This document shows, piece by piece, positions 1-64,000 of a stretch of 64,000 bases of DNA; position 1 is the first letter of the stretch; every line of letters begins with the position of its first letter. The position numbers were made by a program, and so were the translations under genes. Source of the stretch: Golubevia sp. BC0850 (Eukaryota > Basidiomycota > Exobasidiomycetes > Golubeviales > Golubeviaceae); NCBI GenBank assembly GCA_012976225.1, contig JAAVVG010000022.1:310001-374000 (forward strand), read 5' to 3'. A model generated the notes under the pieces. The model was not told the origin of the DNA. It made no database searches and saw nothing but the letters and a program-made list of their open reading frames with translations.

Positions 1-204
1 GAAAAGGGGAGAGATCAAGGTGCAATTTGGCAGCACCTTTTGAAATGGAAGCTTCCCATCTCTTCTCTCTCGACACACTTCCTCGCGTTCTGACGTGTTT
101 TCCAGTCTGATTCTTCTCGAACTGACTTTCAAATTTAACTGCCTCTTGTTCCGACGCGCTTTCATACCTAGTCCCACCCCATCATCTCAGTTCGAGTTAC
201 TCAC

Positions 205-1138
205 GATTGTCGATAGCTGCTCTCAGATAGTACGGAACATCGTACTCCCTGATATCAACAATGCATTCCTCTGGATCCAAATTCTTGAGTCGTGTTCCAC
301 CAGCACCAGTGAAACCAGCACCTTTCCTCTTCTTCCCTTTCCCCATATTCCCATTCCAACCATCTCCATCTTGGTCTCTTGTCCAATCAGGGTTCATGAG
401 ATCGTCATCGAACCCAATCTCCATTGCAGCATCTCCTCCTGATGATTCAATTCCTTCCAAATTAGAAGAGGCAGTTAATACATCAGCATAAGTATCAATA
501 GCATCTCTTTGTTTGATAGATTTTTGAGCTAAAGGTAGCAATTCTTTCCTCACGTCTAAGAGATCATGAACATTTGAGAAAGATAATCGTAGATAGATTC
601 TTGAATGACCAATTAAATGATTTGGTAATTTCAAATCTTCTTTCCTTTCCCTTTTAACACTCGAAAGAGTTGATTCGTAATTCCTGTTTAACCATTCTTC
701 AACTGAGCTTTCAGTTCCAGGTCTACAAGCTATTAAGAAGTAGGGTTGGAATTGCAGTGTGATCTTGAATGAAGATGAATCATCTTCTATGAAATAGAAA
801 TCTACTGCAGATTTACCAACTGAATTTAAACCATCTGGATCTGGAATGATTGTAGGATGCATATTCACTAACCATGCTTGTCTGTTTGGACCAGGTTCCA
901 ATCTCTCGAAACCTAACCTTGTATCTATTTCATCCCTCGAAGCAGCAGCTGCGAATCTATCTTCATTAGTTGTTGAGGCCTCTGAAGCTGAAATGAGTGA
1001 GGCTGAAGCAGAAGTTGAGGCTTTGGATCTGTAATTTCTACCAGCTCCTCCTCCTCTCTTCTTGAAACTTCCTCGAGATGATGTTAATCCGAATGTCTTT
1101 TGTGCACCACCAGAGGTTCCTCCTCTTGATGCTGGCAT
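205..1138 (-). CDS. POL2: DNA polymerase epsilon catalytic subunit, N-terminal exon (partial)
   Basis: First coding exon (311 codons plus one base) of the leading-strand replicative polymerase, a nuclear replisome enzyme. The exon starts at ATG 1138 with a basic, Gly/Ser-rich N-terminal tail. It then carries hallmarks of Pol epsilon N-termini: a [10 protein letters not shown] segment (about residue 72), WLVNMHPT (about residue 89), and [20 protein letters not shown] near the exon end. The exonuclease and polymerase domains lie beyond the left edge. The exon ends at a GTGAGT donor (204 downward). I see no coding continuation in bases 1-190, so the first intron appears to be at least 204 nt long. 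The family call rests on recognising these conserved stretches and I consider it secure; only the missing part of the gene is unknown. Confidence 0.9.
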
Positions 1139-1556
1139 CCTACTGGAAGGTGGAAGGTGGATAGTTGATGGTGATGTCGTGGTGAGTAGTGTAAAGCATC
1201 GCGAAGCCCTAAGTTGTTTCGCGACGTGAACAAGGCTTCAGGGTCCAGTGAGAAAGTCCTCCCTCTCCTTTCATCAGATAAGGAGAGGCGAAAGGCATAG
1301 ATTCTGAAAAAGGAATTGCAATTCAAGACAAGTCGACACTCTGTTTCTTGTGAGTCAAAGAGTGTTGAGGAGACGAGGCGTAATGAGAAGATTGCTATAC
1401 AAGTATAGAGTGCTTTGTGGCGAACCAAAAGGAGCCTCAATTCTCCATGACGAATCTTGAAGAATACAGGTCAGAATGATCTAGAGGAGAGGCAAAAGAG
1501 GGAAGGAAGATGTCGCCTGCACGCTCTGCTGTTCTCTCTCTCTCTCTGTCCTCCAT
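1139..1556. other. Intergenic spacer, POL2 / F-box gene
   Basis: It holds the POL2 promoter and 5' leader and the 3' end of the F-box gene. The open frames here (such as 1084-1440 minus) overlap the POL2 exon in another frame and show no recognisable domain. Nothing else is seen. Confidence 0.5.
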
Positions 1557-4500
1557 CTATTCTTGCTTCTCCTCCCCTCGGTCCCATCTCCTTGAATCTA
1601 CACGATAGTAAGACGCGGGACCTGTAGGTCCGGAATCCTCGTGTTCGGCAGAAGTCCACGTTCCATACATTGGCGAACGAGCTCCAGCACAACCAGGCTG
1701 AATTAATTCCAATCGCCATCTATCTTCTCCACTGCTCAAGAGAAAGAAAGAGAAAATCAAGTCAGTTTGAATCATAGAAGAGAGCTGTTTCTCATTTCTA
1801 TTATACTGACTCATATCTATGGACTACCGTCCAATGAATCCCAACTATCTCCTTAGGACTTGAAGATGCATTCGAGCTGCCTCCAATCCTTTCTCCAGGA
1901 GCGTAGATAGGCCTAACAAGTCCATGAGCTTCACCTCTTGGAATTGAAGTCAGCCCATTTTGGGTCAGAGTCCTTCCTTTGAATCTCAAAGGAGGATAGC
2001 GATCATCTTTCCCTACTAAATCGTCCTCGATTTGTTCGTCCGGAGTCTTGCTTTTGAATCCATCCTCATCCTTTTCGAAACCAGGCTGAGAAGATAAGGG
2101 CAGAAGTTCCAATTCCAAGTTGAGACAATCGCCTACTGCCTCTTCCTTGCCTTCTAAAGTGATAGCTTGTCTCATGATAGAAAGAGAAGCTGTGTTGGAT
2201 CGAAGCCAACTTCTTGGATTAATAGAGCTTGATGCTTGACTTGAAGATCCTGTCTCTTGACATGAAGATTGAGCTGCAACAGCTGCTTCTTCAGCTTGAG
2301 AACCTAGAGCAGCATTGAAGATTAGAAAGTCAGAGAAATCCAAGAACGAATAAGTCCCAACGTGAACTCCTTCAACATGAGCCCAATCTTTAGGTTTCTC
2401 TTCTTTGATTTCCTTTTCTTTCCCCTTCCCTCGATTTTGACTTCCTTTGACGTCCTTATTAGAGCCTAGCGATTCTGTCATCTCGTCATTCTCGTTTCTC
2501 TTTTCTTGATCTTCTCGAATCTCTTCATCTAACAAAATTTCACCTCTGGAATTCTCAAAGTCAGACCTAGGAATCAATAACCTTCTTCTTCTTTCGAACT
2601 TCTTAATTAAATCTAACTGATCTGCTTCGTCTTGAAGTTGACCCTTGGTCTTGACTCCATCTTGGGGAATACTGCTTGGGAACTTTGGAGGCGGGTTTGC
2701 ACTTTGATCACCATAGACACCAATCGGTAAATCAAACCCGCGGCCCCAACCCTCCCTAAGAGCACTTTGAAGGTTCGTGTAAGTCACCAACATTATGGCT
2801 TCCAGTTGTTGCCAATCGATAGTCTTCTGGAACTTCATCAGCCCATCACTTCCTTCCCTCTCAATCGCCCTTTCTTTTCCTTTTCCCTTTTCCTTCACTT
2901 GAGCCTGAGATTTCTGGATCTTCCCACCGAGTTCCTCTCTAACTCTACTCCCAGCCCAATCTCTCAAAGTTTGCCTAGTCTGACCAAAATGGCCAATATG
3001 CAATCCACCAAAAGCCTCTTCGTCATCTGAATCTGTATCTCCATCGTCAAAGAAATCATCTTCTTCCACTACGATCTCTTCGCCATCCGAATTGTCTTGG
3101 AAGATTTGCATCATCGACAGTTCATCCTCTTCTGGATCTCCTGCATCTAAAATCAAATCTGGATTTGTAGAGACTGTTGGATCGATGTTGAGGGTTGGAG
3201 GAGTTGCGGCTTCGGGTTGAAAATCTGGATCATCTTCCGAGTCGTAATTTTCCATCGAAGCAGCGACTGCAAAGTCTAGAACTGATGCTAAAGATGGTAA
3301 AGCTCTGGTTCCATTTGACGAGGAGGCATGAGAGACTGGAGGGGGTGAAGCTAGAGTTGCAGCTGGAGTGATTGAGAATTCTCTTTGAACTTCTCTTCGA
3401 AGACTATCTCCATCTTCGTCATTCTCCTCTCCTTCTTCTTCAGTTTGAATCTCTTCTTCTTCACTAGTTCCAACTCCCACAAAATCTTCCTCGTCACTTT
3501 CATCTTCGATGTTTTCAGCAACTTCTGCTGCCTTTTCTTTGCCTTTAATGTACTTCTCTTTGACTCCAACAGCATCACTTCCCTCTTCTTTCCTCCTCCT
3601 CCAACTTTCTTCTGATTCTCTCCAAGCTTTGAAAGGTCCCCAACCGTTCTCATAAGAATATCTACTAGCATCATAAACCCTCTCCCTCGCTTTAGTTCTA
3701 AGCCTTGAGTCTCCAATTCCTCCATTCTTTGAACCCAAATTATAAGAGGCTGCTCTTTGAGCGTCCGGGGCGACGAAATCGTACCAAGGTGCAGGTTCCG
3801 GAGTCGCTTGTTCGTTGTCGTCTTCGGCCATTCCACCAGGTTGAGCATGAACTTGAACTTGAGCTTGAGTACCTAGAAGACCATCAGTGATGATGGTTTG
3901 AGAAGGTTGAACTTGGTTGGCATCGTGAGGACCGAAGAGAGGTAGAGCTGGAAAAGTTCCATCATCTCCAACTTTTGAACTGATAGATTTTTCGGCTAGG
4001 CTTGCCTGACTGTCAGATTCATCCTCCTGAGAAGAGAAAGAGGAGAAAGAATCTCTTCTACTTTGTTTTCCACACTTTTCCTTTCCCTTTCCCTGGACAT
4101 CTACTGCTAAATCTCCATTACCGATTCTTTGAGTCTTTGAAGTCTCAAGCGAGAACTTTCTGACTCCATGTAAGCAATGGATCTGAGCTGCTAATTCTTC
4201 ATTGATAGTCTTATCTTTTCCGCCATCTCTAACCTGTCTAATGGCAATCTCATCAACTTCAGAAGGTAACCACCCTTTCTTCAAGAGAGTGTGAAGCCCG
4301 AGAGGATAATTATTGTAGCTCAATCTTGTAGATCTTCTTTCTGGCTTTGAAGGGGAAGAGGAGAAGCTTTCGTTTGGAGGATCTCTGGCTCGGGATCTGA
4401 TTGCTGGATCATCAGCCAATAACTTCATTCCCCAATCTTCCAAGCTTGAGATAGTTTCTCTTGGATAGATAAATTTGGACCATCTTTCATCCCCCTTTGT

Positions 4501-5268
4501 TGACTTCGAAAAGATTGAGGAGAGACTTGAAGTGGTCTTTGAAGAGGGGAGGGAGGAGTTTGGATATGAGGGATAAATTTGACGTGGCGCTCGAGATCTG
4601 AGGATTGAGAGCAAAGACTTGAGAGTTGATGAATGGTTGAGGATCTGAGGAATGCCAATTGAGAAGAGAGAGAGAGGGGGGGGCATGGAGATAGAGATGG
4701 GGCAATTGATGAGCAAGAGCTACTTCAGGTTGGCCTTCCTTTCCGACTCCTACTGAAATCCCTGATCACTTCAAATAGTCTCACTGCTATACCTTCATCC
4801 TCTCCGCCTCTCTTGATGGTCCCAACAGCTTTGCTCCTTCTCTTGATCTCATCAGATGTCACCCATTCATCACTGTCCACCTCTTTCGGCTTCTCCCCTT
4901 CCTCCAAATCCTTCAGCTTCGAAAAAGATTTCCCTTTCCATTTCCGATCAGCTTCGATATCCGCTGCTTTCCATCCACTGGTAGAGCTGGGCAAGTCCCA
5001 TCTCTTGGATCCAACCGCTTTCCAAAGATGCTGAGAGCTCTCTACGTGATCGATGTAGGCATTCAGTGCTTTTGAAGATTGGGTCAAGGATGATAGAGAA
5101 TGAACTGGAAGGATCGATACGACTAGGTGAAGAACCTGAATGGAAAGAGGTTGAACGTCGGTGATAAGGATGGGAAGAGGAGAGTGCTGGGATTGTAGAA
5201 TGACTCACCTCTGGTGGAAGATTGATCAATTGATTCCAATCAGATCCTTTGGGATTAGAATCATTCAT
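1557..5268 (-). CDS. Large F-box protein with fungal C-terminal substrate-type domain
   Basis: Four exons: 5268-5209, 5135-4785, 4719-1811 and 1731-1557, giving about 1164 residues. An F-box spans the first intron: LPPE closes exon 1 and VLHLVVSILPVHSLSSLTQ opens exon 2. A long acidic, Ser/Glu-rich middle follows. The C-terminus has a domain I associate with fungal F-box proteins (possibly related to the FBXO31 cyclin-D1-binding fold): VHVGTYSFLDFSDFLIFNAA, EAVGDCLNLELELLPL, then IVGIHWTVVHRY joined to DGEDRWRLELIQPG across the last intron (donor GTCAGT at 1810). It is likely a substrate receptor of an SCF ubiquitin ligase; the substrate is unknown. The intron 4784-4720 is the least certain, chosen because it removes an in-frame stop and keeps phase; another frame near 4705-4490 is also open. 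Confidence 0.75.
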
Positions 5269-6114
5269 CTTGGCAAGAGGAGGATATGATGAGTTGGAAG
5301 GAAAGAACTAAGAACTCTCGAAAAGGTAATCTCACTCGGTGTGCACTGCCGAAGGAGGTGGCCAACACAAAATCAGACTTGAGAGGGTGAAGCAAATCAG
5401 TTCCAGAATCTAGTCAGAGAACTCAATGATGTTCATGGGGAGAGCAAAAACAAATCAGAGCAGACAAGAAAACGGAAGATGCCAAGTAAAATGAAGGAGG
5501 GAAAAGGGGGGAAGGAGGGGGGGGGGAGAGAGAATCGAGAATCTAGAGATCAATTGTTTAAAAGTTCGAACTAAAGGGCATCATTTACATTCAGTAACTT
5601 GACACGTGATAGTAGAAGAAAGCGGGAGTAGAGCTCTTTGATTGGAGCCGTCCAGAGTCGCAGATGGCGAAGCTCTCCTGAACCTTTGGAGCCACGGCGA
5701 AGGAGTATGTGCAAGTTAAAATAGAAGATTCGATGTTCCAGAGTAACTTGGGATGAAAAACTTGCATCATCATCTAGGAGAGGGGTGGACACATTGTCGA
5801 GCTGAAAGGCAGTTTTCTCCTTTTGCCTTGTCGCCAACTTGTTTCATCTCATTTTCCCATACAACACAAAACCCTTTCGTTACGTTATCAGACTATAAAC
5901 TCGAAAGAGTGAAAAGAAACGTGAACCAGGATTGCATTGATATGGAGAGATTGGATGTGAAAAAAGATTTGGCTAAAATACAAAGAAGTGAGCTCACGAA
6001 CGAATGATAAGAGAAAGAAGAACCCAGATGAAGAAATAGGATGACAAGAGGTTGAACGAAAAGAATGCGAAAGAGAGAGATGAGGTGTTTAAAAAAGATT
6101 AGAAAAATGACTTT
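5269..6114. other. Intergenic region, F-box gene / NOG2
   Basis: It contains the upstream region of the F-box gene and the 3' flank of NOG2. A G-run of 10 lies at 5517-5526 in a purine-rich stretch. The short open frames at 5571-5837 (minus) and 5753-6007 (plus) have no start context or domain that I trust. No gene is called. Confidence 0.5.
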
Positions 6115-9100
6115 TCATTTCCTTCCACCAGCTTTTCTCTTCCCACTAGCCACCTTGGGAGGACCTCTCTCTCTCTTTTTCTTCTCGTTAGGAATCACCA
6201 CCTTATTTTTATTTTTATTCTTAACATTGGCATGAGTGTAATAATTCTCAGCCTTACGTTTAGAAGTAGTCATTCTAGGTTCTTTCTTCGTTGTCGATTT
6301 CTTCTCTTCCACTTCTTGATCTTGATCTTGATCTTCAGTTCCAAAAGATACATCAGCATTACGTTTCTTTGAAGCTCTTGAAGTAGTAGCTTCGAGAATT
6401 CTTGAAACATCAGCATCATCTTCATCGTCATCGTCTTCTTCTTCTTCCGAGACATCACCTATGTTGCTATATTCACCATTTCCAGCAAATACGTCTTCCC
6501 ATTTCAATTCTTCCAATCCAACGTCATCATCACTTTCCTCTTCTTCTTCCTCTTCATCGTCTTCGACTTGTTCATCATCACTGTTTGCTAATTCAGCCTC
6601 CTCCTCACCGTCTTCCTTGTCCATTTCAAAGTCTTCATCATTACCACCAGTATTGTCTTCCTTATCGAACTTTGAGAGTACAGCAATCTGTCTAAGAGGT
6701 TGTTCAACTCCTTTGACTCTCTTCTTAAGATCTACAGGAGTGTTGTTAGCACTAGTAGCACTTGGATGAACAGCTTGAGGTTTCTCAACAGCCTTAGATT
6801 TCCCTTTCAAATCCTTCTTTTCAGGTTCAGGAGGAGCAGCAAAGTAAGGAATTTTTCCTCTAATCCAATCATTCAGAACCATCTTGGCAACAGTTTCATA
6901 ATCAGGTTCACCACCTTTTAAAAGTTTCCCCATTCTCTTTGCGATTTGACCTAAGAAATCTTCATGATCTTTCCAATTCTTAACGTTGTAGGTTTTCTGA
7001 ATGTATTCCTTCTTGACTCTGTTTAATAACGCTGGAACATGCTCAGCTGGAGTTTCTAAATTTTCAACTCTAACCACTCCTTTTAAAACTGTATCGGTTT
7101 CTGAATCGTGTTTTCCAATTGGTACGATTCCAGGACAATCTACTAGATAAATTCTTCTCATCAAAGCAACGTATTGCCAAACCTTGGTCTCACCTGGAAT
7201 TGGAGCGACTGTACAGACCTTCTTCTTCTTTAAAGTGTTGATGACTGAAGACTTTCCTACGTTTGGATAACCAACTAATCCAATTGAGATTTGTTTCTTG
7301 TCGGAATGTAGAACTGAGAATTGACGAAGTAGTTGGATCAAAGATCCTTTACCGAAAGAGTTGTTAATGGAAGCATGGAAAGCTAGAGTTGGACAAGTTT
7401 TTGAGAGATATTTCACCCAACGAGCCTAGAGGGAGATCGATTGCGAGAAAGAAATAAGGAAGAGAAGAGGTGTCAGTGAAAAGAGCAATCGAGGAGCATG
7501 AGATCAAACTCGGTCAAAGAGAATTGAGAGATGGGAAACTAAGAAGGAAATGTATATCTCAAAACTACGAGCAAGTGGTCTCTCAAAGCCAGATCGAATC
7601 AACGAACCAACCTCAAGCCTTCTAACTCAACTCATTCGGGATCTCGTCTTCGATTGTCAACAAACCCCCGACATAGGTCCAAACCGGCGGGGAAGGATCC
7701 ATACGTGGGTCAAACGACATCCAAATCCATGGGAAAAGGAGCGTTTTTGACAAATGGGAGTGACAATCGAGAACGTTTCTCTCCCACATTCGTAACAGAT
7801 TCACGTGCCATGGAGGTTTCTTTTTAAGAAAAGGCGAACGGCTCTTGACTTGATTGTGGGGGGTCTTTGGAGGAAGGCGAGAGGGAGAAGAAGTCTTTTG
7901 AAGAAGGGACTTTCCTTCATCTACCCTTCCCATCTTCTTTCCATTACTTTCTCTCTGATCATTCCTTGATCTTCTCTCGTTTCCCTCATGAACTTTCTCC
8001 TACTCCTCGATTCAACGCCCAACTAGTTTCCAACCAAATCCAATCTGCCCTCCAGCGTTTCCTCTGCCAAAGAAAAAAACTCACCGTAACCCAGGTAGGA
8101 ACCAAGTCAACCTTATTAAGTAAATAAACCAAATGTTTGTGAGGTTTCTCTTCTCTAATATGTTTCTCAACACTAGTACATCTAGTTCCCAAAGGATCTC
8201 TAACATCAAGTACATGAATCACCACATCAGAACTATCAATGACCTTATAAAGTTCAGCCCAAATCCTTCTACTCTGACCTTTGGAATAACTAGGAGCAGA
8301 TCTACCTCTAACCACAGGAGCTGAAAAAGGTTCAGGTTCATTTAAACCAACAGCATCTGCTAAGGCTGAAAATCCACCATCCTCATTTGTAAATGAATTT
8401 GGTTCAAGATCAGGATCTCTAGCACCGATTTCAGTTTCACCTGTAACCATTCCTTTGCCATTTGCCTTAGCTTCTAGTTCCTCTTGTTTCAAAAACTCTT
8501 CTTCTCCTTGTTCCCAACCTTTTGCTGCTAATTCTTCAAAGGTTCCCATTCCTCCTTCTAATCTAGGTCGCTTACGTTGAGATCCAGGTCCAAAAGTTGA
8601 TGCAAAAGATTCTACTGAGGTTAAGGCTCCGTTACGTTCTTTGTTGGATGAAGTTGCTGGATCTTGAATCAAGGAAACTGGTAATTTGTTACGTCGGAGT
8701 AGAACTGAATAGGGATCTGAAACTTTTGAAGCTAGGGAATCTCGGAAATGGGAGAGAGCGTCTTGAGAGATTACTCTTGTGTTTCCTGAGGAAGTGAGAG
8801 GGAGAGAAGAGGGGAGGAGGAGAGGTTAGGATGAGAGAAGAAGGGTAGGAAAAGGAAGGACAAGCCACCGGCATCCATCCCTACTCACCAAACCACCTCC
8901 TATCAGGTTGAACTCTACCAGGTTTGGCATCACTAGATTGAAACTCTTGGTTCTGAATGACTTTTCCAGAAGCGTCTCGAATGGCTTTGGTTGCGATTCC
9001 ATTCTTGGAATGCATCTTGACCATCTTTGCCTGTCTGGCATCACGGTAAAAGTTCTCTCCTCTGAGCAAGAAAGGAAGGAAATTGAGAATGAGTTGTTAG

Positions 9101-9305
9101 ACAAAGAAAGGGGGAAAGAAGATTCAGAGGGGAGGGGGCGGGAAATGGGGGAAGAAGGAAGGAAGAAGAAGAAGAGAGAGGAAGAAGGAAAGGAAAGATG
9201 TACCGATCTACTCTGTACTCACTTTACATGTTTGATTCCAGCAGGCGATTTACTAACTTGAGTCTTCTTCTTTGCACCTCCTTTGTCTTTCTTCGTGATA
9301 GCCAT
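6115..9305 (-). CDS. NOG2: Nucleolar GTP-binding protein 2 (60S ribosome assembly GTPase)
   Basis: Four exons: 9305-9223, 9061-8889, 8785-8085 and 7425-6115, giving 755 residues. Nog2/Nug2/GNL2 joins pre-60S particles in the nucleolus and nucleoplasm and acts as a placeholder for Nmd3. Hallmarks are the N-terminal [14 protein letters not shown] and [11 protein letters not shown], then a circularly permuted GTPase: G4 [12 protein letters not shown] (about residue 310), [12 protein letters not shown]1 GYPNVGKSS (about 370), G3 DCPGIVP. The C-terminus is acidic and then Lys-rich (nucleolar targeting type). The join [13 protein letters not shown] shows that the third intron (8084-7426, 659 nt) is real and contains no missing coding sequence, which makes it by far the longest intron in the window. 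The gene is head to head with the makorin gene, 148 bp between starts. Confidence 0.95.
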
Positions 9306-9453
9306 AATGTGAATGTGATGTGAGTGGTTCTGAGAAGAAGATTTGCCCAGAAGGAAAATTGTTAGAGCAGAAAGGCCGAAGACAAGCCCGACCTTGTACG
9401 CCTAATCGCCAATCCCTTCCTTAAACTCCCTCTCAATTCTCTCGCAAACCACA

Positions 9454-11012
9454 ATGTCATCCAGAACTCGAAGAAGAGAGTCTGGAGCGTCTGGAGCGTC
9501 TGGAGCGTCTGGAGCGTCTGGATCTACTGCTGCTTCAAGTTCAAGGAATTCTAATAGACCAGTTTGCGTTTTCTTTCAACAAGGAAGCGGTTGTTGGAAG
9601 AAAGAGAAATGTCAATTCAGGCATTTAGATCCAACTAGAAGAGCCAATCAAACTTCTGTCTCTTCAATTTCTATTAACAATAACTCGGTTCAAGCAGATC
9701 AACATATTCCGAACAATCCAACTCCTTGCAAGTTCTTTGACGCTGGGTTAGTAGACACGGAGGAGGCAATCTCTTTCGTTCGTGATTCACTCATCTCTCC
9801 CTCTCTCTCTCTCCTTCTTTGATTCGTCCACCCCCCTTCTTTATTCTTTTCTGATTGGTATGGTCTCAGATTCTGTCATCGTGGAAATAATTGTTGGTTC
9901 ACTCATATGGATCCATCGGATTTGGCTTCTACTTCCACCATCCCAAATCCGACTCAATTCAGATCTACCCCCATTTTTAACTCTCGCTCTTCAACTGCTA
10001 CTTTGAGAACCAGCAACACCACCGACAACCCTACAAACCCTCCAAGTGCTGGAGGTTCAAGTTCTGCTGTACCAATCGAAGCACCAATCGAATGGGAGTG
10101 TGGTATCTGCATGGAGGTTCCAAGCAGTTTCGGTCTTCTTGGTAAGCAACATTATCATCCTCTTTTTTCGCATGAGAATTGCAAGGACTCGAACGCTGAC
10201 AACTTTCAATGGCCCTCTCCCCCTCACCTTCTCCCCCCCCCCCCCAAGAATCTTGTTCTCACGCCTACTGCCTAACCTGCATAATGAATTGGAGAACTCA
10301 AGAACGTGAAGATTTAGCAGGACGTAAATCCTGTCCATCTTGTAGAACTCCTTCGAACCTAGTCATTCCATCTTCACTTTTCCATCTACCTGGACCAGTC
10401 AAAGAAACCATTATTGAAAATTACAAACTTTCATGTTCTTTGAAACCCTGTAAGAATTTCTCTAGATCAAAGAAAAGAGTCATAGATGAAAAAGTTAGAA
10501 GGTTTATAGGTTTCGGATCTTCATCCACTGGAAATTCAAGAGAGATTAGAGATTATAGACGTTCTTTAGAATTAGATCCTGAGATTCATGGGAGGTGTAT
10601 CTTCGGGAAAGATTGTCTCTATAGTCATGATGGTTATGTTTTTCAAAAAGGGTTTGAAGAATTAAAGATGGAAAGTGCTGAGAGAGATTTGATAAGAGAT
10701 GAGGAAAGAAGAAGAAGAAGTAGAGGTGGAAGAAATAGAAGAAATGGTTCAAGAGGTGGAGGTGGAATGATGGCTCAATTCTTACAAACTTTCGCGGGTT
10801 TAGTTGATGAAGAGAATTTACAACAAGCTATGAACATGAATGGTATTAGCGTTCAAGACATTCTGGATTTACAGGAAAGATTAAATGGTGGAGATTTAGA
10901 ATCTTTTGAAGATGTTTTGGCTGAAGCTATTGGAAATATTGTGGTTGAAGATAGTGATGAGGAAGATGTTTGGGATGATGCTGATGCCGAAAGTGATGAA
11001 GATGCTCTTTGA
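9454..11012 (+). CDS. MKRN: Makorin-type RING / CCCH zinc-finger E3 ubiquitin ligase
   Basis: Three exons: 9454-9746, 9870-10141 and 10249-11012, giving 442 residues. Domains in order: CCCH finger 1 (CVFFQQGSGCWKKEKCQFRH, about residues 33-52); CCCH finger 2 (CKFFDAG joined across intron 1 to FCHRGNNCWFTH, about 92-110); a RING domain starting CGICMEV and continuing in exon 3 with CSHAYCLTC and CPSC; and a last CCCH-like finger ending GRCIFGKDCLYSH. The C-terminal tail is acidic (SDEEDVWDDADAESDEDAL). This order is that of makorins, which ubiquitinate RNA-associated targets. The last finger has an insertion of roughly 40 residues between CKNF and GRC. Near the start the protein has a Gly-Ala-Ser run encoded by a 9-bp tandem repeat. 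Intron 2 ends with 13 C then AAG, an unusual acceptor forced by RING continuity. Confidence 0.9.
9481..9522 (+). repeat. 9-bp minisatellite in makorin exon 1
   Basis: Four perfect copies of TCTGGAGCG followed by a partial copy, in frame, encoding Ser-Gly-Ala repeats at the disordered N-terminus of the makorin protein. Copy number is likely to vary between strains by slippage (inference). Confidence 0.9.
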
Positions 11013-11351
11013 ACTTTATAATTCTAAAGAGATTCTCTCTTTCATCGAGAGAACAGACTAATGATCAGACTCAATTTAAAAAAAGCTTTCTAATAAACTG
11101 CCTCCTCAAGTAACGAAAACGAATTACATAATCAGAATCACAAAATCAACAAACAGTTCCTTTCTCTTCCAGGCGTAAATTTTCGACCCCTCCTTCTTCT
11201 TCCTATTTCTCAGCCCCTAAATTTTCTCCCTTCCAATCATCTTTCCAATCAAAGTTCTCCCAATTTCTCAATCAATCGCAAAAAAAATCATAACTCAATT
11301 TTCAATCCATGTATTTCTTCTGCTCCTTAGCTTTCCTACAATCCCTTTCCT
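11013..11351. other. Convergent 3' region
   Basis: A tail-to-tail spacer between the makorin gene (+) and the decayed F-box gene (-). It is AT-richer than its surroundings, with A-runs at 11078-11083 and 11280-11287 that could serve as polyadenylation context. No gene is seen. Confidence 0.5.
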
Positions 11352-13051
11352 TCAGAGCTCGTCTTCTTCCAAGATACTTCCAACGTCCTCTTCAACGGCA
11401 CTTGCATCGTCTTCTTCCTCAGAACTTTCATCGCCTTCCACCACGACACTTGCGTCGATCTTAACCCAGTAAGGAGAAGGGGCGACAATCTTAATACGGT
11501 TGAGGATCCTCATAGTTGAATCATAAAGAACAACTTCCACCGTCTCTAAATTGGGAGTGTTGAATTCGTACTGCTCTCCAGTCCATTTAACGTCTTTATA
11601 ATAGGTGTTCTCCTCAATTTCATTGACCATGGATAGCTCTCTCAAGTTCTGAGGGGCGCTTTGAAGAACAGCCAACAAGTCATCCACATCGAGAGATGAT
11701 TCTCGTATCCCATTTCATCACCACTTTCAGGCTCTTCAATAGCGTTTAGATCGATGACTTCCGCACTTTGGAAGAATTTGGTATTCCTGAAATTGAAACC
11801 GACAAGCTCGGTAGTAGAGATCTTGTTGACTGAAGGGAAACATTGAAAGTCAATCTTACTCAAATTCATGATTCCACAATAACCTTCACATTCTGGCTCA
11901 TAATCGTCCTCATTATAATCAAATGCTGAACCTGTAGAATCCTCATCGATGTAATTATCACATTCCCGCCTCCCTTCCAACCCTTCCCTTCTTTCTTTCC
12001 GTTCTAAGTCTGAAATTCTTTCCTCCGGATTATTGTAACGTTTCTCTTCGATTAAGCAAGGGAAAGTCGTAAGTTTTAAGCATTTACGAGCTAATACGAT
12101 CGCTTCATAAGTTGCGGAGCATTGATAAAGATTGACCACGAAGAAGATAGAAGTTAAAGATTTCGCTGAACTCTCTAATATTGGGATGATAGCCTTAAGC
12201 CACATCGGAGTACACGTATCCTCAAATATTAATTCCACAGAATTCAAAGTGTCACTTGAGATTCTGGCGAAGGTACTAAGGATAGAAGAAGCTTGCTGTG
12301 CGTCGAAGCTTAAGGTCAGCTTGATGTTTCTCCAAAAGTTCTGGTCCGCTCCGAGCTGAAGTTCTCAATGCTTGCTGACTCTGAGGCATCTGACCCTATA
12401 CTTTAGATCTAGGAAATTGAAGACTTGCTGAATCATCTCTCTTGGGAGGTAGAGAGGGTCCCTACTCTCGAATCTCATTCCAGAAACAGCTTTCTCGGCC
12501 AGAATTTCCAAAGAGACCAGTCTGCCGAGAGTGAAGGCATGCTCATTTCTTGTGCATTTCGGTTTTCATCGGCCATCGTTTTCTGAGCCTTCGAAAGAAA
12601 GCACTGGCCGAGGCAGATGTTGCGCTGAAGAAAGATGGAGGACGAAGTGGGGTCGCAAGCATCTCATCACTCAACGCAGCCTTTGTCTAGAGAAGATCCT
12701 AATTATTCGACACCATAACTCACCTCTGGATTGTCAGGCTCGATGTTCATGGCCTTGCTAGCATCCTCGATGGCCTCATCGATCTTTCCAAGAGAGAGTC
12801 GAGCTGAAGAACGAGCCAGAAGGAATGGGACCCATTCGTCTCCTTCGAGGTTAGACAGTGACTTCAGAAAGAGAACACCAATGAATTGAAAAAGTGCCCT
12901 AGGGTCAGTTGCTACTGCGAAGAAAAAGGAATGCCCTGTTTTCTTTTTCGCTCTCCTTTTCCTTCCGCTCACTCACCTCGTCGCACTTTGTTATAACAGT
13001 GCTGTAATCGTTTCTCCCCAGAGCCTCCTGAACTTCAGAGATCTTTGCCAT
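11352..13051 (-). pseudogene. Decayed TPR / F-box / LRR gene (Dia2/Pof3-like)
   Basis: The architecture matches Dia2/Pof3, SCF receptors with N-terminal TPRs, an F-box and leucine-rich repeats. Exon 1 (13051-12977) encodes MAKISEVQEALGRNDYSTVI; exon 2 (12861-12724) encodes a TPR, ARLSLGKIDEAIEDASKAM. After an intron, YLPREMIQQVFNFLDL then RVRCLRVSKH (near 12440-12368) is a clear F-box. LRR-like sequence follows, e.g. NFWRNIKLTLSFDAQQ. The frame is broken: an in-frame TGA at 12367-12365 falls where a Trp often follows LRVSKH; the frame also shifts near 11712, where LDVDDLLAVLQSAPQNLREL continues in another frame to 11352; a third shift is likely near 12540. No plausible intron removes these. 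It is either a recently lost gene or a region with sequencing errors. Confidence 0.6.
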
Positions 13052-13639
13052 GAAGTGGAAGACGACGGGAGAGACACCTCGAGGGAGGTGAAGAAAATGT
13101 GTTTGAAGTTCGGGAAGGAAGATGAGAACAAGAGTTCAAGACGATCGAGCAGCGACCCCGGAAAGACGTCCCATTCCTTATCTGCTCTCTCGACTCTCAA
13201 TTTGAATTACGGTTGGGGAAAAGTAAGAATCCGAGTGAGAAAGAGCGATGACATGACGATGACGCAAAACTTATAAAGGATCTCTCAAAATCTTCCACCC
13301 ACCTACAACCTTCTTCACCCCGACGACATTCGGATCGAACGGATACACAAGTTAAAAAAAAGAGAATAGCCCAAAAGTTTGAATTCGGAACCCTTATCAA
13401 AAGAGGTGATCAATACATCTTAAGGCTACATCCAGAATCCAGCGTAACTGGGTTGCTATGGATTCGAAGCTTCTGCCATTCCCCACCAGTGAGAATAAAA
13501 AAGAGAGGGAAAATGGAAACAAAAGAGAGAGAGTACAGAAGTCGAATACACTTCCTAGACTGAAGATCAACTTCAGTGGTAGGAACCTGAAACAGAGAGT
13601 AGGGGAGGAGAAGGGGGGGAAACAAAGCTGGGAAAACTT
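13052..13639. other. Intergenic spacer
   Basis: Upstream region of the decayed F-box gene and 3' flank of the beta-barrel gene. The short open frames (13055-13276 plus, 13197-13400 minus, 13410-13643 minus) have no recognised domain and overlap one another. Nothing else is seen. Confidence 0.45.
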
Positions 13640-14577
13640 TCAACAGCTGGAACCAGATGATGACTTGGAAGAATGGAATGGCTTCTTGGATGGCCTCTTG
13701 GATTTCTTCTTTTGAGACTTGTTGGAGGACTCGCTCGAACCAGAAGATGAGGAGTCGAGTGATGGATCTGACGACGACGATGATGAAGAGTCGCCCATTG
13801 AAGATCCACCGGTGTTGGAGGAGTCACCGTTTGAAGATCCACCGTTTGAAGATCCACCGTTTGAAGATCCAGCTTCTGAAGAATCACCGCTGGAAGAACC
13901 ACCGTTTGAAGAGCTGCCCTTTGAAGAACCGGCGGTGGAAGAACCAGTCGAACCAGTCGATCCAGATCCACCACCTGAAGAACCGTCCATAGTGTAACTG
14001 ATTGGGAAGACACCTTGATCTTCAGTACCTCCCAATGCTTGGAAGAGAGCTGGTGACATGTCGAGACCTGAAGAGGAGGGGAGAGGAGAGAGTGACGACA
14101 AGAAGACGGTGACGACGTCAGCCAGTGAAGATTGGCAGTCTACTTAAACAGTGATGAGTTAACTCACTGCCACTCGAACATCCCGGGCACAAGTCGACAA
14201 CAGTCGCTGTTTGAACGATGTTGGTATCCAAGTTGGTAATTGAAACAGACTTGCCACATGCAGAGGTGGTGTCTCCTGAGACGTCTGGCTCTGCAATGGC
14301 AACGACCATTTCACTGTCCGAGTTGGTGCCACCGCAGTCTATAAGAAGAGAAGAGAAGAAAGAAGAGGTTAGGAAGGTGATGGAAGAGGAAGAAGGTTGA
14401 TGGTGACCGTAACGACGATCACTCACTTCCGAGACCAACAGCGTAGAAGGTAGCCTGACCAGCGCGTTTTCTCATTCTGATAATGCTATCATGACTTGTA
14501 GTTCTTGCTTCAGTCAATGAAGCGACGGAGAAGGATAAAAGAACCATAGAGACAACGGTGGTGAAAGAGAATAGCAT
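13640..14577 (-). CDS. Secreted double-psi beta-barrel (RlpA/barwin-like) protein with Gly/Ser tail
   Basis: Three exons: 14577-14427, 14338-14168 and 14067-13640, giving 249 residues. The N-terminus is a signal peptide (MLFSFTTVVSMVLLSFSVAS). A dibasic site (RMRKR, about residues 37-41) follows, and mature sequence would begin AGQATFYAVGLG. The double-psi beta-barrel then reads NCGGTNSDSEMVVAIAEPDV, CGKSVSITNL, TVVDLCPGCSS and LDMSPALFQALGG, the pattern of expansin-, barwin- and RlpA-like fungal secreted proteins. After about residue 125 comes a tail of imperfect Gly-Ser-Ser-Asn-Gly repeats and then a Lys/Ser-rich end (KSQKKKSKRPSKKP). The tail suggests wall or extracellular matrix attachment (inference). 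No enzymatic activity can be assigned. Neighbours give no functional link. Confidence 0.85.
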
Positions 14578-15468
14578 GGTCGGTTGAAAGTTGAAGGAAG
14601 CTTAAAAAGAGTGGTGGGGGAAAATGTTGCGAACAAAGGTTCAGAACAGAGGAGGGATCCTTTTTATGATTTTTCCAAAACCCTTGAAGAAAGTAGGGGA
14701 GGGTGTAGGAAGTGAAGTTTCCACGTGAAGCTAGCCTCGATTTGGAATCCAGCTGCAGCATCTGCGCGTCTTCGAGAGGCGAGATGGGAAAGATCCCAAT
14801 GCGGCTGAACAGTATTCAGTGAGAAATTCCCTCCAAACAGCCAGTCTTGTAGGAGGATAGATCTTGTGTCTTCGAATTCCTGAAAGAAATAGGGAAGGAA
14901 TAGGGCGGAAACGAGATCTGACTCGCTGACTCGAGTGGCGGATCTGAGGTCAATTGTTTCGACATTCGTCTTGGTAGTACAGCGGACGCATCTTCGATAT
15001 TTTCAAAGGTACTACTTAGTTCCAAAAAGAAGGTTTGGGGTAAAGGGGGAGAGCTGAGAACTGGAAACATTGGATAGAAAGAAGAGGAGAGGGGGGGGGG
15101 AAAGATTTCGTCTTGCTGTCTCAAATCCAGCGGTCTCTCCAAAAACCCAGGTATGGAAAGGTTGAGGTCAACAGAACATGCGAGAGTGGGAAGAAGAAAG
15201 GAAATCCAAATTTAAATTGTCAGTTCATTGAAGTTGTGCAATGTAGAAAGGGGGAAAAGAAAGAGAATTTAAGGGGTTAAGGGTTTACTTCAACTTCATT
15301 TGATTTAAATCACAACCGAGTAAAAGATCTCGAGATTTTGAAATCATAATCGAGGGGAAAGGAAGAGGAAGAGGAAAGGTTTCCAAAAAGAAAGAAGGGG
15401 TTTCAGTAAATTTGACATCTCCAATTTTTGAGCCCTTGGCTTTGACTTCTAAACTCTGTTTCTCAAAT
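14578..15468. other. Intergenic region
   Basis: Upstream of the beta-barrel gene, with a CATAAAAA motif on the minus strand (14668-14661) about 90 nt before its ATG. A G-run of 10 lies at 15091-15100. The open frame 15142-14816 (minus, 108 codons) has low-complexity Ser/Pro/Phe content and no domain, so it is not called. Confidence 0.5.
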
Positions 15469-16777
15469 TTACTTCTCCTCATAAACATGTTTAGATCTTG
15501 ATCCTTGAGCAGTCATTCCTCTTCCAGCACCAATAATTCCAACTGCAAAAGAGGTTGATCGGCAAAGAGGAGAAGAAAGGAATTCAGGATCAGCGTTCCA
15601 TCTCACTTTGAAACCATTCGCATCTCTCTTAACTCTTACCATCTCTCTTGGTTAAAAAGTGATACTAACCTTTGGCTAAAGGATCATCAGGAGTTTTAAA
15701 CATACTTTCCTTTCCCACTCCACTTTTCCCTTTCTGAGCTCCCTTTTTAGCAAATTTTTGCCAACTCTGTTGTTTCCCTTTAGCTTCCTCTGATTTGGTT
15801 TGATTCCTCTCATTTTTCTTTTCGTTTCTACGTTTCTTTCTTTCTCTTTCTTGATCTTCTGTAGATCCAATAGGTTTACTTGTACTTCCACTTGTCATTC
15901 CTGGAGGAGGAGGAGGAGGAGGTTGAAATTCAGAAGGAGGTGGTGGTGGTAAAGGTGAAGAACTGTTTCCGATTCCAGAACTTGATGGTGGTGGTGGTAA
16001 GGGAGATGAGAAACCAGAAGAGGGATTGGTAGAAGAAGAAGTTTCTAAAGTTCGTTTCTTTGGATTTGTTGAATCGGTTTGTTTTAAAGGTTTTAGATCG
16101 GAGGAGGAAACTTGTTCGGTTGAATCATAACTTTTGAAAACTATTGTGTAGATTGGAGAGGTTGGAGATCCACCTATCGAGGTGATTCTTGCTGGGTAGA
16201 ATTTACCATCCTGGGAGAGGAGGGAGGGAGAAGCTAGGTAAGCACCACGTCCCTTTCTGAACATAGAGAAATACTTTCTGATTTTTTCGAGAGTTCAATG
16301 ACATGACCTGAAGGAATGATTTCCATCTGGACACTTCATCCTGGTGGCTTCTATGATCTGGAAATCCCTTCAGAGCCCTCCTCACCAATCGGCATCTCTT
16401 GAAATACACACCTTATATCTAGCCATGACCTGATCTCCACTCTTCCAACTAGGTTCAACTTCCTTGTCTGGTGCCGCTTCTCTCTTCCCTTTACGATCTT
16501 TTGAACCTGCAGAAGGTACACTTGGACCAGCCTGTTGTTGAGCTAGTTGACGAGTCAAATCGATTAGATCAGTCAGTTCTTGTTTCAAGTTGAGTAATTC
16601 TGAATCTGTCGGATCAACTTCTAGGGCTTGCTCAACTGATGAAAGCTGATGCTCATACATTTGGATTCTGCGAGGGGAGAGTGAGAGAGAGTGGGTCAGA
16701 TGAGATGTTGGAGTGAGAATTGGTCAAGGGTGAAGAGTGAGGATGTGGAAATGGTTTGCTTACTCTGCTGATTCCAT
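15469..16777 (-). CDS. SPF30/SMNDC1: Survival-of-motor-neuron-related splicing factor 30 (Tudor protein)
   Basis: Four exons: 16777-16764 (14 nt), 16667-16412, 16210-15670 and 15542-15469, giving 294 residues. SPF30 binds dimethyl-arginine on Sm proteins and promotes tri-snRNP joining to the spliceosome in the nucleus. The N-terminal helix reads MESAEIQMYEHQLSSVEQAL; the Tudor domain is split by intron 2, WKSGDQVMARYK joined to DGKFYPARITSIGG, then YTIVFKSYDSTEQV (about residues 78-125). A Pro-rich stretch with runs of five to seven prolines follows, then a Lys/Arg-rich segment, and the C-terminal GRGMTAQGSRSKHVYEEK. The tiny first exon is supported by phase. The gene is head to head with VMS1, with 349 bp between starts. 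Confidence 0.85.
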
Positions 16778-17126
16778 TTTTGAAGATAGGGTTAAGGTTA
16801 GATGATTTCAGGAGATTGATGTTTGGTGTACAGTGGAGAGAAAGAAGTCGCAACTTCTTCCTTCTTGATACCAAAAACCACTCTCCTCACAGGAAAGAGC
16901 AGCTAATATCAGCTGAGCCTCGCACAGAAACTGAATCATCAAGACGGCATCATTACTTCGAGTGAGCAGTAGAGTCGTTAGAGCTTCAACTTCTTCTTCA
17001 TCTTCATCTTGCACTTTCACTTTCACTTTCACTCCACTCTATTCTCAGACCCAATTACTCAGCTCATCGTCCGACATCTTCTATCCTTCAACCTCTAATT
17101 TCTTTCACTTTGGATCTGTCAATAGA
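16778..17126. promoter_or_regulatory. Divergent promoter region SPF30 / VMS1
   Basis: Shared upstream region of two head-to-head genes. It contains a pyrimidine-rich stretch with CTTCTTCAT and CTTTCA repeats at about 16980-17035. The frame of VMS1 stays open upstream to 16962 but lacks an ATG there, so the region is treated as non-coding. Confidence 0.45.
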
Positions 17127-19987
17127 ATGTCTTCTTCCTCTTCTTCCACTCAAGATGTCTCTCAGTCTCAACCGCTGCCACCTCTAAATCCAATCCTCTC
17201 AAAGTCACTCTACGCATTTGATCTTCCACTTTCAATCCTCAACGAATTAGCTTTAAGAAGATCAACTCTACCTCAATTGAATGAAAATCAAGAGTCCACT
17301 TCAAAACCATCCTCAAGTGCTTCTAGTTCGTCTTCCTTGAGTTGTTCAATCTGTCCACCTCATTCTTCTGCTCCAACTCCAGCTGCTCATAGAGCTCACT
17401 TAGCAACTGATTGGCATAGATTCAATTTAGTAGCCAGTAGAGCTGGTAAAGGAAAGGGAAGACAGGTTTTAAGAGAAGAAGAATTCGAGAAATTGGTTGA
17501 TGGTGAGTACATAATAAGTTCAAGGTTGAAGTCATGGTTCGATCGAGGTTGTAGACTGAGATTTGTCCAATTTTCACTCTATCTCTCTCTCCTTCAGAAT
17601 TGGAATCAGATTCTGAAGAAGAACAAGAAGATTCCTCTTCGGATTCAGAAGCGGAAGAAACGGATCTAACATCTACAAAGACTCGATCTTCTTCTACTCT
17701 TATCTCTAAATTACTCTCCAAGTTGTCAATCTCGTCTTCTGAAGATCAAATTGAATCTCAATCAACGGAATCAATTCAAGAAATCGATGAACTTGAAGAT
17801 TCAGCTTCCTTAAATCCAAATTCTGGAATCCCAAGATCTCCACTTTATTGGTTCGTCTCCTCTTCTTCAACTCCTTCAAGTGAGAACTCTATCAAATTAG
17901 ATCAAACTCAATTAGGAGTTTATAGATCATTATTTCCATTCCCTTCTTCTGAAGAATTAGAAAACGACAAATCTTGGCATTCGAAAACGTTGAATTCTAT
18001 TCAAGCAGGTCATTTCATCTCTTCAAACCCTCATTCAAGGAATTCCAAAACTCCATCAGCGAAAAGATTGAAAGGTAGTGGAATTCAAGATTCAGCAATT
18101 CCATTAGGTTTGGTAGTTGTAGATGGTAGGAATCTGTTAAAATCAATGGGTTTAACTCAAGACATAGAAGAAGAGGAAGAAGATGGTTCAGAAAGTGATT
18201 CTTCTTTTGAAGAAGTTGAAACCGAAAGTTCTTCTGTCTTATCAAGCTCAACTCAATTTACATCCTCACCGAATGACGGACTTTTGATTCCACCTCCAAC
18301 TTCAAATCCTCGAACTTTTACGATTATCTTATTTGGAGGTGGACATTTTGCTGCTTCTATTATAGCTTTACCTTTAAGTTATACTCCACCTACAAAAAAG
18401 GGGGTTTCAGAAAAAGGAGTGATGGTCTTAGCATCTAAGACCTTTCATAGATACACTACTAGAAGAAAACAAGGAGGAGCTCAATCTGCTCAAGATGGAA
18501 GTGGTAGTTTCGCAAAATCTGCTGGAGCTAGTTTGAGAAGAGCTGGTGAAGCTGCATTGAAAGAGGAAGTTAGAGAATTGTTGAATACTAGAGTTTGGAG
18601 GAAATTACTTGGAGATACTGAAAGGGTTTTCGTTCAAGGTGGTGGAAGAGAAGCTAAGGGAATGATTTGGAACTGGGAAAATACTAGTGGAGGTAAGAAC
18701 AAATTCAATGAGGTCACTGGATCTCCTTTGGAAGAAGCTAGAAGAGATGGTAGAGTTCAAAGCATTCCTTTCGTTACTAAGAGACCTACTTTAAGTGAAT
18801 GTTTGAGAGTCTTCTTTGAATTGACTAGAGTTAAAATCACGAGGAAAAGTCAGGAGGAACTTAGGATTGAAGATGAGAATTATTGGCAACTTTTGAGAGG
18901 AGGAAAGAAAGGTGAAAGAGAAAGAGAAAGATTGGAAGGGATCAAGAAAAGAAAAGAAGAGGAGAAATTGAAGAAAAAGCAGGAGGAAGAAAGGAAATTG
19001 AAGGAGAAAATAGAAAATCAAAAAGTTCAACTCAGTCTTGAAGAGATTAGAAGGAGAGATCGATTTGAAAGATTGGTTGAAATCGTTAGGAAAGGAAAAT
19101 TGGGTGCTATGATTGATCTTTTAGGAAAATATGAGAAAGATTTATTTAGGAAGAATGGAGATTGGGAAAAAGGTGAGATTATTGGGAAAGATGAGGAAGA
19201 AGTTGTTGATGAAGAACAAGCGATAGCTTGGAGTAGAGAAAGAATCAATTCCCCTTTACCTACTTGGTGGAGAATTGAACAAAGTCATTTAGATCCAAAG
19301 AGTAAATCTTCAACTTCAAATTCTTCTATTAATGGTGAATCTCCAAGTCTCACTGGAATGAGTGGAAGTTTAATCCCAAACACCTTACTTCAATTAGCTT
19401 CTGAAATTGGGGATGAAGAGATCTTGAAATACCTTTTGATCGAAAGAAGAGCTGATCCTACGATTTCTATCACTCCAATCTCAAAAGTCAATTTCACCTC
19501 CACTTCAACTTCAGAAGAACCTTCCTATCCTCATCGAACAGCTTATGATCTTCTACCATCAAAATCATCAAGAAATCTTTTCAGAAGAACTATGGCCTTA
19601 AATCCAGATTGGTATGCTTGGGATTCAATGACTTTTGGTGGTGCAAGAGTTCCAGCTCCTTTATCTCTTGAAAAAGAAAATGTGAAGAAAGAGAAAATGA
19701 AAGATAGGAGAAATATGTTGAGAGAGAAAGCTAAGGCTAGAGAAGCTAGTAAACCTACAACTCCTGTTCAAACTCCAACTCCAGTGAAAGTGGAAGAAGA
19801 AAAGAAAGAAGTTAAGAGTAATCCAAGTAGGAATAGATTGGGTGGTTCTGGTGCTGGTTTACCTAATGCTCTTAGAAATAGAAGAGATGAAGATGCTGGC
19901 TTGACTCCTGAAATGAAATTGAGGATTGAAAGAGAGAAAAGAGCTAGAGCTGCGGAGGCTAGGCTGAAAGGGTTGGCTGGGAAATAG
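17127..19987 (+). CDS. VMS1: Vms1/ANKZF1 peptidyl-tRNA endonuclease (ribosome quality control)
   Basis: Two exons, 17127-17502 and 17598-19987, giving 921 residues. Vms1 releases stalled nascent chains from 60S subunits by cleaving peptidyl-tRNA and counteracts CAT-tailing, including on mitochondrial import substrates. A C2H2-like finger begins CSIC and ends HLATDWHRFNLVA (about residues 73-105). The release-factor-like VLRF1 domain contains TIILFGGGHFAAS and the catalytic loop HRYTTRRKQGGAQSAQDG (Gln of GGAQ near residue 417). A Lys/Glu-rich coiled coil follows (about 555-600), then ankyrin-like repeats (LLQLASEIGDEEILKYLLIE), and a C-terminal VCP/Cdc48-interacting motif, REKRARAAEARLKGL. 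ATG 17127 is the first in frame. The order matches yeast Vms1 and human ANKZF1, but the acidic insertions make this copy longer. Confidence 0.93.
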
Positions 19988-20545
19988 GCGGATCGAGTTT
20001 TGTATTATACAGATTGCTTTTGTTGCTTGCTGGTTCTAATTCACATTTTGAGTCTAGCTCTTGAATGGTTGTAGAAGGCATGATGGTGGATGATTTCAAG
20101 GAACGATGCGCCATTTTTGAATCGACTCACTTTCGAGTCTCCCTTCCAGCATCTTCAGTAAGATCCATCTCTACTCTATGAGTCTGCTCGAACATCTTTT
20201 TGTGATTGGAGTGCTTCATCCTCACGCTGCCTCCGGCGGCAGCTTCTTATAGCTAGCTCATTTTCGTTTTGCCACCCCCTTCGATGTCAACTCCCATGGG
20301 ATTCAGGCTTTCTGTTTTTCGATATGTAGATCTCAGAGAGTGTGCCAAGATGCTATCAGTTAGCTTCAAGCTAGAACCTTTTAGATCTCAAGACACGCTG
20401 CTGTCGACGTCATCGAACATCATCTCCCACGCGGTCAGAACGTCTCGAATATAAGAAGACGGAGGTGAAGTTTTCTTCTTCTCTCATATTGAACAAACTA
20501 ACCAATCAAGCCTCTTCAAAAGAGCCTCATTTCCCGACTTCAAAA
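19988..20545. other. Intergenic region upstream of the Kre9-like gene
   Basis: 3' flank of VMS1 and promoter of the Kre9-like gene. A TATAAG motif lies at 20450-20455, 96 nt before the next ATG. No gene is seen; the frame 20269-20454 lacks any domain. Confidence 0.5.
20450..20455 (+). promoter_or_regulatory. TATA-like box of the Kre9-like gene
   Basis: TATAAG 96 nt upstream of ATG 20546. Spacing agrees with similar motifs before the elongase, DHA1 transporter and PrpD genes in this window. Function is inferred from position only. Confidence 0.4.
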
Positions 20546-21442
20546 ATGTCAGACACCACACCCTCCGTCTCACCCATCCTAAGCCCTAGCCCGGATCATC
20601 CATGGTGAGTTCTCCAAAATTCAGGAGAAGTGGAGGACCTCCCCTCTTAGACTGTCGATTGAAGAGCTCTACTGAAGCCCTCTTTTGATTTCCAAATCTT
20701 AATTCGTAGGGTCGTAGGAATCACCAACAAGTTGGAGTGGAAAGATGCGACCTGGAATGAATCGATCTCGGACCACAAGTACGTAAATGGAATGCCATTT
20801 GACGTTTACTTTTCTTCGAACTCAGGGACTTACCTGAACGGCAGTTTTTGCGAAGAGTGTGCTCAATTAGAAAGTTACCAGCCTTCGTTCTCAGGCTCTC
20901 TGCCATCATCTCGTGAGTAGAGAAGCCCGAGACCTTCTGCCCCCCCCCTTCCAACTGAGACAGAGTCTCGCACTTCCTTATCCTCAGTTCAAGGAACCTC
21001 GGGCTCTGTTGGAGTGACCTTGCCAAAAGATTGTACTCGTGAGTCGAACATATTGAATCGACCCTTCTAGACTTCCATCAGTATACACCCGTTCTTCTCT
21101 GATCCTCTCTTCTCTTCTGATTCTGAAGCCGGCGAGTATATGATGTCATGGAGATACACAGTCCCTGGAGATCCAAACGTCGAATTCAGCGACGTCATTT
21201 ATTACTTCGCCTCTCAGAACTTCACCGTCTTGACTGCTTACGAGGATGCACCAAAGGTCATCGAGGCTGAATCTTCGACCGACTCGGCTTTGGGATCTGG
21301 CAGAAGTGAGTGCTATTAGCAGATGCCTATTGGAAGCTGTTCTTGGACTGACCTTTCCCACTTTCCCTGGACCGCGTTCACAGGCTCCAAACTCATCTTA
21401 GCAGGATTGACGGCTTTCTCTCTCCTAGCTGCCATGCTCTGA
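20546..21442 (+). CDS. Kre9/Knh-like Ser/Thr-rich surface protein with GPI-type tail
   Basis: Five exons: 20546-20604, 20710-20912, 20988-21038, 21129-21305 and 21384-21442, giving 182 residues. The first two exons give SPSPDHPWVVGITNKLEWKD, the Trp-containing opening of fungal Kre9/Knh-type beta-sandwich domains, which occur in wall-associated proteins. Later exons continue the sandwich: GSVGVTLPKDC, GEYMMSWRYTVPGD, VIYYFASQNFTVL. The C-terminus, SSKLILAGLTAFSLLAAML, is a small-residue site followed by a hydrophobic tail, as in GPI-anchor signals. Oddly, the N-terminus (MSDTTPSVSPILSPS) has no signal peptide; an unrecognised upstream exon is possible. The acceptor of exon 4 is AAG. Domain assignment is moderate because it rests on pattern rather than strong motifs. 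Confidence 0.6.
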
Positions 21443-21732
21443 GCTCCTACCTTTTTGTTTCTGGATTTCATGACTCCTTTGTAGATAACTTTTCATGAAT
21501 GATGAGCAGCTGTCCTTTATTCGAGCTGGCATTTGAGGGTGACATCCCTTTTCAAGCCACGACACTGGATGAGGGAAGGAATTCTATTGAAGAGTAGGAG
21601 GGTATATTTGAGAGAGCTTGCTTCAAAGAAAGAGAAAGAATGCTGTTTGGCGTGATGTGATGTTCTGAAGATCATCATTGGATGAGGCTGGCTGAAAGGA
21701 GAGGAATAAGAAAAGAGAGACAATTTTGGTAG

Positions 21733-22841
21733 TCACTTGGCAAAAGAGACAAGAGAATCGACGATGGCTTTGATTCCGACTCTGGCAAATCCGAAAAAGG
21801 TGAGGACGAGAGAATTTGAATCGGAAATTAGCTTTGGTAATAGGGTGAAGTACAACGAGAATCTACTTGATTCTAAATAGTTTCGAATGTGTACTCACTT
21901 CTTCCAAGCGCTAGCTTCGACACTTTCCCAGCTCCTACTTTGGAGTTTGGGCTCCTCAGAACCGTCTTCTATCTTCGGTATCGGTTCTTTCTTCTCAATC
22001 TGGGTCGAAGCAGTATTACTAGAGTGAGAGTCTCCTTGGACGGTTCGACTTCTCCCAACTTCGTTCGGTAGAGACTTTCCCAGCCTTGCTTCGAACCATG
22101 AAGCAGAAGTTGATGCACTTGAAGGATTCGAGACTTCTGATGATAGGTTGTCCAGCTTGTTGAGAGCTATGAGAAGAGGTATGTCTTGAAGGGAAGGTTT
22201 CGATAGAATTGACGCTTCAAGGTTGGGATGAAGATGGTCGAGGTTCAGCTTGATGAAAGTGCTCTTGTGATCTGGCGTCTCAATTCTACTTCCATCAAAG
22301 GATATGCAACTACCTTGCTCCTTCCACAGCCATCGAAGAGCCTCAAGTCCTTTACTCACCCAAGATGTTCCAATCCTGATTCCTTCTCTCCATCTTTTCT
22401 CTCTGCAAGTCTGTCTCTGCCTCCTCTTCCACTTCTTGATCCTGCCAATCATTTCCATCGACGACCCACATCAGCATGTCGGCTTCTGTGAAGTATTGCT
22501 CCCACAATCTTCGAAGAGGTGGCTCTCCTCCTAGATCCCAAAAGTGAAGGACGGTCGAGGTAGAAGGGATGGCCACATCTAGAACTGTGCGATGACAGTG
22601 GAATGAGAGATGCTGATCAGATACCAAGTAGACTCTAAGAGTTCAAATGACTTTGAGACTTACCATTCTGACCCACAGTCTTGGTAATTCTATCAATCGG
22701 GATTGAAGGAGTTTGAGTGTAATCTGATTTGATGCCTTCCAATAAGCTCGTCTTTCCCACTGAGCCTTGACCGATTAATAAGATGCTGAATTGTTTCTTC
22801 TTTGTCCATTCGGAATAGATTCCAGAAAGTAGATGATACAT
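21733..22841 (-). CDS. ARL3/ARFRP1: ARF-related small GTPase (ARFRP1 / yeast Arl3 type)
   Basis: Four exons: 22841-22664, 22578-22360, 22271-21899 and 21781-21733, giving 272 residues. ARFRP1/Arl3 works at the trans-Golgi, upstream of Arl1 and golgin recruitment. Key parts: N-terminal MYHLLSGIYSEW (no Gly2, so not myristoylated; Arl3 and ARFRP1 are instead N-acetylated), P-loop GQGSVGKTSLLEG, switch region ITKTVGQN, WDLGGEPPLRRLW, and the G4 motif NKLD. The C-terminus VGIKAIVDSLVSFAK is encoded by the last exon. It is about 70 residues longer than the usual 200 because of insertions after WVVDGNDW (charged) and after NKLD (Ser-rich). The start is fixed by the neighbouring divergent gene and the family; the frame is open further upstream. 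The acceptor at 22272 was chosen by phase. Confidence 0.85.
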
Positions 22842-22932
22842 ACTTTCGGAGCCTTTTGAGGTGAGGTTCAAGAACTGGTCCAAATCTGAAGCCCAAGTCT
22901 CTCTCTCCTCTCCCTTCCAACTCACCCCCAGC
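22842..22932. promoter_or_regulatory. 91-bp divergent promoter gap
   Basis: Only 91 bp separates the start codons of the ARFRP1 gene (-) and the beta-solenoid membrane gene (+). Promoter elements or leaders of each gene probably lie within, or overlap, the other gene (inference). Confidence 0.6.
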
Positions 22933-25373
22933 ATGGCTTCAAGATCTTCGATAGAGAGAGATAGACAACCTCTACTAGACAACGAAGATGAACCAGATTC
23001 AAGATTCGCAATCGATGAAGACACAATCTTCGATGCAGACCAGGAGAATTCAACATCAGCAACTTCTAATCACAACAAATATCCACCTCTACCTCCTTCT
23101 TATAATGATGCAACTACTCCTTCAACCTTTTGGACAAGGCATCCAGAGATCACTGAACACTTCAATCATTTCACCTCAAGGACTGGAGAATGGCTTGGCT
23201 CTTTCCCAACTCCTTTCTCCGTCTGGAATTCAACGAAATCCAAATGCTATAGCATAGGTTGTTGGCCGACGAACAGAATGACACAAGTCGGAGTGTTTTT
23301 GTTTTTTCTTTGGGTACTAGTCATCGTGACTGGCCCTTCGTTCGAGATGAATGAGGGAGATGGTGCAAGGAAAGGAGGCGGGGGAAAGAACCTCTGGGGA
23401 GAGGACCTCTCAGTGAGTGATAATGACAAAGAGAGGGGGACTCGAATCATGAGTGCTTCTGAGGTTGAAATTTGGATACTGTTTCTATCTGGTTCAAACT
23501 GAGTAAAAAGAGAGAGGGAGATAGCCGAAGAATAGACCTCCATATTCCGTATAGGATCCCAATTTGTCAAGCTCTCAGTATCTGGCTTTTATCGCTCTCA
23601 AATTCGCCCTTCCGAGCTCAGACATTCTCTGTGGCTACAAGATTATGGACTCGGCTCGTTCCGAACAGCGCAAGATGAGCTCTCATCCTTTTCTAAATTC
23701 TCCTTCTCCCTCTCTTCCCTCTCGCAGGCTTCCCCACCCAACCCAGTCTCCGGAGATGGTCACATCGTCAAACCTGCTGAATGGGAAATGCCAACTTGCC
23801 GAACTCAAAGGATATCATTCTCGAAACGATCGGGTTCACTTCTCAAGCGACTCTGGGGCCCTCCTCGAAGAGTTGTTTGTCATACCAAGACCTCCTTCTC
23901 TCTCAGAGTTCCTGCTTCTTTCGAAGGGACTGAGGCCGTCTTCTTCTACGCTGACCCGGAGAGAACGCATTCTAAAGATCGAGGTAGCACCTCAGGTCAC
24001 GTGGAGATTCAAGTAGACGAAAGTTTACCAAGAGAGGTTCCGAAAGAAGCTGAAGATGATCATCACGCTAGATCTCATCATGGACATTCTCATACTAAGA
24101 TCATGGTGGATGTGAAAGCCAACTATGAACATGAAGCTCAATTCTTACTAGATGGAACTACTGTTGCTAAGATGGGGGCTAATCTTTGGGATGAAGGCGT
24201 GGGAATTTATGTAAGTTTTCCAGAGCTTTTGATTCAAAGAGTCTTTACTTTAACATCTGGCCTCTGAGCTCACTGTTCTCGTTGTTATTCTACCTTTCAT
24301 CTCAGAGCTGGCCTCTGCCACCTCCTTGGTCTTTGAGAGCCCACGACGACCCTCCTCTCTGGTTTGATGTCACCATCCGAATCCCTCCGGGAAGCGCCGT
24401 TCCAGCTCTTAGGACAGAGGTAGCAGCCATGTCAATCAATTGCTTCACATCAGAAGCCAAGTCCTCTCGATCTCTTCCAGAAGCAAGAGCTGCAGAGGCT
24501 CCTTACTTCGGAAGATTCAAGGCTGCTTCGACTCGAGGTGGAATCGTTTCGTCCTCAATCCGATCGGTCTCTTACGTCAGGCTATCAGCTTCTAACGGAG
24601 ACGTGAATATTCAACCAGGTTCGTCTCTATGGGGACCAGGAGTGCGACTTCACTCTCACAACGGAGATATCCTTCTTGGAGACGATTCGACAATTGAAGC
24701 AAGGGGAGAAGGATCTCTCAAGACTTCAAACGGAAACATTCTTCTAGGAAAGAACACCAAAATCAGTGCTGTCAAGCTAGAAGGAGCTTCCAACAATGGA
24801 CAAATCACATCGTTGGACCGACGGCTCGCTTTGGAGGATCCAGCCTTCGGAATTTGGTTCGCTAATCATACCTTGGACCTTCGCTCAGACAACGGAAATG
24901 TACGAGCTAAGGTGGCGGTGGTGGCTCCCGATATCTCCAAACTGCCTCCTGGACCTGAGCACCGATATTGGGTCAAGGTAGATGCTGTCTCTTCGAATGG
25001 AGACGTGCAGTTACTCTACGATCAACATCAAAAAGGGACTCCTCTGAGCTCAAGAGCAGAGGCGAAAGCAGCTGGAAAGATCTCAGTCAAACATCATCAA
25101 GAATACGAAGGTACTTGGGAAGTCAAAGGTTGGAAGGGAAGCAAAGTTGAGAAGCCAACTTTGAAGAGTGACGGCGGTAGGAGTAGAAGATTTGATATCA
25201 AAGGAAACGATAAAGGACATCAAACCGGTGGAGGTGAACAGACTATCAAAGGAGAGATCGGCTGGGACCCCAGCTCTACGAAAGTCGGAAAAGACCAAGA
25301 TGGTCTATTACCAGATGGTGGATCTTCAATCGCTACTTCAGCCGGGGGCGTGGTTGAGATGAGCTTTGCCTAA
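22933..25373 (+). CDS. Single-pass membrane protein with beta-solenoid adhesin-like ectodomain
   Basis: Three exons: 22933-23412, 23728-24210 and 24306-25373, giving 676 residues. The first 110 residues are a soluble, acidic and Pro-rich tail (MASRSSIERDRQPLLDNEDE). One membrane segment follows (VGVFLFFLWVLVIVTG, about residues 120-137), suggesting type II topology. The C-terminal part, from about residue 340, has regularly spaced Asn-Gly turns: ASNGDVNIQ, SHNGDILLG, TSNGNILLG, ASNNGQITS, SDNGNVRAK and SSNGDVQLL. These are typical of the DUF4097-like beta-solenoid fold found in bacterial and fungal putative adhesins. A His-rich stretch (HHARSHHGHSHTK) lies before it. Function is unknown; cell-surface or vacuolar-lumen placement is inference. 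The 315-nt first intron is long for this locus. Confidence 0.75.
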
Positions 25374-26602
25374 TTTGACCAGAAGTCTTATCACTTGCCC
25401 ATTTCCTGTGCTCCATTTTTCTTTATTACCTTTTCCCTCTAATAGTGTATTATTTCCCAGCTCTACGGACTCTCTTCTTCATCCATTGTCTCAGTTCACC
25501 CCCCTTTTCCCTTTCTTTGTTGATTTTCCTCCGCTCATGTAAATACACAGTGCAATCTTTTGTTTCAAACTCTTTCAACAATCAAATCGTTCTGAAATTT
25601 CAAGTAAGTACAATACGTATCGTTCTCAAACTTGGGAAACCCTTCGGCTAGCTAGCTGACTCGATTCTGGTCGAGACTTCCAGCTTTCAGTCAGGTCTGC
25701 ATTATCTGGAGAAGTTCTCATTGGCGGGAAAAAATGATCAGTAAGGGGTGATTTTAAGCACTCAGGAGACAGCAGGAGCCCAGAGGAATGAGAGAGGTGA
25801 AGGGGAGCGAGGAGAATGTGGCGATGGCTGGGAAGAGAGGTGACAGAGCTCTGAGAATTCTCCCTCTCACTGAAATCTCAAACAGATCATCAGGTTCTCC
25901 TGGACTTTCCAACAAAGAGTAGAAGAAGGACGTCGAATCGAGTCGTTCTCTTTTTTCGGATTTCCAGGGCAGAGTGAGTCCGGAGCCTCAGCGCCTCAGC
26001 CAACGTCCTGGAGAGATTTGAAAAGATTCTTGATTGGTAGCGTAGATCTTTGCGACGGGACCTCGTGAAAATTTAGAGGAAGAAAGGAAGAAGAAGGGAC
26101 AAGGTCAATAAGCCTCTTTGGTGATTCAAGACCTCCTCAAACTCCTTTAGGTCCACCAATCCTTCTTGTTTTGCACGTACTTCGTCTCCTTCTTGAAAAT
26201 CAATTCGTCACCTCATGATGTAAAAGATTTTTCATCAGTGCACCTCACCTTCGTGCATTCGTACGTATGACGGCGCTCGGGGTTTTCGAAGCCGAAGCCA
26301 ACCCCAAAGAGTTTGAGGAGTTGGGAAAATCCTTGGATACATTCATGGTTTTCAGGTCAAGCCCTCACAGCTCAAGATTTGATGGACAGATTCTTCATCC
26401 AAGATAGTTCCTCGAAAGAGTTTGACATAGAGAGAGGAGAGAGACAGAGGGGGTTTGCCGTCACCCCAACCTCCTGCCTTCAGGCTCCCTGGGTCTTTTT
26501 TGACACTTATGATGAGCACTTGGAGAATAAATAAAGTTCATAAAATTAAATTTGGTAGGGTCGAGATCTAAGACAGAAAGAGGAAAACAAAAGGTCCTAA
26601 TA

Positions 26603-26701
26603 TATACTTCCAAATTGGTTGGGGGGAGAAAAGTTGCCACACCGAACAAACCTCCCCCCAACCAAGTTCTCGAGCCACAATTCAAAGGCCTTGGAAGTAT
26701 A
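26603..26701. repeat. Nested inverted repeat before the elongase gene
   Basis: The outer arms are TATACTTCCAA (26603-26613) and TTGGAAGTATA (26691-26701), perfect over 11 bp. The inner arms are TTGGTTGGGGGGAG (26615-26628) and CTCCCCCCAACCAA (26652-26665), perfect over 14 bp, with a 23-nt loop. The outer right arm runs into the TATA box. Confidence 0.85.
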
Positions 26702-26705
26702 AAAG
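26698..26705 (+). promoter_or_regulatory. TATA box of the elongase gene
   Basis: TATAAAAG, a full consensus match, 102 nt upstream of ATG 26800. Its first four bases are the end of the right outer arm of the inverted repeat. Confidence 0.6.
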
Positions 26706-26799
26706 GTTGTGTGCTGTATTTTGAATTTCGTTTGAATGTATCCCCTTCTCTCCTCCAACCTTTTCTTCTTTGTGAACTTCTACCTGCAACTTTTCCAGC

Positions 26800-28300
26800 A
26801 TGTTGGCCTTGGACAATTCTTCCTTCTTTTCCCAACTCCTCAACCAAGCCTACCCAGCCAAACCAGCTGGTCTAGGTCTTTCAGACTCAATCTTCTATGC
26901 CAGTTTAAATCCATTAACACCTCTAGCAGTCTCTCTAATCTACCTTTTAGCCACAAAACTAGCAAACTCAAGGTTCAAGGGCTCTAAGAACGCTCCACGA
27001 GACATCATCAAAAATAATGCTCACTTAGAGAGAGCTGTCGTCGCTCACAATGTTTTCCTATGCCTTTATTCTGCTTGGACAAGTGTAGAGGTCTTCAAGA
27101 TCATGGCTAGCTATTTCGGAAACGGAATCAGAGAAGGTGGTTTGGCTGGTGAGCATCAGGAAGAAGAGTTGGAGGGCGCTGGTCGGAGAGCTGTAGGAAA
27201 TTCATTGCATAGAAGAAAGAGAGCCATGAGAGATGAATGGATGAAGATGACTTTCTCAGATGAAGTAGAGCTGGAGTGGATCGTATTTCGAATGAGAGCT
27301 CTTGTCCGACCCTGCCATCTGCACTCGCAGCTAACCTCTCTCTTTTCTCCCGTTCCCTCTCCTTCCATTTCCGCCCCTTTCTTCTCAATTAATCCCAGGC
27401 TTCACCAATGCTTTCTGTACTGTCCCTGTCTACGACCCTGAGATGGGTCTGGGTCGCTTAGCTGTCCTCTTCTACTACTCCAAGTTCTACGAGGTGGTCG
27501 ACAGCATCATCCTAGCGATGAAGGGCAAGCCAGTCAGTAACTTACAGAGCTACCATCATGGTGAGTATCACTTAGATGTTTTTTGGAATGTGAAGTGAAA
27601 GGGATTTCATCCGCCGAACGCAGCTCACGGTTTCTCCCCCCCCCCCCTCCTCACCTTCTTCCTCTCCTCTCCTCTCCTTTTCGCTCCTCCCACATTCACC
27701 CTTGCTTATTCTTCTCCTATGTTAGCGGGAGCTATGTGGTCCATGTGGGCAGGATACAGATACAGCGCACCTGCCATCTGGATCTTCTCTCAATTCAACT
27801 CTACCATTCACGCTGCTATGTACCTCTGGTACTCGTGCTCAACTCTCAAGATCCCGGTCCCAAAAGCTTTCAAGCAAGGAATGACTACTGCTCAAATCAC
27901 TCAACTAGTAGTCGGGTTCTTCATCGCCACTTCCTACTTTTACCTTCGATACGATCCTCTAGCCTACCCATCAGGTTTAGCTCAATCAGCAGGAGTCCCA
28001 TCTTCTTACTACTCAAATATGCATAACACCCTTCTAAGCTCATCTTCAACGTCCAACTCTAGCTCTTTCTTCAACAGCTCTAAGACTTTGGCTGGTCTAC
28101 AAGCTCTCCCAGGTTATTCAGAGGCTAAAGAAGCCATTATCAGATCTGCAGACTCGAATGGAACGGTTTCTTGCATCCAATCAAGTGGTGCTCTATTTGG
28201 TGTCGTTTTAAACTCAATTTATCTAGGTCCTCTTATCGCTCTATTCGTTAGATTCTACCTAAGGAGTTACCAGAAGAAGTCTTCCGCTAAGAAGGAGTAG
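26800..28300 (+). CDS. ELO-family very-long-chain fatty acid elongase
   Basis: Three exons: 26800-27148, 27399-27560 and 27726-28300, giving 361 residues. ELO proteins condense malonyl-CoA with acyl-CoA in the ER membrane. Family motifs include FYYSKFYEVVDSIILAMKGK (about 135-155), the histidine box SNLQSYHH followed by AGAMWSMWAGYRY (split by intron 2), FNSTIHAAMYLWYS, and several membrane spans. The C-terminal lysine-rich end (KKSSAKKE) resembles an ER-retention tail. The usual HxxHH box reads QSYHH, with the first His replaced by Gln; I recall the same in some other basidiomycete ELO proteins, so it may mark a subfamily rather than an inactive enzyme. Chain-length preference cannot be inferred. 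Intron 2 contains 12 consecutive C. Confidence 0.88.
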
Positions 28301-28652
28301 ATGAATGTGTCTTCAGTCTAGAAAACCATCAATCAAAAGCAATTCAAAACAAAGTTTCCCGTTAATCCAATAGTTTCAACATTTTCAGAATCCACTCTCA
28401 CGACTTTTCTTGCACTTCGCCTGTCTTTCTCTCTCTCATTTCCGCTGCCTCGTCTTGTCACTTCATACGGCTGTCTTTCAAATTCAAAATATCAATATCT
28501 CATTTCTGTACACGAAATTGCTCGAACGTTCGATTTGTGCGAACCTCCTCCGGAAGTGAACTACTTGCTTCTTGCTTCACGCTTCACGCAACCTTCGCAT
28601 CTCCTCCATCGCTCCAACTCAATCTCAAGGGGCCAAGAGAGACCTAGAAGAG
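28301..28652. other. Intergenic spacer, elongase / COG3
   Basis: 3' flank of the elongase gene and promoter of COG3, both on the plus strand. The COG3 frame is open upstream to 28572 but without an ATG. Nothing else is seen. Confidence 0.5.
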
Positions 28653-31600
28653 ATGAGTTCAAGAACTTTCAATGCCCTTCCGCCTCAAATGGCAACTTCA
28701 TCCTACGGACATTTTAGCAGAAGCAACTCTAACTCGAATCCACCAGCTGGTATCATTCAGTTGGAGACTTGGGCTACCAACCTGGCCAGTCTGACTCCAA
28801 GTCAGAAGCAGAGCGTGGATAGATTGAATGAATGGCTCAAGTTCTCGAATTCAGGCAGGGACAAAGGAAAGAGGAAGGAGCAACAAATGGAGCAAGATCA
28901 GCGACTTCCAGAACAACAGATACCAATCGATCCTACTGCCGCTTCTGCGCAGACTTCAAACAGACTTGCAACAGCAAATGATCACCTGAACGGATATCCA
29001 AATGGATTGGAAGCAAGTACTAGCTCAATTCCTTCTGCTTCTAGCTCTACCAACTTGTTCCAATCACTTCCTCAACCTCTACCAGATTCCACTTCCTTCT
29101 TACAATACTACTCCACTCTTTCCACTCATTTATCCAATTCAACTAAATCTTCAAATGAGACTGCTTTGAACCAGCTGGTTCAGTCGACCAGAGAGACAGA
29201 AGACCTACTGTTGGAACTAGAAAGAGCTAAAGTCAACCTAGCTGAATTAAAGGCTGGAATCAAGGCCGTGGAGGAAGCTGATGGCCTCAGAGAGAGAGCA
29301 GAGGGAATGCTGGAAAGAATGGTGAGTTACGTTTCAGGACTCGGTCGATTGGTCAAGCGGATAGAGTCTCTTGTGAAGAGAAAGGCGGACAAGGCATGGA
29401 GCTGCTCGCAGCAAGCAGACCCTCTCCCTATCTGCCTTGGTCTCGGCATGAGTAGAAAATCAGATTCCTGGAAGTTATAAAGAGCTTTCGCTTCATGAGT
29501 GCATCTTCAACTAACCTCGTCCTCCCCACCGACCTTTCAGGATCACCTTCACAATCTTTCGTCTTCCCTTTCGCTCAGACTCTCTTACTTCGACATTCTT
29601 CAACCCTCTACAACTCTACTATCATCGCCTTCTATGTCCCTAGTCACCTCTCCAGACTTCTTGCACATGCTTGATAGGTTGGACGTGGCGTTAGCTTTCA
29701 TCAGAGCTCATCCTCACTTCAGAGATTCCAACCTCTACAAGATGAGGTTCGAAGGCTGTCTGATCAGAGCTGGAACTTTGATCAAGATGTGGGTCATGAG
29801 AAAGGTCAGAGAGGTCGGAGCAGACGTCTCCGTTGCAATCAAGGAGAAGAAAGATGGAAAGGAATTTGTGAGTTTCCCTCTCTGCCTCTTTCTGTCATTT
29901 GAGATCAAGCGTTGACTGATCACGAGCTTCTCATCGTTCTTCAAACAGGATCTCACTTCGAATCAGACTCTGCTTCACTCAAAGTTCGAGTCTCTGGGTC
30001 GGGATCTCAGAGTTCTGATTTCCGAGCTCGAAAAGAGAGCTTTCCCGATCCTCGGAAATGACTTCTCTTCTCAGGAACTCTCCAAATCCACTGCTAGCCT
30101 CAAGGATGGAAGGGAGAAAGATCAAGCAGCTCATGAAGAAACAGGAGAAGATTCGGTCCTCAACCCTAACGCCCCCGAGTTCACCTCCTTGCTTTCCGAA
30201 AGCAGAGTCGCATATCTTTCCATGCGAAGGAGTCTTCTACTTCCACTCGTACAATCTCACATCAACAAGTTAGTCAGTGATCTTGGTGCATCCTCACTTT
30301 CACCACTTCCAGTCGCTAACGAGTCTTCTCGATTGGGAAACCTGATATCGCTCATCATGAAAGGGTTCGAATACGTGGATCAAGTAGGAGCCGTCGAACG
30401 AGGAGTGTTCGCAGATTTCTTCGGGCTGGACGAACGTGCCAACGGGGCAAACAGAAGGAGTCAAGAAGGTCCGATAAAGGAAAATGAAGAAGCTTTGAGA
30501 GTTCATCTCGAAGTGCTATGCGACCCTTTCTACTCGATTCTCAGACCCAAGATACAATCTCAAAACGAAGTCGAGACTCTAGCCACGGTATGCAGCGCTT
30601 TGCTCAAGATCTCGAATTCAAGCGCTGCGTTGACCAGACCGATCCTCAAGGAAAGTCAAAATAGGCTGTTAGCTAGAGCTCAGAACATCTGTAAGAACGA
30701 GATCCAGGAATACAAGCCCAAGGAAGGAGAGCTTGACTATCCCAAAAGGCTGCTCGGAACTAAAGAGGAGTCTTTTTCTCCCAACGAAGCCGCCAAAGCT
30801 CAACACAGAAGAGCCAAGAGCAGCATAGGTGGAGCTGGACTCTTGGAAGCTGCTGCTGAGGCTGAGGCCGAGGCCGCGGGAACCGGAGAAATCGATGTCG
30901 ACTCGTCCAATTTACCGAGCGAAGTTTCCATTCGATTGTTCGCAGCCCCTTCCTCTGAGGTCCTGTCAACCTGGTACCCTCCTCTGTTCAAGCTCCTCTC
31001 CTTACTTTCGCAAGTCTATCAGAAGGCTCCGACATCTGTCTTCTCGAACTTCGCAAGCTCTTCTATCAACTCGTGCCGGCTATCACTCTCGAGAGACTAC
31101 GAATCGATGTCCCAGTCTTTGCGAATGGGAGAGAACGGCTACGATCCGCCGCTCTTCTTTCTGAGGCATCTCTTTTTGTTGAGAGAGATGGTCACCTCGG
31201 TAGAGCTGGCAAGTAGACCAGAGCAAGTCTCGAATTCCAAGGCTGACTGGATGGAAGGAGGATCTCAGATGGAGCAGGAAGGTCTTCTATCCTCGGCGAC
31301 CAACGCTTTGAGCTTCACCACCGTCGTGGATGCGCTCAACTCGCTTTGGTCGTCGACGGGAGCTTTGTTCTATCCAAAGAATCTATACGATTTAGCTACC
31401 AGGGCGTCAAGCACTACCTCACAAGGATTGGAATCCGGGACTGCGACTCCAACTCTGAGCTCGAGCGTCGAAGGAGAGATTTTCAAGAAGCCGCTCTCCG
31501 CTCTGGAGAGGGACATTCAGAAAGCTTCAGCTAAGCTGATTGACTTGGTGGTCACTGGATCTGTCTTACCTCTCAAGATGTTCTTGGACCACGCTTCAGT

Positions 31601-32040
31601 CAAGAAGGAGAAGCCTGATCAAGAACAACTGTATCTCTCTTCGAAGGAGCTAGCCGCTAAGCCAGAAACCAGTCTTCTAAGAGCTACTAGTGCGATCCAA
31701 GGCTTTAAAACCTCTTCTGAATCAACTTTGAAAGAAGCAGTCCGAAGTATGAGGGCCTATTTGGAAGACGAGAAGGTAGTGGAAGGAATGCTGGCTGTCA
31801 TTTTGGTGAGTCGCAGATCGATGCTGCTCAGAGTTTCTCTTCACTAACACGCTTCGTCTCTCTAAACAGCAACGGATAACTTCCACGTATTCTCCTTTCA
31901 GAAAATTGGTATCGGCAACTTATAGTACAGATTCTGAGCTGGTGGAACTCCTCTCTGAAGACGAAATGAGGGCAGAACTGGAAAGGGGGTTGGAACAGGA
32001 GCAAGCTGAAAAAGGTTCAGCATGTTTCATTTCTATCTAG
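28653..32040 (+). CDS. COG3: Conserved oligomeric Golgi complex subunit 3
   Basis: Four exons: 28653-29321, 29541-29867, 29949-31805 and 31870-32040, all in phase 0, giving 1007 residues. COG3 (Sec34) is a lobe A subunit of the tether for retrograde intra-Golgi vesicles. The N-terminal half is helical and disordered (WATNLASLTPSQKQSVDRLN). The COG3 signature begins in exon 2: LRLSYFDILQPSTTLLSSPS, then LDRLDVALAFIRAHPHFRDS and FEGCLIRAGTLIKMW. A long helical C-terminus follows, including LCDPFYSILRPKI. It ends in an acidic helix (ELVELLSEDEMRAELERGLE). It is larger than yeast Sec34 (801 residues) because of Ser-rich and Ala/Glu-rich insertions. Its stop lies only 31 bp from the stop of the convergent transporter gene, so the 3' UTRs must overlap. 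Confidence 0.88.
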
Positions 32041-32071
32041 CATACAATTACAAACGTCTAAACAGAGTTCT

Positions 32072-34381
32072 CTATTTTCGGTTCTTCCTCCATCCAGCTC
32101 CTTTCTTAACAAGTACCCAAGCTATGGGAATGCAGATCGAGACAAATAAACAGACGATGGAGAATGTCCAGCCCACACCAACTCCGTTGATCATGTATTG
32201 AATGACTGCTGTTCCTACTGCCCCTAAACCGCACTTGAAGATATTGTTCAAGGCCGTCACTGAGGCCCCTTTCGAAGGCTTGTAGTCTACCAACACTGTG
32301 ATGAGTGATATCGAGTTGTGACATGGTCAGTCCCAGAAGTGCGAGATCGAGATTCGCATTGGCTTCGAGTAAGACTCACTTGTATTGAAAGTCGACATCA
32401 TGCTTTGTTGCATGTAGGTAGAGAAGAAAGCGAAGATGATTGGAGCAGAAATATGAACCTTATACTCGACCAGCCAACCACTGGAAGCAGAGAAGAAGTA
32501 TCGAGAAGAGTGATTGGAGTTAGTTGATCGGAAACTTCGAAAGCGCCTCCCTATCCTCGCGCCTCCGCCCGCGCTCGAGGGGATGGCTCCATAATAATCC
32601 CTATCTACTCACTAAGGAAGCGTAGAGCAGATGTAAGCAGCGATCAAGAGCGGAAAGTTTCTACATCGAGCCTGTTCCAGAGGGAAGTCTCGCAAGTCTT
32701 CCACCAGAACGGCTCCTAGATGGGATTTCTCTGAAACCTGCTGAGATTTAACTCGTTGATAGTCTCTATCTAACAACTTTCCTTGGACTAAAGCGCCTAC
32801 CGCACTGCCAGCTCCTGGGGCAAGGTAGACCAGCCCAATTTCCAGAGTCGAAAGCTGATAAGTATCAGTCAACACAGTCGACAAACTGGAGATTAGCATG
32901 TACCACCCACAATAGGGTATAGCGTAGGCCTTGAGAGAGTTTTTCACGGAAGAGAGCGAACGGAAGAGAGTGAGTGTGAAGGGGGAGGGCAGAGATACCA
33001 GAAAATGTTTCGTTACTCGAGAATTTCGACTTACAATTAGAGTCAAGGTGATCTCAGGATTTCTCAAAAGAGTAAATGGAGCAAACACCTCAGAGATCGT
33101 GCGAAAACATCTCTTGCTGGAGGAGAGATTAGCTCTCGACTCGTCCTTAGGAATTCCTGGTCGAAGCTCTCCCGTTCTCTGGGTGACTGTGCTTCCTCTA
33201 AGAAGGCTGGCAAGAGATTCGTGAATCAACGTAGGAGCTGGTTTGGAGCCTGAGAAGGAGACGAGTTGAAAGGTGAGCAGCAGAACCCAAAGGGGGACAG
33301 GTTGAACAATTGTCGACACTTACCGTTCCCCACTAGCTTTCTGAGGGTCTCTGGCTGAAAGAATAATATCAAGATTAAAGAACAGCTTCCAACGATGAAA
33401 AGAAACCAGAAAATGGCTCTCCAGCCAAATCCTGAGCTGATTAGACCGCCAAATAGAGGGCCGAAGCAAGATCCTAGAGTATTGCCCATCAGCAAAATTC
33501 CATAGGTTGAACCACGGTCTGCTGCAGTTGTCAAATCGGACACGACACCGCCACCTTTATTGGGGGAAGAAGATGTCAGTGGCAATGTAAAATGCGATGC
33601 TCTCTGATTCTTTCGTCTTTGCCCCCTCCCCTCTCTTTTCTCTCCCTCTCCCGAATTCTTCCTCTCCAATAAGGAGCATGACCTCACCTATACTGATCAG
33701 ACTGGATGATCCAGCAGCTTGAAGACATCTCAACAGCATGAGAGCGGTATAGCTATCTGGGATGTTTGCGAGTCCAGCGGTCGACGCGATATAGAGGATC
33801 TGTAAGAGCGGGAACAAAGAGTAAGGATGTCAGTCCAGCCCTCACTCAATGTCCAGAAGAAGTTAAAGTGATCACTCACCAAACACACGAGATAGATAGG
33901 TCGCCGACCTATTCGGTCCGTAGAGCTTCCCAGAATCAATGGTGCTATCCCTTGAACTACCATGTAGACGGTGACGGATAGTGAAATGGCCTCTTCGGTT
34001 GTCATAAGGTCCTGAAAGAGGGAGAGAGAGTGAGTGAGCGAGATGGAGAAGGAGAGCAAGTTGGGGGTTGGCCGTCTAGCACGTTCGCTCATCATTCCCC
34101 CCCCCCTCCCCCCTTTCAGGCGTCTAACTTACTTTTGCGATGACTGGAATCACTGGAAGATATATCGATCCAGAAACTGGAGAGATGAAGGATGCAGTTG
34201 CTGCCAGAAAGACGATCGTCCACTTCTGTAGGCTTCGCGTCGTGAAGATCGAATACACTTCTTCTGCTTTCTCCCCCTCCTTGAGCGTAGCTTCGTGTGA
34301 ATCAGACCTTTCGAGATCTTTGACGTGTTGACCCTCATTGAGAGTGTTGGCCTCTGAAGCAGAAGAGGAGACTTGACTCAT
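32072..34381 (-). CDS. DHA1-type MFS drug:H+ antiporter
   Basis: Eight exons: 34381-34133, 34011-33880, 33799-33688, 33554-33324, 33249-33035, 32929-32613, 32480-32380 and 32295-32072, giving 526 residues. It is a plasma-membrane exporter of the 12-span DHA1 family (Qdr/Flr-like). Evidence: TM1 region VFLAATASFISPVSGSIYLP, the motif A loop GSSTDRIGRRP, LMLLRCLQAAGSSSLIS, TYGILLMGNTLGSCFGPLFG (antiporter motif C region), WRAIFWFLFIVG, and FQPETLRKLVGNG ending the first half. A cytosolic loop with Arg/Ser-rich sequence follows, then the second half, e.g. YLAPGAGSAVGALVQG. The substrate is unknown. The gene is divergent from the MmgE/PrpD gene across 1.3 kb, which suggests export of that enzyme's product (inference). 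Exons 4 and 6 use AAG acceptors. Confidence 0.88.
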
Positions 34382-35706
34382 TGTTTAAGGAAAGGTTGGA
34401 TGCGTGAGTTGCGTCTTGCGATTTGGAGCTGGAAGAGGATGGGATGCCTGATGTACGTTGGTTGGATGAGGAGACCTTATAAGCCAATCTAGACACCAGA
34501 AGCTGAAAATCTTCTTCTGCGAGGCGTTGACGTCACAGCTGCTTTGGCAAGAATTTCGAAAACAAAGTTTCTTGCTGGGCGTCTCTCGGGAATTTTGAGT
34601 CCTGCAAGTGCAATCAAAAAGTTCTCACTTGGCAAAAGAACGTTCCAGTTAAGCAGATCGTGATAAGATTTGACAAGGATTTGAGATCGTTGTTGGTGGT
34701 ATTGGAGGAGAGTGCAGAATTGCAGTGATAGGCCAACAACTCGCCGCTAGTGAATTTCGCTCCTCGAAGCGCTTGAACTTCAAATCTCAAAGCTTCATAT
34801 TCAGTCGCTGCAGAAACTCACGAAGTTCATTCTTTCAAAGATGTTAGAATTTGGGTGAGAGGATTTAATCAAAAGATTATGATTTCTATTTTGTGTTGCC
34901 AAGAGATCCGTGCATTTTACCTGCATTCACGCGTTACGTCGAACCAATTTTTGGTCCAGATCCCAGCTCCCAATGTAGTGAAATAAATCTATGATAAAGA
35001 AAATGAGATAAAGAAGATAACACTCTACTAGATGGAGAGGTTCGAAAGCTCTTCTCAAATCTCCTCTTTCTTGCCCTCTACGTGCCCACCGGTTGCCCGG
35101 TTGCCTTCTATACATAGACGAATCCTGCTTCTGGAAATTGGCTTTGATGGTAAAATTCACTCTCCTGTAAGAAAAGCAGGGATGTATGTAATGTTTGTGT
35201 GTTCGCCAAGGCCAACCCTTTCATCAAAAAAATCAAAATCGACTCGCCCAAGTTCCTTTCCGAAGGCGGAAGCAGCTTCCATGGGCTGCGCCACCACCAT
35301 TAAACCGAATTTAGCGATTCCAAAATTAATCAAACGATCTCATCGTAGATTAAAATGGAAGCGTGAGTATCTTGCAATTTGAAAGAGCCGAAGGCGATGT
35401 ACAAACTTTGGGTGCTGAACTTTACGCCTCGCACATTCCCGTTCGATAAGCACTTCGGGAAACTTCCAAGTTCTACCAGTGTCTTGTAGAGCTTAATTCT
35501 CCTGCAGTTTGATTGATCTTAGCAGTCGCCCAAAGTAGAGGCGAAGGAAGAAACGAAGGTCTTTTCTTTGCCACTTCCGTTCTGTGCACGAGCTCTCGCC
35601 TCAACGATTTATAGATAGAAGAATTGATCTCAATCATGATCCAAAATTCCCCATTCTGCTTGATTCATTCTTTCTCCATCAATCACTGTCTCAGAGATAT
35701 CCTGAT
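34382..35706. promoter_or_regulatory. 1.3-kb divergent region, DHA1 transporter / PrpD enzyme
   Basis: The long head-to-head spacer has a TATAAG on the minus strand (34481-34476), close to an inverted CCAAT, about 100 nt before the transporter ATG. A TATAGA on the plus strand (35610-35615) lies 97 nt before the PrpD-gene ATG. Also seen is the palindrome GAACGTTC (about 34639-34646). No gene is convincing; the small frames at 34927-35160 (minus) and 35032-35382 (plus) have no domain. Confidence 0.5.
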
Positions 35707-37975
35707 ATGACCAACTTCAACGAATCTATCTCTGATCGTCAACAATCTTTCCACCAACAACTTAAGTTAGCCATCCTTCAAGACACAGAAGGTGAGTGTG
35801 GCAATGAGAGAGATGGTATGGGTAAGATATCACATTCGATGTTGAGACGGTTTTTGAGGGGTCTGCAATTGAACTGACCTATTCGATGGGATCATCACTC
35901 AGTGTCCAATTCTACTGCCTCCGTCGTCAAGGCTTTGAGGGATCAAGGCATCAAGCTCATCACTCCGACCGAGAGAGACTGCTTTCCAGAATCTGCTCAG
36001 GGTACTCAAGAGGCCATTCAAAGAGGAGCCACTGATTTACTGTGGATCAACAGGGAGCTCGACGAACAGCATCCAGTGGCTGTGCTTGCTCGTCAAACTT
36101 TGACTGACGCTGTCAAGGTTTGGGGAGTAGATTTCAGGTCTCAAAAATCAATCGAGTGAGTAGCCTTCGGTGTGAAGCAAGAGATGCGATCGAAAATGGG
36201 GGCTTGGTGGGAGGGTGTCAGTTTGTTGTTGTCGTCGATGAATCTGAATCCTTCTTCATCGTCGCCACGTGTCCACAGGAACGACGCCTCCATTCATGGA
36301 TGGCTAGGCTCAGAAACACTTTATGAACCAATCCGTAGACTCTCTTTCGAAAGTGACGGAGAAACTGTTGTCGACACGGAGGATGAGAAGTCCGCCTCAA
36401 GTGGCGAAATCTTGACGACACACGTTCTTCTCAAGGAGCCTTCGAACCCAATCAAGGAGACTATCAGTCAACAATTAGCCAGAGAGGTTTGCTCTCTGTC
36501 TTACGAAGATCTTTCAGGCGAATGTATCAGCAACGCAAAAACTCTGATCCTCGACACGGTCGGCTGTGCTTTGGCTGGAAGCAACGAACCTGTTGTGGAG
36601 ACTATTCTCAGAACTTCTGGCTTCTCCAACAAAGGTGACACACCTCTTTTCGGAAGAAGGTAAGTTACAGGAATAGAACTATGCATTCGAACAAAATTCG
36701 ATCTGACTTCGCCAATCCTTCTCTTCCGCCTCTCACTTGTCAGTGAAACTCTAGATCCTCTCAGTGCAGCCCTCATCAACGGTGTTTCAGCTCATAGTCT
36801 CGATTTCGATGACTGTCATCAGCTCATGGGTGGACATCCTTCCTGTCCTATCCTCCCGGGTCTCTTCTCTTTGGCTTCCACCTTCAAGTGCTCAGGCAAG
36901 GACTTCATTCTCGCCTTCGTGAAAGGTTTCGAAGTGGAGACCAAGCTAGCCAAAGTGGTCAACTTCTACCTCTACAACAAAGGTTTCCATCCGACCTCAG
37001 TTTTAGGAATTTTTGGAGCTACAGCCGCATGCTGTTCACTCTTGAATCTGACGAAGGAGGAGACAGCCATGGCTCTCGGACTCGCCGTTTCGATGTCATC
37101 TGGAGTCAAAGCCAATTTTGGATCGATGACCAAGTCTCTTCACATCGGGGAATGCGCCAAGAATGGACTCTCCGCAGCACTGCTGGCTCAATCAGGTTTC
37201 ACGTCTTCTCTTCAAGCCTTCGAAGGGAAACAAGGGTTCTTCAACGTCTTCAATGGAGAAGGGAACTACGATCTCTCGGTCTTCGACGACATGTCCCCTT
37301 CTACTCTAGACATCGTTGAGACAGGACCTGGAATCAAACTTTACCCTTGTGAGTCAGATGCGTGCCAGAAAGATCTTAAGGGTCCGAAAAGCTGACCTTG
37401 CTCTCTTCTGTTTTCCAGGTTGTGATTCCACTCATTGTTCAATCGATGCAGTTTTGTCACTCAAGGAACTGTTCCAATTTGAAGCCCCAGATATCAAATC
37501 TATTCGAATTGGAATGAACCCAATCAGGTTGACCCATGTCAACAAGCCAGTTCTCAAAGCTACTCTAGATGCCAAGTTCTCCGTCCAGTTCGTAACTTGC
37601 AGAGCAATAATGGACGGCGGAATTGGACTTTCATCGTTCGAGACTTGCAAGTATCAAAACGAAGAAGTGCTAGCGCTGATGGACAAGGTTCACGCTTTCC
37701 CTCATCCAGACCTTTCAAGAAATCAAGAAGGCAACTACCTCACTCATCTTCAAGTCGAGCTCAACGACGGTAGAATCTTCGAGAAAGAGATGTTCAGACC
37801 ATTCGGAAGAAGCAAAACGGAGCCAGCACCTCACTCTTCCATTAAATCAAAGTTCTTTAATTGCGGACTCAACTCTTCTCTGTCTCAAGAGAAAGTTCAA
37901 AAACTTTATCAACAATCGATGGACTTCGAGAACCTTGAAAGCTTGGATTCCTTCCTTGAAAATTTCTCCATTTGA
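35707..37975 (+). CDS. MmgE/PrpD-family dehydratase/decarboxylase with N-terminal extension
   Basis: Five exons: 35707-35791, 35903-36155, 36279-36659, 36744-37348 and 37419-37975, giving 626 residues. The family includes 2-methylcitrate dehydratase, cis-aconitate decarboxylase (itaconate synthesis) and iminodisuccinate epimerase. The MmgE/PrpD part starts near residue 180: AREVCSLSYEDLSGECISNA, LDTVGCALAGSNEP, INGVSAHSLDFDDCHQ, GGHPSCPILPG, then YNKGFHPTSVLGIFGATAA, MTKSLHIGECAKNG, and the C-terminal beta domain. The usual length is about 450-500, so roughly 150-180 residues precede the domain (ALRDQGIKLITPTERD, ARQTLTDAVKVWGVDFR). I do not recognise that region; it is joined by three phase-consistent introns, so it looks like part of the same protein. 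Substrate is unknown. It is divergent from a DHA1 exporter. Confidence 0.82.
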
Positions 37976-38355
37976 TGACTTTCTCTCCTTTCCCCTGGTT
38001 TTGTTTTGTAGTCACACGGTTCTTTTTCTCTCGAGGTTACCTGTCCACTCATTCTCGTCTCTCCTTTTCATTCATAGATGGCTTTTCTTTTCTCTTTCTC
38101 TTTCATCCTTGTACCTGGGTTTCATTTCATCCTCTTCTCGTCTCGAAGTTACTCATATAGAATAGGATAGAACACATCTCAATTCTGAGGTCTCAAAGTT
38201 CGATTTTGGCGACTCAATTGGGCAGAGCTGTTCAAAGCTCAACGAGATTCAGCAACCAATTTTTGCCTCCAAAATGGGGGTTGTCAAGATGCAAAAAAGG
38301 GGTCGGCAATGATAAAAATATCGTACATGAATCTATGAGAAAATTGCTGTTTCGG
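37976..38355. other. Convergent 3' region
   Basis: A pyrimidine-rich tail-to-tail spacer between the PrpD gene (+) and the DUF4048 gene (-). No gene is seen. Confidence 0.5.
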
Positions 38356-41300
38356 TCACCATCCCCATGCTTCACCATCCGCCTCCGAGTCTTCTTCAAG
38401 TAGACTTTTCCCAACAACATTTGAGGTTTGAATCTTCTCAGACGGAGAAGTTGTAGGACTTGTAGTTGGAAGAATTGGAGCTTGAAGAGAAAGATTCCAA
38501 TAATCTTCCTTATTAGGTTTAGAATCGATAATTTTCCTTTCAGTTCCTCTGATCTCGGTCTCCTTGTTAGCGGCACTGACAGCCGATTGAGCAGCCAATC
38601 TCGTTGTAGATCTACCACCAATACTACCAGATTCTCTATGACCTCCTTCCATAGACCTTCTACTTTCTTGACTAGTTCTAGGAGGAAGTTCACCACCACT
38701 TAAAGCACTTGCTAGCATATCAAAGATCCCACCACCAGTGGTAGTTCCAGAAGAAACAGAATTCAAACTGTCTTTCTTTTGATGAGTAGATTTTGATTTA
38801 GAACTTGTAGCATCATCAGTTGAACCACTTCCAGAACTTAATCTTCTATTCCAATCTAAGTTATTTGGAGATAAACTTCTTCCAGAAGTTGAAGATTGAG
38901 AAGGATTTCTAACAGGAGCTATCCCATCACTTAAAGAAAGTAAAGTTTGAGGAGAAAGTCTATTTGATTTACCTTCATCATTTTTGACTCCTCCATAACT
39001 GAACCAACCATTTCCGAATTCTCTCAAAGCGGTCTTCTCCTTTTCGTTTTGATCTATGAAAGAAGTTGGGGATTTAGGAATTGGAGAGGTAGGCTCTTCA
39101 GGACTTAAAGGTGGACCATCTAAAAGTTTGTTCCAAAGTACCGAGTTTCGATGATCTCTTCCACCACCAGAGAATTGGGGGTTACCCCATTGATTTTGTC
39201 CTTCTTTGATCTCAGGAGATTTTGGACTAAAAGGTAAGATGAGACTACTTCTCCTTCTACCTTTGGCAGAGGCATTCACCTTGGCTTCATCAGATTCGTC
39301 GATAGGTGCTGAAGCGATGAAATCATCAATACTCTTTTCAGCCTTGGAAAGAAGACCGTTTCCAACATCTCTGGCTTCCTTCCATCGTTTGGAGAAGTTC
39401 CCCCATCCTTTGTTTGTCGTCTGGCCTGCAGCGTTACTTTCAGAATCTCCTTGACTCGAGTTTCCAGAATTAGAAGATGCTCCAACTAAAGTCTCTTCCA
39501 ATTGTTTTTGAAGAGCTGAAATCCCTCCAAAGATTGAAGTCCGTTTGGCTGCTTTGGAAGTACGTTGAGATTGTTGAGGCTCGATTGGTTTCCCTCCTAC
39601 TTCAGACGTGAAGGTATCTACAGAAGTTGGTCTAGTTGACTGATCTGTAGTTCCACTAGATTCTCTTTCTTCCTCCATCTCCTCATCTTCTTTGAGAACT
39701 TCCAATCCGAGAGGCGTTCTCTCCGGCTCTGGTTCTCTAGCCTTCCTTGTCGGAGGAGTTACTTCAGGAGCCAGTCCATCCAAGAAAGCGTTCAACCGAG
39801 AGCCCAATCCTGCTGGAAGTTTAGAAGATAGACCTTTCCAGGCTTCTTGAGCCGATTTGGGTAGCATCATCTGAGGTTGATTCGAAGAGTGATTTCCGTC
39901 AAGCGGTGGGACGATTGAAACACCTTCGAGTGAAAGATTTGAAAGTGAGGGAAGTGAATCGACTCCTTCTTTGAATTGAGAGTTTGAAGATGAGGAATCG
40001 TTCGAGGATAAAGAAGGCCGAACTGGCTGACCTTGATCTTCAGCTAAATCTCTCGAGACCGAAGCTTGCCAACGAGTTTGAAGAGCTTTGAGTTCTGATT
40101 CTTCCCTTTGAAGCTCTGAAAACAAAACAAAGAGAAGCAAAAAGAAAGTAAAGATGAGCGCTAGCAAAAATCGTACGTTGATTATTTGAGAGAGAGCGCT
40201 CTCCTAATGGGAAATACTTACCTTCTCTAAGTTCCAAGCATCTCCTCTCTTTCTTAGCGATGACTCCAAGCAAATCCTTGTGAGTAGACATAACAGTCTC
40301 TCCATCTTCTCTCCTTCTAGAAATTCCAAAACTACCAGAGTTCGGAAATTCTTCAGCAATCGAACTTCCATGACCTAAGCTACTTTCTCCTTCTTCACTC
40401 AACAGACCAATTCCATCACTATTAGTACTAGCGACCGAATTCCTAGCGGAACCGTATCCCATTCCATTCATCATCTGAGATTGTTGAGTCGCAAAGGTTC
40501 CATTGGCAGAAGAAGCAGATGTAGAACCAGCTGAGAATGGATATTCTCTTTCTCTCGAAAGTTCTGAAAGAGGTGTTCCAGGCTTAGATCCATATCCATT
40601 CCCATTCCCAGTATGAGTAGGAGTGGTAATAGTAGGTGAAGAGATATAACCCAAACTCATTCTTTTAGATTTGTTAGAACCTTGCTGATTGGAAATTGGA
40701 ATTCTTCGAGGAGTGATTGGAGAAGTTGAACCTGATCTATCTGAATTTGAAGAAAAAGTACTTGCTGAACCTGAACTTCTAAGGGGTAAAATCCCACCTC
40801 CACCTCTTCTTCCAATTGATCCTGGAGTTGTAGTTGGACTTTCAGGTCGAATGCCTCTTTCAGAAAGTGAAGGTGAAGATCTTCCATCACTTAGAGTTAT
40901 GTTTACTGAAGAAGAAAGTAATGAAGCTCTTCTAATTGCTCCAGGTCTTGATGGAGTTGAAGACGAATCTGGAAGGTTTTTGAGATTGGAAGATTTGAAG
41001 AGAGTTGAAGTTGAAGGAGAGGTAGAAGTAGTCGAATTGAGTTTTGAGTTCTGGTGAGAACTTGATTCTGGAGAATCACTTAAAGTATTCGAGCTTCTAG
41101 TTCCAGCAGATAAGCTTGATGGATTTTGAGAAAGAATAGGACTTGAATTTCTAGAAGAATGGATTGAAGGTGGATCTTTAGCAGGTAAAGGAGGAGGAGT
41201 AGTAGATTCATCATCATCTTCTTCTAGTTTCTGAGCAAAAGGTAATTCCATTTGTTTTGCAATTGGAGTTGTATGTTCTCTTGCATCTGTAAGTTGATCT

Positions 41301-42232
41301 ACCTCGTCTACTTGTAATTGATCAGAGAGCGTTTCTGGAGGTTTCGAGTCGGCTGGCTTGACCTCAGTCTGTATCCTGTTAACTTCCTTCCCTTCTCCAA
41401 GGTTTGCAGATTTCTGACAAGAATCGATTCCATCGACTAGACTCTGATCCCTCGCTGGCTCCAAAGATGTTGCTAAGCTATCCACTGAATCCAACTGACC
41501 CTCTTCAACAAATCGATCTCTTATCGGACTCTGATTCGGATTCCATTCCAACTCTGAAGTAGCGATTGGAGAACCAAGAGGTACATCATCTCCATTCAGA
41601 TCTTCCTCTTCTTCAATTAGACTATCTTGAGTTGGTGGTTTATCTAAATGAGTTGTCCTCAGAGATAGATTTGGTGAGAGAGATCGTTGAGGTATGTTGT
41701 TGGATCGATTTGAAGGACTGGAAGGGTTCAGTAATTCTTCCTTTCGATTAGAATTGGTTGGTGAAATTGGAGGAAGAGATTGAGAGGGAGTTGGAGAGGG
41801 GAAAGATGAAGAAGAATGAAACCCATTTGGCTCAGGGTAGGTACTAGTATGAATTTGATCGAGATTGGTAATTGGAATTGAAATCGAGGATAATGAATTG
41901 TCTGGTGGATTCTTTGGGTCATGAATTGAAGTTGAAGTCGTAGAGATTGAAGTAGATGGTGTGGAAATAGCAACTGTATCTTCAGCTGGTTGAGGTTGAA
42001 TATGATTCAGATCCGTTTCATTTAAAGGGTTGAAAATCGATTTACTCGGTTTCTTCTTCACGCTCACAGAAACGCTCGATCTTTGTCGTTGGTGCCTTCT
42101 GGCAGAGAGCGAAGTAGAAGTAGAGGTAGAAGCAGAGGGTGATGAAGATGGAGTGCTCACAAGTTCGTGAACGCTGAGACGATTAGATGTTGGTTGAGGA
42201 GTTGAAGTTCCAGAAGTTGGAGGTGAATTCAT
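38356..42232 (-). CDS. Large Ser-rich DUF4048-type protein
   Basis: Two exons, 42232-40222 and 40115-38356, giving 1256 residues. Most of the protein is low-complexity Ser/Thr/Pro/Asn sequence, predicted disordered. The one recognisable block is a helix pair around residues 648-700: GETVMSTHKDLLGVIAKKER, RCLELREELQREESELKALQ. It is split by the intron and matches my recollection of fungal DUF4048 proteins. After it come an amphipathic stretch LPAGLGSRLNAFLDGLAPEV and repeated Ser-rich segments with likely phosphorylation motifs. The function is unknown. It is head to head with the ING gene (139 bp between starts). The start is at the first ATG (MNSPPTSGTSTPQP). The domain name is from memory and moderately certain; the gene model is firm. 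Confidence 0.7.
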
Positions 42233-42371
42233 CGTAAATTGGGAATCACTGACCTATCCATTTACCATCTAGAGAGATAGAGAGTGTGTGTGTGAGGAGG
42301 AGACCTGTTCCCTCCCACCTTATCATCGAATCATCTCTATCATATCCTGTCATATTCTATCCACATAACAT

Positions 42372-44835
42372 ATGAATTCAGTTGATCCAGGTATTTCATC
42401 ACCTCGACAATCCTCAAGAAAGAGACAAAGAACATCAACAGCTGATGAATTACAACCTTTAACAGCAGCCACTGCTGTTGGATTATCTCGAAATTCGAAT
42501 CCATCCAGATCCAATTCCAATTCAAGATCTGCTTCACCCTTCGTTAGAGCTTCAAATTCAAATACAAATTCAAAAGAAAAGGAGAAAGAAGTTGATTCAG
42601 ACGCGACAGTGGATGATCCAATAACTCAAATCATCAATCAGATTCCCATTGGTCAAGGGCAGGATGGAGGGGAAGGAGAGGCTTCAACGAGTTATTCAAC
42701 AAGATCTGATAACAAAACGGGTGCATCAAATCCTTCAACTCCAAGACTTTTGAAGAAAGGGAATAGAACTTTAGAGGAAGCTGATAGGAGTAGGAGTGGA
42801 AGTCCAGGTGGGAAGAGAGCAGCTGGAACTGGTAGAGGTGGGAAACTCAAAGGAAGCCCTGGTAGGAAACCTAAAGATCAAGCCAATGGTGGTCTTGTTA
42901 TTAGGATTGAAAGTCCTAAGGAGAAGGAAAAGGGTAAGGGGAAGAATGAGGGGAAGGACAAGTTGAAAGAGGTTCAGCTTGGAGAGATGGAGAAGGAAAT
43001 TCAGAGAGAAAGTCAAACTCAAAAGGATGATGTAGATGTTGAGATGCAATTGGATCCTAATTCGTTTGAGGATTCTGTTAGGGAAACTGAGAAGGAGAAG
43101 GAGAGAGAACCAGAGACTATAGAGGTAGAAAAAGAAGTGGTGGAAATTGAGGAATCTCCAGAAGAGTTAGAGAAAGAATTGGAATTAAAGAATCAAAGAG
43201 AAGAGGGACAGAAAATTAAGGCAGCTAAAGATAAAGAGATGGAAGAAACTTTACTTCAAGGTTGGAAGGAAGAATTCTTTGAAAGTGAGTAGTAAGTGAG
43301 AACGTCTAATCAAGAATCGTATTTTTTCGACTCCCTTTCTGTTACTGATTCCTTTTTCTTGTTGATTCTCTTTCATTAATGTCAGTCGTTGAACAACTTC
43401 CACTTGAACTACAAAGATCTTTCGCCTTGATGAGAGAGTTAGAACAACAAATGCATAGTGAGTGTGTTGCCTCCTTCTCTTCCAAATTAATTGTTTTCCT
43501 AAAATCAAAACGGGTTCTCTTACCTCTCTTTCTTAAATCTCCACCTTTCCATCTTTCTCAGGTCGTCTAGAATCGATCTCAAACACTTCAAAAGCTTATA
43601 GAAATGCTAGAATCGTTCTTGAAGGTGGAGAACCTCAAGAAGAAGAGACTACCACTTTGACTGAAAAGAAAGATTCAAACAATCTCAATTCATCATCAGA
43701 AGGTCGAGTTCAAATTGAAGGTCAAAATGAAAAGGAAATTGAAATCGATGGACAACCTGAAAGTGGTGGAATCTCAGTATCAACTTCACAAGTTTTAGAA
43801 GAAGAATCTATGGATGTTGAAATGTCAAGTCTTCTTCCTTCTTCTTCCACTACTTCTCAAGACAAGGAGAGTGCTTCTCGAAACCTTGCTCAAGAGAAAG
43901 TAACCCCAACTCCAAATCCCTCTACTCATAATCCAGAGAACTCTGCTTCGACTGGCATTCAATCTAGAGCAGCTCGTAGAGCCTTACTCAAACACATAGC
44001 AGATTCCTCAACCGAAGCTATAAGATCTGCAGAAGAGAAAATAGGTTTAGCAGCAACTGCTTACGATTGGGTAGATAGACATATCAGAAGATTAGATTCA
44101 GACCTTTTGAAATCTGAAAGTAACCTTTCTTTAGGTTTAAGACCTGGAACTGAACAAAGTAATGTTGTTAGAGATTCGATTTCAGTTTCTGGAAATGGTA
44201 AAGGTAAAGGAAAGAATCCTTCTGGGATGGGCTTGGATGTCAACAGAAATGGAAATGGAGCGGAGGGGAATTCCCTTGAAATCGATTTTAATGGAGAAGG
44301 AGTTGAGAATGGAATTGAAGGGAATAAAAAGAAAATTAGAAGACATGCTCCTAAGAATCATAGAATCGAAATGGAAGAATTTTCAGTTTTACCGGATATG
44401 CCTATTGATCCTAATGAACCTAGATATTGTTATTGTGATCAAGTTTCTTTTGGTGATGTGAGTATTCTTCTTCCGTCTGCTTTCTTTCTTCTTCCCTTGT
44501 CACTTTCGAAATCTTCTGACTCCTTTCCTCTTACCCTATGTTTTCTTTCTTCAGATGGTAGCTTGCGAGAATGATGATTGTCCTAGAGAATGGGTGAGCT
44601 TTTTTTTAGAATCCTTGAAAGTTTTCTGAATTTGTCATTTCTTATGATCAAGCTGAACCTTTGTTTCTTTCAATACCCCTTTTCCCTTCAGTTTCACTAT
44701 CATTGCGTAGATTTACTTTCTCAACCCAAAGGGAAATGGTGGTGTCAATTCTGTGCTCCTAAAGGTTGGAGAGGTCTTGGAGCTTCAATTCCACCTGGAG
44801 CTCCTTTCGTTCCACCGGGTATGAGGAGAAGTTAG
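42372..44835 (+). CDS. ING-family PHD-finger chromatin protein with long N-terminal extension
   Basis: Five exons: 42372-43284, 43386-43457, 43562-44457, 44555-44593 and 44692-44835, giving 687 residues. ING proteins (Yng1, Yng2, Pho23) bind H3K4me3 and target NuA4, NuA3 or Rpd3 complexes. The ING helical domain (about residues 298-355) reads VEQLPLELQRSFALMRELEQ then QMHSRLESISNTSKAYRNAR. A basic linker and the PHD finger (about 613-663) follow: PRYCYCDQVSFGDMVACE, CPREWFHYHCVDL, KGKWWCQFCAPKGWRG, with all Cys/His ligands present and the Trp and Met/Val of the methyl-lysine pocket. Canonical ING proteins are 250-400 residues and begin with the ING domain; here about 295 disordered, charged residues precede it. 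Which complex it serves cannot be told. Confidence 0.88.
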
Positions 44836-45963
44836 AATCAAAAATCGGAAAGCTAGACTCAGTCTTGGTCTTTGTAATGTTTTGTAATGTTGTATTTTGT
44901 GTCTATTACGTTGGACTTGGACTGAAGTGTTGGAGCTGACATGAGATTTCTGAATCGCCTATGGTCTCACTTTGCTCAAGGGGCCTCTTTTTTTCTTCTG
45001 AAGCAAATATCTCTAGACAAGCTCCCTTCGCTTTGAACCTTGGGTGGTCGTGGCAACGGAGAAGCCACTTGCGACGCAAGAAAGTCAAGGGGTTTGGTGG
45101 CACCACACCTACGCACGGAACCAGATGCGAAGTTCATGTTGTAAGGCGAAATGACAAGATAAGAGAGACTAAAGTTGGTGGAAAGCACGCAAACCTGTTC
45201 TCCTCGCAATCCGGATCGTTATCCCTGAAGTCTCCGAGAGGACAAAAAAGGACCGAGTTGCTGCGCGTTGCCACCGAGTCAAACAATCATAGATAAGCTC
45301 TTCTCTTCGAGACCTCGCTTCTTCTTTCTTTCCTGAGATTGATTCTATCATCTATGTTAAGCGAGCCGGAGTTAAAGATAGGGAAGACCTGTCATTTTCA
45401 TTTAAGATCAGAGAAAAGCCTTCTATCTCCAGCATGTCAGAAGCGAATCATCTGTGCGTGACTCGGTATCTCACCCTCTTCGTCGAGGCCCTGTGAGTGT
45501 GAGTGGAGCTGACAGTCCCGAGCAAGTGCACCGAGGTTTTAGGGGTGAAACGGGGGCTTCCGGACAGAAAGCTTCATCCTCTCTGTCAGAAGCAGACCAT
45601 AGCACCTCTTGAATCCCTTATCTTACCTCTTCCATCGAAATCTTTGCATCATCAGAGGTCTAGGTTCTGATATCTGAAGGTCTCTCATCACAAGCTAAAG
45701 CTCCGTAGGGAACTACCGAACACATTGAGGGTCCCTACGTCGACATCGCATCAATCCAATCCTACGCTATCGCGATAGGGGTAATCCTCTCAGAAGCCGG
45801 TTCCGAAAGACTTAAATAGTAAGAACTTTGCTTTCTCGAATTTGATTCTTCCCTCATCTTCAAGCCCCCCTCTCTCTCTCCCTTTCCCTTTCTTCTCTCA
45901 AGTCTCTCTCTTCCCCTTCTCTCTCTATATCTCTCGCTCTCAACCACACTCTTTTCTCTCATC
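44836..45963. other. 1.1-kb region upstream of the repeat-protein gene
   Basis: 3' flank of the ING gene and promoter of the secreted repeat protein. Near the right side are an 8-bp inverted repeat CGTAGGGA/TCCCTACG (45704-45711 and 45732-45739) and a perfect 12-bp palindrome CTATCGCGATAG (45767-45778). The open frames 44961-45296 (plus) and 44976-45209 (minus) overlap each other and carry no domain. Confidence 0.55.
45861..45963 (+). promoter_or_regulatory. Pyrimidine tract before the repeat-protein gene
   Basis: About 100 nt of nearly uninterrupted C/T immediately upstream of ATG 45964. CT-rich blocks next to the start codon are known in strongly expressed fungal genes; high expression here is inference. 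Confidence 0.5.
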
Positions 45964-47334
45964 ATGCGTTTCCAAATTCTACTCTCTTTCACCCTCGTTG
46001 CTCTCGCAGTAGCCAACTCCATTCCAAATGGAGCTTCCAACCAAGTCCACGTCGCAGCTCGTGACGTCGTCTCTGGAGCCAATGGCCACGAAGTTGCTCA
46101 TCGTGACTTGAAGGTGAGTGCAGAACTGCGACTGGTCAAGTATGGGCTCGAAAGCAAACTCTTACCGTACTTTCTACTCTCTGTTAGCAGCTCGCCCTTC
46201 GTCGCCGTAACTTTCCCAAGAGAAACCTGATCGCCCCTGACGGTCTCCTCCAAGAGGTCGGTGAGCTTTTAGCCACCTTGGAGAAAGCTCTAGGAGTTAC
46301 TGCCTTGGAGAACGCACTTGACAAGGTGCTGCCTTTGGAGGCAGTCGAGGAATCTCTAGGTTTAACCAAGCTAGAAGAGAGCTTGAACCTTCTCAAGGGA
46401 TGCTCCAAGGACGGAGTCCTTCAATACGTCGGAAAGCTCGTCAAGTACCTCGAGGACACCCTAGGAGTCGTGAGTTAACATTTGCGCTTGATCAGAGAGC
46501 TGTTTAGGTTCACAGAGGGGCAGAAGAGAAAAAAGAGATTGAGATCGAGAACCGTTCCTCAAAGACGGGGAATCCGTCTGACCTCATTCTCTTTCCCGCC
46601 TTCACAGACTGCTCTTGAGAACGCTCTCGACAAGAAGCTTCTAGGAGGAAACTTGTCTAAGCTAGAAGATTCTCTTGGACTCACCAAGGTATTGGAAGGA
46701 TTGGATCTAGCCAAGAGACAACAAAACTCTCGCAGACATTTGACCGCCCCAGACGGTCTTCTACAAGGAGTCGGTAAGCTCTTGGCTGCTTTAGAAAAGG
46801 CTCTAGGAGTTACTGCCTTAGAAGATGCCCTTGACAAGGTTCTTCCTCTTGTGAGTACAGAAAGGTGCTGCCGCTGCCGCTGGCGACGCACGCTGTTGGC
46901 GAGCTCTTTCTGACGCCTTCGTTTCTCCTTCTCCTCTCTGGTGCTCCATTGGTGACTTTTCTTCATACTTTCGTCTGCCCCAGGAAGCTGTCGAGGAGTC
47001 TCTAGGCTTGACCAAGCTCGAAGAAAGTTTGGACTTGCTCAAAGGGTGCTCCAAGGATGGAGTACTTCAATACGTTGGAAAGCTCGTCAAATATCTTGAA
47101 GACACCTTAGGAGTTGTGAGTAGGGACAAGTCTGCGAGAGCGAGGAAAGGGGAATGGGAAAAAAAGCTAGATGTCGAGGTTTTCTGATGGTGACGCAATA
47201 TCTGACCCCACTTTCTTCCTCAATCCTCACAGACTGCTTTGGAAGACAAGCTCAATCAAACCTTGGGAGGTGGTCTCTACAAGCTCTTCGACTCCTTGGG
47301 ACTCACCAAGGTCGAAGAAGGACTCGACCTTTAA
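45964..47334 (+). CDS. Secreted four-repeat protein with Kex2-type sites
   Basis: Five exons, all phase 0: 45964-46113, 46191-46469, 46608-46850, 46984-47115 and 47233-47334, giving 301 residues. Residues 1-17 are a signal peptide (MRFQILLSFTLVALAVA). After a spacer come two copies of a roughly 110-residue block, each made of two related units of 53-62 residues (A1 62-123, B1 124-177, A2 187-248, B2 249-301). Shared core motifs are LLQ-VG-L---LE--LGVTALE and SLGLTK-E--L. Dibasic sites FPKR (58-61), AKR and SRR (178-186) stand before each block, so Kex2 could release two helical products. There is one Cys per A unit (121, 246) and no other. I do not recognise the family. The organisation resembles fungal Kex2-processed repeat proteins; a surface, matrix or effector role is inference. 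Confidence 0.85.
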
Positions 47335-48282
47335 GCTTCTTGACGCAGCTGAACCGTGTCCACTTCTCTTGAGCTATCCGTTTCTCGTCCCTTTCTTCCC
47401 CTTTAGAATCTTCGTTTTCTAGTTCTTTTGGTAACATTCCCATGTTCTCGGTCGCACTCTCCATTGTACCACCTTTGTTTTGTTATAATTTTCTCTCCAC
47501 AGCTGTGGATGATTTTTAAATCTATTTTACTTTAACTTGAGTTTCTCTCTCTCTGCTGTGATCTATTCCTCGTCGAAGTAGAATTGGAACCATTTGGATT
47601 CAATTCGGTGACCTGGTACTCTGATCGTAATTGCTGCTCTGGTGTGCCTTCCAGTTCTTTTTCGCTTTCTACACCTTTCTTCAAAGTCGATCGATCTTCC
47701 ACCTCATCCGTTCCCACTTTTTTCTTTCCGATCTCTCTTTAGCACTTCTCTAAGACATCAACTATCCATCCACGCTTTTCAACTCTCCCATCCTCCCCTT
47801 CGTATCCTTATCGTTGTCAAAAGAGAATGCGCCGAGGCAACATTCTCTAAACGCTATCTCCTAATAAATCGCTCTAGCTAGACAACGTGGTTGAATAGAT
47901 GGTGAAAGGAGATCAGCTGTGATGAGAAGCAGATCTTCTTCAGAGGAAAGAAAGTCGAGAGTCGGATCAAGAATCGAGTAAGTTCGATGAGAAGGACAGA
48001 GCGATGACGAGGGAACATTGGAGGTGAGTCGAACCGGCAGCGAACAGAACAACAGCTGAAATGAGAATTGAATGTTAGATAGCAAGAGCAGGCTTGAAAT
48101 CGTTGAATGAAGAAGTAAAAGTACAGAAGATTTACAGAAAGTCAGCGGCCCCCAAACAAAAGCTGGTTGATAGAATCGATGGTCGATGGTAAATTCGAAG
48201 TCCAAAAGGAAGCACATGAGAACTGGCACGTTGCAGAATAGAATTGAAGGGATCGATTTCTCAAGGGAGGAGAAAGACACAC
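47335..48282. other. Convergent intergenic region
   Basis: The 3' flanks of the repeat protein (+) and the SVOP-like transporter (-). The frame 48496-47861 (minus) continues the transporter's end region in another frame and is a shadow. No independent gene is seen. Confidence 0.5.
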
Positions 48283-50563
48283 TCAATGGAAAACTCCGCC
48301 AGCTCCTTCCTCCTCTCCTGCCTCGTTCGTATTCCCTCTCGTCTCGATGGGTAAAGCAACTGCACAACCTGCGGTGGCTAAGAGAGTGAAGCCACTTGCA
48401 TAGAGAGGGAATTCGACTCCTAGTGTCAAAAGATAACCAGCTAGCAGTGGAGCTAAAATTCCAGCCAGACGTGATAGAGCTGAAGCAGCCCCGCAAGCTG
48501 AGGCTCGAAGCGAGACAGGGAAGACTGAGTGCGTGCGAAGGAGGAGAGAGAGAGAGAGAAGGGAGGGAGGTGAGACTTTGCGAAGAACAACGACCATGTG
48601 CGCGGTGAGAGACTCACCTTCAGGTGTATAGCCATAGAGAGCAGCGTAGGCAGTTGTGGCCATGATTGAAACCACCATAGAGCTTATCACAACTCCAGTC
48701 TGACTTTTGACTAGAGCGAAACCGAGGATTGATAAACCAGTGAAAGCAACTGAGAGAGAGAGGGTTCCAACTCTGCCAAGCTTCGTTTCTATTAACCATG
48801 CTCCGAGCAAAGAACCTGGTAATGAAGCTAGAGCATAAAGCACGTAATAGAACATGACTTGCTCTCTTGCCTTTGAGGTGCTAGAGTTTATGTTGATAAT
48901 CGGAGTTGAAGTTGAGGATGAGGATAGTCGACTTTCAAGGTATTTTGGTAAAAAGACGTTGAAGGAAGTGTAAGCAAGAGAGATTAAAGTCCAGATTAAG
49001 AATGTTAATATGGTAGTCTTCTTCCAATTCGGAGTGAAGAGCTGAGAATACCTTTCTGATAAAGTGCTCATTGAGACTGAAAGTCTTTCGAGTAAAGATT
49101 TCGGAGTTGAGGAAGCGATTGATGGATTTAGTTGATTTTGAAGTGAAGACCTTGGTGTCGTTCTTTCTGTTGATGTTCTAGGGGATGGTATGATGCGAGG
49201 TGAGTCTTCAGAGTTCCTGACCGTCGATTCATCTTGATTTTCAACTTCTTCAGATTCTGTCGGTACAGCTTGATACCCATTACTTCTACTTCCGTTCCCA
49301 CCTAACCAGCTTCTGTTGTTCGTCTTACTTGAAGAGACTGACTCCTTCTTTGGTCCACTTGAGGAAGCTTCTTCTCCATCTCTAACGTCAGAAAGCGAAA
49401 GAGGAAGGGGAGCTCCATTGAAGACTGCTATCCTTTGAAGAATCACCCTTGCTTCATTCGATCTACCATTTGCCACCAAGAACTTGGGAGATTCAAATAG
49501 CTTGAAGAAGACCAATCGAGCTATGACGAAGATGAGAGTGACAATTCCGCAAGAAGCTAATAACCATCTCCAACCTGAATTCTCTTTCTGCACGTCACAG
49601 ACTAGCACTCCAGTTTGATGATCCTTCTCGGGACAGCTCCTTGTCGGTATGATGATTAAGCCTAGAACCGAAGACATAACGCTTCCCATGGCGAAGAACA
49701 CTGATAAAGCTGTTAAGAGATATTGTTTCCGTTTGGGTAGGTTCTCGAGGAACAGAGTTCCATCTGTAGGCATAGATCCTCCCACTCCGGTACCGAGAAG
49801 GAAAAGAGACAGACAGAGCATAGGAAAAGAACTTGAGAAGGCGGATAGTAGACCGAAGATACTTGTGACTAGAAGGGTGTGATTGAAGGCTGAGACTCTA
49901 CCAAACGAATCCGAGTCTGGAGTGTAGTAAGATGAACAACAAGGTCAGAAGCTGACCCTTCTGAACCTTTCCTGCTTCCGAATCGACAGAGCGTTTTGAC
50001 TCACAAGTTCCCCAACTGATAGCTCCAACCATCATTCCAGCAAAGGTAGAACTGCTGACTAAGCCTATCCATCGATCATCTACTCTCCACTCATCTTGGA
50101 CTCTCGGTAGGATGATAGCTACCGCTTGAAGCCACATGTTATCAGCTGCCCAACCACATCCACTAAGAAAAAGTAGAGCCCATTGATACCTTCCCATTCC
50201 GATTGCATCTATCGTTCGATCTAGAGGGGTTGAACCAATGGCTGTTGCTCTCCATGTTGGGACGTCTTCCTCAGAGGTCGGATTTAGAGTTGAAGTGGAA
50301 GGATGAGAGAATGATAATGGTCTCAAAGATTGATTCGAGATGAGAGCTGGTCTAGTTTGAGGTTTGTGATTTGAGTAAGTGTTGGCTCGAGATGGTTGCT
50401 GATTCTTGTTGGAAGGATGAGATGGATAAGCTAATGCTGCTATGGAAGGTCGATGGCTAGAAACTTCAGGGTTTATTGTTCCACCATCGTTTCTATTAAT
50501 CGCACTTCCTGGGAGGTTGTCATCTAGACTTCTAGATTGAAACTGGCTACTGTTCTCAGGCAT
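48283..50563 (-). CDS. SVOP/SV2-like MFS transporter
   Basis: Three exons: 50563-50005, 49916-48618 and 48524-48283, giving 699 residues. It is a 12-span transporter related to sugar/organic-ion MFS families. Evidence: the opening DAIGMGRYQWALLFLSGCGW then ADNMWLQAVAIILPRV, typical of fungal SVOP-like proteins; YSDSFGRVSAF at the 2-3 loop; GTGVGGSMPTDGTLFLENLP; ESPKFLVANGRSNEARVILQ; and a Ser-rich central loop of about 150 residues. The C-terminal half includes LRASACGAASALSRLAGILA and ends at VALPIETRGNT followed by an acidic tail. About 130 disordered N-terminal residues precede the first span. The last intron (48617-48525) can be read through in frame, but removing it joins the known PEG/RASACG region well. 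The substrate is unknown. Confidence 0.85.
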
Positions 50564-50866
50564 GACCTGTTAGAGTGAGGAGGTGGCAGTCCTCTTTCTC
50601 TTCCTCTTGAGCCTTCTTGACCTTGTTGCTGTTCTATGTCTTGACTTTTCGATTCGAAATCTTGCTTCTGAAAGGCGGCTATAATGAAGAAAGAGACAAA
50701 GAGGATTTGGTTCAGGAGGTTTGAGAAGAAGTTGCGTAGCAGCAAGTTCCCTCTCACCCATCGGACTATTCCTCGACTCTCCTCTGCACCTGTTTCTGAC
50801 TTTTGCCAGGCTGTTTCAAGATATCTTGATCTTCAACTGGATCTATTGCTTGAAAGAAGACGGGAC
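50564..50866. promoter_or_regulatory. Divergent promoter region, SVOP-like transporter / ELL
   Basis: A 303-bp head-to-head spacer. The ELL frame stays open upstream (to 50684, with an ATG), but that extension has no similarity I recognise and the family starts near 50867, so it is treated as leader. Confidence 0.4.
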
Positions 50867-53800
50867 ATGACAACATCCAACCAGCTGTCTCGTTCAATTC
50901 TTTATCAGTTGCAACCCAATCAAGATGCCAATCCTGCAACCAATAAAGATGATCCTCCTCCTTTGATCCGTCTTCAACTATCCAATGCTGAAAAGCAGAA
51001 ACTACTCAGCCCATTGTCTGAAGGCGGGATTGGAGTCTCCATCCAATTGGCTGGTCCCAACAGCGTCAGTGGCTTCTTCGTCCTATCTCCAACCTTTGAG
51101 CTACTCTGACTCTTTATTCCTCCAATCAACAGGCTATTCACCTTGGCTCAGACTCCATCTCCTCAATATCACTTCAACTCTCGGATCGAGATCCATCATC
51201 CCTGCTTCATCGTCTGGATTCGGATTCCAACTCTCTTCACTCAATCGGTCCCATCTCGAAGCAACTATCTTCAATCTCCTCCGCATCTTCTACTGAAAGT
51301 CAAGTCATTACTGCCTCGAATCATCAAGAGTTGGCATCGAAACTAAGGAAAAGAAGGGAGGAAGATGAAGCTAAAAAGAGGGACAAGGCTGTAGTCCTGC
51401 TCGATCCCGAAGAGCAGAGGAGATTGCAATCTAAATCCAGTGGTAGGAAATCCTCCTCTTCTAATATAAAGAATCAATCTGGATTGAAATCTAGGGGCAG
51501 CTCTTCAGGTGGTCTGGGAACTGAAGCCTCTTCCTCATCAAGCAAGAATGCTTCTCCTCATCCTGCCACTTCCAACGTCTCATCAACACCTACAAAATCT
51601 TCTTCTTCTTCTTCTTCAAACCTCCCAGTAATCAATCAATCCCTCAGAAGACTTCTTATCCAAACGTTAGCCTCTTCACCATTGAAGCGAAAGTATCTGG
51701 CTTCACATCTCGAGACCTCCGAGACTCAACTCCTCGCTCTTCTGGATCTGGTTGCCACCCCTGTTCAATCTCAAGAAGTCGCATCTGGTTCAAGTAAAGC
51801 GGGAAAGGAATCGACCGCTGGACCGGAGTCCGATTCTAATCCACCAGGACCTGACACTCTCTACGCTCTGAAAGACGAACTATTCACTCAGGTTCACTTC
51901 TCAAAGGGAAGTTGGAAGGATTACTCCTCAGCTCAGAGAAAGAATGCTTCTTTCAATGCTGAGAAAGCGTTTGAGAGGCTTGGACTACTGCAAGATGATG
52001 CTGAGGTCGGGAGCAAGATTTGGGCGAGGTTATGGCCTGAAGGAGGACGTGCTGAATGGCTGGAGTCTAATCTTCAGAAGGATTCTCTAGAAAAGTCAGT
52101 CAAAGGAAAGGAGAAACAGATCAAGACTGGACCTGACGAGTCACTCGAGGAAGGAGAGGAAAGGGAATCGGAGGTGGATCTCAAGAATAGACTTGGTCTA
52201 GAAATTACGGAAACAAGAACTTCATTGAGTCCTGCTAAGAGGTCCAATGTGGATGTAAGACAGGAAGAAACAGATGGAGAAACCTCAACTACTAAGCTTA
52301 ACAAGGTCAAGAGTTCTGGATCGACGCAAGACAGACTCAGACGTGCTACCAAGAATCGAAAGTCTGGAGCTTCCACTTCAGCTTCTACCAGCTCTCAACG
52401 GAGCACCATCCCGACGATTTCATCTACAAAGACAGGAGATGTAGAAAGAAAGGAGCCTACTGAACTCTCCATCCCATCAAACAAGAAGATCAGGAAACAG
52501 AGTCGGTCAGTGAGTCCTCCTGCTTGGAGCGCAGCTGCTAGATCCAAGAAAGCAGGAGCTCCAACGAACGTATCTACCACCAAGGATCCCAGCAACGCGG
52601 CCTCGAAGAAGAACTCAGCGGAGATTGCCAAAGCAAGAGCTTCAGATTCTTCACCTTCTAACTCAAAGAGGAAAGCTCAGGACAAGGTGCTCGAACGAGA
52701 AGCGCCCTCATCCTCCACCAGAGGAAAAGACAAGGCAAGGAAATCTATGGACGTCAAGAAAGGAAAGAAAGTCAATCCTAGAGACGTAGACTACACCGAT
52801 TCAGAAGAAGACGAGAAAGGTGGAGATGGGACGGGCGGGAAATCAAGCTCTGACTGCAAAAGAAAGTCAATCAAGGACGAACCTGTTCGACCTGTCAAGT
52901 CCAATTCTAGACTCGACGCTTTGAATAGAGGTGACGTTTCAATCTCCCAGTCGGTCAAATCTAGCACCGCTTCTACGCAAAAGCGAGACTCCTCGTCCAA
53001 TGACGCTCCGAGAGGTAGACCAAGAGAAAGACCACAACAGACCCTGGAACACAACGGGTCTTTGGACCAGCTGAGATCGGTGAACATCAAATTAGAAGAC
53101 TCAAAGTCCTCAAACGCTAGCAGAGACGGAAGTAGGATAATTGAAAGATATCTGGACAGAGAAAGCACTAATTCTTATTCCCGGTCGATCTCCTTTGACT
53201 CGAGATCTGGATCCTACTCTTCCTTGGACGACGAACAGTCTTTCGTTTCTAGATCTGCCGCTGGAAATCGCAATGAAATGAGAATCAAAAGATCAGATTC
53301 TCAATCCCTATCTTTCAGGTCTGGAACCCCAGAGCCCGGATCCCACTTCCCCAGATCCCCTTCAGTATCTGATTTGAATGCAAATGTCAGTCTAAGCTTC
53401 AAGAAGAAGATTCAATCTGTTCCTCTTCGACCTCCAGGACCTGGTGTTGCCATTCAAACATCGGAACCTTGGCTATCTCTCAAATCATCTTCGGACTACG
53501 TCAGATTGGCAGAAAGATTTCTGAAGACTTTTCAGGAATACAGAGAGTTGAGAGTTAGATGTGAAAAAGAGAAGGAAATGCTTTTGATGGAAGAAGGTAT
53601 ACTCGAAGGAGAGATGGAGAGAGAAAACAGAGAATCAAGTATGAGGGAGAGAGATGGAAGAGATGTAGAGTTTAGGGAGGAAGAAAGAGGTGGCGGAGAG
53701 GGAGAATTCGAAAGGATCGGGAATCCTTCTAGGGAAGGTAATGACAATTCGGATGGGATGCAAGTCGAGATGGAGATCGATAGCAAAAGTCCAGACCAAG

Positions 53801-54291
53801 ATGAAGAGGACAAGTTTAAACCCGAACCATCGCTTCCAGACATTTCTATTTCTCATTCTATCCCTAAAGGAAAACAGAGCCAAAATCCACCTTCTTCACC
53901 CGAGGAAGGAGAGATGACCCCTCAAGTCGAGCAATTCCCAACTTTCCCTACCTCTACCTCCAACTCTACCATAACGGCAATTGAACAGGAAAGAAGAACT
54001 TCAGATCAGTCAATCTTGAGACAAGCTTCAGAGCCTCAAAGTAGAAGCCAATCTCCTCCTTCGGTCTGGAGATCCATTCCACCTTTGATTGCGACGGAAT
54101 CTTCCTCAAGTCATCATCTCGGCCACCATCAATTTAGTCAGCGTCATAATCGTCAGGCATTGATTTCTAGACCTATGAGTTTCAGAGAACTGGAAGAGTT
54201 GGTGACCCGAACTAAAGAGTTGTTTGGGCAATTGAAGAGGATGAGAGAGACTTTGTTGGAGCATAAGGAGAAGATGACCAGAGTGGAGTAG
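50867..54291 (+). CDS. ELL: RNA polymerase II elongation factor ELL
   Basis: Two exons, 50867-51064 and 51133-54291, giving 1118 residues. ELL suppresses Pol II pausing and works with EAF-type partners. The N-terminal domain starts SRSILYQLQPNQD and continues across the intron (IQLAGPNS joined to AIHLGSDS), followed by a basic KLRKRREEDEAKKRDKAVVL. A winged-helix part reads QSLRRLLIQTLASSPLKRKY, then DTLYALKDELFTQVHFSKGSW (about 230-330). A long disordered Ser/Lys-rich centre follows. The C-terminal occludin-homology region lies at about 845-880 (YVRLAERFLKTFQEYRELR) and at the end (FRELEELVTRTKELFGQLKR); an acidic, Ser-rich insertion of about 200 residues separates its two helices. It is longer than human ELL (621). 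The call is good on domain order. Confidence 0.82.
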
Positions 54292-54612
54292 TGTTTCGTT
54301 GTAACCTCTTTTTTTTTCTTTTTTCATCCCGTCGTTTGTATGGAGGTTTGGAGCCTGCGGCTGAAGTCATCGAAACGCGTCACGTCCTCTTTTCTGGCAG
54401 ACTGCTGGGACCAATTCTACTCACAGAACTCCATTTCCTGCGCGAAGGCTCCTGGTCCTTGTTCAAGATCACAGGTTCTGTGCAAAGGATTGCAGAAGAG
54501 AGAGACCGACAAAGGCGTCTAATCTCCGTTAATTCCACGCTACCGAAGGCCTAACAGCGGTGAGCGGTTGCAGATTTGTTTCAACGCAATCCCTTCTCCT
54601 CTCAACCACAAC
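54292..54612. other. Intergenic spacer, ELL / DHA2 transporter
   Basis: Begins with a T-rich ELL 3' flank and ends as the transporter promoter. Small frames at 54291-54554 have no domain. Nothing else is seen. Confidence 0.5.
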
Positions 54613-56439
54613 ATGGCTTCCACCAGAAGCTCTACCCTATCGATAGAACCGATATCACATCGTGCCTCTGATGACGAGAGCCCTCAAACAAAGATACAGG
54701 AGACGGAGAGGATAGGAGGTCTGGAACAGCAATCAAAAGAAGTGGAATCCTTTTTCAAGAACTCTTTCCATCAATACCTCTTTGTCCTCCTTATCGCTCT
54801 ATCCCAAATGTCAGTCAGCAGTGGGATTGGAACTCCTGCTTTGATAATTCAAGAGATCAAAGAGTCGCTAGGTGTGGAATCTCAGGCGGAAGCGAGTTGG
54901 TGAGTTCTTTCTCTCTCCCCCCTTTCTTTATCTAAAAGCGCTTTGACTCTGGGAAGGTGTCCTTATTGACAACATCTCTCCAAATCACCAGGTTTCTGGC
55001 CGCTTACAGTCTTACAAGTGGTACATTCGTGCTTGCGTCGGGGTCTCTAGGAAGTATCCTAGGCTACAAAAAAGTTTATGTCTTTGGATGGGTCTGGTTA
55101 GGAATTTGGAATCTTGTTTCAGCGCTGTCCAATTCGCCAATCGTCTTCGATTTCTCACGAGGGATGGCAGGTATAGGAGTAGCTCTTCAAGTTCCAAATG
55201 GTTTGGCTCTTCTAGGTTTAGCATTTCCACCTCATTCGAAAGCTAAAAATGTTGCTTATGCAATTACAGGTTTCCTTGCTCCATCAGGTTATAATTTCGG
55301 AGGATTGATAGGTTCTCTGTTCATTCGATTAAATGGAAGTTGGAGGGGTAGTTTCTATTTCTACTTGGTCTTCTGTGAGGTCGTAGCCATTCTATCTTTC
55401 TTCTTCATTCCTTCTTCAATAGGTCTTCCAGATTTAAGTCTCACTCTCAAGCAAAGGTTATCGACTTTTGATTACATTGGTAGCTTCTTCGGTTGTGGAG
55501 CACTACTTCTTTTTTCAGTGGCTTGGAACCAAGCTGGAGTTGTTGGCTGGCCATCGCCAGTGACTTACATTCTATTGATCATCTCTCTAGTCGTATTTCT
55601 ACCAGCTTTTATTTATTCACAGACGAAAGTCAAATATCCAATCATGCCCCTCAGTGTTTGGAAGAGGAAGGGGATGGTGCAGCTGTTCTCAGCGATGCTC
55701 TTCGGATGGGGAAGTTTTGGAATTTACCTCTACTACACAACCACTTTCATCTTGATCTTCAGGGAGGTCACTCCTTTAGCTGCTACTGCCGAATTAGTCC
55801 CTCTTGTTTTAGGTGGATTGTTAGCGACAGCCAGCGTTCCAGTGCTTATTCAAAGAGGAGTGTCTGCTAAGATCATCTTCTCGATTTCGATGTTCTCCTT
55901 CTTTTTGTGAGTCTACAGCAAAATTATTTCTCTCAACGATTCACTTGCTAACTCAATCCCCGCTTTCTCAGAGGCAACCTCTTTGGGGCTATCGCTTCTC
56001 CCAAAGAGAGCTACTGGAGGTTCACTTTCCCAAGTTGCATCTTAGTTCCATTTGGACCGGATCTATCTTTCGCTTCAGCTGGTATCATCGTGTCTAATTC
56101 AGTCTTACCAGTGAGTCTTCTCTTGGCAGGACGGATGTGAAAGAAGAGAATGTTGACAGACTCTCCCCGTTCTTTTCACTTCAGCACGAACAAGGGATAG
56201 CCGGATCTTTGGTGGGAACAGTAGTAGGGTACGGAATGTCGATTGGTCTGGGAATAGCAGCAACAGTGGAAACTCAGGTGAACAAGTCAGGAGCTGATGA
56301 GCTTCGAGGGTTCCGTGGCGCATTTTATTTGGGGATAGGATTAGCTGCAGCTGCTTTTCTGATTGCAGTGTTTACCATGAAGGATGTCAAAGCAGTCGAG
56401 ACGAAACCGAAGGAGAAGGAAGGAGTGGCGGAGACTTAG
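54613..56439 (+). CDS. DHA2-type MFS transporter
   Basis: Four exons: 54613-54899, 54992-55906, 55972-56110 and 56185-56439, giving 531 residues. It resembles the yeast Atr1/YOR378W group of 14-span drug or small-molecule exporters. Evidence: an N-terminal cytosolic tail of about 60 residues, QYLFVLLIALSQMSVSSGIG, then W FLAAYSLTSGTFVLASG across intron 1, LGYKKVYVFGWVWLGIWNL, FDFSRGMAGIGVALQVPNGL, NFGGLIGSLFIRLNGSWRG with the expected helix-5 region, and a final HEQGIAGSLVGTVVGYGMSI. All introns remove clear frame breaks. The substrate cannot be told. Its neighbours (ELL and PYM) give no metabolic context. Confidence 0.88.
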
Positions 56440-56693
56440 AAAAATAGATTGTACAACATCCTCTTCCATATATCAGCAGCAACAACATCTTATAGAGTTC
56501 TTACGGTGCCAACCGATTTCTAGAAGTGTTGTTGTGTTAGAAGTGACAAGGTAACAGTCAGAAGGTGACTACTAGACATACCAATCCCAACAAATCTGTT
56601 TGGAGAAGATGATATGTTATTCCAAGAACAGGTAAATAAATGAATGAGAGACTTCCGACAAATAAGACGATAAATATGAGTGAGATTGAATCC

Positions 56694-57463
56694 TCAGACC
56701 CCAAGACCCTCAAGTTCCTTCCTCAACTCTTCTATGGAATCCACCTTAGCCTTCTGTTCAGGTAAAAGAGTAGATTCATCCTTCTCCTTCAATAACTCTG
56801 CAGCCTTGAGTTTTTTAGCCAAAGCTCTAGCTCTCTTCTGTTGGTCCATTTCAGAGCTCTTAGGTTCTTGATCCTCTATCACGGGTGATTTCTCTTCTCC
56901 ATTCTTGGTCGAAACTGTTTCTTTCTTATCGTCTCCATCATCATCCCAATCTTCTGGAGCTTCTTCTTCCTCTCCAGCCTGTTTCTTCTTGCCTTTGACA
57001 ATCTCACTGGTTCCATTTCGATTCCCGTTTGCAGCTACATCTCCGTTTCCATTCAACTCGTCAGCTTTCTTCTCCCTCTTTTTCAAATTCTGCTTTTGAG
57101 ATTTACTCATTCCAGCTTTTGCTTGGAGAGCAGGACTTTGTGATAGGATCGAAGGAGGTCTTGAGGTTGCGCTCCCTGGAGGACCTCTGGAGGCTCTGGC
57201 ATCTGCTTCTAACTGCCTTGAAGATCGAAATCGAGTGACATCTTCAGCTGGAGTGAATCCCGGTTTCACCTTCCTTTCCTTTCGAATGCTGTGATGGGAA
57301 GAGGTTGTCAAAGGGTTAGAGATGGGAATGTAGATGTTTGGGCAAAAGAAGTAACTCACGTTCCATCTGCTCTTTTACTTTGAGGGATAACTCTTTGTTG
57401 AGTATTCGAGTCAACTACTATTCCAGATGTCGTAGATTCGGGATTCAATGGAGGTCGGGACAT
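56694..57463 (-). CDS. PYM1: PYM, partner of Y14-Mago (exon junction complex recycling)
   Basis: Two exons, 57463-57360 and 57288-56694, giving 232 residues. PYM binds the Mago-Y14 dimer through its N-terminus and dismantles exon junction complexes on translating mRNA in the cytoplasm. The N-terminal domain reads SGIVVDSNTQQRVIPQSKRA then DGTIRKERKVKPGFTP across the intron (about residues 13-48). A Lys-rich helical segment (MSKSQKQNLKKREKKADEL), an acidic stretch (EEEEAPEDWDDDGDD) and a C-terminal helix (RARALAKKLKAAELLKEKDE) follow, as in other PYM proteins. Length is close to the family norm. It fits a genome rich in introns. It is head to head with the F-box gene, 153 bp between starts. 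Confidence 0.9.
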
Positions 57464-57616
57464 TATGTTGGGTTGATGTTGGTTGGCAAAAGAGAAAGCT
57501 GACCACCCAACTTCTCTTGCCTCTTGCCCAACCAATTGAATTCAAGAGCTCCATCAAACCGAGAAACTAGAGTAGTTAGACTTGAAATCGTCTCTACTAC
57601 TTGATCAAAAAGAGAT

Positions 57617-59644
57617 ATGGAGACTGTAGCAGATTCGTCTCTTCCACCTGAATTGCTTATCAACATCCTTCTACTAGCCGCTTCAAGTTCGAGAGAGTCA
57701 GCCTACTCTTTAGCTTTTGTTTCTCATTCAATTTCAGCTTTGACTTCCATACCTAGATGGAGAACAGTAGCTCTCTCAACAGAGAAACAAGTACTAGCTT
57801 TCTGGCAGATCCTCCTGACTGCCCATGAACTCGAAGAGAAGGAGAAGGAGAAGGAAGAAAACGATGCAAAAGGTGCTGCAAGTCCAGATTTACGATCTAG
57901 CGAATCTTTTATCAGAGCAGAAGAGAAAGCCTCAAAGAAAGCTCCGAAGTTCCCAAACTTAGATTGGGATTTGAAGAAATCGATTTCACTACCAAACGAA
58001 GGGAAAGATCCAGGTTTATTCGTAGAGAATCTGTTCATTGAATTAGAGTCGGATAGGTTCCTAACTATTTCTACAAGATTACAGACTCAAAGAGAGATTT
58101 ACTTCAATGCCTTAGCAAATGCCTTGAACGAAGAATCGGAAGCTTCAAACTCAACTTCTTCAACCTCAGATTTCCCAGACATTTGTTCTCAAGAGACCTC
58201 TCCTAAATCAGTGAAAGGACCATCCTGGTCAAGTCTTCAGAAGATTAAGTTGTCACCAACGCGACCTCAGTCGAGACTCTCGGGGTGTCTCTACCATTTA
58301 CCGAAAATCAACGTCTTATCTCTAGGAGCTGTAGAGCTATCGGTTCTCTCCAAGTCTTTACAATCGATTTCTCCCGAAGAACTTACTCTAGTGTTTGATG
58401 GAGATGAGAACGTGTTCGGTCAATCTTTGACTTGGTGCTCTGGAACGCTGCCAGACGAGGTCATTTGGAGGGTGGAAGACGGAAGGAGAATTCCATCTTT
58501 GGGAGGATTAAGGAGAAGACTCAAGAAACTTCAAGTGATTGGAATTGATCCCCGATCGCAAGCTCCTGGAATCCAAATGCCTTATAGTTTAATAGCTCCT
58601 TTGAAAGCAGGGTCTTTGTTGAGGGGTAGTTTGATTCACGCAGTGGTGGAGGGATGTCGAGCTAAAAAATCAAAAGTTATCGCAGATTTAGAACCAATTT
58701 CGAGTCAAGATCTTCTAGTCAATCCATCTCAGAAATTTACTTCCAACGATTTTCCATCCGTTCCTTCTTCAACTTCATCTTCTACTTCAAGTGGTATAAC
58801 TCATCTTAGATACGACACCAGAAAGTTCTCTTTTAGACCAGCAGAAATCATAGTCTCCAGATTGAGGCCATTTTTTCAAGAGGTCAAACCATCTGTCTCA
58901 ACTGAATCGGAAGAAGCAAATCAAATTCTCAAGTCCTGGGGTCTGGGAGAATTTTCAAGACTACATTTGTCTTGGGATTCGGAGATTGCAGATGAAATCA
59001 AGAAATCGAGGTTCTCTTCTATAGATTCCAAGGTGGCGGAAGGGAGAGAAATTGAAGGAGCCAAGAAATTAAATGGCGGTTGGCCTAGAGAGATTAAAGA
59101 TACTTGGACTGAGAGAAGCGACAGAGATTTATCCCCTACATTCTCTCATGAGCTAGCTCATACTTTTCAACAAACTTACGGCTGGCAACCACTGAAATCA
59201 GTAGTAGATTCGAAACCTACCTCAACAGAAAAACAGACCATAAACTCAACAAACCTAGAAACCTCTTCTGCAACCTTCGTCGCTGATTATTCGGGAGAAA
59301 TGGGAAACAGGCTATGTGGAAATGGAGCTGGTTTAGAGACTGAGTTTTTGAGATGTCTCGAAGAGGCCGTTGGGATCGAATTGGCCTCTATTTTGATAGC
59401 ATCTAAGCAAGAGAAGAATCGTAACCCCTCAGACGTACTGTTGACTTCAAATTGGGTGGAGAGGAACCAAAGTGAAACAATGAAAGGTGCTACCTCTCTG
59501 GAGGAACTGAAACCCGATCTGATTTATGGAGTGAGATCGCCGGCTAGACTAATGAACTTGGGCGGGAAAGCAGCTTTGAGCAGGGAATCAAGATTGAGAT
59601 TATTCGAGAATAGATCGAGCGGCGGGAAGGGAGCTTGGGGCTGA
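57617..59644 (+). CDS. F-box-like protein of unknown target
   Basis: An intronless gene of 675 residues. An F-box-like motif stands at the N-terminus: SLPPELLINILLLAASSSRE, then LAFVSHSISALTSIPRWRTV (about residues 8-55). A Glu/Lys-rich segment follows (HELEEKEKEKEENDAKGA). The remainder contains short Leu-patterned stretches such as KINVLSLGAVELSVLSKSLQ and LRRRLKKLQVIGIDPRSQ but no clear LRR array. A near-C-terminal segment, FLRCLEEAVGIELASILIAS, looks helical. It would serve as an SCF receptor if the F-box is functional (inference). The start is the first ATG in a long open frame. Confidence 0.65.
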   Translation: METVADSSLPPELLINILLLAASSSRESAYSLAFVSHSISALTSIPRWRTVALSTEKQVLAFWQILLTAHELEEKEKEKEENDAKGAASPDLRSSESFIRAEEKASKKAPKFPNLDWDLKKSISLPNEGKDPGLFVENLFIELESDRFLTISTRLQTQREIYFNALANALNEESEASNSTSSTSDFPDICSQETSPKSVKGPSWSSLQKIKLSPTRPQSRLSGCLYHLPKINVLSLGAVELSVLSKSLQSISPEELTLVFDGDENVFGQSLTWCSGTLPDEVIWRVEDGRRIPSLGGLRRRLKKLQVIGIDPRSQAPGIQMPYSLIAPLKAGSLLRGSLIHAVVEGCRAKKSKVIADLEPISSQDLLVNPSQKFTSNDFPSVPSSTSSSTSSGITHLRYDTRKFSFRPAEIIVSRLRPFFQEVKPSVSTESEEANQILKSWGLGEFSRLHLSWDSEIADEIKKSRFSSIDSKVAEGREIEGAKKLNGGWPREIKDTWTERSDRDLSPTFSHELAHTFQQTYGWQPLKSVVDSKPTSTEKQTINSTNLETSSATFVADYSGEMGNRLCGNGAGLETEFLRCLEEAVGIELASILIASKQEKNRNPSDVLLTSNWVERNQSETMKGATSLEELKPDLIYGVRSPARLMNLGGKAALSRESRLRLFENRSSGGKGAWG

Positions 59645-59846
59645 TGTATGCGTTTGCAAACGAAATGTGAAAGGCGATGTTTTCGAGCGGTATGAGAAGA
59701 GTCAGTTGGATCTTCCGGACACTCTGTTCATTTGGCTGGTGTTTGATACAATCTGTCCTTCTTCGACGTCTCGACTCGCTCCTCTGGAAAGTCTATTCTT
59801 CGCCTTTTCTTAAAGCAGAATTGTTGTCTGAGCTGAGAAGAAGAGT

Positions 59847-61461
59847 CTATCCCCAATGACCGATGACATCTCTTGGTTTGTATGGAGCTTCGATCTCCTG
59901 TGTGTGAGAACAAAAGACCGAGTCAGCATACCAAATCCGAACATGTCGACCATTAACCCTTTAGTCTTTACCCAAGGAGGCCGCTTGACGAAAATTATTC
60001 GTTCAATCCAATAGAATTCTACACCTTTCAGTTCAAGCTGTTGACTCACCTTGATTTCTTCCTCGGTCAACTTCAATGAACAGGCAGCAGCCAAGTCCTT
60101 TAAGTTCTCGACCTTTGTAGTACCACAGATTGGCGCGGCGACTGTCTTTCTGGACATCAACCAAGCAGTAGCAATTTGAGCCATAGAAACACCCCTAGCC
60201 TTGGAGATCTTTTCGACCACATCTACAATCGCTTCAGTTGGAGCGTCAACTTCTGCGAATCCAAAGTGAACGTCCTTTTCGGCTCGGGCGGATTTAGATC
60301 TCTCGGAGTTAGGTCGAGCTGAAAAAAGATTGGAACAGCGAATCAGATGGAAGTGGACGATCACAAAGCTGAACACACAGAGGCAGACTCACCCAACAAT
60401 CCTCTTGCTAAGGGACTCCAGGGAATGCTTCCCACTCCATAATGATGGAGCAGTCTGTTCATTTCTCTCTCCTCTTCTCTATAAGTGGCAGTGTAGAAAT
60501 TTTGCATCGAGATGAACGGAGTGAGGCCATTGTTGAGTGCAAAGTTTTGCATGATGGAAAACTGAAACGCCCAGCAGGACGACATCCCTAAGAAAAAAGG
60601 AGAAGGAATACATTCAGTCAAGGGAAGATAAAGCAACCCTTCACTGTTGACTACACTTACCTATGTGTCTGACCCACCCTGCTTTGACACAGTCGTGTAG
60701 AGCCAACATTGTCTCCTCTATAGGTGTTTGATCGTCAAACCTGTGGAGTTGAAATACATCTATATAATCCATTCCTAGTCTTTCCAAGCTACCTTTGACG
60801 GACTCGAAGATGTGCTTTCTTGAGTTTCCCTTTCTCATAGAAGCTGCGTGAGCTGAGATTGAAGATCCCTCCTTGACGTCCATTCCGAAGAAGCACTTCG
60901 TAAGGATGACGTAGTCGCTCCTAGGGACTTTAAGATCTTTAAGGACCTTTCCTAAGAGCATTTCGCTCTCTCCATTGCTATATACGTCAGCGGTGTCGAA
61001 AGTGTCTTTGAGAAGAGAGAGAAAAGATTCTGAAGTCAGTGCTTTTTTTCGAAGGATGCTCAATGACGAATGTAAGAGATGTCACTCACTGATTCCTAGC
61101 TTTAATGCTGTCTCGACATGGGCTTTACTGGAGAATGGGAAGGAAAAGTCAAAAAAGAGGCGATTAGCTAAGGTGGAAGGCAAGGCGGGCGAGTGCGAAG
61201 AGCGAAGGCGAATACGAACCAGTCGTTGTATCCAAGAGTCCATCCCCCTCCCCATGGAGTTTCTCCATAAGTCATACATCCAAGAATTCTGGTTTGGGAG
61301 AGGGAGTGGGCGAGAACGTTGGGGTCAGGACGAACAAAGACGGGAAGCCTAAATCGTCTCTATTTGATTAGCGAGTGAGTTTGTGAGACTACTCACATCT
61401 TAGAAATCTTCAATCCAGATTTACCCAGAGTAGTCAAAGGAACGAGAGGAGCGGCAGTCAT
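59847..61461 (-). CDS. Aldo/keto reductase (Ypl088w/aryl-alcohol dehydrogenase type)
   Basis: Seven exons: 61461-61397, 61288-61220, 61127-61090, 61005-60661, 60587-60393, 60318-60050 and 59897-59847, giving 343 residues. It is an NADPH-dependent reductase with a TIM barrel. Motifs: LGKSGLKISK then ILGCMTYGETPWGGG, NTFDTADVYSNGESE (Asp 61/64 and Tyr 66), ILTKCFFG (Lys 94), DVFQLHRFD (His 144), completing the catalytic tetrad Asp-Tyr-Lys-His. Later come SMQNFYTATYREEEREMN, IPWSPLARGLLA, and the cofactor part MAQIATAWLMSRKTVAAPIC GTTKVENL. The end is EAPYKPRDVIGHWG. The exon 4 acceptor is AAG and the exon 2 donor is GTTCGT, both chosen by phase. The substrate is probably an aldehyde or ketone; not resolvable. 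Confidence 0.85.
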
Positions 61462-61792
61462 TCTTTTTGTCATGCAAAGAATAGAGAAGAGGTACGATGT
61501 AAATGATTGGATACTTGGAAAGCCTCAATGTGAATCAAAGAGTTTTCAAGCTCATCCTTCCTGTCTATTACAAAAACTTACCTCCTTTGATAGCAGCGGT
61601 TGTAGTTAAAAAGAAAGAAAAAAAGAAAAAAAGAGAGAGAGAAAGAGAAAGTAGTCAGCTTACTGCGCTTACTTCTGCCGCCGTGGGCGTTAAACGGGTG
61701 GTATAGTAGTGGAGTTGAAGTACCTCCTTCTCTCCTTCTCCTTCTCTATCCTTTCTATCTAGAACCTCCCTAGATAACGCGAGTTCTCTATA
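61462..61792. promoter_or_regulatory. Divergent promoter region with purine tract
   Basis: A 331-bp head-to-head spacer between the aldo/keto reductase and the DUF1917 gene. It contains a nearly pure A/G tract at about 61609-61651 (plus strand). No other motif is called. Confidence 0.5.
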
Positions 61793-63808
61793 ATGAGCCA
61801 AACGATATTCACTCTTGACTCTGTACCAGACTCCAAGCTTACAACCGTTCGCTGGGGAAAAGGTGTCAGTTCTGAGCCTCTAGAAAAGTTTCAAGAAGAC
61901 AACAAACCCTCAACCTCCAAAGCCGGGCAGGATGGATGGGTGTGGACCATGGGAAATCAACCTAGAAGAGAAAAAGTAGACGAAGCAGCTCAACTAGATG
62001 CCTTGACTCAAGCAGAAGTTTTGTTACTTCAAGCCGAGCAGGAGCTTCTGATCATAAAGAACGACAAGAACAGAGCTCCAAAGGGTGCCCCAACCAAGAA
62101 AGAAAGAAAGTGAGTCCAGAAACCGAGCAGAATACATTCACAGATCAGGTTTGGGTTTGGAGAAAGTTGGCCTGAAGGTGGAGGAAGGAGGGTTGCTTGA
62201 GCCTTGAAGAAGACTGAGGAGCAACAGCTGCTGATCAAGAGCCCTTCTCAAATCTAACCAGAGCCGCTGTCGAAGATGAATTCATTGCCAAGCTGACTCC
62301 AGTTGCAAGAGCTGGTGGGCTCACCTGTGGAAAGTGGTGAGTTTATGAGGGAAGGGTTGCCACCGACTATCTCTACCGCCTTCTCCAACCCTCCTTGTTT
62401 TTTTCTCTCCATCTCTAAACCTGTGCCAATCGTCTTCTCCAACCCTCCGAACCCCCTCCAAAGGTTATTTTTTACTGATGCTGAAAACGCAGACTTCAAG
62501 TTCAACACTTTAGCCACGAGTATAGTTTCAGGTCCTTTGTCTCAACTTGGGAACGGAACGAATTGTTGTCATACGGTCAAATGGTGCGTAGAACTCCTTG
62601 CAAAGCTTGGTGTAGTTTCTATGAGTTTCTTCAGAGGATCAAATTCAAGGCTTGTGAATACGATGGATGGTGATCAGGGAGTGTTTGGCCTTCCTTTCCT
62701 GATCTTTCAATGTTCAATCTTCACTCCCTCAGTTCGAATGCCCTAGATCCTCCTGCAGAAGGAGCACCGGACACCAGGGTTATCTGTTTATACTTTGACT
62801 CGTGCTGGGACAAAGACATGGCCAAGCAAGTGAGTGATCTCAATCTCGAAGGTAGCCTTGGTCCGCTCACATTTTGACTATAGGCTCCTCTACTACCTCG
62901 ACCTAGGTCCTGCATTGCGTCCTGAGAGAACACGGCCTAGAACCTTCCGCATGCAAACCTGACCTCTACTCCTTCATCAATCTCGATTCTAAGGTGAGTA
63001 CACGGGAGTACTCGATCTCCCCTCCCCCTCCCCTCTATTTTGTTCCCTCCCTTCCCTTTCCTTTCCTTTCCTTTCTTCACGGCTTCTCGACCTCTGACTC
63101 GACTACTCTCTCTTTGACTCTTCAAAGCGCAAGTCACAGATTCGAGCCAGCGTATTCAACAAGAACCTGATCCCAGAAGCTGAACGTGAGATTCTGAAGA
63201 AGAAGTGGCAGAAGGAGACAGATGTGGACTCAAATGGCAAGATCGTCAAGAAATCTGCTTCGAACAACGAGCGAAATGAATTCGATAGTGGAAGCGAAGG
63301 CGATGAAGCCAACTTTCATTCTTCTCAAAGTTCTTCTGACGAAGAAATCAAGATCTCAAATCCTCAAAACTTTCAAACTTATGAATCTAAAGCAACGAAC
63401 TCTAGAACGAAGACTTTGGCTAAAAGAAATGCTCTCGATGAACTAGTTGAAAATGAATTAGTTGAAAAGAAAGATCCTTTTGGAAAAGGATCCCTTGGTA
63501 AAGAACTGGCAGGAATGAACGATCCGTTTTCGTCAGATTCTGGAAGATCTGAAAAGAAAGCAAAGTTGAACGAGGAATCCAGATTTTCAGCGAAACCTCA
63601 AGCTTCGAAGGAAAAGAGCCCTGCTTCCGATGGATCTGTCACCGAGTCAGAGGTTAGTCTCTCGAAACGTCATCGCTCTCTCATTCCTTTCGCCGTCTGA
63701 TCCCCTCTTTCCTTTTCTCCACAGGAGGACGTTCCATTCAAACCCAAGACTACAACCATCATCAAACAATCAAAGGCAGCTTCTGGTTCGAAGGCCAAGG
63801 GCTTCTAA
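61793..63808 (+). CDS. DUF1917 (BLES03/C11orf68-like, eIF4E-like fold) protein with charged tail
   Basis: Seven exons: 61793-62109, 62262-62336, 62464-62583, 62733-62829, 62907-62993, 63128-63652 and 63725-63808, giving 434 residues. The middle matches my memory of the DUF1917 domain, whose fold resembles eIF4E: GGLTCGKWLFFTDAENADFK across intron 2, LATSIVSGPLSQLG, DTRVICLYFDSCWDKDMAKQ, then VLHCVLREHGLEPSACKPDL, YSFINLDSKRKS. The N-terminus has TLDSVPDSKLTTVRWGKG and a helix LDALTQAEVLLLQAEQELLI. About 200 C-terminal residues are acidic, Ser/Lys-rich and disordered, ending TTTIIKQSKAASGSKAKGF. The molecular role is unknown. Two introns end in AAG. The family call is moderate; the exon chain is well supported by phase. 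Confidence 0.7.
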
Positions 63809-64000
63809 TGGATTGTTAAGATCGTTTTTCTTCCGTTGCCTTGAAATCCTGTTTCTCGAATGATTCTCTTTTGTTCTTGTTGCTTTCCCCAAATCCTCAA
63901 GATAGATACACTTCTCACATAACAAAACACAATTCCTTGTATTTTAGCCATTTAGAACTAATTCCTCTTTCAAGCTTTGAGTGACTTGTACATGAAACCG

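Follow-up and report, generated by a model that had tools for sequence, protein, structure and literature searches.

The protein described here can be compared above all with two kinds of fungal Kex2 substrate. In Kex2-processed repeat proteins (KEPs), such as Rep1 of Ustilago maydis, a secreted precursor carries tandem repeats with KR or RR between them; one survey defines KEPs by at least three repeated motifs and describes a tendency of yeast-like Basidiomycota towards longer KEP products (PMC6339444), and a second by at least three repeats, each of at least 8 amino acids and none longer than 100 (PMC7329392). In K2PP proteins, such as SnTox3, an N-terminal pro-region ending in KR or aliphatic-x-x-R precedes the mature domain, and the Kex2 motifs are given as KR/RR and LxxR (PMC8528282). 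The gene studied here, which we call W (45964..47334, forward strand), has likenesses to both. Like the KEPs, it encodes a predicted secreted precursor with tandem repeats and KR/RR between them, in a genome that has a KEX2-like gene, but its repeats are only two, of 112-113 residues, which is below the minimum of three in both surveys, and the other genes of its family have a single one. The comparison with Kex2-processed repeat proteins drawn in the initial annotation thus does not extend to these definitions: W works like a KEP if it is cut, but lies outside the KEP definition. Its products are moreover predicted to be helical, whereas Rep1 gives short amyloid-like peptides. As for the K2PP layout, W has FPKR (residues 58-61) after its signal peptide, in keeping with the KR/RR or LxxR motif of PMC8528282, but two successive mature domains follow, and the likeness is one of layout.

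Our analysis suggests, with a probability of roughly 0.6, that W is a secreted pro-protein of an undescribed family, named and defined here from its relatives as the LGVT two-unit secreted family, and that it would be split by Kex2 into two products, AB1 and AB2, each made of one A-B pair of units; we infer both secretion and cleavage from the sequence. An ordinary member of this family would consist of a signal peptide, a short pro-region ending in Arg and a single AB domain of about 112 residues, acidic and helical. In W, a tandem duplication would have copied the block running from the Kex2 site of the pro-region to the end of the AB domain. In the Golgi, cleavage by Kex2 after FPKR would then free the precursor of its pro-region, and cleavage in the linker after LAKR, SRR or both would separate the two halves, each a two-unit protein of about 12 kDa and nearly identical to the other. 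W may thus show how a one-domain secreted pro-protein can turn into a two-product one, by copying of the domain with its cleavage site, and could represent an early step towards the Kex2-processed repeat proteins.

The window, i.e. the whole stretch of 64,000 nucleotides that was analysed, corresponds to positions 310001-374000 of contig C14 of the Golubevia genome (25.8 Mb, 64 contigs). In our splice model, W runs from ATG to TAA in a single continuous frame through five exons (45964-46113, 46191-46469, 46608-46850, 46984-47115 and 47233-47334), with four introns of 77, 138, 133 and 117 bases, all GT-AG and all phase 0, and encodes the 301-residue A-B-A-B precursor anticipated by the initial annotation. 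Exon 1 (45964..46113) holds a likely signal peptide (about residues 1-18, MRFQILLSFTLVALAVA) and pro-region sequence. The following intron (46114-46190) ends in TAGCAG, a tandem acceptor at which one Gln would be added or skipped at residue 51, making a 302-residue form with an extra Gln possible. The first predicted Kex2 site, FPKR, lies at 46212..46223. AB1 comprises unit A1 (residues 67-117, 46239..46391) and unit B1 (residues 124-177, 46410..46709, split by the intron at 46470-46607); AB2 comprises unit A2 (residues 192-242, 46752..47037, split by the intron at 46851-46983) and unit B2 (residues 249-301, 47056..47331, split by the intron at 47116-47232). A hidden Markov model built from 13 units, W's own A1 and six paralogue units among them, recognises all four (66.3, 68.5, 63.7 and 68.8 bits for A1, B1, A2 and B2, respectively) and finds two units in each of five other family genes. 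At the junction of AB1 and AB2 is the linker AKRQQNSRR (residues 178-186, 46710..46736) with two further predicted Kex2 sites, of which LAKR corresponds to the LxxR/KR motif given in PMC8528282. By sequence count, each half has one Cys, Cys121 (46401..46403) and Cys246 (47047..47049), as had been noted before. W is flanked by an ING-domain gene upstream and an MFS transporter downstream, and these neighbours offer no functional hint.

The two halves of W are identical at 98 of 113 positions (87%), and the two units within a half are also related (A1 against B1: alignment z = 20.4, a score reached by 0 of 2000 shuffles). Over 112 codons, AB1 and AB2 differ at 85 nucleotides but only at 14 amino acids, third-position identity is 48%, and dN is 0.11 for a dS of 0.85 (YN00) or about 2 (NG86), i.e. 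a dN/dS of 0.13 (YN00) or 0.06 (NG86). Introns 2 and 4 score 12 against each other, inside the range of 300 shuffles (maximum 16). The few protein changes, the low dN/dS and the shuffle-level score of the introns indicate an old duplication kept by selection on the protein: in the codon comparison the halves are old, their synonymous sites being close to saturated, and strong purifying selection acts on them; the repeat is best read as coding constraint, neither chance nor a recent duplicate.

A further doubling is visible inside the units, where the first part, LE..LGVT..E..L, matches the second, LE.ALGLT..E..L, with the register kept. For 12 of the 14 units, the score of this match is attained by no more than 8 shuffles in 1000, the exceptions being C61_B (88) and C8_A (30); these shuffles preserve composition only, and the likeness may therefore also stem from convergence of amphipathic helices. 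Each unit of about 53 residues thus looks like two half-units of the form helix-LG[VIL]T-helix, and one AB product like four of them. A low-confidence AlphaFold2 model of an Acaromyces relative agrees with this pattern, with four helices per unit. Helices were predicted both for exon 2 of W alone (mean pLDDT 53.5) and for the Acaromyces relative (34 aligned sequences, mean pLDDT 45.0), neither with a confident fold; the small folded domains initially proposed are thus putative. The PDB sequences contained no match at E ≤ 1 for W or for a profile of 33 relatives plus exon 2 (profile A3).

Genome searches with the first half of W, the Acaromyces relative and the C8 protein (12, 13 and 14 matches, respectively) match only contigs C14, C11 (twice), C61, C55 and C8. 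The genome thus holds six family genes: W, two on C11 that encode identical proteins, and one gene each on C61, C55 and C8. All but W are single-AB genes, whose products, with splice sites chosen by eye, have 180 residues (each of the C11 pair), 143 (C61), 143 (C55) and 163 (C8). The two C11 genes, inverted with respect to each other and separated by about 52 kb, each sit in a 1,536-base block, with 99.4% identity; the inverted blocks (loci L018 and L019, near 1915.5 kb and 1967.2 kb of C11 of the genome, G000) encode the same protein. In a tree of 20 rows (the W halves, four paralogues and 14 relatives, to the exclusion of fragments and of models that probably retain introns), AB2 of W joins C11 (93/89) and AB1 branches just outside (92/94). 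Both forks are below the starred support level, and so indicate that the AB duplication may match the split of W and C11 in age, and no more. Intron 2 of W (46470-46607) bears a weak likeness to the matching C11 intron (L019:2426-2558), with a score of 17 that lies above all 300 shuffles (maximum 15). The intron in A2 (46851-46983) follows VLPL, at the aligned position of the unit-A introns of C55, C61 and C8, and has no counterpart in A1 or C11, which points to intron loss or gain varying between the copies.

Searched alone against 5.8 billion proteins, W gave no match at E ≤ 10 among the 7999 candidates scored, supposedly because leucine-rich words crowded out its relatives. A profile built from the four single-AB paralogues found at least nine proteins at E ≤ 1 in the 5.8 billion-protein database (about 8000 candidates scored), and a profile of ten sequences at least 45 at E ≤ 0.01 (about 8000 candidates scored), one of them the window's own exon; the relatives from both searches were pooled as P0001-P0049. 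The pool includes exon 3 of W read through (P0046) and, judged by eye, near matches to exons of C8, C55 and C11 (P0001, P0007 and P0044). Its sources are the Exobasidiomycetes Acaromyces ingoldii, Tilletiopsis washingtonensis and Sympodiomycopsis kandeliae, the Ascomycota Sarocladium (Hypocreales) and Apiospora (Amphisphaeriales), and Stachybotrys, Beauveria, Akanthomyces, Metarhizium, Hapsidospora and Cosmosporella, which we take to be Hypocreales. The AB pair follows the pattern VG..[VIL]..[LIV]E...G[VIL]T...E..LD....GG.[LIV]...E..LG[VIL]T..E..L.L (two units of about 53 residues), as does W. Under the unit model, two full units are the most that any of P0001-P0049 contains, the three unit matches in P0023 and P0025 probably arising because an intron splits one unit; both profile searches admit lengths of 0.55-1.75 times the query, a range outside which proteins of the size of W fall, and further four-unit precursors could therefore have escaped them. 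The public models of P0006, P0008, P0023 and P0025, for example in Tilletiopsis and Metarhizium, seem by eye to carry unspliced introns as insertions. Between the Acaromyces protein, from a basidiomycete, and its counterpart in the ascomycete Sarocladium the identity is 64%, and in the 20-row tree the Acaromyces protein has a short branch next to a group of mostly ascomycete sequences; this suggests either transfer between phyla or hidden paralogy.

Apart from short Ribosomal_L12_N matches, discussed below, Pfam scans of W, four paralogues and the relatives pointed to no described family, and the six NCBIfam families that appeared did so in one of 34 members each (best E 0.0027); the open literature searched contained no description of the family. 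The LGVT two-unit family, as delimited here by sequence, is thus an undescribed one that spans two fungal phyla and occurs as a single unit in a few bacteria. The initial annotation had recognised no family, which holds for Pfam and NCBIfam once the short L12_N matches, in our judgement spurious, are set aside, but W is not an orphan, given its six genes in this genome and the relatives P0001-P0049. Profile searches, a check of the kind it proposed, retrieved relatives in Exobasidiomycetes, Hypocreales, Apiospora and the bacterium Actinomycetospora. The apparent orphan now has named relatives, and with them come conserved residues and a widespread processing site, which makes the function testable in other organisms.

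The secretion of W is predicted from the start MRF[SQN]..A-x-A, which is kept in the relatives and supports the signal peptide of the initial annotation; W, with MRFQ and the FPKR boundary, has the MRF... start and the Arg before the domain that are found in the family. For the boundary count over P0001-P0049, 14 sequences had an unusable N-terminal boundary, 15 were of the Beauveria/Akanthomyces type and 20 others were usable (P0006 and P0008 are seemingly one gene, and P0007 is the C55 gene or a near copy). Arg stands directly before the domain in 18 of these 20, compared with 3 of 159 other pro-region residues, a count biased towards the site by our setting of the domain boundary by eye. 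At P4, 15 of the 18 Arg boundaries carry L, I, V, A or P, and at P2 six carry K or R, so that most fit a Kex2-like aliphatic-x-x-R context. The Tilletiopsis gene is without a boundary Arg, and the Beauveria/Akanthomyces type has an Arg in the 12 residues preceding the domain in 0 of 15 cases. Within the Golubevia genome, an Arg lies at most six residues from the unit start in C55 (LEAR), C61 (LEVR), C8 (LHRR) and both copies of W, KR or RR occurring at the boundary in W and C8 only; in C11, the nearest paralogue of W, the 13 residues ahead of the domain (start 68-70) are free of Arg, and there is just an RK farther upstream, at 54-55. A KEX2-like gene on contig C5 encodes a Peptidase_S8 domain (137 bits) and a P_proprotein domain (58.9 bits) within one open segment. 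Together with this gene, the commonness of the Arg boundary makes removal of the pro-region look old in the family. The basic sites flanking the halves, FPKR (58-61), AKR (178-180) and SRR (184-186, followed by His187), are thus where the initial annotation had placed them, and they agree with its proposed N-termini (residues 62 and 187) and C-terminal end (near 177).

Whether the linker is cut as well bears on the strongest alternative, an unlikely one in our estimation, in which processing of W stops at removal of the N-terminal pro-region and all four units function as one protein, with the basic linker as a flexible hinge inherited in the duplicated block. Conservation across the family backs N-terminal removal only and is silent on the linker, because the single-AB members have none, and the C11 domain exists without a clear site. 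The linker, however, has two dibasic sites, including LAKR with the P4 Leu and P2 Lys that are preferred according to PMC8528282, and the genome has the KEX2-like gene. By eye, the linker LAKRQQNSRRHLTAPDG also resembles the tail of the leader, LALRRRNFPKRNLIAPDG, as though the copied block had included its cleavage site. The AB domains of W contain no KR, RR or RK, and a single KK in B1; P0027, which has an RR between its A and B units, indicates that AB domains sometimes carry such sites. With the Arg boundary present in 18 of 20 relatives but in 0 of 15 of the other type and missing from C11, and with a KEX2-like gene at hand, cleavage of the W precursor into two near-identical products is likely, though unproven.

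A somewhat less probable proposal, and one we doubt, is that W is an effector-like secreted protein of the K2PP type, acting in double dose on a host or neighbouring organism. A pro-domain followed by a KR or LxxR site is indeed the K2PP layout of PMC8528282. No Pfam effector family was matched by W, the paralogues or the relatives scanned. The genera of the relatives include plant-associated and insect-associated ones, as such a role would lead one to expect, but also saprobic ones.

The 11 mature forms computed have masses of 11.1-12.5 kDa and pI values of 4.05-4.64. The hydrophobic moment of the long first helix is high (reached by 10 of 2000 shuffles for A1 and 2 of 2000 for B1); that of the six short helices is reached by 61 to 779 of 2000. 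It is possible, if on the whole doubtful, that the products, as amphipathic helical proteins, act outside the cell on a lipid ligand or at a surface, be it a hydrophobic one or that of the cell, in which case the duplication in W would serve dose. The dimerisation through a single Cys suggested by the initial annotation finds little backing in the family: AB1, AB2 and C11 have one Cys per mature form and Sympodiomycopsis four, but seven of the 11 forms (C61, C55, C8, Acaromyces, Sarocladium, Stachybotrys and Beauveria) have none, including three of the five distinct proteins of the Golubevia genome.

That W is a KEP or RiPP precursor from which short bioactive peptides are cut is very improbable: its repeats are secreted and flanked by KR/RR, but there are just two long ones, when both KEP surveys demand at least three and one allows none above 100 amino acids, the AB domains are free of KR, RR and RK apart from the one KK in B1, and the neighbours are the ING-type gene and the MFS transporter. 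A search of the genome for UstYa gave no match, and the control genomes were likewise without one, so that this negative carries little weight. Least credible of all is a relationship to the dimerisation domain of ribosomal protein L7/L12 (PF16320). W does reach 28.1 bits for a cut-off of 25, and the single-AB protein P0002, already labelled PF16320 in the database, passes at 26 bits, but of the 48 profile positions the best stretches cover only 19-32 in W (14 residues) and 14-33 in P0002 (20 residues). The four paralogues score at most 20.8 bits or have no match, none of ten and then six other relatives passes, four of 34 aligned members match at E ≤ 0.1, and the proteins look secreted. What W and P0002 share with this domain is a helix-turn of 14 to 20 residues resembling LVxxLExxLGVT, the rest of the 48-position profile being unmatched by what is a secreted repeat protein. 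We thus rejected the Ribosomal_L12_N label on W and P0002 as spurious, given these short matches and the paralogues below the cut-off; as an automatic label it is misleading. We also dropped the idea that the D....GG.[IL]...E loop is EF-hand-like: compared with the EF-hand pattern as generally known, the loop is near-perfect in P0027 only (positions 3 and 5 judged by eye), P0027 has no Pfam match at E ≤ 1, and A1 has no GG.

Outside the fungi, a secreted-looking, stand-alone single unit occurs in four of 18 Actinomycetospora genomes (L023:2806-3168, L024:2857-3168 and further loci). Like the fungal proteins, it has a near full-length match to the fungal-unit model (best E 1.8e-8 for a database size of 5.8 billion) and a signal-peptide-like start; unlike them, it has one unit and a bacterial leader. 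We tentatively propose, while leaning slightly against it, that the doubled-helix module of about 53 residues is transferable, with one unit in Actinomycetospora, two in two fungal phyla and four in W as a Kex2-split polyprotein, and that lateral transfer took place between fungi and this actinobacterial genus as well as between fungal phyla. Because the single-unit form is patchily distributed within a bacterial genus, movement of the module between kingdoms becomes a testable question.

The family also resembles HsbA/cell wall mannoprotein (PF12296), in that both are small secreted fungal proteins and HsbA too is present in the Golubevia genome, but PF12296 is not listed for W at E ≤ 10, for four paralogues and 16 relatives at E ≤ 1 or for 34 members at E ≤ 0.1, and the HsbA sites of this genome lie elsewhere. 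Some Beauveria and Akanthomyces relatives carry the source labels 'Cell wall protein' or 'Cell wall galactomannoprotein', without Pfam support. HsbA gives seven matches in the genome, three of them above the cut-off, and the control matched, below the cut-off, in two of 14 genomes. Two of the HsbA-family sites, 22 kb apart on contig C33 (G000 C33 622021-622251 and 643856-644086), have the same score and are possibly a recent duplicate.
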